Assembly: GCA_002964805.2 (NCBI GenBank)
Contig: PUDQ02000001.1
Span: 62,001 to 126,000 of the forward strand
DNA: 64,000 nucleotides
Source: Trametes villosa
Lineage: Eukaryota > Basidiomycota > Agaricomycetes > Polyporales > Polyporaceae
Direction: 5' to 3'
Shown piece after piece: positions 1-64,000 of this stretch. The notes under the pieces are model-generated. The model made no database searches, had not been told where the DNA came from, and worked only from the letters and a program-made list of their open reading frames with translations. The position numbers and the translations under genes are program-made. Every line of letters starts with the position of its first letter. Within the stretch, counting starts at the first letter, position 1.

Positions 1-1061
1 ATTGTCCTACCTTCGCTCAGTCAACATCCTCTGGACGGTCATATGATCTCTTCTCTATGCTTATTCACCGTCCTCCCTCAGTAGTATATAAGGAGGACTC
101 TGCAGGTGTTACAACGGTACGATCGGATCGGACCCGGACCCTGTTCCCGCCTCGTGTTCCCCTCATGTTTACCTCGTGTTACTGATGTGGATGGACTTCG
201 TGCGGATACGGTGCAGCTACGTTGAGGCAGTGCCTCATGGTTACCTTATGTACAACACGAGGCTACGCCTCATGTATACGGCCCTGTTACCTACAGACTC
301 CCCTCCCCTGATACGCGTTGTTACCGCATGGTTTGCATGTATATATGTACCAGTGGAGAGCTGAGGATGTCCCTCAGCTCGACCTAGTTATCTATCACCT
401 TCGAACCCCTGAACTCGAGGCTCACTCTCTGCTCGTTAGACCCTTGCACCTGAATGTTACCACGACCCCTAGGTGTTGTCTTAACAGCAGGCCTCTGCTC
501 TTCAGTTGTTCTCTTACAGACTGAAGAGTAAGTCCCTCATTACCTATATATTCCTTACATGTTACTTACTAGTACTTGTAGCCTCTCTTGTGCGGCTTAC
601 AGGTACAGTACTATGCAATCATAGTTGTTCTCTCACAGACTGAAGACCTCTCTTGTGCGGCTTACAGCCTTCCAAGTTCAAAGTTCATCAACCTCTATTC
701 CCACACTGTGTTAAAACAAAGTGTTGGAATGCACTGAGCAATGGACAAGCACCATAGATACAATACCTACTTTATTAGGACTTGTTAGATAGTCCGAGCA
801 CAGCCACCAGCCAGTGCATACCACGCTGGCCTCCTCTCTTTCCTTTCCTCAGTCACTCCTCTTACAGACGGCTGAGGTATGGCATTTATTTGTCTACTGT
901 ACCTTTCAGATAGCTCACACATGTATATAGTGTGTCTCCCTTACAGGTGCAGATAATAGATCTAAGTTGCTCCTCTTACAGACAGCTGAGCATGTCTCCC
1001 TTACAGATTCCGACACATAGTAACATTCAGATGCAAGGGTCTAGTGAGCAGCAGGTGAGCC
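1..1061. other. Gene-free, repeat-bearing segment
   Basis: No coding exon with a recognisable product was found on either strand. The segment holds short internal repeats: a 21-base unit beginning CCTCTCTTGTGCGG recurs near 581 and 648, and variants of CTCTTACAGAC recur near 514, 637, 862 and 976. It looks like decayed repetitive DNA. The few short ORFs have no domain or codon pattern suggesting a protein. Confidence 0.6.
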
Positions 1062-1205
1062 TGTTTGGGCCGGGCAGGCTTCAAGTCTAAAACCGGTCAG
1101 AGTTGACAGCTCCGAAGTGTGGAAAAGCGGAGCTCTGAACTCCAAAGTGTGGGAAAGCAGACCTAGGGCTCTGGAGGTCAGACTTGTCAGATGTAGCGGA
1201 GCAGT
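1062..1205 (+). repeat. Dispersed repeat R1, truncated copy
   Basis: This stretch shares an ordered set of words with the copies at 2150-2341 and 4701-4935 (the latter inverted): GTTGACAGCTCCGAAG, AAAGCGGAGCTC, a GGGAAAGC block, then a CAGATGTAGCGGAGC-like block. The copy stops before the GGAGGCCCACACA-type end present in the other two, so it is probably truncated. No ORF spans the copies, so R1 is likely non-coding and non-autonomous. Its class is unknown. Confidence 0.7.
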
Positions 1206-2149
1206 GACACTACATACTCAAACCTTGTGGAAATTTGAACAGTCGATGTTTGAATAAACATTCTTGACCATAAGTTGTGTGGATATGTGTGAATTCAAAA
1301 AATGTGTAAATAATTCACACACGTGCTTTCAGCCAGATAGTGTCCATAGTTTGACAAGTGGTACAGTGTGGCTAGAGGAGACTTGTATGTGTGTGTGCAT
1401 ACGTGGGCAAGGGGCACAGGCAACTCCCCGCTGAAGAAAAACAAGGCCGAGCCACTGGAAAGCTCCGAGCACGTGATGCACCCACCGCAATCGGTCTCAA
1501 CCGCGTTGTCATGTACTAGGCCAGCACTCACACGCCTGCCTGTTCTGGACCCACCGCAAGACATCTGTGCTGTTAAGATCACACTTGAAGTGGTGTTTGA
1601 GCGCACTCAAAGAGTTATAAATAACAAGTAGATTGTCAAGTCAAGAGTATGAGTTGTTACAGGATGAACAAGGAGATCGAAACTGGGGATGAAGGAGAGA
1701 GAGAGAGGGTCCTTGTATGCTGTTGGGGAGAGATCTATGCAGCAGATCCGCAGTAAGGTGCAGCACTGCTGCGGCATGTCTGCAGTCAGTATGAGTCAGG
1801 TCTAGGCTAAGTATAGTACACCAAAGTTGGTATAAGTCATGAGGAGTTGAGACGAGTCATATGGACTAAATATAGAGGCTGAGTCAGGATGAGTCAGATC
1901 AAATCATGTCCGTGTTAGGAACCAAGGATGAGATTGTAACATGTGCGACTTGTGTCGCTGCTGCCATGCTCATGGGTTGTTTGCGCATGAGGCCACCTCA
2001 GCCCTTTACACCAGCTGCCCACACACGCGACTGTCACTACACCAGCCTGAGCTGCCTGCGTGCGCACAATTGCCACTACAAAAAATGCCTGCATATGGGA
2101 TGCTGCCGCTCCAATGCACTGTACGTGATTAGCGGCCGACTTGGATGAG
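1206..2149. other. Gene-free segment
   Basis: No supported gene. Between about 1785 and 1890 the word ATGAGTCAG and close variants occur several times (a weak short repeat). The short ORFs here show no family features. Confidence 0.5.
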
Positions 2150-2341
2150 CAGCAGTACCTGTTAGGGCCATGCTTAAGTCTGGAAGTGGTCGGGGTTGAC
2201 AGCTCCGAAGTACAGAAAAGCGGAGCTCCGAACCCCAAAGGCACGGGAAAGCAGACCTGGGCTTCGGACGTTGGTATTGTTGGATATAGCGGAGCAAAGG
2301 TCCAAATGGAGGCCCACACAAAAGAGGGCTTCATTGAAGCT
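2150..2341 (+). repeat. Dispersed repeat R1, copy split by the fold-back element
   Basis: Second copy of R1, similar over its whole length to the inverted copy at 4701-4935. It runs up to GAAGCTA at 2336-2342 and resumes at 3152 with TACATCAGC. The 4701 copy reads straight through this point (GAAGCTACATCAG on its minus strand), so this copy was interrupted by the element at 2343-3151. Confidence 0.8.
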
Positions 2342-2342
2342 A

Positions 2343-3151
2343 TTAGGAATGCCAGAGGCCCTTGCCACTTGTCCTTAGATTTCAGAGGTGGACAGGTCCG
2401 ATGTCTGGAGGTGCAACACTAGAATGTCAGACTTACCGGACTAGAAAGGTTGAAGCTACCGGACAACAAACAGAGGAAGCGGAAGAAGTAGATTTGCAGG
2501 GAAGTAAAAGGAGTGTACAGATGCAGAAGTAAATGACATGGGTAATGGGTCAGCGAGATATCCGAACTGAGTAGCTACAACATATCAGCTACGTATATAT
2601 AGACTACGTGTTATGCCCCGTGCGACCTCCGACACTTGCGGACTCAACTCCGCTTTTGGTCCGCTTTTACTCCGCTTTTGGTCCGCTAAGTCCGCTCTTA
2701 TCGGACTTAACTCCGCTTACTCCGCACTTATTGGACTTCAACTCCGCTTGTCCGACTTTTGGACTTACTTACTCCGCTTTTCCGCTTCTATTCCGATTAG
2801 AACAATAGTCTTATTGTCTTCCCCAAGTTCCGACTTTATTCCGCTTTTACCTTCCTTATTAGTCCGCTCTTATTGTTGTGGCATAACAATTGGCTCGTAG
2901 TCTATATATACGTAGCTGGTATGTTGTAGCTACTCAGTTCGGATATCTCGTTGACTCGTTACCCATCTCGTTACACCATCCCATTTATCTATACACTTGT
3001 TCTACTCCTCTCCACTTCCTCCGCTTGTCGTCCGGTAGCTCCGACCTTCCTAGTCCGGTAAGTCCGACATTCCGGTGTCAGACCTCCGAACATCGGACCT
3101 GTCTACCTCCAAAATCTGAGGACAAGTGGCAAGGGTCTCTGGCATTGCTAA
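2343..3151. mobile_element. 809-bp fold-back (MITE-like) element with TA target duplication
   Basis: The two arms, about 2343-2617 and 2880-3151, are long imperfect inverted repeats of each other. The left end begins TTAGGAATGCCAGAG and the right end is the complement of TTAGCAATGCCAGAG. The dinucleotide TA lies immediately outside each end (2341-2342 and 3152-3153), matching a TA target duplication. The centre (about 2618-2880) is rich in CTCCGCTT-type words and contains no ORF. TA duplications and long terminal inverted repeats are known for Tc1/mariner- and PIF/Harbinger-type non-autonomous elements. Which transposase mobilised it cannot be told from the sequence. Confidence 0.8.
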
Positions 3152-3153
3152 TA

Positions 3154-4162
3154 CATCAGCAAACGGGGAGCTTCAGTACAGTACACTACAGTGCGCGATG
3201 AGTGCGATAGCGTACTGTCAGCGCCAATCGTACAGACAGGCGCCGACCGCCCCCTGTAATATTCCATCGCACCGTCCGGGTGGCTGTAACTTACAAGTGT
3301 ATCGGGCGAGGTGCTATCAGCCTCTACCTCACCCCGGCCCAGACGACTGTGTACTGTAATGAGATGCATCACAAACCCTGATTTTCTACTCACATATTGA
3401 CGAGCCTGCGTCCCAGTAGAGGTTCATACAGGTTTGCACCACGGCCGGACACTATGCGTCGCGGCGGGACTGTTCGAAGAGATTGTATATTGCGTATTCG
3501 ATGCCCGCCGGGCACTGGCCGCTTGATCGGTGGTCAACGTTCAAGCGGTTACCGGAGTCAACCGTCTATAAGGAAATGCTGGATTGTCTAAGCAATCGGT
3601 GCAGGGCGCATGCGTTTCCCAGCCTCCTACCGTCGCTCAAAACGATGAAAGACTGTTTACAGTTGTTTCCCTCGAGAGCCCCATGAGACAGCGCTTAGCC
3701 TTCGGGGCCATCCCCTGCTCAGCGGGGTTTCAAACACCTTTCCTTCGCCCTATGCCTACATAAACGGGTGCTTCTTAGCTATCTCTCCTGACTACCTACC
3801 ACCATTGTCGCCTCCTCTATCGACCCACCTCCCTGACTCCCTGTACTCCAGGTCAGTCCTTCAGCTGAGATGTGTGTATGCACTCATACACTTGCGAACC
3901 TCACCCCTAACGCGCATATACGCGCACTGCTGACGCACCCCGAGGGCTCTGACTTTCATTGACAGGTTGCGTCTACCGGTGCTCGGGAATCGGGTCACAA
4001 CAGGTGCGCAAATGACTTCCTTTAGGCGGGCCCGTACTAACTTGGATTCCTCAAGGCTCACGTTGACAGTGACATGCGCCGCTGAGGCCGTCATGTGTTT
4101 GATCAAATGCCGGTGAGTTGTCTATTCGCTTGTGTAAACCCGAATGCTGGTGGCGTGCTCGC
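3154..4162. other. Gene-free segment
   Basis: After about 25 bases of resumed R1 repeat, no supported gene or family was recognised on either strand. Short ORFs are present but have no domain features. Confidence 0.5.
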
Positions 4163-4305
4163 CCGCGGCTCTGTCCCCTTCTCTCCCCCGGCTCTGTCCC
4201 CTTCTCTCCCCCGGCTCTGTCCCCCGGTTCTCTCCCCCGGCTCTGTCCCCCGGCTCTGTCCCCCGGCTATGTCCCCCGGCTCTCTCGCCCTTCCCTCCCG
4301 CCCCG
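4163..4305 (+). repeat. C-rich minisatellite
   Basis: Tandem, slightly varied copies of CTCTGTCCCC(GG) and CTCTCCCCCGG follow one another about nine times. All three forward frames read through it as Ser/Pro/Leu-rich ORFs, as expected of a repeat without stops. It is not evidence of a gene. Confidence 0.85.
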
Positions 4306-4700
4306 TGCTGCCCAGCATCGGCTCAGATCCTACACATGTATATATACTGTGGTGCATTGTAGTAGTTTCCCTAATATATTTGTTCGTTTGCGATCATGCC
4401 GTGTGAGCTGAGTGAAAAGCGAAGCTAGAAACCGGCGTGTACCGCTGCTAGTAGTACCAGTAAGGTGAGCCATGCGCTATAGTCCCAGGCGGCGAGATTA
4501 CATCGTACTACAGGGCTCCCACCCGATATGATTGGGAGTTATAGCGGCGGGGCCGGTATGATTGGGTATTGTAGAGAGCGCCGGTGTGTTGTAGCGTACT
4601 AACACCACTGGCCACTGGATGGTAGCTTGTCATCTAAAACTACTAGCATTTTAAGACATTATGAGAACTATAGTGTAATATACTGCACTACACTAAGTAT
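4306..4700. other. Gene-free segment between repeats
   Basis: Nothing recognised: no coding exons, no tRNA-like cloverleaf signals. The sequence is A+T-richer than the flanking C-rich array. Confidence 0.5.
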
Positions 4701-4935
4701 GGCCAGTTCACTGATGTAGCTTCGCTGAAGTCCTCCCTTGTGTGGGCCTCCATTTGGACCTCCGCTCTGCTACATCCGACACGTCCGACCTCCAAAGCCC
4801 AGGTCCGCTTTTCCGCGCCTTCGGAGTTTGGAGCTCCGCTTTCCCGCGCCTTCGGAGTTTGGAGCTCCGCTTTCCCGTGCTTCGGAGCTGTCAACTCCGA
4901 CCGGTTCCGGACTTAAAGCCTGCACGGCCCTAACA
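4701..4935 (-). repeat. Dispersed repeat R1, inverted copy with the empty insertion site
   Basis: Inverted copy of R1 relative to 2150-2341. The block TTCGGAGTTTGGAGCTCCG occurs twice in tandem (about 4820-4870), so this copy has an internal duplication. At 4717-4718 it carries the single TA into which the fold-back element is inserted in the sister copy, followed on the minus strand by CATCAGTGAACTGG. It therefore preserves the pre-insertion sequence. Confidence 0.8.
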
Positions 4936-5190
4936 CTACGAGCTAATTGTAATGCCACAACAATAAGAGTGAACTAATGAGAAAGGTAGAAAGTGGAATA
5001 ACATCGGAATTTGGGAAAGATAATAAGGCTATTGTTCAGAAGGGAAGGATTTGGAATATAAGCGGAAAAGTGGAGTAAGTAAGTTCAAAAGTCGGACAAG
5101 CGGAGTTAAGTACAGTAAGTGCAGAGTAAAAGCAGACAAAAAGAAGAGTTAAGTCCAAAGGTGTCGGAGGTCGCACGTGGTATAGCAGCA
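4936..5190 (-). repeat. Second repeat module R2, related to the centre of the fold-back element
   Basis: Read on the minus strand this stretch parallels 2618-2890: a GTGCGACCTCCGACAC start, a series of CTCCGCTT / TTACTCCGC-type words, then CTTATTGTTGTGGCAT and GCTCGTAGT. The module is therefore present both inside the fold-back element and directly beside R1 here. One end resembles TGYTATRCC and the other GGCATWACA, so a solo-LTR-like origin is possible but unproven. Confidence 0.6.
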
Positions 5191-5628
5191 AGAGACAAGG
5201 TGAAGCAAGCACAGCTGGTATAGCACCCAGCAACAAGAATTGAGCACCCCTAATGGTGCAACATGCATCTGGTCACAGGTCTGTAAACTTTGAGAAGTGT
5301 AAAGTCTCAGAATTGCTAAGCAGTCTGTGAGGTCTACCACAGTGCTCACAATTACCTCAGACAGAATATCATTTTATTGATGTACAATGTAATTCAACTG
5401 CAATGTAAACTCACATTCCTTCGTGGTGTTGACATCCTCAAGAAAGCCTATATTTCTGAGCTTAGGACCTAAACAAGAAAATAAAAAGGCAGGGGGGCTG
5501 TGAATATAATTCTACAAGTGTGTCAGGGGTCCTGGAAACAGAAAAGTTTGTCATGTATGTGCAAGAAAACTGCTTAAACATTCTCATGCGATATAGGAAC
5601 AAAGCCAAACTTCATCTTCAATACCTCA
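5191..5628. other. Intergenic segment downstream of the GT25 gene
   Basis: No coding exon recognised. It contains A+T-rich stretches such as the one near 5360-5390 and presumably includes the 3' untranslated region and poly(A) region of the minus-strand gene ending at 5629. Confidence 0.5.
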
Positions 5629-6994
5629 TTATACACCAAGTATACTATGCTCCAGGTGATCCCTCCAGCCACTCCCTAGTCCATCTGCCCCGCGGTCAAT
5701 ATCGCTCCCCGAACCCTTGTGTTGTACGACCACGCTCGGGACGACCGAGAATGCCTTCAGCCGTTTGCTCTCTACAAGCCAGGCTAGGGCCTGGTCGAGA
5801 GCTCTCGAGTATGCGAAGGGAGGGTAGGTGAGATAAAGGAGTAGTCGACGAGCGCTGGCGGGGTTAATCGCGTAGGCATGGGTGCACTTCGGAGCGAAGG
5901 AGGGATGCAGGCCGACGGATGAACGTGTTGAGAGAGACTCGCTGCGCATGCCAAGCGCAGGGTAATGGGATTCGTTGGACCAGCAATGCCCTGTAACGTG
6001 TTGATAAAGGGTTGAGTAAAGCGAGTAACCACAAGGACTTACCGAGATACACGACATCCCAATCTACCGGCAAATCGTCCCAGACCCCACGGAGCTTCAC
6101 CGCAATGTCTTGCTCCATGTCAACGTCGTCTTCGAGGATCAGAAACGGGTTGCGTCGACTTCCTGCAGAACTCTCAGCTTCGTCGCCGTGCTGTTCCAAG
6201 GGGCCGGCGTCGGCGACGCGTTGGATTGCAGCTAGATGAGAGTGCCAGCAAGCGATCTTCGCAGTCGTAAGCAGCATATATGACGGAAGTTCCGGTCTGA
6301 ACCTGACGCCCTGGACATGATCTTCTTTGGCACAGGTCAGAGGTGTTGCCGAACGAGAGCGTATAGCCTGTCCAGCCGCAGCGTGTGGCAATGTTGAGGG
6401 TGTATCCGATATAGGCAGGTAATCATTGCTGAAACCTAGCGAGGACTTGGACGGATGTGAACCAGCCGAGATAGGAGGGAAACAAGGACTGCTCGAGATG
6501 AACTGTGCCCCAGAAGTGTCCCAAGACGAGCGCGAAAGAGTCCCAGATGCGAGGTCGGTCGGCCACTCGAAGATGCGAGAGCGAATGTTACTCCGGATTG
6601 AGTCAAGACAGGCCATGATGGCCTGTACCGCAGGTTCGTCTTGCGAGATGGCGTCGAGGTAGGACCACGGGATATCGAGGGCGAGTCGCAAGCGTTCCAT
6701 GATCGCGCGACGGTCGAGACGGCTAGGTCGTGAGATGACGAACACTTGGGAGAAGATTCCGAGAACCTTGGCCCCTTCAGATGGGGAGTCGCCCACATCC
6801 GTGAGGGCTAGCTGTTCGGGTGCTCCGGCCACGATCTGGCCAGGGTATAAGCTTTGGAACCGGTGCGTCTTGAAGCTAGAAAGCGATGTCCCCACGGACA
6901 GACCACGAGGAGGTCCAGAGTAGAGGCATACTAGACCCAGAAGAAGCACAGAGGTAACGAGAAAAGCTAGACAGCGTTGAGTGCGAGTAGTCAT
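5629..6994 (-). CDS. Glycosyltransferase family 25 (LPS/collagen-type galactosyltransferase family) protein
   Basis: Two exons, 6994-6043 and 5990-5629, joined by a 52-nt GT-AG intron that keeps the frame (VVYLG then HCWSNES), giving about 438 residues. A hydrophobic segment at residues 9-25 suggests a type II membrane anchor, so action in the secretory pathway is likely. GT25 features seen are FVISRPSRLDRR near residue 85, the acidic EDDVD at about 288-292 in ILEDDVDMEQD (DxD-like nucleotide-sugar/metal site), VDWDVVYLG just after it, and CTHAYAINPASARRLL followed by SRALDQALAWL in exon 2. GT25 enzymes usually transfer hexoses to proteins or glycans; the substrate here is unknown. It is transcribed away from UTP18, with about 190 bp between the two starts. 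A Ser-rich insert at about 150-210 is longer than I expect for the family. Confidence 0.85.
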
Positions 6995-7185
6995 CGCGGC
7001 GGCGAACAGGTGGAGGCGGAGGTGGAGGTTGGAAGGCGGCTGACGCGAACTTGCTCGACGCGCGCGCCCTTACCAAATCGGGCGACCGCGAAATTTCAGG
7101 CGCCGGCGGCTGAGCGCGCCTCGTCCGCCGCCTTCCTGCATCTCCTCACCCTCCCTCTCGCTCCTCCTCTTCTCCTGCTGGTCTC
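6995..7185. promoter_or_regulatory. Divergent promoter region, GT25 / UTP18
   Basis: The 191 bp between the two opposed start codons must hold both 5' untranslated regions and promoters. The UTP18 side is pyrimidine-rich (a run of CTCC/CTCG words at about 7140-7180), which is common next to fungal transcription starts. No TATA box was seen. Confidence 0.45.
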
Positions 7186-9069
7186 ATGGGCAAGCACGCG
7201 CGCAAGAAACAAAAGACAGCCGCGCCGGCAGAGGTACAACCTCTCGGCGTCGTAGCGGACCATGCAGACGACACAGCCAAGGACGAAGAGGAGCTCCGCC
7301 TCGAGAGCTTTCTTTTCGGGACCGCAGACACGGGCGCGGGCCCTTCGGACGAACACGACTTCTTCGTCGATGACGGCGGAGACTATGGTACTACTGGCGA
7401 GTTTAATAACGTCGAGGACGATGAGGTGAGTACCATCTCCTTTCTCTACACTTCCTCGTCTTCACGCGCGCTCTCAGTTATTCGCGGTAGATGAACCAGC
7501 TGCCGAGGCATCGTCCAGCTCAGCCGCGCAGCCCCCAAAGGTGGAAGCTACCTCCAGCCGGAAGGCGTCAGCTTGGACAGATGCAGACGACACCACCCTC
7601 GAGGTCTCCCTCGCGAACGACAAACGGCGCCGGAAACTGCGCGACGCCCTCGCCGAGGACACAGTCGGGGGCCGGGACTACGAACGCCGCCTGCGCAGGC
7701 AATACGAGAAGATCAACCCCACACCAGAGTGGGCGACGAACGCCCGCAAGCGGGTGCACGGTGCGCCGGGGAAGCGCAGGAGGACCTCAACAGACTCGGA
7801 GTCCGATGCAGAAGAGGAGGCTGAGGAGGAGGGCGTGCTCGAGTCGCTGCTCTCCGGGACGGGCTCTGCTCTCGCCGGCCGGAAAGCAAAGATCCTGCCC
7901 CATGGCACGCTCTCCATCGAGCGTCTGCGCGACGCGAACCTCTCCGCGAAGGCGGAAGGCGAGGTCAAGGTCGTGCAGTTCCACCCGTCCCCGCAGGTCC
8001 CCGTGCTGTTTACCGCGAGTTCGGATCGACGATTACGACTGTTCACGGTACGAGTTCTCGCTTCTCCTGCCGCCTCCTCTTACTGATTGTTTCGTAGGTG
8101 GATGGACACACCAACCCGCACCTCCAAACCCTCCACATCCCCACCCTCCCCGTCTCGAACGCCATGTTCCACCCTGGCGGTACTTCCATCCTCCTCACCG
8201 GGCCTCGACCCTTCTATTACACATACGACCTCCAAACAGGCGCGACACAACGCTCGCCTCGCGGTCTGTGGGGCACCACCTTCACAGGCAACAGCCAAGC
8301 CGCCCAAGACGGCAGCATGGAAGTATGCGCCTTCGACTCTACCGGCTCTGTCCTGGCGGTCGCTGGCCGGAGAGGGCACGTCCACCTGGTCGACTGGCGA
8401 GCAGGCGGCGGACAGGTTGTTGGCAGCGTCAAGATGAACTCTGGGGCGAAGTCGCTCTGGTGGTCAGGCGAGGAGCTGCTCACGCTTGGTGAGGACTCCG
8501 AGGTGTACGTCTGGGATGTCGGACAACGGAGGTGCATACGACGATGGAAAGACGGCGGAGGGTACGGCAGCCAGCTGCTCGCAGGGGACCGGTCAGGAAA
8601 GTATCTCGCAACCGGGTACGTGGATCAACACATGCTAGCAGAACCGCGCTGACGATGTCGAAACAGGTCCCGCATGGGCATCGTGAACGTCTACGGTTCC
8701 GACGCCGTGTCAAGTAGTGTGGCCCGACCAAAACCCTTGAAGGCACTCGGGAACTTGACGACCTCTATCACGTCACTGCGATTCAACCACGACTCCCAGC
8801 TCCTGGCGGTAGCAAGCAACGTCAAAAAGGATCAGATGCGTATGGTATGCACTCCCTCCGCTTTCCCGCCCCGCAAGGACAGCTCTGACCATTCCCTTCC
8901 TTAGATCCACCTGCCATCTCTGACCGCGTTCTCCAACTGGCCTACATCAAGTACGCCGCTTGGCCACGTTACGAGCGTGGACTTCTCTGCGGGGAGCGAG
9001 TATGTGGCGGTGGGCAACAACCGGGGGCGTGTCTTGTTGTACCATCTCAGGGATTTTAGCACGCTGTAG
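7186..9069 (+). CDS. UTP18: U3 snoRNP-associated WD40 protein UTP18
   Basis: Five exons (7186-7425, 7478-8047, 8098-8615, 8667-8844, 8905-9069); all four introns have GT-AG ends and join in frame. The product has a Lys-rich start (MGKHARKKQK), acidic stretches (SESDAEEEAEEE), then a WD40 propeller: VVQFHPSPQVPVLFTASSDR, LQTLHIPTLPVSNAMFHPGG, FDSTGSVLAVAGRRGHVHLVD, LLTLGEDSEVYVWDVG, FNHDSQLLAVASN and DFSAGSEYVAVGNNRGRVLLY. The order of acidic N-terminus plus one C-terminal propeller is that of UTP18 (WDR50), a t-UTP/B subcomplex component of the small-subunit processome needed for early pre-18S rRNA processing in the nucleolus. The length of about 556 residues fits the family. The gene ends convergently with TRS33, about 70 bp apart. 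Confidence 0.9.
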
Positions 9070-9137
9070 CCCATTCTTTGGCTGTCGCGCGCCGCGCCGG
9101 CTTCAGTAGTTGATGCATGGCCGAAGCTACGATTGCT

Positions 9138-10061
9138 TCATGACCCCTTGGGCAGTTTGACTTGGAAAGTACCTGAGGATCGATGAGCATGGGTGGCCAG
9201 CGGGGGGAAGAGCATATAGCTCACATTGCGGCAGGTTGGTCACTTCCGGCACAACAACTGCTTGGAAGCCCATCCTTACGAGCGCACCGCGGATAATGCC
9301 CGCTGGATATGCCACGTACTTGGATATCGTCAGTTGATCAAGTCCGATGAATGAGGACGGCGCATAGTAGGGAGACGTACCACTTTGGACTTTCTGAGAG
9401 TCTCTGTACGGCCTTCCCATCCAGAGACGCGCGTGAGGGGCTTGAACGCGTTGTCTTGGAGGACGTACACCCCCTGTTATATTTGCTCAGCCTACGGCGA
9501 GATCAGCAGGGCGCAAGGGCGACTTACTCGGTGATTGGTTCGCAAGTTATCGACCTGCTTCTCCCAGCACGCGTTCCAGAGGTCTTTGCATATGAACTTG
9601 ATGGCGTCAAGGGTATCCGTGAAGAGCCCGCGATCGTGGCATAACCTGGGGATGACATTCAGAATGAGCCGGCCGAGGCTGACAAGAGCTACTCACCGCT
9701 CAGCCATGTTTGCGCCGACGTGCATGCCGATGGCCTCCAGCCGGGCGCGCAGCTCCTCTTCCTCCCCTTCCGGGCCGTCTTTGGATATTGAAGAGCGTGA
9801 CGCATTGCTGCCCATGGACTCGCGTATCTTGTCTTTCTTGAGTGCGGGAGGGGCTGGCGCGGCGGCTGGCATAAGGCCGGCGTCGATCATCTCCTGCTCG
9901 ACCTTCTTCGCGCGGGCTGTGGCGACGGAGGCTGACGCGCGGAGGGTGTTGACCATCTCGATCACGAAGTAGTCCATCGCGGCGCCGTCGACATAGCGAG
10001 GCGAGGGGTCCGCGACGGCGGCGAGGGAGGGCACGGCGGACATGGACGGTCTGGCGGACAT
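9138..10061 (-). CDS. TRS33: TRAPP complex subunit TRS33 (TRAPPC6 family)
   Basis: Five exons (10061-9697, 9645-9528, 9473-9381, 9318-9225, 9172-9138) encode 234 residues with every intron phase consistent. Family signatures in order: MDYFVIEMVNTLR, the MAERLCHDR junction, FTDTLDAIKFICKDLWNACW, KQVDNLRTNHRGVYVLQDN, AYPAGIIRGALVRMGFQA and VVVPEVTNLPQCTFQVKLPK. TRS33/TRAPPC6 is a core TRAPP subunit in the GEF complexes for Ypt1/Rab1 that tether ER-to-Golgi and Golgi vesicles. An Ala/Pro/Ser-rich insert at about 55-110, within the alpha-beta fold, is unlike the compact animal protein. The 62-nt third intron is easy to miss because one frame reads through it. The start codon lies only 28 bp from the left end of the large transposon, so its normal upstream sequence has been displaced. 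Confidence 0.9.
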
Positions 10062-10090
10062 GGCGGTCGAGTACTAGCAGCAGTAGAGTA

Positions 10091-10472
10091 CACCACCGGA
10101 TGACGCCCATATGCCCCCCATATCCAGATCTGGTATCCATCAGATATGCACGCCGATATAGGCTGGACACCGGGCCACATATCTGACAGACATCTACCTT
10201 AGACTATGGCCATCAGATATCCACGCGGCGCATACCGGCTCGGCCTCCCGTGGCATATGTATTGGATGTCGTCCGCATATCTCACGGATGTCGGGCGCCG
10301 GATATGGGAGAGGTGCATTTCATGCCCGCGCGAACCCAGCATTCCGGGATTGCATACGCGCATTTGCGTCCCAGTATATAAAAGAACATTCACACTGCAG
10401 GTAGTGGGACGGACAGAGAACACATATATTTCTTTGGTAGTACTGGAGATGCATATTCGACATAAGGAGATA
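10091..10472. repeat. Left terminal inverted repeat and ATAT-rich subterminal region
   Basis: Positions 10091-10107 are the terminal inverted repeat. From 10108 to about 10315 at least eight words with an ATAT core in GATAT/CATAT context occur in both orientations (for example near 10109, 10120, 10142, 10155, 10180, 10216, 10254, 10277 and 10313). A strong TATA-like word, GTATATAAAAG, lies at 10374-10384. On the plus strand it points into the element, antisense to the third gene. Confidence 0.75.
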
Positions 10473-12184
10473 TTAGGCACTCGCGCCGCCAGCGCCCATA
10501 CCGCCCGCGGCAGCGTCCGTTCCGTCGACGGTCAGCGCGGTCGCGCGTGAGTCGTCGTTGGCCTGCGTGGTTGCGCCCGGCGCGGGGTCGTTGAGGCCGG
10601 TGAAGCCGAGCACGAGTTTCTCGATGTTGGATTGCAGCTGGGGAAGAGCTTCGTTCGTGTACACGGTGCGCGCCATGGCGCCGGACTTGAGCGGGTATTC
10701 CTTGACGTCGTTCTCCAGGACGCGCGCGATGAACCTGGGACAAATCAGATGTGTATTCAACACGGCGCGCGAATGACGTACATGGTTTCGTGCATCTTCC
10801 GAGCCTTCGGGTCATGCGGATGAGCGTCTTGGGCACTCTGGCGGACGTCGAGGAGGCATTTGTCGATGTACTTCCAGTATTCCGTGCGGCTCCGGGTCGG
10901 CATCTGGTAGAACATGACAGTGCAGCGACGCTGCGCAAGAAGATACAAATCAGATCAGATCAGAGCATCGGCGTCCGTGAGATCTCACCAAGAATGCAAA
11001 CCGGCCCCAGTGTTCCTTTTTCGGGCGCATGTCGTACATCATCAACGCCGTTGTGAGATCGTAGATATCTTGCTTGTTCTTGATGCTCGTTTCGATCTGA
11101 GGCCAGGCGAATGTGAGTGCACGCGCGAGGTCCACGGCATTGAGACAAACCTTGAGCTTCATGTTCGAGCGCTGGCCGGACAGCTCGCCGACAATAGCCT
11201 TCTTGACGACCTTCCAATCGGCCGGGTCGGCCTTCTGGGCACTGGCGACTCCGAGGAGATTTTCGGCGTTGTCTTCGAGGTATTTCTGCGAAAATCAGGT
11301 GAGTCAGGCGAGTCAGAGTGTACGAGAGCTCGTCAGATCTGACGCACCGTGAACTGAATGGTGAGCCCATCCAGATACGTGGGGATGCTCGGCGACAACA
11401 ACGCAGCAGCGACGATGTGCTGGAGGCGGACCTGGTAGAACGTCAGGTATGAAGACGACGCCCGGGTCGCGATGTGTGGTCAAACGTACTTGAAAGTCCG
11501 GATGACGTACGAACAAGCGCATGAAGCGCATGATGATATCGTTGTCGGTGCGCATCTGGTGGATCTTGATGTCAATCAGCATTCCAACTGGCGTTAACTG
11601 GGAACACGTGTCAGTGAGCAGGTCGTCGGACAGGCGTTGTTGGCTCCCAGTTACTCACCTCGCAGAACTCCAGCAGCTCGGTCTGCTGGTACACCTGCAG
11701 GCCATATTTGCGGGCCTTCTGACGGACGATGTTCTGGTAAGTGCCGCGAGAGTGGGTGTCAGTGTCGAACACCGCCTGTTCGGCATCCAAGTCTTCCTCT
11801 GAGAAGACCCAAACAAGGCACCCGTTGAGCTTGGGTAACCGGTGAGTGATATTTTATAAATGTCGCACCCATCATTGCACTGAGGCCGGCTATGGTGTTT
11901 GTAGTCCTGGCGTTCGCGGCCTCGTCATCGAGGTCCATCGCGAAACTGTCATCGCCTCCGGCAGGGCTCGGCCGCCCGTTGAGGGGAGTGGTAAAACGCT
12001 CTGCGGAGGTGATGTCCCCGTTCTGGGTGGACGGCGTGCTTGCGCGCGAGTTGTTCTGCGTGGAAGCGGCCGTCCTGCGACCAACACCAGGAGAGAGAGA
12101 GAGCCCGTCCGGGGAAACGGCCTCGCTCAGACTCGGCGGAGTGAGGTTGAATGCAGAGAGGAGATCACCCATGGATGCCGACAT
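10473..12184 (-). CDS. Transposon-borne protein of unknown function (third gene)
   Basis: About 450 residues from seven exons; introns have GT-AG ends and keep frame. The N-terminal ~100 residues are Ser/Thr/Pro-rich and probably disordered (MSASMGDLLSAFNL start at 12184). The rest is mostly helical: EEDLDAEQAVFDTDTHSRG, NIVRQKARKYGLQVYQQTEL, MLIDIKIHQMRTDNDIIMRF, RLQHIVAAALLSPSIPTYLD, WKVVKKAIVGELSGQRSNMK, MKLKVCLNAVDLARALTFAW, then DIYDLTTALMMYDMRPKK. The tail ends in a Gly/Ala-rich stretch. I do not recognise the family and see no zinc-binding, nuclease or helicase motif. Alternating basic and hydrophobic helices could suit DNA or partner binding, but that is a guess. Lying inside the inverted repeats, on the same strand as the transposase-like gene, it is probably part of the mobile unit. 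A TATA box at 12334-12340 fits its own promoter. Confidence 0.8.
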
Positions 12185-12333
12185 GATGCGTGAGGAAGGA
12201 TGGGAGGAGTGGTTGGTGACAGAAGAGCGGTGAGCATGCGCGGTGAAAACTTCCACTTTCATTGTCCGCCTCTGCTGACTCCCGTTCGTCCAATCAGTCT
12301 GCTCACGCTGTTTCAATGCCAGCTTGCCTCCCG

Positions 12334-12340
12334 CTTATAC
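12334..12340 (-). promoter_or_regulatory. TATA-like box of the third transposon gene
   Basis: GTATAAG on the minus strand, about 150 bp upstream of the start codon at 12184, within the 229-bp spacer that follows the transposase-like gene. Confidence 0.5.
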
Positions 12341-12413
12341 AACAGTCGCTATGATAATAAGTGTGACAGACTCGGTGAGTGCAACATATGAGCTTCGTAT
12401 ATAAACAACATTA

Positions 12414-15400
12414 TTAAGAGAACAAGGCTCGGAATTCAGCCTCTCGTGCAGCCGTGGCCGTGGCATCTGCCTGAGCACGAACTCGGGGTCGCTTGCGCGG
12501 AGGGCCCGCAACAGACGAGGACGGTTCAGCGTCCGCATGTTGAACGGCTGACGGTCCCCCTGAAGTGCAAGGAACGTCTGACGGTTCCTCGCGCGCGTGT
12601 ATGTCCCCCGCTCGCGGTGTTGCACCCGCCCCCGCTTGCGGTGTTGCACCCGCCCCCGCTCGCGGTGTTCCCCCTGCCCCCGCCCCCGCTCCTCCTCCTG
12701 CCGGTGAACTATGTAAATACACTATTACTGGAGAGCTCCGAGTATCCACCGCCTCCCCTGCCCTGCCGGACTGTCCGCTACCGCCCGATGTAAGTGATGT
12801 GCTCCGTGCCCCAACTCGGGCACTGGTTCGGGTTGCCCCGCCGGCGTGCTTGGCGGCACTCTTCTTCTGCCGCGGTCCCCTTGGGACAGCCACTCCCAGA
12901 CGTTGGGCAGCCGCCTCCTCAGCCTGACCTGGTCGGCCCGCCTGTGCGTCCCGCACAACGTTCGCTGTGTGATCCGGCTCCACATGACGAACAGGCATGC
13001 TGCTTTGCGAAGGGTCCGAGTTCAGATGCGGAGGCGGCGACTGCGAGTCCACTGGATTGCACGTGGTGCCTTCGCCTTCGTGCGCGACTATCGCGGTATC
13101 AACGCTGAGCGGCGCATCCTCCGAAGAGATGACCGGCGTGTTGGAGTCTGACAGGCCGAGAAGATCAGTGCCGGGGGTGTTTGCGCTGGACACGCTCGCG
13201 CGTAGAGCCTGCTCCGCGTTCTTGCGCACCAAGGCCTCACGCGCTAGCTTTTTCTGAAGCTTTGTGTCGCGCAAGGACTCAGCAGCGCGTTTGTGCAGCG
13301 TGGGACGGTCGGCGAAGAAGTTCGGTTGTTGAGATAGGGATGGGGGGAGACTGGCTTGGAGGAGAGATCGATTGTGGAGGGCGGCGAGATTGAGAACATA
13401 ATGAATGCGGTCACTATGGTCGACGATCTTGCGGGTGCGAGAACTGGATTCGCGTTCTTGGCGCAGGTGTTGCGTCCCTGACGCAGAACAGCGGCCCTTT
13501 GTGCAGTCGTGCTGAACGTTTACCACAGCCACGATCCTCTGCAATCTCCAGTATCAGCGCTGACGATGCGAACGTATCCACCAAGTTGAGCGAGCAAACC
13601 TCAGCAGGGATGACCTGAATAGACCCAGTGCGATGTACTCTGGGCATCTTGAGGTGCGTATGCGGCTCGGCCTGCAACACGGAGTCGCGTACGACGACCC
13701 AAGACCCGTGCTCCCGAGGTGACGTGGACCGCAGGATTTCGACGATTGAGGCAAATCGCGTCGCGTTCCTGTTTGCGACCCCATTCGGGTGCGTGTTCAT
13801 GGTGCCGTTAGCGTGCGCGTTTGCAGGTGCGTCGACGGTGTCATTCGCGCGGGCGTTCGCGGGGTTGCTCGTGTGCGCGCTCCCGTTCGCGCTCCCATCT
13901 GCGCGCGCCGCCCGCGCGTCCGCGAGCGTCGTCCAGTTGGCGTGCGTGCTCGGGTGCGTGGTACCGGTTGCGGTTGTGTTCCCGTTCGCGTGCGCGCGCC
14001 CGTTGGTGCTTGCGTTCGCGGCGCCGTTGGTGGCCCTGTACATGCTCCCTGTCTCGGTCCCGTTTGCACGCACACACGCGTTCGCAGGTGCATTTCCGCT
14101 CGCAGCAGCGTTCCCGGAAGCGTGACTGTGCGCGGTCGTGTTCGCGTGCGCGTGCGCGGTCGGGGTCACGGTCGCGGTCGCGGTCGGGGTCACGTTCGCG
14201 GTCGTCGTCGCGGTCGCGGTCGCGGTCGTCGTCGCGGTCGCGGTCGCGGTCGTAGTTGCGGTCATCGTCGCGGTCGCGGTCGCGGTCGTAGTTGCGGTCA
14301 TCGTCGCGGTCGCGGTCGCGGACGCGGTCGTGGTCACGGTCGTGGTCACGGTCGCGGTCGTGGTTGCGTTCGCGGTCGTGTTCGTGACCGCGTGCATGGT
14401 CGCGTCTGCAGAGCCCGCTACGCGCGCGTGTACCGTGTCTCGCCCCGCTGTGCCCATGCCCATGTCCGCGTCCGAGTCCTTTCCAGCTCCTCCGGAGTCC
14501 GCAGCGTCTGCGGGGCGGATCCGAATGATGACTTCAGAACCGATGGCCGCCTGGTCGCCGTTGAGGGTAATTACGGAAGCTGCCCGATGCCAGCGTCCAG
14601 CTAGAGGAGTGAGGGAAGGTTGTAGCGCGGCCGTTGTAGTCTGTGACCACGAGACGACTGGATGCTGCGGGGGCGGCTTGCCCGGCTGGCGGGGAGGCAG
14701 TGGAAGAAGGGTCATGTCGCCAGGCGTCAGTGTCTTCTCTGTTGCCAGCCCCAGCAGGCGTGCGTCTATGGCGCTCTCCGTGACGTGCCGCATGACGTCT
14801 TCCCCGGCCTGTACCCAGTCGCCCGTAGCCTTGTCTTCCCAGAAGCCGCCCGAGAACATGTGTCGACACCGATCCTGATTCGCAAAGGTCTTGGCGATAT
14901 CACGGCTCGGGGCCTGGCGATTGCTGTGAATGGAACAAAGCCGGAAGATATGATTGAACGATTCATATCGCTCTGTAGAGAAGAGAAGGGAGGGCCCGAA
15001 GCGTTCGATGTGATCAGGGAGATGAACAAGAATGTGGAATTTGTTCTTCTCGGTGAGAAGGCCGGGGCTCAGAGACGCCGCGAAGTCCATCGTTTCTTGG
15101 ATGACTTCCCGAAGCTCCTTCTAAGGACGGTCGACAAGTCATAGGCTATGAGTCGTCTTGAATGACGCACATGAACTCAAATACATACCGTGTATTCCTT
15201 GATATCCCCGATCTCAGTTTCCCAGATGAGTGCAGTCAAGCGGCCGACGGTGACCCAGGTTCGCTGGAGGGTGTCCTCAACGAGCCCGCAGACTGCAAAT
15301 GCCATGACCTGGCTGATAGTCTTGAAGTGTTTGCCGATGAGCGCACCGCTGTACCTGCACATGTAATCGGCGAGGATGTTCGGGATCTTGAGTCCGTCGC

Positions 15401-18145
15401 GCGAAAGGCTATTGAGACGAGCTTGAAACTCGACAAACTTGCCCTGTTTCCCGAGAATCCAGACCGTCTGTGCCCAGAAATACTTCACGACACCCAGCAG
15501 ATGCGTGTGGAGAGGCTCGACAGGGGTGTCTCGGTGAACGTCGACGCCTGTCGAGGAAGATCATTGCTGTCAGTAAGCTATTCTGAGTGGGCGTGACGTG
15601 CACGGTACCTGGCATATCCAGCAACGGATTGCGAAGCGGAACATCCTTTTTGGACATCAGATCCTCGTAGAGTTCGCGATTAACCATTTCAGGCGAGAGC
15701 GCCTTGCGCGCCGGCGTAGAGCGGCGCAGAAGCTTGCCTTTCGCGATGAGCTGGTTCAAGACAGGCATGGCGAACGAGTCTTTGACACCACTCGAGGTGA
15801 TCGCCTGCTTCACAGGCTTCTCCGCGCTGGCATGCGTCGCAGCCACGAGCTGCGATGTGATCGCTTCTCGAGTTTCAGTAACGGTCCGTGCACGTCCGGC
15901 CTGGGAAACGCAAAGAGTGTCAGCACACCGCCGCCTCATGACCACCACACCGGCAGGGCGGCGGACATACCTTCATTAGCGATGCGAAACCGTCGTTGGA
16001 AGTCTTGTATGCCTTATCGCCACCCGTGTGACAGGCCCGACAGAAGTGATTGCCCTGGAGACCAATATGGCTACAGAGCTCGGCTTGCATAGGGTTGTCG
16101 CCGGGCAGGAAAAGAATCCACGGTCGGATCCAGACGTGGCGACGCTTGGAAGCATCCCAGACCTTGAACGGACCCGTTTTCCTATCAACGCCGTCAGACA
16201 GTAGCTTGACATCGGTTCACAATGTCACTAACCTGAGAGCCTCGCAGATCGCCCTGATGATCTCCATAGGGGATGCGTGAGGGGACGTCGCGACGAAGCG
16301 AATGTTGCAGTCCTTCTCTAGCTCTGTTCGTGGGAGCGCGGCGTTGGAGACGTAACACGAGTAATGGACATTCCATTGCTTGCTGCTGTTCCCCGACACG
16401 TCGTCGATGAAGACCACGAGAGGCGGACACTCCACCTCCAGCCCCTCTGCGAGAGCACGGTCAGGGTGCGGCATATGTGCGGCGAGTTGGGCACTGTGAG
16501 CTGCATTGCGCGCGCGGAGATTTATCAGCCCAGGGTTCCATTTGTTCGCAAGCAATACTATGATTGGTACTCACGTGCGAAGAGGTTGCGACCAAGGCTC
16601 CGTGCTTGTATCTCGGGCCAGGTCAGCCGGAAGCTCGTGCATGGCACGAGGCTCATCTGGTCGGCGACGACAAGACCGTCCTAAACGGGTGCGAATGATC
16701 ATCAGAAGGTGGCCTTTTGCGCGGCGCAGAACCAAGAACTCTTACCTCTGTGTCCGTCGCCTTCTGCACCTTGGCCCAAAGGGATCCTTCGAACTCGAAG
16801 TACCGCTTCGGTATGCACCAGGACTTGTCGGCGCAATACGCGAGTTCATTGATGTAGAAGTCTTTGCCGCGGATTCGTACCATCGGAGTGAGCACTTCGT
16901 CCGGCGCGTCGAGCAACCACTTGCGTGCCTGCCAGGTCTCGCGCACGCTCGCGCCGGTAAATTGCGGGAATAGATGCATCTTGCGTCGTTTGTTCTCGTC
17001 CGCGTAGTCCTGCAAACACGATCAGCGTGAACGGGGTGTAAGGAGACGATGAGCGCGTACCTGAGCCAGCCCCTTGTGTATCGAGTTCATGTAAAAAACA
17101 TTCCCAGAGGAGGCGACGACCTTCTCAGTGGGATCCCCGACGGCTTTGAGGGCTTCAGCCTGGAACTTCTCGAGTCCATACAGGCTAGGGACGTCCCTTG
17201 CACCCATGTCCTTGCCCCATGCGAGGATGGCTTCCTTCTGAGACCGAGAGAATCGTATAGTTGGCGAGCTGAAGAGGATGTCGGATTTCATCATCTATAA
17301 CAGACATTATATTCAGCTGATCGTCTACCGGCACACCCGCTGAGAGAACGTACACCTCGATCCGGGTATGGAAAGATATTCCTCGCTGGGGCAGACGCGC
17401 CGAAGAGTGTTTGCGTGATTTCTTCGGCGGATGCTACGGGGCGGTCTATGAAGGGCGCAGATTTAAGTACTGACATTGTACGCGCGAACGCACTTGCTGC
17501 TCAGTACGCACCTGAATGAGTCGTCTCGGGCATGGTGGGCGTCCACTCCGAGTCCAGTTGTGGCCTCTCGTCTGCGTCGGGATCCATGACGGCCTCTAGC
17601 AGGCCGGCACCACTCAACACGTCCTCGAGAGTGACCTCAGAGACCCCGTTTGGCCCGAACATCTCACCACAGGAGAAGTCGACGGCCCCGGAGATCGCAT
17701 CCTGCATGTCCAGGGGCCAAGAGCGCGGATCCGCCGTGACGGGTTCGGGATGGTCGAATACAACGGGCGACGGCTCAGCGAGTGTTTCCTCTTCGCAAGC
17801 CGGAGCGGTGAACCAGGGGATGGACTCGTTTCTTGCGGGTGGGTCCTCAGGGCAGTCTTCTACGTACGCTTGCAGCGGCCGTCTCGCCGCAGGCTGCTGA
17901 GGAGCAGGTCGAGCGCGTCGACTCTCCCGCTGGATAGCTTGAGCGACCTCCTCTTGGTGTCGCTTTTGCTTTTCATGTGTACGGAGGTTCCCCAGCTTCG
18001 TCCACGCGCCCTGACCCTGGCTGCATAGCTTGCAACGCCCGATACGGCCTGCGAGTTCGAAATCTGCAGCGAAACCGACGGGTTCGCACAGTGTCCTGAA
18101 CGGAGGCGAGGAGCGCGTACCTTGGGGCCGTTTGAGGTTAGGCAT
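12414..18145 (-). CDS. Large transposase-like protein with N-terminal zinc finger
   Basis: Twelve exons (18145-18121, 18063-17512, 17469-17354, 17294-17061, 17009-16746, 16680-16575, 16500-16233, 16181-15971, 15900-15609, 15547-15189, 15120-13600, 13538-12414); every phase agrees, giving 1690 residues without a stop. A C2H2/BED-like finger sits at C19-C22-H38-H44. Blocks of a protein family expanded in basidiomycetes follow: VPDEVLTP-type region near 345, VVFIDDVSGN (about 461-470), LPRTELEKD, FLPGDNPMQAE (546-556), HFCRAC (567-572), DTPVEPLHTHLLGVVKYFW (697-715), and TERYESFNHIFRLCS (859-873) with APSRDIA. By analogy with CACTA/TNP2 and Plavaka transposases I infer an RNase H-like core, with acidic residues in IDD, GDN and TERYE as candidate catalytic positions. 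The C-terminal third (about 1000-1690) is low-complexity, with an Ala/Thr tract at 1050-1135 and a basic end (PPRKRPRVR). Confidence 0.85.
14138..14400 (-). repeat. GCGGTC hexanucleotide array inside the transposase-like gene
   Basis: Tandem GCGGTC/GTCGTC hexamers with slight variants, in the largest coding exon. The array length keeps frame on the minus strand and encodes alternating Ala-Thr residues (about 1050-1135). The other strand reads Arg/Gly-rich or Val-rich long ORFs that are by-products of the repeat. Confidence 0.85.
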
Positions 18146-18323
18146 TGCAAAAGCGCAGAGAGACGGATGAAAAGCAAAGGAGATGAGAACGAGAACGAGG
18201 AAGAGAACGAGGGCGAGGGCGAAAACGAGAGGAGTGGAGAGGAGAGGAGAAGCCAGGGAGGCGACGTGCTGCAGCGCCACCACGTCAGTCGTGCAAGAAG
18301 CCACACCAAGGGCCCTGTATCGA

Positions 18324-18331
18324 GTATATAC
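18324..18331 (-). promoter_or_regulatory. TATA-like box of the transposase-like gene
   Basis: GTATATAC, about 180 bp upstream of the start codon at 18145 and inside the 268-bp spacer between the companion and transposase-like genes. The spacer suggests separate promoters rather than one transcript. Confidence 0.5.
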
Positions 18332-18413
18332 AGGAGCGAAGAGCACGTCCACAACTGCTCACTAATACTGTAATCGTTGGACACAGCATACATCCCAGCG
18401 TACATTTGAATGG

Positions 18414-19566
18414 CTACATGCGGCGGCGTTTCCCAGCTGCCTCTCTCGGTCGGAGCGCGGCCTCCTCGTCGCTGGACACAACAATGACATCTCGTGCAGT
18501 ATCCACGCCTACTCGCTTACGAGACCCAGAGGACCTACGTTTACTGGTCAGCAGAGCGAACGAAAAATGGGGACGAGGACAAACCTCTGAGCTCCGACAG
18601 GTGTGCTGGACTTTGCCGAAGGTTCGCGCGGGGTTTTGGGGGTTGAGCGCAAAGACGTCGCTGCGGCCAACCCAACACCCTCGGAGGGATCGCCGGAGGC
18701 GCGCTCGCGCTCGTGCGGGCGTGCACGCCTATGGGCGTGTGCGAGCGCGCGCGGAGAGGGATCGGGCGCGGGCGTGCTTGTAGGCGACACCGCTGCAGCA
18801 GGCGTAGGCGAGCGAGAGAGCGGGGCCGCGTGAGCAGCGGCGGACGGGGGCGCGGGGGCAGCCTGCCCACAGGACCAACAGAAGGCGCGAGACCCCACCG
18901 TGGGCACAGGCGGCAGTGGTATCTCCAGCTGAGATTGCTCAGTCGGGTCGAGCACAACGGGGTCCTCGGCAACCACAGCGCGCACCGCCGCCAGTTGGGC
19001 CATGACCGCCCCGTAGGCCGCCTCCACTCGTTGCAGGCGTCCGACCTCATCGCGGAGAAACTCGTTGTCGGTTTCGAGCTCGTTGTAGTAGTCGCTTAGG
19101 TGACTATTGTCTTCCTCTTCGTCCGCAAGGGGCGCACCAGCTGCATGAAATGACGGTCAGTGGCACGGCCCTTCGGCGGAACCGGAATCCACTCACCGGG
19201 CGCGACAGGAGATGCTGGGAAATCGTCCTTGAGGGCGTCGACATTGTCTAGCAATCCGTGACCTTATTCGGATCAGCGGGTTTGACGAGTATTCGGAGAA
19301 AGAAGGCTGACCAGCGCGGGGGGAAACCTCGCGGGTGAAGGAGGAAACCCACTGGGTGTCTGAGGTCTGAGAGTCGAGAGGCCCGCCCGGCGCGTACAAA
19401 GCGCTGTTCGATCGGTCAGCCAGGTCATCTTGTACACAATACGCACACAAGTGCCTGACCTGGTGCGACGCGTGCCTACATGAGACATGCGCGACGGGCG
19501 CGGCTGGCTGGTTGATGGCTCCGCGAGGAACGAGGGCTGGGAGTCCTCGTAGTCGCTTGATGACAT
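18414..19566 (-). CDS. Coiled-coil companion protein of the transposon, with SUMO-interaction-like motif
   Basis: Five exons give about 313 residues. The start MSSSDYEDSQPSFLAEPS at 19566 leads through three short introns (two begin GTCAG) to SALYAPGGPLDSQ, then DNVDALKDDFPASP, then the main exon. That exon contains an acidic segment (ADEEEDNSHLSDYY) followed by a predicted coiled coil, NELETDNEFLRDEVGRLQRV and onward, a CWSCGQ pair of cysteines, and a long Ala/Pro/Ser-rich stretch. A final 50-nt intron joins STPVGAQ to RSSGSRKRVG. The C-terminus carries DVIVVSSDEEAAL, which matches the hydrophobic-then-acidic pattern of a SUMO-interacting motif, and ends in the basic KRRRM. No known family was recognised. 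An acidic, coiled-coil, non-catalytic protein beside a transposase recalls the accessory proteins of CACTA-type elements; that role is inferred. Confidence 0.75.
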
Positions 19567-19901
19567 CGTGGGCGTTGGCTTGTGGACGGAGGGAGAGCAT
19601 GGGCGCGGCAGGCTGGCCAGTCAACAGGACAGCCAGAGATCACGAGATGCGAGGACTGCGAGCCATGTATTGAGGGCATATCCATGGGACATCGCGGCGG
19701 AGGTCCATGGTACATAGGAGCGCGGCACATAGGATGGATATCGGGCCAAGGTCCAGGGGATATAGATACGTGGCTATTCAGATATGCCCTGGGAATATAC
19801 ATCGGATATAGAAGGCGATACGCGCCCGATATCGAATATGGTATCTGACCGGTACCGGCCGGGGGCTATATCCACCGGATATCTGGCCTCACCCGGTGGT
19901 G
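19567..19901. repeat. Right subterminal region and terminal inverted repeat
   Basis: The terminal inverted repeat is 19885-19901, ending GGTGGTG. From about 19676 to 19885 roughly ten ATAT-core words (GGATATCGGG, GATATAG, CAGATATGCC, CGGATATAG, CGATATCGAATATGG, GGATATCTGG and others) are spread in both orientations, as at the left end. The promoter of the companion gene must lie within this region. Confidence 0.75.
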
Positions 19902-20054
19902 TAGCAGAATGATGAATGACGTTGTTGCCCGATTGGTCAGGTCTCGCAGCACGCCCTCTCGCTCTCCCTCTCTCCTCTACCTGCACCACCCCCTCGCACG
20001 ACCGACCGAGCGGCGGGGACAGGCTCGCGCACGACCTCGACGACGACCGCGACG
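19902..20054 (+). promoter_or_regulatory. Residual UBR1 promoter / 5' region
   Basis: About 150 bp remain between the transposon end and the UBR1 start codon. A GATTGG word (inverted CCAAT) lies near 19931 and a pyrimidine-rich stretch (CTCTCGCTCTCCCTCTCTCC) at about 19957-19976. In the pre-insertion chromosome this joined the TRS33 upstream side, making a short divergent promoter of about 180-190 bp. Confidence 0.5.
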
Positions 20055-23000
20055 ATGAGCGGCCTCTCCTCCTTCTTTCCCGCAAAACTCCTGGGGTCGA
20101 TGCATTCCAACCCTCGCGAACGGCAGACGGACCCTCTCTCCCGCCTCCGCTTCACCCTCGAGACCATGCCCGGCTCCAGGAAATACATCTTCACGCCCGC
20201 AATACGCGCAGAGATCCTCGCAGAGCTATACGACGCGTTCTGGGGCCCCTACGCCCACCTCTTCCTCCCAAACTCCAACTCTAGCCTCCCCTTGCACGCC
20301 ACACTAAGCGAGGTCCAAGTTGCCGCCGGCCTGAATAAGGATCCTCAGGTCGTCCCCGGCCGACCTTGTGGCCACATATTCAAGAAGGGCGAGAGCTGTT
20401 TTCGCTGCAAGTACGCGCATCTCATCCCTTTGCACCTCGCCCGCTGCTCACGATCGCATACAGAGACTGCGCACTCGACGACAGCTGCGTCCTCTGCTCC
20501 CGCTGCTTCGAGAGCACGGACCACACAGATCACAACGTCAGCTTTTTCATCGCCCAACAATCAGGCGGATGCTGCGACTGCGGCGACGTCGAAGCATGGC
20601 GAGACACTATCAACTGCCCTTACCACCCCCACTCTCGCGAGAACGCAGACTACATCAAGGCTTTCGAAGCCCGAATCTTGCGCGACCCTCCGTCGGCCCA
20701 GCACAAGCCCTTGAACGGCCAGAGCATCCCTTCCGTCAAGAACTATCCCTTCAGGGTCCACGTCCCTCCCGAGCTGCGCGAGAGCATCAGCCGCACCATT
20801 GGCTATGCCATCGACTTCGTCCTGGACACGCTAGACTCCTCGCCGGACGAGACCTTCATGGTCAACCCCCCTAGCGAAGCCGTCCTCCGGTTACAACCCA
20901 CCGGTGATCCCCTCATGCACGACCAGTTCGCCATAGTCGTCTGGAACGATGACAAGCATTCCTTCGATGAGGTCATAGAGCTCTTGCACGACATCACCAG
21001 CCGTTCGCGCGAGGAGGCGGCCCAGATCGCGGACCGCATAGATGAGCAAGGTCGGGACATCATCGAGATGAGCGGTAACAGCGCCCGCCTCCTCGACATG
21101 GCGCGTGCGATTGCTCAGATCGACCTTGGCGTGACTGTGCGTCGCGCGTTTGATACTTTCCGCGAGCAGGTCTCCGCCGTGATCATTGAATGGCTCTTGG
21201 ACCTCACTCGAAGTCGGCTCAGCACCGACGCTTTGATCTTGCGCGAACTACTAGCATCTGAACTTCTGTCGCCTCGCAAGAACTCTTCCTTGCTCTCCGC
21301 AAAAGATCCTAGTAGAGTGCTCCCTGATATTCAAGATCCGACTAGGCTTGACTGGCTGTTCATCTATCATGCTCGCTTGTGGAAGAAGCCCCGTCTAAAC
21401 CTCAAGGAGATATATGCCTCTCTTCTTACAGTAAGTCACGACCACAAGCTAGCAATAGGTAAGTCTTGCTTTACATACCTCTGCCCATCCTCAATAAACG
21501 TTTCGTAGCTTCGCATTTTGCCAGCGTATACCACCGCATCATCGACGCATACCTCCTCACCGACCGCGAAGCCGAGACATCCATCAAGTACTTCGCCCTG
21601 CAGCTCTTCACCGTCCCCTCCATCTCCCTCTACATTGTCCGACACCACAACATCGTCTCCCGCCTCCTCGCTATCATCACCGCTTTCTTCACCAACCAGA
21701 TCTCCGAGAAGCGAATCGCATTCCCGCCCAACCCCGACGCCGAGATCGACGTGGACACCTTCCCGTTCAAGTCGAAGCGCTTCATGCCCGTCTTCAGCGA
21801 CCTGCGCTACCTCTGCCACAACCGGCCCGTGCAGCAGCTCATTGCGAACAACCGCGAGTTCATCGTGCAATTCGCGCAGACCTGCCAGATCTTCATGTGC
21901 ATCAACCCCAACAAACGCGCTGCGTCCAGCCACGTCGAGTACGAGACGGATGCGTGGATCAGTGTCTTCAACGTCACGCTCTCCCTCTCCCGGGTCATCA
22001 AGATCTACGGCGAGGCCTTCTCCAAAGCCACCGTGAACGGGCTTGTCGCCGCCATCCACACGGTAATGCATCACATACTCAAGTGTATCACCGTCGTCGA
22101 CGACCGCCGCGACCTGGCACGCTTCCCTCCCGTGGCGTTCCACGGTGTTCCCTACGGGGACACGACATACAGGGTCATTCAGTTCGACGTCATGGACGGC
22201 TCCATCAGCTTCCACCACTCTTTGCAGTGGCTCCTTGCAGAGCTCTTCAAGCACGTCGACATCCTCGATGAAGGGCGACTGCAGGAAGCTGGCTACAACA
22301 GTCTCAGGGATGTGTGCCTGCGTCACGTCAACGAGGAGGCTCTACTCACCGTCATTGACTATCCGCTACGCGGTACGTAAGGCTATCGTCTGCCTGCATT
22401 CAGGCGTGCTGACATGTGCCTGCAGTCCTCGCCATGATTGCACAGATCCGCACCGGACTCTGGGTACGAAACGGGTTCGCTATCCGGGGCCAGCTTCTCC
22501 ACTATCGCGACTTCATGCTCCGGGAGCTGTGTTACGACCAGGACCTCTTCATCCTGCAGACCGCGCTCGTCGTCCTCGACCCCAACACCGTCTTCGTCAG
22601 CATGCTCGATCGCTTCCAGCTGATCGGCTACTTCTCCGGCGCCACCCTGCATCCCTCCTACGACACATCCCATCTCTCCGGCATGGTCGAGGAGTTCTTC
22701 TACGTCCTCATCACGATCCTCACCGAAACCGCGAGTGCGACGAAGATGCCGCTCCCGGTCGCCGTGCGCCGCGAGATCGTGCACGCGCTCGCGGTCGGGC
22801 CGTGCTCCTTCACCGATCTCGTGAAGCGCGTCGCCGAGCGCATGGTCGACGACGTCTGCTTCGAGCGCGTGCTGCGCGACGTCGCGAACTTCAAGGCGCC
22901 GGACTCGACCGCGGACTTCGGCACGTACGAGCTCAAGGACGAGGCGTTCGACGAGGTCAACCCGTTCTTCTACCACTACACGCGGAACAAGCGCGAGGAG

Positions 23001-25796
23001 GTCGACCTCGTGCTGCGCAACCGGCTGAAGCGGATACAGAACGTCCAGGACTCGGTGATTGTCCCGAAGCCGCTCAACATCACGAGGGGCCCTTTCGTGA
23101 CGCTGTCGTCCGCCTTCGAGTCGGAGGTCCTCGTGCAGATCTTCTTCTACGGCATCTACAACATCCTCACCCTCGCCGACGCCACTGACGCGGCACCGCC
23201 CTCAGCCGAAGCCATCCTGGACCAGATCCTGCACCTGATCATGGTCGCTTTCGTCGAACGCCCCCAGGTCCTCAGCGGCCTTGCGGTACACAAGGTATTC
23301 GAGGAAGGGAAGAACCTCGTCGATATCCTCTCCACGTTCGAGTACCACGAGAAGTACCCGAGCTACCGAAGGCGCGTACAGTGGATCCTCGACCATGTCG
23401 CCGAGCACCAGGCTGCCGAAGTAGAGCGCCGCCGCCGCCGTCCCGAGTCCCGCGCCGACGTCGAAGACCCGAACGAGGCGAAGAAGCGGGCCGCGAAGGC
23501 GAGGCAGGAGGCCATCATGCGGCAGATGAAGGCGCAGCAGGCCCAGGTCGCGTTCAACTTCGAGGACATCGATGATGACGAGGACGATGACCTGACAGAC
23601 GCGCCCGAGGCCCCGGTCTCGTATGGCACTTGCATCGTGTGCCAGGAGGAGCTGAACGGTTCGAAGTCCTTTGGCTCCCTCGGCTTCATCCAGCCCAGCC
23701 GGCAGCTTCGCAAGCACCCCGATGGGTACCAGTCCTACACCAACGAGGCCATGACGTGCCCCGACTCACTGGACAGGCCCACCGCTGCGACCATCGACAC
23801 GGGCTTCCCGCCTCCCGCCTCCGAGATCAAGAACTCCAAGCGTATGCACTCCACCAACTTCGACGCCTTCCCCGCCCAGTTCACGCGCTTCGGCCTGCAC
23901 GCCTCCATCTGCAGCCACATGATGCATCTCGACTGCTTCACGGTGTACAGCGCGTCGATCCGGCAGCGGCACCGCAACCAGGCGACGCGGAACCACCCCG
24001 AAAGCATCCCTCGGAAGGAGTACATCTGTCCGCTGTGCAAGAGCCTGGGGAACGTGATCCTGCCTGTCGTGCTGTCTACCCCTCCCCCCGAGCTCAACAA
24101 CCTGGCCTTCCCGGACTGGGTACGCGCCGCCGGCATCAGCATCCTCAAGTCCAAGCCAGACCCGATCCTGGAGTCCCTGCAGTTCCGCACTGGCAGCGGG
24201 GAGTTCGTCTTTTGGGCCGCGCAGGACTCCGCGTACCAGTCGCACCTACGCGTCCCTGATAGGCCCGATAGCGCGGAGCTGCACAAGATGGTCGACACGG
24301 TCATGGTGGTGGCGAAGAACATCTCACAGCAGACGAGGCATCTGCGGGAGCGTACCGAGCCAGACCTAGGAGAACGTGGTGCGGGGATGTACCTCCCGGA
24401 GGAGATGGTCGGCTACACCGTGTCTTCCCTGGAGGTCGCCCTGCGAGGACAAGGTTCCCCTGGCAAGACGGCGGCGGACATGATCACTGACGCCCAGTAC
24501 CGCATGATCCGCGGGTTGCTCATCTGCCTCACGAAGACGGTCTCCCTAAGCTTCAAGAACAGGCCCGACGAAGGTCGTGAAGCTGTCCGCCAGGCGATCA
24601 TCAAGCGGCTGCTACCAGAATGGAGCCGGACCTCCTTCACGTCGTTCTCCCACCCCCTCCTGCTCCGGGACCCCTTCGCGCTCCTCGTCGAGACCGCAGC
24701 CGTCGCACCGGACATGCTCAAGCACATCCTCATCCTGACCTACTACGCGCACCTCGCGCGGACGGTCGTCGGGCTCGTGTACATCCTCAACAAGAGCCGT
24801 AGCAGCGCGACGCCCGCGCTCAGCACACGCCAGTACGAGGATCTCTTCGGCGACACCCGGATGTTCTTCATGTCCGTCGTCCGCCACTCGCCCATCTTCG
24901 AGCAGGCGGCCGAGGGCGTTCTGCTGTCTTTCGGCGAGGCCCGTATCGAGCAGCTGCTCTACGCCTTCACCCTGCCCTTCCTCCGGCGCGCCCTCATCCT
25001 CTGCCGCGCGACGTACCCTAACGCGTTCGCCACCCCGCCCGACCTCGACGAGTCCCTCTGCGAGTACCGCCGGCTCATCAAGATCCTCGACATCCCGCCG
25101 CTCGCGCAGCTGCCCGCGCAGGACACGATCCAGAACGCGCTCTCGGGCTGGTGCGCGCACTACGGCCACTCGCACGCGGCGTCGCAGCTGAACTGCGGCG
25201 TCATGCTCGAGTACCCGTCCGTGTACCGGCTCGCGAAGCTGCCGCTCGTGCTCGACCACCTGTACCTCGACCAGGACAAGACGATGACGTGCGCGCGGTG
25301 CAACACCGTCCCGCTCGATGCAGCGATCTGCCTGTTCTGCGGCACGACTGTCTGCTTCCAGAGCCACTGCTGCATGGACCTCGACAACCAGGCGAGAGGG
25401 GAGTGCAACATGCACACGCGAGAGTACGTTGCTCACCATTAACGTCTCTATGCTCATGATCTGACCACCCTTCCCACAGTTGCTCTGGGCCCATTGGCCT
25501 GTACTTCCTCGTCAAGCGCTGTTCGCTGTTGTACCTGTACGCGAACAACGGCGCCTTCGGCCAATCGCCGTACTTGGACGTACACGGAGAAGTCGACGTC
25601 TCGATGAGGTACGTTCCCCCATATCAAGTCTCCCATCACTCTCCCTCATCTCCCCTGCAGACGCGGCCGGCGGCAATACCTGCACCGCGCACGATGGGAA
25701 GACGTGCACAAGACATGGTTGAACCACGGCATACCCACACTGATCGCCAGGCGGCTCGAGGGGACGGTGGACAGCGGGGGCTGGGAGACGCTCTGA
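20055..25796 (+). CDS. UBR1: E3 ubiquitin ligase UBR1 (N-recognin)
   Basis: Six exons (20055-20410, 20464-21458, 21509-22372, 22426-25423, 25480-25608, 25661-25796) encode 1825 residues, normal for fungal UBR1. The UBR-box zinc domain, at about 103-175, shows CGHIFKKGESCFRCKDCAL, CVLCSRCFESTDHTDHNVSF and GCCDCGDVEAWR, the site that binds type-1 basic N-degrons. A central helical part includes FAIRGQLLHYRDFMLRELCY and a charged coiled segment near 1060-1110. A RING-type domain at about 1141-1280 has CIVCQEEL, CSHMMHLDCF and YICPLCKSLGN, with a long insert between cysteine pairs. The C-terminal cap has CARCNTVPLDAAICLFCG, HTREC and a final RRLEGTVDSGGWETL. UBR1 ubiquitylates N-degron substrates with a Rad6-type E2. 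The first 100 residues include FWGPYAHLFLPNS. Nothing in the frame is broken despite the transposon 150 bp upstream. Confidence 0.95.
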
Positions 25797-25971
25797 GCGG
25801 GGTGGGGAGCCTTGAAGTCTTGACTGATCGCAATTGTACATCATCACCGCAACCACATATGAAGCACAGCACAAGTAATTAGAACGCAAGGTGTATATTA
25901 GTCTGTATACCTATTCACTCCAGTCTGGTTTTCACCGTAGCGTTGTGCGTACGTACGTGAGGGTACATCAC

Positions 25972-28379
<2,408 letters not shown>

Positions 28380-30507
28380 ATGTCGGCCTCGTACAAGGAG
28401 TCGGTCGACCCCGAATCCCAAGCTCTTCTTGCTCAAGACAGCGAATATTCTGTGCCTGCACCCGCGCTGTCTGGTCGTCGGCCGTATCGCCTCCGCCATG
28501 TCGTCCTAGCCTTCGCGGCAGGCATCCTCTCCGCCGTCCTCGTCGAGCTCGCTCTCTGCTCTCACTATACCCTTCCTTTCATCTCCTCGCCTCAACCATC
28601 TGCTCATGCCGACCTCGCGTCTCCCGATGCCGGCTCGACCGAAGTCCACCACTTCCCGCCATCCAAGCCCACCAACGCCTTCCCTTCTCTCTTCCCCTCC
28701 AACGTCGGCCACGCCGGCCCTACCCCCACCGGCGCAGAGGCCGCGCTCGTCGCAACCGCTCCTTCGTATCCCCTCCACACCGGTGCACCGCACCTGCTCG
28801 GACCCCTCGCCTTGAACCGCAACAAGTCCGCGTCCAAGTCTGACTCCTCCTTCGACATCTTCAAGCACTGGGGCAACCTCTCCCCATGGTTTAGCGTCGA
28901 GCGTAACTCGTTTGGCGTAGACTCTGGTCCCGAGGCACCTCCCACCTGCCGCGTAACGGGCCTCCATCTCCTCCACCGTCATGGTGCTCGGTACCCGACT
29001 GAATGGGCCTCCTACGGCGGTCCTGCCAACTTCTCAGGCCGCCTCCATAACGCAGCTGATGGCTGGAATGCGTCTGGTGAACTCGAATTCATGAACAACT
29101 GGTAAGCTTTTGCTATCCATCTAGCCCTGCTCTATCCCTGAGCCTTCGCAGGACATACAAGCTCGGCGAGGAGATCCTCACGCCGTTTGGTCGGCAGCAG
29201 CTCTGTACGTCCCTCCCTCTCCTCCGCTTATGTTGTCCCAGCTAATATCCTACCAGTCGACCTCGGCGTCTCCATGCGCATGAAGTACGGCTTCCTCCTC
29301 CAGAACTTCACCGCCTCCAACACGCTCCCCGTCTTCCGCACTGAGTCGCAGGACCGGATGCTCGCCTCCGCGCTCAACTTCGCCATCGGCTTCTTCGGCT
29401 ACCCGTTCGAGGGCCAGTACCAGCAGAGCATCACCATCGAGGAGAACGGCTACAACAACACCCTCGCGCCCTACAAGACCTGCCCGAACGCGGGCGACCG
29501 CACCAAGTCCGACCGCGCCATCCCGTACGTCAAGCAGTGGGCCGGCATCTACCTCAAGGACGCGCTCGCGCGCCTCCGCCCGCAGATCCAGGGCTACGAC
29601 CTCACCATCGAGGACGTGTACACCCTGCAGCAGATGTGCGCGTACGAGACCGTCGCTATCGGCTACTCCAAGTTCTGCGAGCTCTTCACCGAGGACGAGT
29701 GGAAAGGCTTTAACTACGCGTGCGCATCCAATCGCTCTTCTCTCATTGGCCACCTCAACAGTACTAATTGCACCGCGCTCATAGGATGGACCTGTACTTC
29801 TGGTACGACTCCGCTTTCGGCTCGCCCGTGTCGCGCGTGCAAGGTATCGGCTACGTGCAGGAGCTCGTTTCGCGGCTTACGCACACGCCTATCCCCGTGC
29901 ACAACTCATCCACGAACGCGACGCTCGACGATAACTCCGCGACTTTCCCGCTCGGCCAGAGCCTCTACGTTGACGCAACGCACGAGGTTGTCGTCCTCAA
30001 CGGTACGTCCTACCCCGTATTGATCATGCATATATGCGGATACTCAGGTGCACCGCAGTAATCACCGCGTTGAACCTGTCGAACTTCGCTGTGGACGGAC
30101 CTCTCCCCGCCGACCACATCCCGGAGCACCGCGCGTTCAAGGCCTCGCACCTCGCGCCCTTCGCGACCAACATCCAGTTCCAGCGTACGTCCCTCTCCTT
30201 CCCCTTCTCCCTCCTCACTCTCACTAACGCCCTCCCTTCCCCGACAGTGCTCTCCTGCGAATCCCAACCCGACCCGCAAATCCGGATCATCATCAACGAC
30301 GGCGTCGTCCCGCTCACCGGGATCCGCGGCTGCCCCGCGGACGCGCACGGGCGCTGCCCCGTGCCCGCGTTCGTCGACGCGCAGCGCGAGATCATCGGCC
30401 AGACGGACTGGGAGTGGGCGTGCCACGGCGAGTGGAGCGTGCCGCCGGGCACGGCGTGGAACACGACGACGGGCGACGCACCGAGGCCTGATGAGGTGTT
30501 TGCGTGA
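28380..30507 (+). CDS. Membrane-anchored histidine acid phosphatase (phytase-like)
   Basis: Six exons (28380-29101, 29152-29204, 29257-29719, 29785-30002, 30059-30184, 30248-30507), all in frame, about 613 residues. A single hydrophobic segment at about 40-60 (HVVLAFAAGILSAVLVELAL) after a short polar N-terminus predicts a type II membrane protein instead of a secreted phytase with a signal peptide. A Ser/Pro-rich stem follows. The catalytic motif is HRHGARYPT (Arg-His-Gly at about 200). The family's downstream His-Asp proton-donor site appears as DATHEVVVLNVITAL, that is His-Glu, a variant found in part of the superfamily. LPVFRTESQDRMLASALNFA and several NxS/T sites (NFS, NWT, NFT, NSS, NTT) support an extracytoplasmic glycoprotein. 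It probably hydrolyses phosphomonoesters at low pH; calling it a true phytase is uncertain. Confidence 0.9.
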
Positions 30508-32496
30508 ATCGAGTCGTAGTGAGGGTTGGATGTCTTTAGATACCATGATAGAGTTCGATTCGGCTTGGACGCTGCGTCTGAGAATGCTTGAGCTCGGAGT
30601 GAGTGCCCGCGCCCACCAGGCACTTCATACCCCACAGGTAAGACTCGAAGTCATTGCGCTGCGAGCCTTCGAGAGTCAAGGCCATGACTCGATCCTACAC
30701 ATACATACACCATACATTGCTTGACGGCATGTAAGGCGCATACATGCACCAGTTCAACTAAGTATTCTTGTCAGTACTATCTCGATAACGTCGAGTCAGC
30801 GACATGAGGCACAGAGAGTAATGCAGACACACAGCATATCATGTACCATTCATGCCGACTCAGAGTGTCGCTCGCACAGTTGCCTCGAGGCTACCCCGGC
30901 ACGTTTACACTTGAATGTGTGGCACTGCATATCATCGATCATCTGTGGTGGCCTGTACCTTCATTGTATGTGTTAAGCGTGGTAAGGAGGCAAGGCTGTC
31001 TTACGCTACTGAGTCGAGTACTTTGTGCGTATTGAGCGGCGTGACTCGCACTACTCGTAATACACGTTGAAGTTGTCTGAGACCCACCAGCTTGTAAACC
31101 ATCTGTCCACGCCATGGGGTATCAATTGAGAATGTCTGCGGTATACTAACTCGATGCTCTTCGGGCGCCCCGAGCCACGAAAAGGCACATACGGCATGGA
31201 GTCATTCTGCAGCGTGTACGAGCTGCTGTGCCACTCAGCATGTACTCACCGTGTATGTCTTCATGCACGTCTATCTCATATTACGTGCCAGAAGCGATGT
31301 GTCCTGAGCCCGGCATCGTGCAGAACGCATGTACGCTGGTCGGACCGAACTGGAAGCCTGCGATGAATTGCAGTAGGCACCCTCCACTTCACAGAACGTA
31401 CCACTCACTGGAGAATACAGAAGCTCCGCCGATACCGGTTCCGTGGATCAGGAACGCCCGGCAAGCCTTGCATGGTTGTGCCACTCATCCAAACGTGTTC
31501 TCTACACATGTTCACCTGGCGTGAGCGTCCCGTAGCGAGACAAAGGTATTCTCCGGGTCATGGAGATGATCTGGAGTGTATGATTAGAAACTCTGTACAG
31601 AGCGCTCAGTCTGCAACATTAACGCACTCTGGTGTCGACCTGCCACGCACTTCCCGCGCGCAAGCCTGAGGTGACAAACAGAGGAGACGGAGGAGATGAC
31701 GCTGGCTGCCTTTCCCGGCCCACTCACCGCCCTCACCGCCACCCGGCCCCCGGTCCGCCCTCTCCCGCCTGCCATCTCGCCACGCCTTCCCCGCGCGACG
31801 TCGGACGTGATGGCAACAGCCCAGCCCACCTGCCCTGAACCCAGCACGGTATATAAGCCTCCCCTCCTGCAGCTGCGTTCCGCATTCTTGTGCTCGGGCA
31901 CGTACTGTCGCCAGTGAGGTCTTTACCGAGGCACAGTCTTTTGCTGATTGCAAATTACACATCCGAACACGTCTGTCGGCTTCGGCCTTCAGCAATTTTT
32001 GGACAACCCCTTCCTCTTCTGCTTGCTGGCTTTCGGGCTGTGTGCGGGAGGATTTAGCGTAGTATCTTGTAGACGTGTTTTGGCCCCTCAATATATTGTT
32101 TTGCTCCTACTTCCTCTGCGTGAACCGTCCCGAACGCCGTTGCAGGTCTTCGCCTCCGATGTGGTATAACAAGTTGTCAAGTTCACACTCACACCGGAGA
32201 GTGCGATCTATGCGTGTACTGCTAACAGCGTTTCAGTACCTGGACGTATTAAAGGTCCTTGTCATCGTGAAGTCAACGAGCACGATCGAAGAACATGTAG
32301 ACCTAAGGCCTAAGGGTTCGCCTTGCAGGTGTCCGAAGAAGAATGCGATCGAGAAATGCTACAACTATATGGTATTAGAGGATGCGAAAGAGAGATATCG
32401 TCATGTCCGTCCTCAGAACAAACCTGATGACTACGTAGTACTGCTAGCGTCCACCACCCTGCCCCGACCATCCACATCCACACCCACTGCACACGC
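30508..32496. other. Intergenic region, no recognised gene
   Basis: About 2 kb between the convergent phosphatase and CHS7 genes. No coding exons were recognised on either strand; the longest ORFs have no domain character. The only clear signal is a TATA-like word at 31848-31857 (listed separately). Confidence 0.5.
31848..31857 (+). promoter_or_regulatory. Isolated TATA-like box
   Basis: GGTATATAAG in a C-rich context (CCCAGCACGG before it, CCTCCCCTCC after it), with the layout of a fungal core promoter. No plus-strand ORF of note follows within 600 bp, so if active it would drive a non-coding or very short transcript. Confidence 0.35.
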
Positions 32497-33837
32497 TCAG
32501 TACGGGGGGTACCCACGGCCGCCCGCCCCGTTCTGGTACAGCTGCTTGCCGCTCACGCCGCCGACGAGGCTCGCCGGCGGGCCCGCGTGCGTGTAGTTGC
32601 TCACCGAGTCCTCGTCGTAGTCTGCGCCGCCGGCGAGGAGCGGGTCCTTGACCTCCCACACCGTCGCCTTCGAGCCGACCGAGAACTCGAGGTCCTCGCG
32701 CTGCCCACCCCACCCCTCCGTCAGTCCCCTCGCACGCACCTAAACAGAGAAGAAGACGCACCGTGATACTGTCCCAGTACTTGTACACCATCATGACGCT
32801 GAGGAGCATGCAGAGCGTGAAGAAGAACAGGCCGTCGATGTAGTGCTTGATGGCGTCGCAGATCGTGACCGAGAACGCGAAGAGGATGACCTGCGCGACC
32901 GTGAAGAACGCGGCGCCGAAGATGATGTCCCCGATCGGCCACCGGTCCTCGAGCGTGCGGAAGACGAGGACGAGCTGGGAGACGACGTAGACGACGGTGC
33001 AGACGAGCGGCCAGAGGATGTAGATGATCCAGAGCCCGATCGGCTTCGCGTAGTCGAACCCGGCGATCTTCTTGAATGTCGCGATCGAAACGAAGAAGGA
33101 CACGCCGAACACTACCAGTGTCGATATCCGGAGCAGCTGCAAGGGGTGTCAGAGTGAGCATGGCGGAACGGAGGAGACAATTGGACTCACCCATAGCGAC
33201 AGTGGTGTGCCATCTTCTGCGAACTGGAATCCGACGAAGCCGTTGATGAGTAGGCAGGTGTATGCGCCTGCAACCAGTCCTGTGTATACAGCGGCGAACC
33301 ACTACGGATGGAGCGGAGGTTGGCGGAGCGCGCGTAGTCACCGGAAGTGAGTACTCACTGGATAGCTGACATTGGCGGTAGGGATGATAGCGGAGTCAAG
33401 GAAGAAGGCAAGGAGCTCGATGATGGCGTAGAGGTAGAAGAACATAAGGATCTCCTTGCGACCTGGAAAAGCAGACCGACGCGTTAGTGAGCCACCAAAC
33501 ACACAAACCAGTAAAACTCGACGCACCGACTGCGGTGTATTTGCTCCGAATGTGGAAGATCATTATACCTGTCATGAATATCGCCACGACGTGCACAAAG
33601 GCCGTCGCTGCAAGCAATCATAGCGTAAGTTCCATGCGTGAGAGGGCGAGCCTGGCAAACCGCCAGCCCGAGTCTCTGCAAGGAGTACTCACACGGCTGG
33701 AAGATGAGGGTGCCCGAGATCTCGACATTCCTGCTATAGCACGAGGGTTCGATGCCCTGTGTGGAGCCGACGAGCGGGCAGATGACGAGGGCGGCGGTCT
33801 GGCAGATGTCGTCGAAGGAGCCAAACTGGACGCCCAT
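32497..33837 (-). CDS. CHS7: Chitin synthase export chaperone CHS7
   Basis: Six exons (33837-33693, 33607-33527, 33462-33359, 33301-33191, 33136-32762, 32700-32497) joined in frame, about 339 residues. The N-terminus [20 protein letters not shown], the [20 protein letters not shown] junction and [20 protein letters not shown] are typical of CHS7. Seven hydrophobic segments are visible, the later ones around [60 protein letters not shown] and [23 protein letters not shown]7 resides in the ER and is needed for exit of class IV-type chitin synthase (Chs3) to the plasma membrane. The C-terminal tail is polar, with REDLEFSV and a Gly/Tyr-rich end. The gene is convergent with the phosphatase gene and has a long empty region upstream. 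Confidence 0.93.
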
Positions 33838-36800
33838 GGTGGAAGGAGAGACAAGCTAAGAGAGCGTAGGTTCGGCCGGGGGCAGCGCTGGGACGGTTCG
33901 ACTGCCGAGAGGGGGGAGAAGGCGTGCGGAAGGGCGTGAAGCCGTTCGGGACGACGGGGAGAGGGCTGGGAGTGATGGCGAGCACCACCACAACGACCGC
34001 GGACGTCTTCCGTGACGCGCCGTGACGGTCGTGCTCGGACTCGGTCACGGTCCCCGATCGGCGCTTGTCAGCTTCATCTCCCTTGCCATGGCTTGCGCTC
34101 CCTCCCGACTCTGCTCAGCATCTCTCTGGCACCTGTTCGTCTCGGGCTGTCTTCTAGCCACTGCATCCTCTCTTCTTGGGCCGCGAAATTTGCTTGCTGT
34201 TAAACACCGGCGCTCGGAGTGAAACGAGAGATGGAGAATCGCGTCCGACTCCTCGCCGTCAGTTCTTGCTGGGCTTCTCCTGCAGCGCTCCCCGCTCTCT
34301 CCCTGTCCCGCGGTGATTATCTCAGCCCAGACTCTCGTCCTTGCGCCGCCCCAGCTGTTCATCTACCCTCGCTGCCGCGCTCGCTCTGTTCGGTATCGCG
34401 CACTGTCGCCGCCCAAGCATTGCTGCATCACGGCGCCCTCGAAGCTTGACGTACATGCAGTACGTGAGTGCGGCCGCGTCCTGTCATACAACGCTCAGAC
34501 CGAGTGACGGAACACAGGTACGTCTCCCGCTCTTCCAAATTCCACCTGCTAAACGTGCCGTTAAGGCCGCTTCCGGGCGAGGTACGTGGGCTCGCAGTAC
34601 ACCGCTTCAGGAACATGCTGTCATCGGAGCCACCTCGAGTAATCGTAACTCTACTCTCCACCTCCCAGCTCGTCCGAGGGACACCGCAGGCAGCGCAACA
34701 CGTGTGCGGTTTCTCAGCCCCGTCAGTCTCAACGCTCCTACCCAACTACGGCCGTCTTCGACACGCGCGGTCCAGACCGCAGCACCTCTGTATCCGCCGC
34801 TGGCGGCGACGGTGATATATCTGTGGACGGCTCGGTTCTTTGACAACTTCGGCGTCCGCGCAAGTACACCGCCAGGGCGTCCCGCAATACAATCGGCCCA
34901 TCTGCCAAATCTGCCGCGCTGCTTCCGGCCCACAGTGCCAGGCTAAGGTATGGTTTGTTTCGCCCGGTTGTCGGTCGGGCACCGCCGTTTGCGCCGCCTG
35001 CGGTGCAGCCGTGCGCACCCTCCGCGGGGCTTCTGTACCTGTACGAACATCTGCGTGGACCTATCGCGATCGCCGCCCCCAACACGAATCTTGCCGCCGC
35101 AGACGTCTTGCGCTCATGAGGGACGTTTCCATGCTTTCCTCGCGCCGCCTATCCGACACCTCGAGCGCCGCCATCTTCACAGCGGTCGCGAGGCGGATGC
35201 CACCAGCATCGATGCGCAACCGACTATCGTGCACTGGGGACTAGACGCGATACAATATACTGAGCTAGCGTATAGGCTTGCAGGGCCTGGATCGACGACC
35301 GCAAGGGCTGTCGCACGGACGGAAAGAGGGTGCAGATCGGCAGGCTGGGTTCGAACAGCGCAGAAAGGCAGCGAAGCTCTAGAGCCGCCACCGCAAGCAC
35401 GCTGTACGTCACCCCTCCTCCCTCATATCGATGGCCGCAGCGCCTTCAGCTGGTCACGCCTGGGATCGATCCTGCGATGTCCTCGCGCACTGCGGCCGTC
35501 AGAGAGCGATGGAGAACACGCTCGGAATAGCATAGTCGGTCTCGGAATACCATCGCCACGCCTCCGTCTCCAAAGGCTGGTGCCCCAGTATCCCCCCTTA
35601 GCTATAGAGCTCCTCAGGGTGCGTGGTTGGAGTGACCCTGCCCGAAGGCGGCGCCTCGGGGGACGCCCGAGCGTCGAAGCCAGCCTGAGCCAGCATCTCC
35701 TTCTCTAGGAACCGTCCATATTAAACACCAATCCTATCACATTCCAATGGCGTCAACTGCAGCCCACCCCGCCCGAAATCGCCGCCAGAAGTCTGAACGC
35801 GCCGCCGTACGCCTCAGCCTGTGCAGATCATTCTGCCTCAAGCTAGCGCTAGCCTCCGCTCTGCGCGCAGTGCACGCCCAAACCGCAGAAGCCGCGCAAG
35901 GTTTCGAACTGTCCGCTGGAAAGCGGAAACCGGTTTTCATTGTTCGTTATGGGCGCCGCGCCGCTCTCAGCCTCGTCCTCCTGTTCTCGCCTCACCCGCT
36001 GACAGGTACTCGCCGCCACCGGCGACAGAACGCAAGGACGACGCGCGCAGGCATCCGGATACCGCACTGGTGACTGCATCATTCGGCGCCTGGCACGATG
36101 CTCCGTCTCGCGTCTCAGAGTCAGCGTACCGCGCCCGAACGTTCAACCTTCCGGACGTCAGGCTGAGGCTTCCTCTCGGAGACTGCCTCGCGAGCCGGTG
36201 GGCAAGACCCTTGGCCACGCGCGACTAAGTTTCGCCTGCGGAACTCAGAGTCAATGAACGACGTCGACCCCCAGCGTCGGAGTCGGACACGTAAATTCCA
36301 GCCGGCAGCAGCCCACAAAAACCCTTAGCCTCAAAAATCCCGCAAGAATGGGACATGTCCGGCCCCCGCGTGGCGGCGGCGGAGTCAGTGCGGGCGCGGG
36401 CGAGAGGGGTGAAAAAGAGGTGTAAATACTAATCGCGCGGCATGACCGAATTCCAGGCGGCCTTTCTGGTGGCGGCTCGCCAGTGGCATTTGCGCTAGCA
36501 CGTACGTCCGGGCCCGGTGAAACGACGAGCGTGTCTCCAACGCGAGCCACCTGGAGCGCGAAGCGACGTCCCGCGCGCGGGTGCTGGGCCAGGGGCGGAA
36601 ACTGCATCAGCGGCGAGCCATGGATAAATCGATAGCTGACGGCGTAGTGCGTACTTAGCGGTCTCGGGGGACAAAGTGGGTAAGTAAAAGCACCACTCGA
36701 ACTTCGAACCACTGATACCTCATCCATCAGGCTACCATCGCTGTCGCTTTCTGGGGCTTCGAGCGAGGAACCGCTGCGTATGATCCACGCAGGCTGCAAC

Positions 36801-39800
36801 ATCGCTCGCAGGTCAGGTCTCGGGCGGCGAGGCGCAGCGGCGCGCGCGCACCAGATTTGTCGAACGGAGGGCAGGGACTCTGAGCCCGCCGGCTATTGAG
36901 GAATGATATATTCAATTTGTGATGATCTGCGTGTGCCAGTGCGCACTGCGCAGACCAGGCCGGGGAGGGCGACGAGAGGCGATCCGCGAGTCGTCAGCGA
37001 GACGAGACGAGGCGGCGGGCGGCTCGCGCGCGGGTTCACGTTCCTCGCTCACCGTGGCCATGATGAAAGGATGATCCAAAACGGAAGGCGGACGCCAGAT
37101 GATCGCACAGGCACCCCCAGATTTCCCTCTCCCCCCCGATCCAGATCTCCTTCCTCTGGCGTACCAGCCCGGAATGGCAGGTTGGGCGGCCGCCAGCGGG
37201 TGTGCGTAACTTGGGCCGGATCTGAGAGATCGCGCGCGAAGGCTGGGGGAGGCCAACTAGGCCAAGTTACCGAGTCCGCTGCTGACTCATTCGCCCGCCC
37301 TGAGCCGTCGACTGGCTGCAGGCACCTCCCGCGGACTCCCTCCTGCCCCACGTGTCGTCGTTCTTGCTTAACTTTTGAGTTCCAGCTCCTCCAGCTTGCA
37401 CGCTGCGCTGCTCTGTGTGCAACCACACGTGCGCTGAATCTCGCAGCACGCCTAACCAGGCCGTCTCGTGCACAGGCAACAAGGCATGAGCCGAGCTCGT
37501 ACTAAGCTCGCTTCAGCTTGCCACCCCGCCGGGCCCAAACCGTTCCAGCGTCCACCCTCGCGCCGCCGCCTGCCAGTGCTCGGTCACTCGCAGCTCAATC
37601 GCACAATCAGCTCCGCCAGCCCTGCGCGGAGCGCGGTGCGCGCTCGCCCCCCATCAGGGCAATCAATACGCACCTGCGACTTGTGACTTTGCGAGCCCGA
37701 ACAGATGTCGGCTAGCACGAGCAGCAGCCCATCTGTCCAACTCTCTTTCGCGCCTCCCTGCTTCGCCGGCGTCCATACGACCCGAGCGGCGCACGCGCAT
37801 TAGCAGCACTCCATCACCAGCATCATACGACATACCATCTTACACCGTGACGCAGTACGTACTCGCTCGGGCCCACCCGCTCGAAACCCGCGTCCCCAGT
37901 CCTGGCTACAGGACCGGATCGCGCACCGAGCAGCCCGAGTGCAAGTTCGCTCTGCGCATCTGTCGCCGACTCGCCGCTCGCCGGTTGCCTGCCTGACACC
38001 CTTCGGCAACGAACATGTTTGCGTGCTTACCTCCGCCAGCGTAACCTAACCTTACCGTTCAAAATTGCTCTTCGCCGCCTACATCCAGCGTCCTCCTGAG
38101 TCGCCCACGCCCGCTTCGCACAGTGGCGAGTGGCACCTCGGCTCGCGCAGTCGCTCGACCCACGCCGTCTCGTGCCTGCCTGTCTGCAGCAGCCTCGCAG
38201 CGTGAAGAGCGTGGCACACCACCGGGCCCCGCGCACAAGCCTACCCGGCATAAAGCATACGAGACACCTATGTCGAAATGTCCGATTCCGAGACGCGCTC
38301 GCGGAGCGCGGGCTGCTCGTTCCGCGTCCCGGCACACAGTAAGTAAATACGACGCGCTCGTGCGCCGCCTGATCATGGTCCGCTCGGAATGAACTGCGAA
38401 AAGCGCTGAGCCTGCGACGCGGAACTCAAAACAAAATTCCGAGCAAAACTCACCTGTTGCCTATTTACATATCCGCTGTACCCGGGTTCCGAGTTGCTCA
38501 GCCCGGCCGCATCGGCGCCTTCTCATGGCAACTTACATACACTCTCGACGTCGTTCGTTCGCCCGCTGTTCTGCTGCCCGGGGTAGCAATCGTACAGGCA
38601 CGCAGATACTCCGCCCAAGCACACGCTCACGCGGAGCACAACCCATCCCCAGTCCCCACCAGCGCGACAAGCACCGGCATCGCCAGCCGAAAATAAGGTG
38701 GACTGGACACTGCGCGCGGGCCGCCGTCATTTACCCGTAGACACGTACCTTTAGGCGATAAAGCGTACCTTCCCAGCCCCGAACGCAAGCCCCGTGGTCG
38801 TGCGTACGTACCGCTGCTCCCTGCTTACCGTACACGGTACAGTACCCGCAGCCCCCAGGTGGAGTGCGACCGCCCCCATATCCGTCCCGCCGCTCTGCGA
38901 ACAGGAGGGAAGTCCGAAGCCAGGTGCGGCGGCGCTTTCGGCCGGGGCCTGTTCCCGCGTGCCATACGGTATTGAGCCGCTGAGCCGCTGGGCGGGTGCT
39001 CTGTTTGCAGGAGAACTTCCCCCGGGGCTCCATATGATGCCGTGTGGGCGGTGCGACACGGTATGAGTGCGGCGCATATCTGGGTGATAATAGAAGTGTG
39101 TAAGCTCTGCGCTCAGCGCCTGGCGTGTATTCGATGGCACCCAGCGATGTAAACCGCAGAAGGAGTCGGCATCACCCGCTGCAGTACGATTCTGGAGCCC
39201 ATCGCGCGCCCCGAGTACCCGTGCATATGACACGTCGAATCCGTGGGCGCGAACTGCCGCAGACGAGCGAGTTGCGCACAGATAGTCGGCGCATACGGAT
39301 AGCATCTGCAGCCGTCCCGCGGCGGCGCTCTGCGCGACTGCACGCAATTCTGAACGTGTCCCATCGGGCGGCGACCCTGCGCGTGCGCGTCGGCTGTCGA
39401 TAAGTGCGCGGGCGCGGCACAACTCTATGATGGGCTGCGCGTCATGTCTGAGCCTCAGAAGTCAGCATAACGGAAGGCGTACCGATTGGAGGCCGTCGCC
39501 GCCTTCACGTTCCGTCGCGTCAAGAGCAGCGCCGACTTGAAGATTGAAGGTTGAGGCATCGCAGGTTCCGCAGCGGCGGCACTGCGCCGCCCCTAGCATG
39601 CTGTTCGGAGCGCCATCTCGAGCTTGGAGCTTCGGCATCTGGTCATCGGGCTCATTGAGTTCAGTCTGGGCGAGCAGGAGGAGCGGGAAACAATGGAGAA
39701 GGGGATCTGCTCACGGCGGCGGGGGCTCGCGTATCAGAGATGGCCATGGCAGGAATTCGAGGCGTCGGAGCCAAACGCGCGCTGCGCGCTGCATAGCGCT

Positions 39801-42535
39801 GCATCCGCTGTCAGACGGCGGACGCCGCAGGGGCGCCCGCGGGCTAACAGCCAACAGACCATCACTGAAATCGCCGTTAACTGATGTCAGCGGACGTATC
39901 TAAATTATCACCAGCTCCCCGGCCGGCGTGCGCACCAAGTTTAAAGTGTGCGGACGTAAACGTGGACGCGCGCCTGGGCCCTGTATGTGCGTGTGCTGGG
40001 ACGGAGGGACTTCCGGATACGGGCTAGGATGGCGCTGATCACGCCCGCCCAAAGCGGAAGGCATACGTGTCAGGCGGAGTGACGCGATGACGTTGCCGCG
40101 TCTCCCTGCGAGTGAGTGCCTCGAGTGCTCAGTGCACGCATCTTGCCTTACCCAGCCCACGGCGCGTGCACGAAAGGGGGTCGAATTGTGCGGGCCAGGC
40201 GAGCCCACTCGGCTGTCCTGGCGCCATGATATGGAGGCTGATCGTCCTCGCCGGCGTGCGGGTGGTGGTGGCCTTTGCGAGGCGGCGCGGCGGAGATGCG
40301 ATCGCGCGCGGACGGCGGCGAGTTAGGGACGCGCGGGCGGGAATCTTGCGGCGTCGAATAATATCGCTGATAAGTGTCTGCAACTCTGTCTTGCTGTTAG
40401 CTGATGACGACGATGAACAGAAAGACGAGACGGGCGTGGCGAGGCTGGCGTGGAGCGGGATGCGCTGCGCGGGCAGTGATCGCACGGCCGGGAACACGGG
40501 CCTTCACAACAAAGGGGCGGGAGCTGTGGGCGCACTGCGCAGAGACGGACATGTCATAACGAACTAGGCAAAAGGGGACAAGTGCGGTAAGTAGGGGAGG
40601 GAGCGTGTGGGTGCGGGGAGGGACTATCAGAAGGCGAAGAGCCGGCGTCGAACGTTCTGCGCACGCTGGATGGAGAGGGGGACGAGTGAAGGGGGCGACG
40701 CGCGACAGGGCAGGCGAGCGCGAGCCGAGGTGGAGGACAGGCCCCAGCGACATCCGTGGCCGTCGCCGGAATGAGATGAGAACTTCGACCTGGAGACGTG
40801 CGGCGGTGAATACGAAGACAGTGCCCGGCCGAAGCTGTCTCACTCCCAGTCCCACTGAGCGAGCCTGGCGTCCGGAGGAACTAATGATGGGAGATCGCGC
40901 GGTGGCCGTTAGGAGGGATTAGAACGTGAGTCACTCGCGAAGACAATTGTAGGCGGCGGCCAGTAGATTACTCTGAACCCGAGCCAACAGCTGCGGCACG
41001 CGCGGGGGAGTCCATCCACCGAGATGCTGGGCCGGAGTCCAGCCTGCGCACGAATACAGCCCGCGGGCCACCGAAACCCAGCTCCGCCCGATCCGACAAC
41101 GGCCCCGGATCGTTCCAGTCGGCGAATTATCCGCTGACATCCTCCCATATATGGTTTCCCACCTACCGTACACGGCCGGATGCCGTCAAGAACGCGCCGG
41201 GCCGAGACGTTTATCCAGCGAAACGGGCCACGAGGCTCTCATCGCGCTGCTGACGACGCTGGCGCCGGATGTTGTCTCCTGCCCAGGCTAAGGTAAGACG
41301 CTAGGCGGTCCGCCGCCACTGGACGACGGCGACCGCGAAAATTGCCTGGGAGGGAGAGCTAAGACCTTCATCCGAGCCACCGCCGCCGCGACAGGCGCAG
41401 CCGCTCCATCCGGCCGCACTTGGGCGGGGGCGCGACTCACGCGCACACGGCTGGCGGCCAAGGCTTCGGAGCTCGGTGACGTCCTATTATTTTCGCGCGT
41501 GCGCAGGCGGGCGCTGAGTGAGACAAGTTCATTCATTAGCCAGAGGGGAGCCGGGCTAGCGCGCGTGCGGACGGGGCGGCGCAGACGGACAGGTCGGGAC
41601 AAGTTGCGGTGGCCACTGCCAGCGCCAGGGGCAAGGACTCTGGATGTGCACATGGCTCGGCGGCGGACAGCGCAGCGGATTTGGCGGAGGCTGAGTGAGA
41701 CGGAAAAACGGTGAGGATGGCGGTAAGTTCTGGGCCGACATATCAGGAAGTAAGCGTGTTACGAGAGGGCGACGGCGGCAGAGAACGCAGGCTGGAGTCG
41801 CAACACGAGAAGGCACGCCCAACTGGCGGTTTGCGACGTCGGATTCGGATACGGATATGGGTTCGGAGACACAACGTTGCCAGTCCTTGCATCGCGCATC
41901 GCACGGCCGCGCGCGCCTCTGTGCCACCCACGAGCGATGGGCGAGATGAACCTTGTGCGGGTCCCCATCAGTCGGAAACCCGGATTATTCTGGGGGTATG
42001 TCGCGCGGCGCGGGTGCGCAGCGCAGAAGCGGGCTGCCTGTTCGGGGAGGCTGCAGCGGTAACGTGACAGGAAGCAGGCGAGAAGCCGTCAGGTGGCCCA
42101 GCGGCGCGTCCGGATTAGGGCGAAAGGGGGGGAAAGGTTATGGGGAGTGGGCGGCTGGGGGAGGCCGGGGAGGAGCCGGGCGGGGAGAAAAGGGGATGGC
42201 CGGGAGGGAGAAAGCAAAAGGAAGAGGAGAAAACGGGGGCGGGGCTCGAAAAGAGACATCGCAGATTGATGGGGAGGGCGGCCGGAAAAGGCAGGGGGGC
42301 CCCTGAGTGGGGACGGGGGGATCGGACGGGACGAGTGAATCTGGCGTGTGCCGGGAGGGGGTCGGAGCGTCGCGCGGGAGGAGGGATTGCCGTTTGGGTC
42401 TGTCTGGATTGGGGATGTGCCCACAAAATTGCGGTTACCGTCCGCGAGTGCTCACATCCTCCGTTCCTTTTTAAAATACTCGCCCTCCTTCGCAGCCGTA
42501 CCGTAAGCTGATCACATTTCATCCTACTCCTACTT
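33838..42535. other. 8.7-kb region without recognisable protein genes
   Basis: Between the divergently oriented CHS7 (-) and cyclin (+) genes no exon with recognisable coding character was found in either strand. ORFs exist (for example 34341-34946, 34950-35708, 38751-39422) but are low in family features, overlap in several frames and lack consistent splice partners. The sequence is G+C-rich and not obviously repetitive. Words resembling splice donors and acceptors (GTACGT, CTTACC, GCAG) are scattered through it, so spliced non-coding RNA or long 5' leaders cannot be excluded. Confidence 0.5.
42118..42365 (+). promoter_or_regulatory. Purine-rich block with many G-runs upstream of the cyclin gene
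   Basis: Nearly all purine on the plus strand with more than fifteen runs of three or more G, for example around 42124-42132, 42160-42190, 42230-42245 and 42290-42320. It lies about 170-420 bp upstream of the cyclin start, at promoter distance. It could form G-quadruplexes or bind purine-tract factors. A TTTTTAAAATAC stretch follows at about 42468-42479. Confidence 0.5.
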
Positions 42536-44707
42536 ATGCATGGCCTCCCTATCCGTCCGACACTCCTCCCGCCTTCCCCTCACCCGTCCCCAATGTCTGC
42601 CGCAACCCTGCACCACCTCCCGCCACAAGACCTCGTCCACACATGGGCCCACTGGCGGCCAACAAAGAACGAGCCGCCCCTCACCCCGCCGCACTCAACC
42701 GTCCCACAAAGACGCGTCGTAACGCAGCACCATACACCCACCGTCCTCCCGCCCATCTCCTACTTTGACAGGAGCATCTCGCGTCATTCACCAGGTACGT
42801 CCGGCATACAGCTCGCGCACCCGGACCACCCGCCTTACGGCGCATACAAAGTCACGCCGCCACCCTCGGAGGACTACGCGCAGTGGGACAAGTACGAGGC
42901 CTCGTCCTACCGTCTGCCGGCAGTACTCGCGCCAGCCCCTCCCCGCTCGCTCGAGCCCTCGCCTTCCTCGTCCGCGCAATACGAGCCGCCAGAAGACCCG
43001 TTCGCGGAGACGTCATATACGCTCGACTGGTTTGGCAGCGATTCGCACCGGTCTTCGCGCTTCATCGCGGAGAAGACGTGCGAGATGGTCTGCTACCTCT
43101 GGTTCTCCACCCTCTCGAGCAACAACGCCTCGCCCTCAAAGCGGAACCGCGTGAACACGAACCAGCATGCCTCCTTCTCCCCGCACAGCAACGCCTCGAC
43201 TGCGATGCTACAGTTCTCCGTCGCGCCTGGGTTCGTGCGCTTCATGCAAAAAGTACTCGAGACGACGCAGGTCAGCCAGTCCGTCATTGTCCTCTCGCTG
43301 CGGTACATCTACCGGCTCAAGGCGCGGAACCCTTACACAACCGGCATGGCGGGGAGCGAGTACCGGGTGGCGATCGCGGCGCTCATGCTCGCGAACAAGT
43401 TCGTGGACGAGTAAGCGCGCCCTTTGTGTTTGTGCGACCGGAGCACGGACTGACTAGCGTGCACAGCAACACGTACACGAACAAGACGTGGTCGGAGGTG
43501 TCTGGGATCGAGCTCTCCGAGGTGAACCGGATGGAGCGCGAGTTCCTGCTGGGGATCGACTTTGGGCTCTACGTGGACAAGACGACGTACGAGTCGTGGC
43601 TGAACCTGCTCAAGGGGCTCGTGATGGCCAAGGAGCGGGACGCGAAGCACTGGCAGCGGTCGCGCTGCCCCGTCCGCACCTCGCACCTCCACCGCCCGCA
43701 CTGTCACAGGCACGCGCACGCGCCGCAATCACGTGCCGTGTCACACCGCGCGCGATCGTCGTCGCCCCGCCGCTCCTCGATCTGTGCCGTCTCCCATCCG
43801 CCTCCCGCCTACGCCCACCCGCGCCCCCAGCAGTTCACCCCCGCCCCCCAGCATCACCCGCCCTACGCGTCCCCCGCCCACTCCGACTTCCCCGCCGGGT
43901 CCAAGCGCTCCGCCGAGGCCGCCTTCTCCCCCACTTCCGCCCAGTTCCCCGCGCAGCAGCCCCCCGCACAGGTCCCAAGGCGGACCCAGTCGCACGGCCT
44001 CACCCTCGACATCCCGCAGCCGGCTGCACACTCTCGGGACAGCTCCGCGTCCCCGCTCGAGTCGCTGCAGTCGTTCTCGAAGCTCTCCCTCGGCCACTCG
44101 CCAGCCGACCACGGCCCCGTGCACGTATGGCCCGCCGTCCGGCACGACGACTACCCGCGGACACTGGTGTCTGCCTACCGCATGGACGACCAGCGCCAGG
44201 CTGTCGCTCCTCAGGTGAGCCCTCATATGACCCTGCCGCAGCGTTTGTGTACTGACATCGCTCCAGCACTTGTTCTTCTACTCGCTCGCAGGCTCGCCTA
44301 TGGAGTCTGAGGAGGAGCGCCGCTCGCGCAAGGCGAGGCTTCGCTACTCCCAGGCACCCATGCCCATCCCCCCCTCATACCAGTATCCGCCCTCTATGCC
44401 CATGGTCGTGCAGTCGGCATCGACCAGCCCATACGAGATGCACGCCTCGTTGCCCGCGCCCCAACCCGTTCTGCCGCCGTTCTCGGAGGTATCACAGGGC
44501 TGGATGGACGCGAACGGCGTCCCCGTCGCTGAGACCGCACAGCTCCCTCCGATCCACGTCGAGCAGCATTCCCAGCACCCGCAGGCCCAGTCCGCCGTGC
44601 CGTCGGCCGCGTTTGCGAACGCGGGACCCCCAGGGGTCCACTTTTACTCTACTCTGACGCCAGACCCCGCTCCGCATTATTACAGGACGCGTGGGCGGCA
44701 GGTATAA
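42536..44707 (+). CDS. Pho80/Pcl-like cyclin
   Basis: Three exons (42536-43410, 43467-44214, 44267-44707), phases consistent, about 687 residues. A Pro-rich N-terminus precedes the cyclin box: SSRFIAEKTCEMVCYLWFST, an insert of about 30 residues, FSVAPGFVRFMQKVLETTQV, SVIVLSLRYIYRLKARNPYT, GSEYRVAIAALMLANKFVDE, NTYTNKTWSEVSGIELSEVN and REFLLGIDFGLYVDKTTYES. This order is that of the PHO80-like cyclins, which bind Pho85-type kinases in phosphate sensing, polarity or G1 control. The C-terminal 300 residues are Pro/Ser/His/Gln-rich and disordered, with possible kinase sites. The start may instead be the Met at 42593 (MSAATLHHLP), whose context is more usual. The gene is isolated: 8.7 kb free upstream and 3.7 kb downstream. 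Confidence 0.88.
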
Positions 44708-47700
44708 TTCTTGGGCGCATTATAGTACTTAGCATACGATAGAACCCTTGCCTCGCGCGGATCTTATTGCTGCATTACCGAACATATTACTTATTACGCA
44801 TCGCATTCCGCCCCCGCCTCCGCATCCCGCACGAACCCCCACGCTCCTCATCACGTCTCGCATCGCCCGTCGTGCATTGTAATAGTCGCCAGAATTCCGC
44901 ATTCGTCGTTATGCTGCATACATACATTCCCGCATCACACCTCTTACTCTCTCCGCTTCATGGGTACCTGCGCATCCGCATCCTTGCTGTCCATCATCGC
45001 ATGTTCTCTTCTCTCGCATTCAAACAGAGCAAGCAGCGTCTATCATGCCTCCCATCCCATATCTCCCGTCCGCCGTCCGTCCGTCTGCGTGTGCGTCTGC
45101 ATCTGACACTCCGACTCCGGCCCTTTGAGTCTGATCCCAATGCCAGCGAGCCGTGCGCTCGCTCGCAAGTCGCCCGTCGCCGTTTCCGCGGACCGCCCTG
45201 CTCGCCTGAGCTGATCCCACCACGACAAACACAATTACAGGCCGGATCCCGCGCGCAGACGCCGCAGATGGCAGCAGCGCGTTCCCTCCCGTCGGCGCAC
45301 GCCCCGGCCTGCCATCAGTCGGATCGGCGAATATTCTAGTGCAGCGCGGCGCGGCGCGGCCCCTCGCGGCGTCTTGAGACGTTCGCCCTGCCGCACCGGG
45401 GCAGCGGCGAGAGGGGGCGACGGCACGTCGCACGACGAAAACAAAAACAAAGGTTAAGCCTACGCAGGCGTCGGCTCCGCGCGCCCACGGCCACGCCTGG
45501 CATGTGCTCCGCCTGGCAACAAGTTGCAGCGTCCGTGGCATCGAGCCGTCGCCCAGGCGCGCTAGCGCTCCCGGGCCCACCTTCCCCGGCTCCCTGCAGT
45601 GCGTTCCTCGCCCTTCGACGCAAGGAGCCCCTCTCCCGCCTTCCGTGCGTGCGTTCTGCGTCACCGCCAACGCCATGGCCCGCACCGCGCCGTGCCTTGC
45701 CTTGCAAATTGCGCGCGCCCTGTGGAACCGCTCTCGATCGTCCCGCCTGCGCCGCCGCGGTAAATACAGCCCTAACGCGGCGCGAATACTTAGCAGCAGT
45801 AATCAGGATCGATCTTCGACGCTCGCGCAGCGGCACAGACTCGAACTGTAGCATGCGCACAGCGCCGCAATGGAGCTCGAGTCGCCGCTAGCTTCTGCCT
45901 CTAGCTTCACGTTAGGCTCCCCGCCCTGCGCCGGCAATCTGAGTCCCCAGCTGTCGATTGACAGTTCGCTGTTCGGTGCTTGTTGTCAGGATGCCCAGGG
46001 CTGCAACCTGCGCCCCGTTCTCCATTCTGCCCTCGCAGCCCGCGCCCGAGCCCGAGCGCCGGACGTCTCGCCTCGCCCCGCCCCGAGCCAGCTCTCAGCA
46101 GTCGACTGTCGTGAAATGCGAATCGGAATAGGCAAGGGCCTGCGCTTACTCACCGTCAGTGTTAGCGACTGCGGCCTGTCGCGAGTTACAGGGCTCGACT
46201 CAGGCAAGACAAGCCCCGTATCAACGCCGCGCATACGTCGAGCCGGCGGACACACACGTACGGTTACATACGTACCTCAGCACTGCGCAGGGTGATCCAA
46301 CTCGTCTCCGAGCCTGGCGCCGGGCAGAACAATGGTTCACCATCATCATCGCACCCCCTTTCAACCTGCTGCTCTGATCTCCTTCGCGGTCGCGAGAGGG
46401 AGGCGATCAATCGCCCCCAAGCTCGCTCCGCCCTGCAGCTCGTGCGCCGGGCGCGCTCGTCTGATCTCAGTCTGTTGATCTGTCCTGTAAAGTCCCTCGC
46501 TGCCTGCAGCGGAGAAATCTGCGCTGTGCAGCTGGCCATCTCGCGTGAGCCTGCGCCACATCGATATCGCCGAATGGAACGAGCACTTACCTTCTGGCGC
46601 TCGCTGAAACAGCGACACAAACGCAAGTTCAATCGCTCGCTGCGCATTTACATCTACATCTGCATTCCATGTGCACCAGCAGTGCGCTCCGGGGAAGACG
46701 AGTGATTCCGTACCGGAAGTATCACACCAACTCCTCCTAATGCTAACTCAGCTGTCGCCGTCGCGTAGACATCTGATCCACGGCCGCTCACATGCAGCAT
46801 GCAGCGTGCTATAGCACCACAGGTACCCACCACGCCAATGTCCCGGCCGCGGCTGGCGCACGCCGTCGCCGTCGCACTGGCAGCGGCAGATCCAGAGACG
46901 GCGACTGTGCGACAAGGCCTCGCACTTACACCACCACCCTGAGCCGCCGCCGGGGGCGCGGGCCATTGTCCGAAACCGATGCGGGTGCATGCGCCAAACT
47001 GACAGTGACAGACCCGCGCAAACCCCGCCAAGCGCAGACGCAGACGCAGGCCGCCGACGCGGAGCAAGCAGCAGCACGGGAAGCACACACCCTGGAACGC
47101 GACAAACGCAGAGTTCAACGCTAACTTGGCGCGCTGCGCGGGGCACTACGTACCTCCACCGGGCCCCGGAGGCTGCGTTGCACGTCCGACGTCTCGCCAC
47201 GGCTTGCTGGCGCTGCGGCTGTTAACGTTCGCGGGGCGAATGTGCGGCGACACGCCCGCGCTGCGGCGCCGCGCGCCCAGCAGCACGCCAGCCGGCCGAG
47301 GACGAGTGCTACAGCAGCAGGCTGTCACTTATGACGAACGCCCATCTCCGTCCGGCACCAAGTGGTCGCGCGCGGGTGCCGTGTCCTTGTTTGCGCCTCT
47401 CGTCACCGTGACCGTGCGCGATCGGCGTCGACGGATGCGGGCGTGGGGGCTGTATGTAACGCGAAGGGCCAGTGGCACTCCGCCAGGTCACGGGCGCGCA
47501 GCCCTGGCCGCGGCCGCGCCGCCCACTGCGGCAGGACGACCTACCGGAATAGCGAGCGACGGTCCTGGGGCGCCGCGCACAGAGTCGCCGCTAAGCTCTA
47601 TCTGAGAGGCGGCGCGATGGGAGATGGCGAAGCCCGACCGGGGGAACGAATGGACGAACGCGGCGCGAGGGTGCGCGGCACCTGTTGGGTTGCGACTTGT

Positions 47701-48389
47701 CAGACATCTGGGGCGGCGAGCGGCCGAAGCGGTCGCGACAAATCAGGCAGGGCAGCTGCAGCGAACAGCGAACGCAGAACGCAGAACATAGGCGAACCTG
47801 GCCGCGCGAGCGGGTGCGCACTGCGTGGGCGAGGACACGCGTGTACGGGATCCGAAGCGAAGCGTGCTGCTGCTCAGCCCCTCCAGCGCCGAGGGTTCGC
47901 AGGCCCCACGGATGCGCGGCGGCGATGGATCAGTGGATAGATGGATGGGACGGAAGGAGGGGACGGATGGCTGGATCACACTCTGGATGGGCGCGGGCGT
48001 GGGACAGATGAAATGAAGTGCTTGATTAGGGTTAGGCCTTCACAGAACAAGGCGAGCAGGGTGGCCGCGTTCTGACGCACGATGGGGCGGTGAGTCAGCG
48101 GCGGCGGTCGGGTAGGGCGTTGGCTATTGAGGGAAGGCCGTCCGGAGAGCCGGGGGCTGTTGGGCTGAGCGTGCACACGGGACGCGGCGGCGAAACCGGG
48201 CGGATTCTCGCGGACAGGAGCCTTCGCGATAACTTTGTTGGACACCTGGACAACACGCATTTACGAGACAATAAGCCCTGCGGATATCCGGATAAGCGGC
48301 GGGGGAACACGAGGCGTCCGCACCGTATTTGAGCTGTAGCTTGTTTGCACGGAGCACAGGAATGAGGTGATCAGACGGGCTGAAGGAAC
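44708..48389. other. 3.7-kb region without recognisable protein genes
   Basis: No supported coding exon in either strand. Like the region upstream of the cyclin gene it is G+C-rich, has overlapping medium ORFs in several frames and scattered splice-like words, but no domain. The first few hundred bases presumably hold the cyclin 3' untranslated region. Confidence 0.5.
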
Positions 48390-48958
48390 TCAGAGGGCTG
48401 TTGTGGGGTCTTGCTCAGCCGCCTGCTTGTCAAGCCTAGCCTTTTCTTGTTCAAGGCGTGCTACGTTTGCGAGCAGGAAGCCCTGGGTGAACTGATATCC
48501 GGAAACGACGCCGGTGACTGTACGGGACAAAGAGAGGGAATGAGGTGAGTGTATGGGACGGACACGTGGGGACACAGCGGCGACCAAGACGGCTTGTTCG
48601 AGTTGGGTGCGGGAATTGAAAGCTCACCTACGCCGCATAGGATCGTGGCGTTCCTGTTGAGGCGGAAGAGTTTTGAGCCGATGATAGCTAGATGAAAGGA
48701 AGATGGCGATGAGGAGGAGCCTGGAAGAGGTGGACCACATACGGCGGCGTGAGGAGACTTACCGCTGACGAGGCCCGAGGAGAGGCCTGCAAAGACGCCG
48801 TCGCGCCGAGCATCCTGTGCGTGTTCCTGGTGAGATAGATTATCGCTGCGGCTACGCATGCTGTCCTTACGCGTGCAGCACGCCCCAGGGCCTCGAGAGG
48901 GACGCCCTTGGGTGAGAGGGGGACGCTGTTTTCCGCCGACATGTCTGTCCAACTCCAA
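48390..48958 (-). CDS. Small two-helix membrane protein of unknown function
   Basis: Three exons: 48958 (or a nearby start) to 48763, 48687-48628 and 48517-48390. The well-supported part is DSMRSRSDNLSHQEHAQDAR, then RDGVFAGLSSGLVSAIIGSK, FRLNRNATILCGVVTGVVSG, YQFTQGFLLANVARLEQEKA and an end in Lys/Gln/Glu. Two Gly/Ser-rich hydrophobic stretches (FAGLSSGLVSAIIGS and ILCGVVTGVVSGY) look like closely packed membrane helices, in the style of small mitochondrial or ER membrane proteins; I do not recognise the family. The start is uncertain. One frame begins MELDRHVGG at 48958; a different frame beginning MSAENSVPLSPK at 48942 looks more like a natural N-terminus but joins only with a 2-nt shift near 48872. 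Confidence 0.65.
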
Positions 48959-49152
48959 ACTACTCCCCGGCGCCTACCCGAACGCGGCGGAGTGTGACCC
49001 GGTGCGCGTTGTGTGACGTGATGTGACTGTGCGCGTCTCGGCTAGTCGCGTGTAGGGGGACGCGCTCTGTCTGTGGCGTCCATCTCCCGCCCTGCTTAGC
49101 ACGTCCACCAGGCTTTCCTCTCGCCCGCGGCTTGTCCGAAACCACGACTAGT
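48959..49152. promoter_or_regulatory. Divergent intergenic region, small membrane protein / SPO22
   Basis: About 190 bp between opposed starts. Nothing more specific than CG-rich sequence with a GTGACGTGATGTGAC stretch near 49012-49027 (TGACGTGA resembles a bZIP/CRE half site). Confidence 0.35.
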
Positions 49153-52100
49153 ATGTCGGACCGCAAGAAAAGAAAACTCTCGCCTGATTCCAGTGCCGCA
49201 TACACCGACATTCAATGTCCGTACCGCCCTTCTGATCCCACCTGCCTCTTCTCTCACCCTCTCTTCCGGTCCTCCAGCTCTTCTCGTTAGAATCAAACCC
49301 AAACTCGGTGCAAACCATCCGGACTACGCACCACTTCGCACAGATCTTCTCCATCTTGCCGCCCTCGCCGAGTCCTGGTCCAAACACCGCCCGCGTGCCA
49401 AGAAGGACGACAAATGGGCGCAGCGCGCGGACGACTTGGATCACCAAGGTTAGCTCCAGCCACTCTTCCCGTCCCTGGCCTCGCTCCCAGCCCATCTCCA
49501 CCCCGCTTCACAGGTGTCACGCTATGGAACGCGTCTGTCGTACAGCAGGACGTCCCAGACGACGCCTATCGCGCGGTGTGCGCAGCCAGTGCGTCCCCTT
49601 TCGCTTCTTTTCTCTCACCGTCCATATCGGGCTCCGGACGTCAGTGAGGCTCGCCGCCTTCCGCCTAATCGAGGCCGGGATGGAACACAAACCGGGCATT
49701 CAGAGTGAGCCTCGTGCTCCGTCCTTCCACGCGCAGACACGCGCCGCTCACCTCCGTCCGTTCCCATCAGCCCTCATTCACGTTCTCCAGCTCGCTAGCA
49801 AGGCCGGTGCCAGCTTGGCAGGTCCGTTCCCGAATCCAACTCCGCACAATGAATGCCTGACAACGTGTGTCGCTCACACTCACGTACACAGACGTAGGAG
49901 ACGTCACCCTGGCTGCAGCTGTCCTCGGCTCGGCCGCTAAGGTCGTGTTCTCCGCTCTTCCCCTTCCAGCTTCCAGGAGAGCGCGGGCTGACAAACAAGT
50001 AACCTAGTACGCCGACTCGCTAAGAGCCGCCGAAGACCCACAGGACGGGCATGCTCAGGCGCGGGCGCGGGCCATAATCCTGTACTACAGCAGCCGCATG
50101 GAAGCCGTAAGTGGCGCCGCATCCTACACTCTCCGGCATCGAGATGACTCCCAGTGACAGGCGTATCGAGAGGGTAATGATGGCGTCGCCGACTTCATGT
50201 TGGAGAAGGTCTCAGGTGCGTCCTTGTCAGTCCGGTCCAGAGCACACAACTACATGTGCCACCGTAGAGAGCGATCAGTACCTTTCGCTTCTGACCCCAT
50301 CCGATGTGAGAGCAGCTGTCTTGTTTGAATGCATGCGGTCACTAATACATATACGCAAGCGGAGAACACTAGCCGGAAAATTACTGGGGATAGGCAAGAG
50401 CATGTTGCGATCAAGTACACCAGCCGACACCGCTGGGAATGGTGCACGGGATTCCGTCAAATGGATCCAGCGGGCCTTCGCGATCATCGAGCCACTCGAG
50501 GACGCGGCCGATGCCGGAGATGGTCAACTGAGGGTAAGTCGGCCCTCATACCAGTACTCTACTGCGGCAGTCTCACGCAATGGCCCATCAATAGCGATCA
50601 ATCCTTAGAACACTGGGTAAGTGGCTGCTGCAGATATCTATCTCTGGCTTGTCGGATGAAACTGTATGCCGGCCGCGCACGTGTGAGCAGCACGAGCCTA
50701 CTTCCTGTCATCGGGTCAAGATCCAGAGAACCTGGCCAGAGCAGAAGCATCTCTGCAAGAGCTCATTGACTCCGTTGACGCCTCCATGGATCACGTAAGT
50801 CCGCGCGCGGGGGATACCGCTATCTGACCCTGACAGCTGCTCCAGACCTCGCCGGAGTACCAACAGCTTCGCTGGATGAGGGTCGCCATCCTGAAGCGAC
50901 GCAAGGCGCCGCATGCTGCCCTTCTCGACGGTAAGTTTCATTGCGATGGGATAGGCTCCGGACGCAGTCGTCAACCCGGATACCACAGCATTCCGCTCCA
51001 TAATCGATCACATGCAGTACTCGGAGAATACCATCACGGAGTATGTGTTCCTGTCTAAGATTACCACGTTGGATATCCTGACATATCTCACGGAAACTCG
51101 GAAGTATTCTACAGGAGCTCAGAAGCCTCGGACATGACCAGTTACGTTCGCGCCTCACTATCCCCACGTCTCCATCACGTGTGCTGACCTGTTCTTATCC
51201 AGCGGTCTAGTCACCGCAATACACTCGCATTGCCTGAGGCGAGCATTCGAGGCCCAAAATAGCTCGGGCCTCGTTTATCTGGACCGCCTGCTGTTGTCAT
51301 TGATCTACCACAGTTCGAAAGATGACGACCATGCGCGGGCGATGCAAGACCTCACGTCAGCGCTAGACCGTAGGTGTATTGACGTTTCTATTCGCTTTCC
51401 GGAGCTTATCCAGCGAGCGCGCGGCACTCAGTCATGGACGCCAGGGAGTACGAACTCCCAAAGATCCCGACTACAGCCTGTCTAACTGTAAGGTCCGCCT
51501 GCCACGTTACGTTACCGCTCCCTGATCAGCCTTCAGTTACTCTGGCAATTCGGCGATCGGCACTACCACGCCAAACGCTGGTCGGACGCCGCCGACTGGT
51601 TTCTCGTCGGCACGCATCGCGTGTTTGGGTCTATGGCGCACATATCGAACGCGAAGTGCCTCCGCAAGGCGGCGTTATGTTATGTCCAATGCGGCGAACA
51701 CGCACACGCATCTGCGATCATCCGCCGCTGTCCACCCACGGACGCGGCCACCCATTATGTCGCGTTGCTGATTGCGGCCCATCAAGGTGAGATCGGACCT
51801 GATAGTATCGCATTCAGGCCCTGAGTACGCCGCTTCCAACAGGCCTGGAGGACGAAGGCACGTCGTTACGTCTCAAGGCACGCGGCTCTCACCGATCAGC
51901 TCTCGCACAGCCGTTGCAGCGGTACGGGAGATGGTCCACGCGTCTAACTTCAACAAGAAGATGCTGCTGCTCGCCACCCGGCTAGCGAATGAATCCGGCA
52001 TGAAAAACCTGCTGCTTTCAGTGCTAGAAGCGCTCCTAGAGGGCTCGGTGCGGGAGGGCGTGGAGGCCGAGGCGGAAGCTATCACGCTCGTTCGCTGCAT

Positions 52101-53962
52101 CATCAGACTCGTTCTCAGAATGATGTCAGAACCTGGGGCCGATTTGTGAGTTATTTCGCGCCGAGGGTTACCGGGCCACCTAACGTGCTCTTACCCGGAA
52201 CCCCCTTTCCCAGCGGGGTATTCATTCCCATGCTTCTACGACATTTCTCCACCGGTGCGTTATCTGCATTGTGTTTCACACTCTGTAGCCCCGTGGCTGA
52301 GCCGAGGTGCCCACGCCGAAGCCCTGTCACTGGTCACGGCGCTCGAAGCCAAGCAGGCGAGCGCTGTCGGCACCAAGGACGTCTCGTGGCTATGGCGGAC
52401 TGCCTACAACACCGCGGTGCAAGGGTGTTCTGAATGGGAGAACCGGGAGGACAGCATCTCGGACCTCTTCGACATCGCCAGGCAGGTGCGACACCGGCCC
52501 CAGAGCCGCGCCCCGCATTCCCGCCGGGACGTCCGCTCACGGACGCGTTCGCGTAACTTAGCTCCTGCAAATTTACACGCGCAGTCCCGCGGTCGATACC
52601 GACGCCGAGCTGCAGATGTTCCTGATTAACGCCTCCTTTGCGGGCGCCGCTGGAAGAGGTAAGAAGTTCTGTCTTCCATCCGTAATGGCAACCTGTCACA
52701 TCTCTCCTCTGTATCCAGTGTTCGCATCGCGCCGCCTGGCGGCGAACCGCGCAGCCGAGGATGTATGTAGTTTCCGCCCATGACGTGTGATCCCCAGCTC
52801 ACCACATATCCACCGCAGGCTGACCGCTGGAGATCAGTCGCGCAAGAAGTCGCGGCGTGTAGGGGCTGCATAAGCAAGATCATCTCAGGGGCGCACACCC
52901 TAGACGAAGAAGACGCACAGCGCGCCCAGTCGTTCCTCAGCCTTCTCTCCGTATTCGGCGTGGAGATCGCCTGCCGCCTGAAGACATGGAACCGTATCCC
53001 AGAGATCATAGAGGTGACGCTAATGCAAGCCACCGGGCCAATGCTGACCGCGCGAACTCCGACAGGACACAAACCGCGCACAGAAGGTGGACTTGGGGAC
53101 ATATGAAGCGATAACGGACGTCCTCGTAGGTTCTCCCGCTGCACGCCGCAGGTCAGATGATGCTCACCGCGCCGCCCGGCGCATTCCAGTGGGTCGAGAA
53201 GGAGTGTCCCATAGACGGTAGAGCTATTTCTCCTTCTCGCTTCCGCCGCACCCTAACACGGACGCGTCCCCGCCGAACGCTCGCGCGCCGCCGCAGTGCT
53301 ATTCACCGCGCTCGAGGTACGTTTCACACCGGCGCGACCCTGCACGCCCCTACACCGGCAACACGGCTTACCGGCTCTTTTTCAGGCCATCCTCCACGCC
53401 AGCCTCGACCGTGCGGTCCTGTCAGTGGAGAAGTTCTCAAGGTGGCTGAGGGCCATATGCACCATCCTGCTCTCGCGCAGCGCCCCCGCCGATCGGACCA
53501 AGGCGATCGGATACGTCGAGCAGGCTGTCGGCGTGCTCCAGGACCACGCCGCCGAGCGCGACCCCCAGGTGCGGCGACTCGCGACTCGCGCGCGTGGAGT
53601 CCGCCTCTGCGCCCGCCGTCCATCTAACCTTACCTGGCAGAGCTACCCCATGGACGAGCGGCACTGGCTCTTGGCGACCGCGTACAACACCGGGATTGAA
53701 TGCTTGCAGTACGCCGGGCGCTGTGCTGTGCGACGGGGCGCCGCGCTGATACTGACCCCGGCCTCGCACCCTGTAGTTCCTCGCTGCTCGACGAGGCGAA
53801 GCGGTGGTTCGAGGCGGCGACGACCATCTGCCGCTTTGTGCCGGACGGCGAGTCGCGGGCGGAAAAGGTTCGTGCCTTCGCCTTCGGGGGCCCTCACGCT
53901 CAAACTCCGCCCTGCAGATTTCGAAGACGTACTCGCAACTGCTGGACCGATATGCTCGATGA
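49153..53962 (+). CDS. SPO22: SPO22/ZIP4-like meiotic TPR protein
   Basis: A long gene cut into about twenty small exons, starting MSDRKKRKLSPDSS at 49153 and ending YSQLLDRYAR at 53962. Readable exons in order include PDYAPLRTDLLHLAALAESW, GVTLWNASVVQQDVPDDAYR, RLAAFRLIEAGMEHKPGIQ, YADSLRAAEDPQDGHAQARA, EYQQLRWMRVAILKRRKAPH, SENTITEYVFLSKITTLDIL, AKRWSDAADWFLVGTHRVFG, AKCLRKAALCYVQCGEHAHA, KDVSWLWRTAYNTAVQGCSE, YPMDERHWLLATAYNTGIEC and DEAKRWFEAATTICRFVPDG. The all-helical TPR layout with the W-L-x-x-TAYNT signature is that of the SPO22/ZIP4/TEX11 family, a scaffold of the synapsis initiation (ZMM) complex that promotes class I crossovers in meiosis. It should be expressed only in meiotic cells. 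I did not confirm every exon boundary, but adjacent exons checked were in phase and no disabling stop was found. Confidence 0.82.
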
Positions 53963-54753
53963 AGACACCTCTTTCCCAAAGGCCCTCCTGTCTGTCATCT
54001 GCTGCTCTGAATTTCTGCTCGTCCTCGTTCTCCTGGCCTCCCCGGTTTCCCTGTCCTTGCTCTTCGACGTCTGCACTGGCTACGGTTCGGCTCTGCCCTC
54101 AACAAGGGTGTCTTACTGCTCCTCATTGTGGCCTTACCTTGCTATCGGCGTTGAGATCTCTTATACTTCTCCTCGGTGCTCTTTCTGTACACCATACCTG
54201 TAGCGTAGCCTGTCTTCCCCAATCACACATAGGCCGGTAGGGCCCCTTCTTCACCAACCATCTTTCCCCAGTGTGTTGACGATGTACGGGTTGCTGCGTG
54301 TGACATACATGAGCTCTGTCTAGCAGCCTACCCCTTCCACAGTATGCGTTTCGGAAGGCCAGATATTGTACGCGTAGTCCACCAGTAGTCTGACAAGAGG
54401 TCGTGAGGACGACCGCCAGAGTGCTGGTGCGCATCACGACAGCTTGCTCCTCGTCATGGCTATCGGCCATGTTTCTTGGACGACCACTATGCGCGATATG
54501 CTAGCCTTGCGTGCCTTAAAAAATCTACATACTGATTCCTCCGCTACGATTTTACGTGCTTGAAGCTGAGTATGACAGGCGACGCAGACCGACGCTGTGT
54601 CGGTGAACGACGACGGTTGCCAAAACGGGCCTCGCACGATCGCACAGCGCGGCGGGAATGAGATCATCCCTCCCCGCGCTCTCACTCAGCCCGCGCCTTG
54701 CGTCCTCTATCTCCGGACAGTCACAGGGCGGATCCTACAGCCTGCCCACCGCT
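53963..54753. other. Intergenic region SPO22 to cullin
   Basis: About 790 bp. The first part is pyrimidine-rich (CTCTTTCCC, TCCTCGTTCTCC) and presumably SPO22 3' untranslated sequence; the rest should contain the cullin promoter. No gene seen. Confidence 0.45.
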
Positions 54754-57700
54754 ATGACAGACGTGTTCACGCTGCTCACGCTCCCCCAGCCGTCGAAGGC
54801 GTTCAGCGCCCTCCCCGCCCAAGCCCAGGCGGGCGCGGGCGCGGGGGGCGCAAGAGACCCGCCCTCATCCCGGTCCGCGTCTCCCCCGCGCAAGATTCCC
54901 CGTCTGGACGCTGCGTCTGACGCCGCTTCTGCTTCTGCCTCCAGCTCACGCGTCGCCGGTGTTGAGGCCGCCGCGGATAGGCGGGGCCCGATCGTGCTGC
55001 GCGTCGTCGGGCATCCGAGTGAGTGTTAAGCCCTATCGCGCACCCTACATCCCACCCTCGCCCCCTGCCAATCTCGGAGTTGCTTTACGATATGGGTCGG
55101 GAGGTACTGACGGTTCTGTACAGTCAAACCCACTCCAGATTCCGTAAACGAGACAGACTACGGCCTCGTCCGGCGGACGATTCGCCTCCTCCTCACCCCA
55201 GGGGAGAATGGCACCCTTCCAGCGACTTACGACCGCATCTCTCGCGCATGCCGCGCCGTAGTAAACGAGGCCGGCAAGGGCGAAGGCCTCTACGATGCCG
55301 TGAAAGTAGAGCTCGAGCGGTGTGTCGGGGCCGTCGAGAAGAGCCTGGTGGACGACCCTCGCAAGGGCACGGAGTGGCTGGTGCCGTTCACCGATGCATG
55401 TGTGTGGTTTGAGAAGGAAGTGGTGAGTTGCCCAGGGCCACATCATGGGATGGGGTGCTTATCGGGGATTTTAGGGGCTGCTGCAATCGCTGCTCGCGTA
55501 CCTCGACACCCTGTATGTCGCCGAGCAGACACAGCTGCCTGGCACCAAGTAGGTCGCATCCACCCTTCGTCTACGGGCCCAACTGAAATCCCCCAGACAA
55601 CTCGCATACACTCTGTTCTCAGACAGGGTCATCAAGAGCCCCCGCGTCATGCAAGCCATCACAGACGGCATCGCCGACTGGCTCACCTATGAGCGCACCA
55701 ACCGGTCAGTCGCCCTCCCCTCCCCTCTTCCCCACTCCCCGTCCCCGACTCACCCAATTATTCCCCCTTAGCACCCCGCACGCCCTCCGCGCCTCCCTCC
55801 CCCGGCTCGTGCAGCACCTGCGCGCGCACGGCCTCTACGCTGACGTCGTCGAGTCGACCTACCTCACGCTCACGCACGCCTTCTACACGGCCGAGTCCGG
55901 CGCGCTCGCGGGCGCGGGCACGCTCAGCGCGAAGGACTTCCTGGGCCACGTGCAGGCGCGCAGCCGCGAGGAGCGCGAGCGCGCGGCGGAGGTGCTGCGC
56001 GCGGAGAGCGTTGCTCCCGTGCAGGACATGGCGGAGCGCGCTTTGCTTGCTGGGAGGCTGGATTGGCTCGCGAAGGATGGTGAGCTCGCCGCAAACTTGA
56101 AGATAGGGGCGATTGCTGATGAGGCTGCGGACAGCGCTGGAGACACTCATGGAAGGGCGTAACGACGAGCAGATCAAGAAGATGTACAAGCTATTCGCCA
56201 AGGTCGGCGGGCTGAAGGTGCTCAACGGCGCCTTCAAGTTCTTCGTGCAGGTATGATCGATCGTGCATGCATTTGCGTACAATATGATACTCACTACACC
56301 ATAGAAAACTGCACGAGCTATTGTGATGGACGAAGAGCACGACGACGAGATGGTCCCACGTCTGCTCGAGTTCAAAGCCTTCTGCGACAAGCTCGTCGCC
56401 GAAGCCTTCGTCGACCCCCTCCCACCTCCCCCCTCCGCGCCTGCCTCCGCACCGATCGCCTCCACCTCCTCCGCCGCCCAACCCCCCGCCGCCCCCGCCC
56501 CCTCGCAGCCAAACAAAGAGTTCGCGTACGCCGCGTCCGACGCCTTCCGCGCAGGCTTCAAGGCGCGGCGGAACAAGCCCGCGGAGCTGATCGCGAAGCA
56601 CCTCGACCGCGCGATGCGGCGGGGCCAGAAGGGGAAGCGCGACGAGGACTTTGCGGCGGAGCTCGACGCGGCGCTCGGCCTGTACCGCTTCACGGACGAG
56701 AAGGACGTGTTCCGCGCGTTCTACCAGCGCGGGCTCGCGAAGCGGCTGCTGTTGGGCCGGAGCGCGAGTGATGATTTCGAGCGCGCGGTGCTCAAGAAGC
56801 TCAAGGAGCGTGCGTGCCCTCTCCCTTTTCCGCTCTGGCGTGAATGTATGCGGGGTGCTGATTGAGGCCTGGTTGCAGAGTACGACCCCGAGTTCGGGAC
56901 AAGCGACGGGATGTTCACGGACCTCGCGCTCTCGCGGGATCTCATGCGCGACTTCCTCGAGCACGAGGGCAAGCAGGGCGCGCTCGGCACCGTCCAGAAA
57001 CTAAACGTAATGGTCCTCCAGCGGAGCAACTGGCCGTTCAGCGCGCGCCAGACGGACGTCGACCTCCCGGCGTGGATGGCGGGCGACCTCGGCGCGTACG
57101 CCGCGTTCTACAAGCGGCACCACCAGGGGCGCAAGCTGGACTGGGACCACGCGCTGGGCACGGCGACGCTGCGCGCGCGCTTCCGGGCGGGCGAGAAGGA
57201 GCTGTCGGTGAGCCTGTACCAGGCGGCGGTGCTGCTGCTGTTCAACGAGGAGGCGACGCTGGCGTATGCGGACGTGAAGGCGCAGACGGGGCTCGGTGCG
57301 TGCTTCCTCGCTGTATGCGCGTCCTCTGGTGTGGATGTAAGTGCTGATTGGGATTGGGATTGAGAGCAGAGGACGAGGAGCTGCGGCGGACGCTGCAGAG
57401 CCTGGCGTGCGGGAAGAAGCGGGTGTTGCGCAAGCAGCCGGTAGGGAAGGACGTGAACCCTACGGACGTGTTCCACTTCAATGCGGACTTTACGGACCCC
57501 CGCTTCCAAGTGCACATCAACTCCATCCAAGCGAAGGAAACTGTACGTCTTTGATTCCTCCGTCCGCAGTTAAGCTCGCCCTAACACGCGCGGTGGGTAG
57601 CCGGAGGAGACGAAGCGGACGCAGAGCGCGATCGAGGCAGACCGGAAGCACGCGCTGGATGCCGCGATTGTGCGTGTGATGAAGGGGAAGAAGGAGCTGC

Positions 57701-57855
57701 ACTACGAGCAGCTGAAGAGCGCGACGATCGAGGCGGTGCGCAAGCACTTTGTGCCCGAGGTGAGCATGATCAAGCAGCGGATCCAGAGCCTGGTGGAGCA
57801 GGAGTATTTGCGGCGGGACGAGGACGACATGAACATGTACATCTACGTCGCCTAG
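54754..57855 (+). CDS. Cullin, CUL4-type ubiquitin ligase scaffold
   Basis: Multi-exon gene of about 800 residues. The N-terminal extension [17 protein letters not shown] leads to [10 protein letters not shown], a nuclear-localisation-like basic patch expected of CUL4. Cullin repeats follow: [80 protein letters not shown] and [20 protein letters not shown]. The cullin-homology domain shows [60 protein letters not shown] and [20 protein letters not shown]. The C-terminal neddylation/winged-helix segment reads [20 protein letters not shown] and ends [12 protein letters not shown], with the Lys of VRVMK as the NEDD8 acceptor. Fungal CUL4 works with DDB1 in replication and chromatin control. A CUL3 assignment is possible. 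A Pro/Ala insert at about 56400-56515 is unusual. The intron at about 56060-56116 must use the acceptor just before CGCTGGAG to keep frame. Confidence 0.85.
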
Positions 57856-58373
57856 TAGGAGTACGTAGTTGGAGGGCGGTGTGCATGCACGAGGCCGGCT
57901 GTGATGCGGTACCGACGGGAGAATGGAAAGTGTCGGGATGAGCAGGACATTGAGCGGGCGGGACAGGAGCTGGACGTCGGCTGAACGTGAAAAGCGGCGC
58001 GAAGAGATCTGGATCACCATCGGCGCCGTCCAGACCAGCGCCCCTGGGTTGCACGAAAGCGAGTGCAGGCCTGCAGAGGACGCTGTACGGTGTGCGCGCA
58101 GCCCAGTACGGACGGCCAAGAGTGCGATTAGAGCCTGGCAGGGAGGATGTCCGCCTGCGCGCGTCGGGGCCGAGGAGAAGAGGGAGAGGAGAGCGGGGCC
58201 GAGGGAAGGGAGCCGGCGGTACGCGGTCACGTGTGATCGAAGCTTCAGGCCTTGGCCAGATTGGGCAAGGGAGGAGGCCCGTGTGACCTGGGCCGCTTCT
58301 TCACGCCCGCCCAGGAAGAGCGAGGAAGAGATGGAGAGCACCCCGCCCTCTCCGCTCTCTCCTCTCGCCCACC
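57856..58373. other. Intergenic region downstream of the cullin gene
   Basis: About 520 bp. A long open frame crosses it and joins the next gene, but it lacks coding features before 58374. It holds the cullin 3' region and the next gene's promoter; the last 60 bp before 58374 are pyrimidine-rich. Confidence 0.45.
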
Positions 58374-59782
58374 ATGTCCACCGCCATCCCCCTTTCGCCC
58401 TCCTTCGTCTCCCTCGCCGCCGCCCCCACCAGCGCCGACGAACCGCCACCGGCCGACCCCCCGCTCTCCCCCAAGGTCCGCTTCGACCAGGACTGCGTCC
58501 TCATCCCAGACCCCCTTCCCACCTCCAGGCTCCCCCGCCTCGTCACCAAGTCCTACTCCCTCCCCCTCTGGAGGCGCAAGCAGCGCGAGCCCTCGCTCGT
58601 ATCCGACTCCGAGGACGACCAGACCGAGGATCACGTCGTCTTCAAGGTCTCTGTCCCCAGGTCCGTCTCTCTAATTTTACGTCGATCATACAGCGACCGA
58701 CCGCCCCGCTTCTTCTCCATCATCACAGCCTCACCACAAAGGCTCGCTCTCCGTCCCGCGGCGACGCTGCCCACAGGCCCCTCGTCCCCTGCCTCGTCCA
58801 CTCTCATCACTCGGACTCTTCCACCTCATCCATCGACCCCGCCACCCCCTGCCAATCACTTACACGTCAAAATCGCCCAAGGCGCGCCTCCTTGCCGCAG
58901 CCCGTCCAGCCAGACGCGGTAACCGTGCCCCTTCGCGCCTGCTGTGCCCAATGCTACGCATGCATCGACCGTTGCATGAAGGAGGGCGACCGCTGGCAGG
59001 TCCACTTCTCCAAGGGTGCCGCACGCCGCCGCAAATCCGTCTCCGACACCCACGCGCCGAAGCCCTCTCGTAGCGCCCGCCACCGCGTGTGCGACGCCAT
59101 GCCCGGATTCGATGCAGTCATTGCCGTTGACGAGATTGCTCGACGCCGCCGCTCAACCGAGATCGATGCACTGGCTGCCTTTACGGTCGACCTGCCCTCC
59201 TGTGCACCGTCTACGGGCCAAGACGACCTGACGTTGCGTCGTGCGCTCTCCCTGCCGGACGAGTCCCACCCGTGTCGTTCTGCCATCCACTACCATCTTG
59301 CCCATGCGGCCACGATTCCGGAAGAGGACGAGCTGCGCCCGTCGCCCCGTCGCACACCGATTCCGAGCCCTTTCGCCTCTGCCACGAACCTGCCCGCCAC
59401 GTGCATAATGCATGCAGTGCAGAGCAAGGTCGCTGAACGAACCTCTTCGCGTCCATCCGAGCCGGGCTTAGTCTCCTCCCTCCCCCCGCCCGTCGCCAGC
59501 GTCCCAGAAAAGGCCGCCTTGCAAACACCTCTCCCGGCGTCTCCAACCTCCTTCCCCTACGAGAAAGAGGCCCCTAGCTACTTCTCCATGCCCTACCAGG
59601 CGGTCTCGGATTCGCCAACATCCTCTCCGAGCAGCTCGCCGCAAATCGAGCACGCCCGCCCTGCTGGGCTCGCGAGCCCGCGCAAGCGGTCGCGCCTTCC
59701 CGCGCCGGGAAGCCTCTTCCGCGCGTCGACGCAGATGCTGAAGGGCATGACCGGGATGAGCGGCGTCCCCATGAGCTGCTAG
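58374..59782 (+). CDS. Uncharacterised protein with a KVRF motif and a cysteine cluster
   Basis: Two exons (58374-58660, 58729-59782) joined in phase 2, 446 residues. The start MSTAIPLSPSF was chosen because upstream sequence in the same frame lacks coding character. Near residues 33-45 LSPKVRFDQDCVLIPD contains KVRF, which matches the RVxF docking consensus for protein phosphatase 1. A central CCAQCYACIDRCMKEGDRW (Cys pattern CC-x2-C-x2-C-x3-C) could bind metal, and is followed by basic GAARRRKSVS and SARHRVCDAMPGFDAVIAVD. The C-terminal half is Ser/Pro-rich, ending PRKRSRLPAPGSLFRA and TQMLKGMTGMSG. I do not recognise the family. A PP1-regulatory role would fit the motif, but a match of four residues is weak evidence. 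Confidence 0.75.
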
Positions 59783-61670
59783 CGCAGTGCGTTACCCTCT
59801 GAAGACTTCTTTTGCCTCCTCCATTTTTCTGTCGCTTTCCGATTGTACTCTCCAACTCTCTGCCGCTGCTCTCTCTCTCTCTCCTGTTCTGTTCCGTTTC
59901 GGATTGTCCGAAATCTCCCCTGCAATGTACATTATCCGCATTATGACCCGTTCCCCGTCCGTTCTTGTGCTTGTTTCCCCCCTGTTCCAGTCGATCGTCT
60001 TTCTCGGTGAATGGGCCACGATGTCTCTCCCATTTCCTCCCTCCCTCCGTGTATATCCGAATGTACTCTACGACTATGCGTACTGCCTTGTGCGTCCAAT
60101 AATCCACATCTGCGAATCCTCATTGCCTCGAGCTTAACCTTGTCTAAATCCTCTACTAGCACCTGCTGCGCCCCCGCATTCCGAGTGTCCCACAAAACAA
60201 GACCACCGATGTCGATGACCGATCGCGCGACGTCATCGCCTCCCCCGCAATCCTCCACGCGCGCGACGTGCTCGAGGCCCGCGGCCAATCAGGGGGCGAA
60301 GGTTGCGGGCGTCGTGCGGGGTAGGGCCCGTTCGGGCTTAGCGTGCTCGGCTGGCGGAGAGCCTTTAATTGCTTTCGAGGGCTTCGGACCGAGTGGTTTG
60401 GCGCTGCTTAAACGCATGTCTTCGACGGCGTGCACGACATACGGTTAGTATGTGACATCTGAATCCGCCACGCATTCGGACATCGTGTCCTTTAAAGTGA
60501 ATGGCGTAGTGCTTAGCCTCACTCATGTGCACGAAGCTCGAAGTTGTTGCAAATGCAGCTCCAGGGAAATGGGCACGCGCACATACGGCCCTCCTCAGCT
60601 GACATTGTGATATCGGGGACCGCTGGAGCTCGCGCACCGCGCAGAGAGGTGGTGCGGGATGGTGCCGAGTGATGAGCTGGCGAGCATCTGCATGGGGCGC
60701 AGCACGGGTGCAGACGGTGCCACCATAGTGTGCTGAGCGCACCGGGAGCATGAGGCCAGTTGAATCGCTGCGAAGGATGGCTGAAAGCGCGGGCGTGGTG
60801 TATACGCGTACTGTAGCTCCCTTTGAAAGCACCGTAAGTCGGTCCGTGGTGGAAGGGAGCATGAGGAGTACCAGCGGCGGAGTGGAATGGTCGGGGCTAG
60901 AAGTCCTCGCCTGTCCGGCGCGGGCGAAGGGCACCGACATTTGAGAACTCCAGGTCATTCACGCACAGCCGGGGTGTGTAGGATGCACCAGTCTGCACGT
61001 TTCGCCATAACGTGAGGACAGGCCGGTACGCCTCTACAACATGCGTCCTTGATCTTGAAGAGATATCGATGACTTCGCTGCTAACGTGCTACTACCCGAT
61101 CAGAAGTGCTAGGGCGTAAGTTGCAGTGGGCAACTCACCGAACTGGGGAACGCACGGTTGCATGCGCCACGCTGGGATCGCGGGCAATCCGTGGGTCGAG
61201 AAGGTTGTTGACATCGGCTTGCCGTACCATCCTCGATGGCAGCTTAGACAGTCCAACATTCATTAGCAGTCCACTCGACAACTGCGGCGAACTTGATTTC
61301 GAAGTGAACAACGAAGGCCGCATTCATCAACGAATGCGAGATGGGGATGGGAGACGAGAAGCACTTACTTTCAGGTTGCTTCTGCCGACGTGCAGCGACG
61401 AACGTGGTTCATTTCGTGGTCGAGCTTCTCCTGTGTACGACAGCGCGTTCGTTGGAGGTTATATGACATTCGTGCAGATACGCAGAAGGGTTCGCCTTCG
61501 GGGTAGTGTGCGCCGCCGGCCGAGCATATAGTACTGCCATAGCTACATCATACGGTAGCGGCTGCGTCTGTGTTTTCCTGCACGAAGGCAGGGGAGCCGC
61601 TTCGCCACAGCTACGACCATGTATCACTGATTACCACAATCAGCTCGATAGTATCACAAGACATAGAGTT
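59783..61670. other. Region without recognised genes
   Basis: The first 300 bp are pyrimidine-rich plus-strand sequence, likely the 3' untranslated region of the preceding gene. Beyond about 60,100 no supported exon was found on either strand; the ORFs at 60365-60958 (-) and 61106-61531 (+) have no domain features. Confidence 0.45.
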
Positions 61671-61674
61671 ACGC

Positions 61675-62435
61675 ACCTCGAGGAGGCGCTTCATCCGAAG
61701 CTGCACCGGGAGTCTCTGCCCCGAATAGCCCTTCGCGTCTAGACATTTCGCAACAACCGGCGTCGCGCCAGTACCACAATTCTCGACAACCATGTCCGCC
61801 TCAGTGGCCCGGATATTCCCAAAGTCCGTACGTCAACCATGATAGAGCTTTGCGGATACCCACATGCATCTCTGGGGCGCAACTACATACCCTGAATAGC
61901 TACGAGCGCGTCGTGGCGGCCGCCACCAAGGCGTTACCACACCCTCACCTGGCGCTGCCGACGCGATATTTCCTTCCAGCAAGCGCGAAGGCACGCAGGA
62001 ACGCGCCCTCCACGTCGCCGTCCGAAGAGCCACCCATTGCCAATGAGTAGATCGCATTCGAGAACGCCGGACGATCGTCCGCCTTCTCCGCTCCGCCTCC
62101 CTCCGCCTCCGCCCTCGTCGCTCACTTACATATCAATATCCAGATAACCTCCCGCTGAGAGCGGCCACTATGACGTGCCAGTGCAGACGCGAACGCCGGC
62201 ATGGCAGCTCGGACGCGGACGCGAGCTTCCATCCCGGCGTCCTCAAACTTAGTGCCCACCCAAAGTCCGTGAAACGTCGCTATTTCCGGGGGCGTTGTGG
62301 GTTGGCGTTTGCCAGCGACATTGACGCCTCCGGATTAGCAATGTCCAGTACAATTGCAGATGGAACCTGGTCGGGTGCATATGCACATCGCACAGGCGTC
62401 CCGCTCGTCAGGCTGGCGGTGCCCGGCCCCACCTA
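61675..62435 (-). pseudogene. String of coding-looking minus-strand fragments; decayed or unrecognised gene
   Basis: Several short minus-strand segments read like exons with plausible splice ends: VRCAYAPDQVPSAIVLDIAN (about 62400-62300), TFHGLWVGTKFEDAGMEARV (about 62285-62160), RPAFSNAIYSLAMGGSSDGD (about 62075-61965) and TEADMVVENCGTGATPVVAK with GYSGQRLPVQLRMKRLLE after it (about 61830-61680). Several ends look like GTGAG or GTAAG donors and CAG/TAG acceptors. However, I could not assemble a single frame from a start to a stop, and upstream and downstream of these fragments the frames close quickly. It may be a degraded gene, or an intact one whose remaining exons I missed. The family was not recognised. 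Confidence 0.35.
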
Positions 62436-64000
62436 ACTTACGACTATCGACACCGAAATGTCTGAGCACAGGCAAGCCTGGATCACGACATCTGGTTTCT
62501 GGCGCACCTGCGCCTCCTGGGCTGATCCCGGACAATGTCCGGTGACGGCCACACCCTCGGACTACACGACGTGCGTGATGCACCGCGCGGGCGACACGTA
62601 TACCAGTGCGCGAAGCAGAACCATCGCGAAAAACACACGGTCCGACAGTGGCTTCCTGAAGCAGTGGCACAGCTAGAAGAAGCAGCAGCGGAAGATTGGC
62701 GTCGCGTTCTGAGTTGCCAGTCAGTCAGCTCCGGGCGGAACTCGCTGAGAACGGGCTCACCTCCGTCGCGCACGGCGGGCCAAGCCGCCCGCAAATTTCG
62801 TTGCCGCTGCCGCGACCGCCCGACGCGTATGAGGATGCGGAGCCGCGCTGCGCAGGGTCGATGGCGAGTGGGACGGCGGCGTCGCCCTGGCCCTCATGTT
62901 TCTCGCACAGGCGCGAGGGCGGGCGCAGCGGTGCCGCCCCGCTCTGAAGCGCGTTTCGGGAGCACGCGGCGAGCGCGGCGGGAGACGGTTCGCGCAGAAC
63001 GCCATCGCGACAACCGCGTAATATTCACGGGCTCGCGTGCGTCGGGTGCGGCTTGGGATCTGAAGGCCGGAAATTCCTTCGCCAGAAGAGGAAGCTGGCA
63101 CGCCGCTGCGGGGTGCGGAAAGTCAGAAGGTGCTGGAGCCTGATGCTAGGGCTGCATTGTCGGTTTCCAGGTTTATGTATGATGCAGATGGGCGAGCGCG
63201 CTGCGAACAGTCGCGAAGAGAGGTCCGCGAGGATTGCTGTCAGCATCGGCGCGATGTGCTGTCAATGTTGGTACGTTGGGCTGGCGTGCGCAAGCCCACA
63301 CAGATGTCATGGAAAGGGAGTTGCTGAGTTCCTATTGGCAGCCTGCGTGAGACGTCGGAGGAATCAATGAAAGAGGCTCGCTGGGTGCCGTCAAGCCTGA
63401 CGGCGGCCGGGCCGCGGAGGGTTGGTCTCGAGCCTCGGGACCCGTCAGAGCGGAACAGGGCCATGTGGATGATTAAATATAATTATACTCAATGGATTGT
63501 GCGGCCAGGGCGCAGACGCGCATCATCCAAATGTGCTTGGCGAGGAGATCAGGCGAAAATGAAGGCAGATCGGCAGGCGGACGTCTGCGAGGGTTGGTAT
63601 GCCGTGTCGCGACGCGAGGCGGCCGAGGGGCGCGGTGGCAGCCTCGTCGGGCGGGTCGGGGGCGTGGACGTGGGAAGGGCGAACAGCTGGAGGCGGCACC
63701 GGACGCTCTTGCTGCGTCCCGGATTCAGATCCCGTCCGCGGCAGATGTCAGAATGAGAGGCGCTGCGCTCCGACTGCCGTCGGGGTGGAGACTCGGCCTT
63801 GTGTGGCTGATTTTAGAGTGTTGATGAGCGAGAACGAGCAGGCTGCTTCAACGTTGTCGCGTCGAGAGGAAAGCAAGCGGGTCGGACGAGGGCACGGGCC
63901 GCGGACGTTCCTGCGTGCTCGATCGAATTAACGGCGCTCAGGGCAGAGCCACCGCCCGATCGTCCGTCGCGCGTTCGCACTCAGCTTACAGCGGTTTCAC
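62436..64000. other. Terminal region without recognised genes
   Basis: No supported exon to the window edge on either strand. Medium ORFs (62535-63143 +, 62757-63101 -, 63367-63756 +) are Arg/Ala-rich, as expected of G+C-rich non-coding sequence. A gene extending beyond the window edge cannot be excluded. Confidence 0.4.

Follow-up and report, generated by a model that had tools for sequence, protein, structure and literature searches.

The window, that is, the whole stretch of 64,000 nucleotides of Trametes villosa DNA analysed here, contains three genes (A, B and C) between short inverted repeats, and the question it raises is whether they form a mobile element and, if so, of which kind. 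We conclude that the segment is very probably an autonomous DNA transposon of the cut-and-paste kind in the CMCT clade, belonging to an Agaricomycetes lineage with TA-CACCRCC ends and a transposase, the product of gene B, of the RAG1/Transib type. The features on which this is based are collected in Table 1.

Table 1. Features of the element in the window, and related elements elsewhere in the genome
Feature	Position	Strand	Remarks
Complete DNA transposon	10091..19901	.	9,811 bp; inverted ends, flanking TA, two full paralogues with same ends and genes
Left terminal inverted repeat, CACCACCGGATGACGCC	10091..10107	+	direct read and copies
Right terminal inverted repeat, reverse complement CACCACCGGGTGAGGCC	19885..19901	-	direct read and copies
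TA adjoining left end	10089..10090	+	target duplication or fixed outer part of end
TA adjoining right end	19902..19903	+	as for left TA
Left subterminal zone	10091..10390	.	ATATC/GATAC-type words enriched; word counts
Right subterminal zone	19602..19901	.	ATATC/GATAC-type words enriched; word counts
Gene A, partner protein	10473..12184	-	7 exons; approximate model, three-copy alignment
Gene B, transposase	12414..18145	-	12 exons in model, 1,688 aa
B, E851 and E854, last-glutamate candidates, STERYE	14962..14973	-	39/41 and 41/41 ungapped rows
B, H830 and H834, H(3)H	15022..15036	-	42/42 aligned homologues
B, C561 and C564, C(2)C	16031..16042	-	42/42
B, D542, second catalytic aspartate, GDNPMQ	16097..16099	-	42/42
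B, D457/D458, first catalytic aspartate, FIDDVSGN	16400..16405	-	42/42
B, possible BAH-like insertion, residues 314-437 with introns	16463..16973	-	11/50 VIA rows
B, finger-like N-terminal segment, CKLC...HEKQKRH	17950..18063	-	approximate bounds; alike in three copies
Gene C	18414..19566	-	approximate model, three-copy alignment; three homologues, all Trametes
Complete copy C10	C10:790557-799625		TA both sides; found by tip search
Complete copy C64	C64:476773-486008		TA both sides; found by tip search
Distant element C20	C20:245384-255639		best TA-flanked pair, score 12.5
Distant element C16	C16:288319-295819		perfect 15-bp repeat; score 15 versus next 7.7
Distant element C3	C3:1850205-1857299		perfect 19-bp repeat; found via C20 and C16 motif

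Ends of the element

The first-pass annotation, made from the sequence alone, had described 17-bp inverted ends, identical at 15 of 17 positions, with TA on both sides, and these were found exactly where it had placed them. When chance occurrence was checked in the 64-kb window, 49 TA-flanked end pairs lying 0.5-20 kb apart reached 13/17, and three pairs, two at 2.3-5.2 kb and one at 439-1041, reached 16/17, above the pair of the element; the 2.3-5.2 kb region is an inverted-repeat region, where several pairs equal the 15/17 of the element. Because equal or better pairs occur in the window, the 17-bp repeat alone is not decisive; the bounds become decisive because the same ends are present at two paralogous copies, C10 and C64.

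Two ATAT-rich subterminal zones had also been noted and were borne out, as ATAT occurs 10 times in the first 300 bp, 10 times in the last 300 bp and 20 times in the remaining 9.2 kb. GATAY/RTATC words number 14 and 9 in the two 300-bp ends, against a window mean of 0.83 per 300 bp. The corresponding word counts were 4 and 6 at the ends of C10 (ATAT, 2 and 2) and 6 and 10 at those of C64 (ATAT, 4 and 5), so that the ATAT richness is strongest in the window copy.

Copies in the genome

We searched the 46.7-Mb assembly (140 contigs) with the whole element as DNA query, and C10 and C64 matched genes A, B and C in order; the search otherwise returned the element itself and low-complexity matches. 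By protein search (E <= 0.001), genes A and C were detected at the window, C10 and C64 loci only, and the central exon of B was found at 14 loci, of which the 11 beyond these three close copies showed 34-43% identity. Complete ends were obtained for 6 of the 14 B copies, and one end was located near a seventh (C58). For C20, the accepted pair scored 12.5 against 8.7 for the next TA-flanked pair, and none of 6,238 control pairs reached 12.4, although two pairs starting with CA and lacking matching flanks scored higher (14.8 and 13.7). Other copies with the same ends, which the annotation had led us to look for, therefore exist, with C10 and C64 complete and C20, C16 and C3 carrying matched ends.

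The tip shared by the six elements is CACCRCC, giving CACC..GGTG with TA at both sides. TA precedes all 12 ends, and was a search requirement for 6 of these 12, as it was required in finding the ends of C20, C16 and C3 and not required for C10 and C64. Equal 3-bp flanks and equal 5-bp flanks were each found in none of the six elements. From the TA on both sides of the six elements we infer that TA is probably the target duplication; alternatively, it could belong to the ends as their invariant outermost part.

In a pattern search, no tip was found near the B copies at C3:2436251, C38, C77, C57, C31 and C54. No ends are claimed for C11, whose surroundings are dominated by long inverted repeats of a different, nested repeat family. 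Two matching tips on C3 (1360310 and 1843359; 3-mismatch) were rejected because repeat similarity extends past the motif on both sides. At C3:2675, a sequence was end-like by its subterminal similarity to C64, and no partner end with up to 2 substitutions was found within 4.2 kb of the contig start; the whole-element DNA search listed no match there. The 3-kb flanks of the window, C10, C64 and C20 elements showed no similarity between loci, indicating that the copies lie at unrelated places in the genome.

Gene B and its predicted fold

Gene models were built from DNA with GT-AG introns. In agreement with the annotation, the three intron-bearing genes are co-oriented, all on the minus strand; B is free of internal stops in all three close copies, where it measures 1,688 (window), 1,400 (C10) and 1,561 (C64) residues. 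The A and C models are approximate, as some of their splice sites were placed manually and the last intron of C is ambiguous.

Pfam scans gave nothing relevant for the exons or for the A, B and C proteins: no model matched residues 1-1008 of the window B, the finger-like N-terminal segment had no match, and no transposase family was found in 42 B homologues. Searches of the PDB by sequence profile with B, its BAH-like part and its conserved C-terminal part likewise gave nothing relevant. The catalytic pattern was read from an alignment of these 42 homologues, picked from the 120 listed of 383 (Table 1). The second aspartate and the first cysteine of B are spaced by 19 residues, which we take to be the spacing of D708 and C727 in RAG1. 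In the predicted model of a homologue, P0002, an RNase H fold is seen whose nearest solved folds are RAG1 and Transib; it aligns over about 460 residues of RAG1 461-1007 at ~10% identity. By motif and predicted fold, B is a relative of RAG1/Transib. The RNase H core proposed for residues 430-880 is supported by the conserved D, C, H and E positions and by the predicted fold of the homologue; no Pfam transposase model is matched, and the nearest solved folds are those of RAG1 and Transib.

The B family, divergence and selection

The annotation had placed the central protein in a family abundant in basidiomycetes and mostly left as hypothetical, and the database agrees: B has 383 homologues at E <= 1e-3 (clusters at 90% identity), the best of them from Trametes, and 116 of the 120 listed are named hypothetical or uncharacterized protein (two of these also 'SAP domain-' in UniRef). 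One is nameless, and three Rhizoctonia entries carry what look like wrong annotations (membrane protein ycf78, valine-tRNA ligase and dynein heavy chain); none of the 120 is named transposase. The genera among those listed are, as we take them, all Agaricomycetes.

Across the B core, the three close copies show 77-83% identity with dN of 0.12-0.17; their synonymous sites are saturated or nearly so, and B is under strong purifying selection. Window and C64 B are mutually closest (82.6%), and for C10 B the match to a T. pubescens protein (79.5%) is closer than that to the window copy (76.5%). On these distances the three copies appear to be old lineages, each held by selection. No recent copy is found among them, and because their synonymous divergence is near saturation, the element may have been active long ago or be only weakly active.

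Partner genes A and C

Separate-protein homologues number three for A and three for C, all from Trametes; in T. pubescens the three genes have consecutive locus tags (2101, 2102 and 2103 for A, B and C), so that the co-occurrence of the three genes inside the window, C10 and C64 elements is repeated in another Trametes. An A-type domain was found inside 19 of the 120 listed B homologues with a profile from our three A copies, and inside 21 with a profile built partly from those same proteins; the 21 comprise 20 of the 40 proteins of at least 1,300 aa and 1 of the 80 shorter ones. They include proteins of Athelia, Ceratobasidium, Rhizoctonia and Hygrophoropsis. Such proteins may be true fusions or the product of gene models that were merged. 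Cerioporus P0011 has the parts as C-B-A, which matches the order of transcription in the window. The C20 element contains three weak collinear A-like pieces (E 0.0025-0.11) on the strand opposite to B, and a distant A domain used as genome query, run without a positive control, gave no matches.

The predicted structure of A had a pLDDT of 37.8 and no trusted fold. Protein C starts with MSSSDYEDSQ, contains a VLDPTEQSQ block and ends in VIVVSSDEE...KRRRM, which we take to resemble a SUMO-interacting motif. A and C are element-encoded partners that travel with B.

A possible BAH-like insertion in B

Structural comparison of the P0002 model placed 11 of 50 VIA rows at its residues 193-316, mapped to B 314-437. 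The BAH match had Z of 6.3-7.4 for one predicted model, a value within the tool's range for what is possibly just a common arrangement, and the unrelated helical rows TorS and TTYH1 reached 6.3-6.6. Foldseek gave a BAH match to one chain with E 0.29 and probability 0.99. No sequence-profile match of the insertion to BAH was found, and the Pfam BAH model matched two genome places, neither of them a B copy, and none of the homologues. On the predicted model, B perhaps carries a built-in histone-reader-like (BAH) domain.

Insertion sites

The window element sits upstream of its left neighbour, 29 bp from a candidate start codon, and the C64 element is similarly placed upstream of a dehydrogenase-like reading frame, which starts ~16 bp away. 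The C10 element lies among repeats, and an 850-bp repeat is present three times in its flanks; none of these copies yielded an empty site. Proximity to a start codon is thus seen in two of the three close copies, three sites being too few for a preference.

Proposed mechanism and significance

The annotation stated that the ends define a transposon with two partner proteins, and the recurrence of the same ends with A, B and C at two paralogous copies bears this out in substance. In the mechanism that we propose, B would bind the ends, aided by the subterminal GATATC-like repeats, pair both ends and cut with a D-D-E RNase H site, a chemistry suggested by the catalytic pattern; insertion at TA would then yield the TA duplication. 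A and C probably act in end binding, assembly or regulation. The BAH-like insertion, if real, may read nucleosomes, either choosing insertion sites or acting on silenced copies.

A bolder reading, which we hold to be possible but rather doubtful, is that Agaricomycetes carry a large unrecognised RAG1-type lineage in which the transposase has its own BAH reader, lying between the end-binding part and the RNase H core, while a SUMO-binding C and A complete the transpososome and steer insertion to promoters. If this were true, chromatin reading and cutting, split in RAG1-RAG2, would be combined in one protein.

For the transposon itself, 383 database entries now have a likely function and are tied to a physical element whose ends are defined, which makes it possible to mask and date them and to test them as transposons. 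RAG1-like systems gain a wider range in fungi, a transposase with a possible built-in chromatin reader becomes a testable case, and the conserved partners A and C offer a simple genetic system for the roles of accessory proteins in CMCT transposition.

Alternative explanations and comparison with known systems

A domesticated three-gene host locus with terminal repeats as relics would suit the strong purifying selection, the lack of recent copies and the short distance, about 16 bp for C64 and 29 bp for the window element, at which two of the three close copies precede a start codon. This is very improbable. Three full elements are paralogous, three more distant elements also have matched ends, and the flanks compared at four loci are unrelated; C10 B is nearer to the T. 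pubescens protein than to the window copy, even though the window and C64 proteins are mutually closest. That the element is simply a fungal EnSpm/CACTA or Plavaka transposon is also improbable, if less so. EnSpm/CACTA elements have CAC-type ends, subterminal arrays and an accessory protein, all of which the window element shares, its CAC..GTG-type ends and subterminal repeats recalling EnSpm; its tip, however, is CACCRCC and not CACTA, its presumed duplication is TA and not 3 bp, and B has no Pfam transposase match. Target duplications are of 3 bp in fungal EnSpm and of 2 or 3 bp in Plavaka, whose ends are TGT or CATCA (PMC12730594), against CACCRCC with TA and no equal 3-bp flanks in the six elements. 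Plavaka (PF18759) is likewise a basidiomycete CMCT transposon, CMCT motifs being common to both, and its D-x-P-x-Q ... C(2)C block looks alike. An hhalign comparison of B with one Plavaka exon gave a probability of 0.6%, with D and C(2)C in register. Plavaka ends are TGT..ACA or CATCA..TGATG, the Pfam Plavaka model does not match B, and by eye none of the 144 listed PF18759 places coincides with the 14 B copies. Both the B family and Plavaka are present in the T. villosa genome.

The CACTA-like layout of the annotation thus stood for the CAC-type ends and subterminal repeats, whereas the nearest described lineage, by TA sites and RAG1 likeness, is ESTA. The CMCT clade is defined by a D-D-E transposase in which C(2)C and H(3-4)H lie between the second D and E, by 5'-CA..TG-3' ends and by a 2-5 bp target duplication, and the members so studied have a RAG1/Transib-like catalytic fold (PMC12730594). 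With this catalytic pattern, these ends, the predicted fold and a probable TA duplication, the window element belongs to the clade. ESTA (Kojima 2025), named from rust fungi in TET-bearing families, is described as EnSpm-like, with TA duplications, RAG1 similarity by HHpred and a D-D-C(2)C-H(3-4)H-E pattern (PMC12730594). All three of these latter features fit the B element, and that it is a member of ESTA extended to Agaricomycetes, with only host range and partners new, is a serious prospect that falls a little short of even. Compared by description, the differences are rusts with a TET/JBP gene on the one side, and Agaricomycetes, partners A and C and a BAH-like insertion on the other; moreover, none of the 120 listed B homologues (of 383) is named from a rust. 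The element, set beside ESTA by its features, is possibly an Agaricomycete branch of ESTA within the CMCT clade. Among the open-access journal papers listed on BAH with transposase, Plavaka or RAG1 in fungi, on RAG1/Transib in basidiomycetes and on fungal CACTA, EnSpm, Plavaka and ESTA, most of them seen as listing entries, no description of the B family was found. The additions made here are ends defined from six elements, a predicted fold of the RAG1/Transib type, a possible BAH insertion in B and partners A and C that are conserved.

The likeness to Transib and RAG1-RAG2 lies in the predicted catalytic core of the B homologue. Transib and RAG make a 5-bp target duplication, unlike the TA found here. 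In RAG1-RAG2, a PHD reader sits on the partner protein, whereas no RAG2 is seen here and the reader-like part would lie inside the transposase itself.

Sequences around the element copies

Divergent genes lie on either side of the transposon in the window, and the right neighbour, which begins with an ATG, resembles a UBR-box ubiquitin ligase. Start codons were found approximately 29 bp from this element (a candidate start) and approximately 16 bp from the paralogous element on contig C64, both elements being upstream.

Left of the transposon, inverted repeats are clustered, with several TA-flanked pairs scoring 15-16/17, and one more pair with a spacing of 0.6 kb scores 16/17; these look like other repeats. 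An 850-bp repeat occurs three times in direct orientation (82-88% identity) around the paralogous element on C10, and the distant copy of gene B on C11 is bracketed by 750-bp inverted repeats (79% identity), which are probably nested insertions of another family. Close to the start of contig C3 there is a single TACACCGCCGGGTGACCCC end, whose 79 bp of subterminal sequence is similar to C64 and whose interior contains a short reading frame and repeats of GGAGACAAGG type; this may be a non-autonomous relative.

Locations of repeats, start codons and coding features
Feature	Location
Clustered inverted repeats	window 2340-5190
Further inverted pair	window 439-1041
Candidate start codon	window 10061
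Right neighbour gene	window 20056 onwards
Gene C C-terminus	window, about 18414-18500
Start codon	C64:476756
850-bp repeats	C10:785376-786220, 789294-790110, 800903-801778
750-bp inverted repeats	C11:41339-42089, 50578-51330
Lone end with its interior	C3:1-2693

C-terminal regions of genes B and C

C-terminal to its catalytic core, the gene B transposase has a second conserved block (QHDC, residue 1323 of the window protein) that includes invariant C, H and N positions and is preceded in the window copy by a low-complexity Thr-Ala stretch. At its C-terminus the partner gene C carries VIVVSSDEE, IIVVTSGEE or VIVLTSSDG across the three copies, sequences that precede a basic tail and resemble a SUMO-interacting motif.
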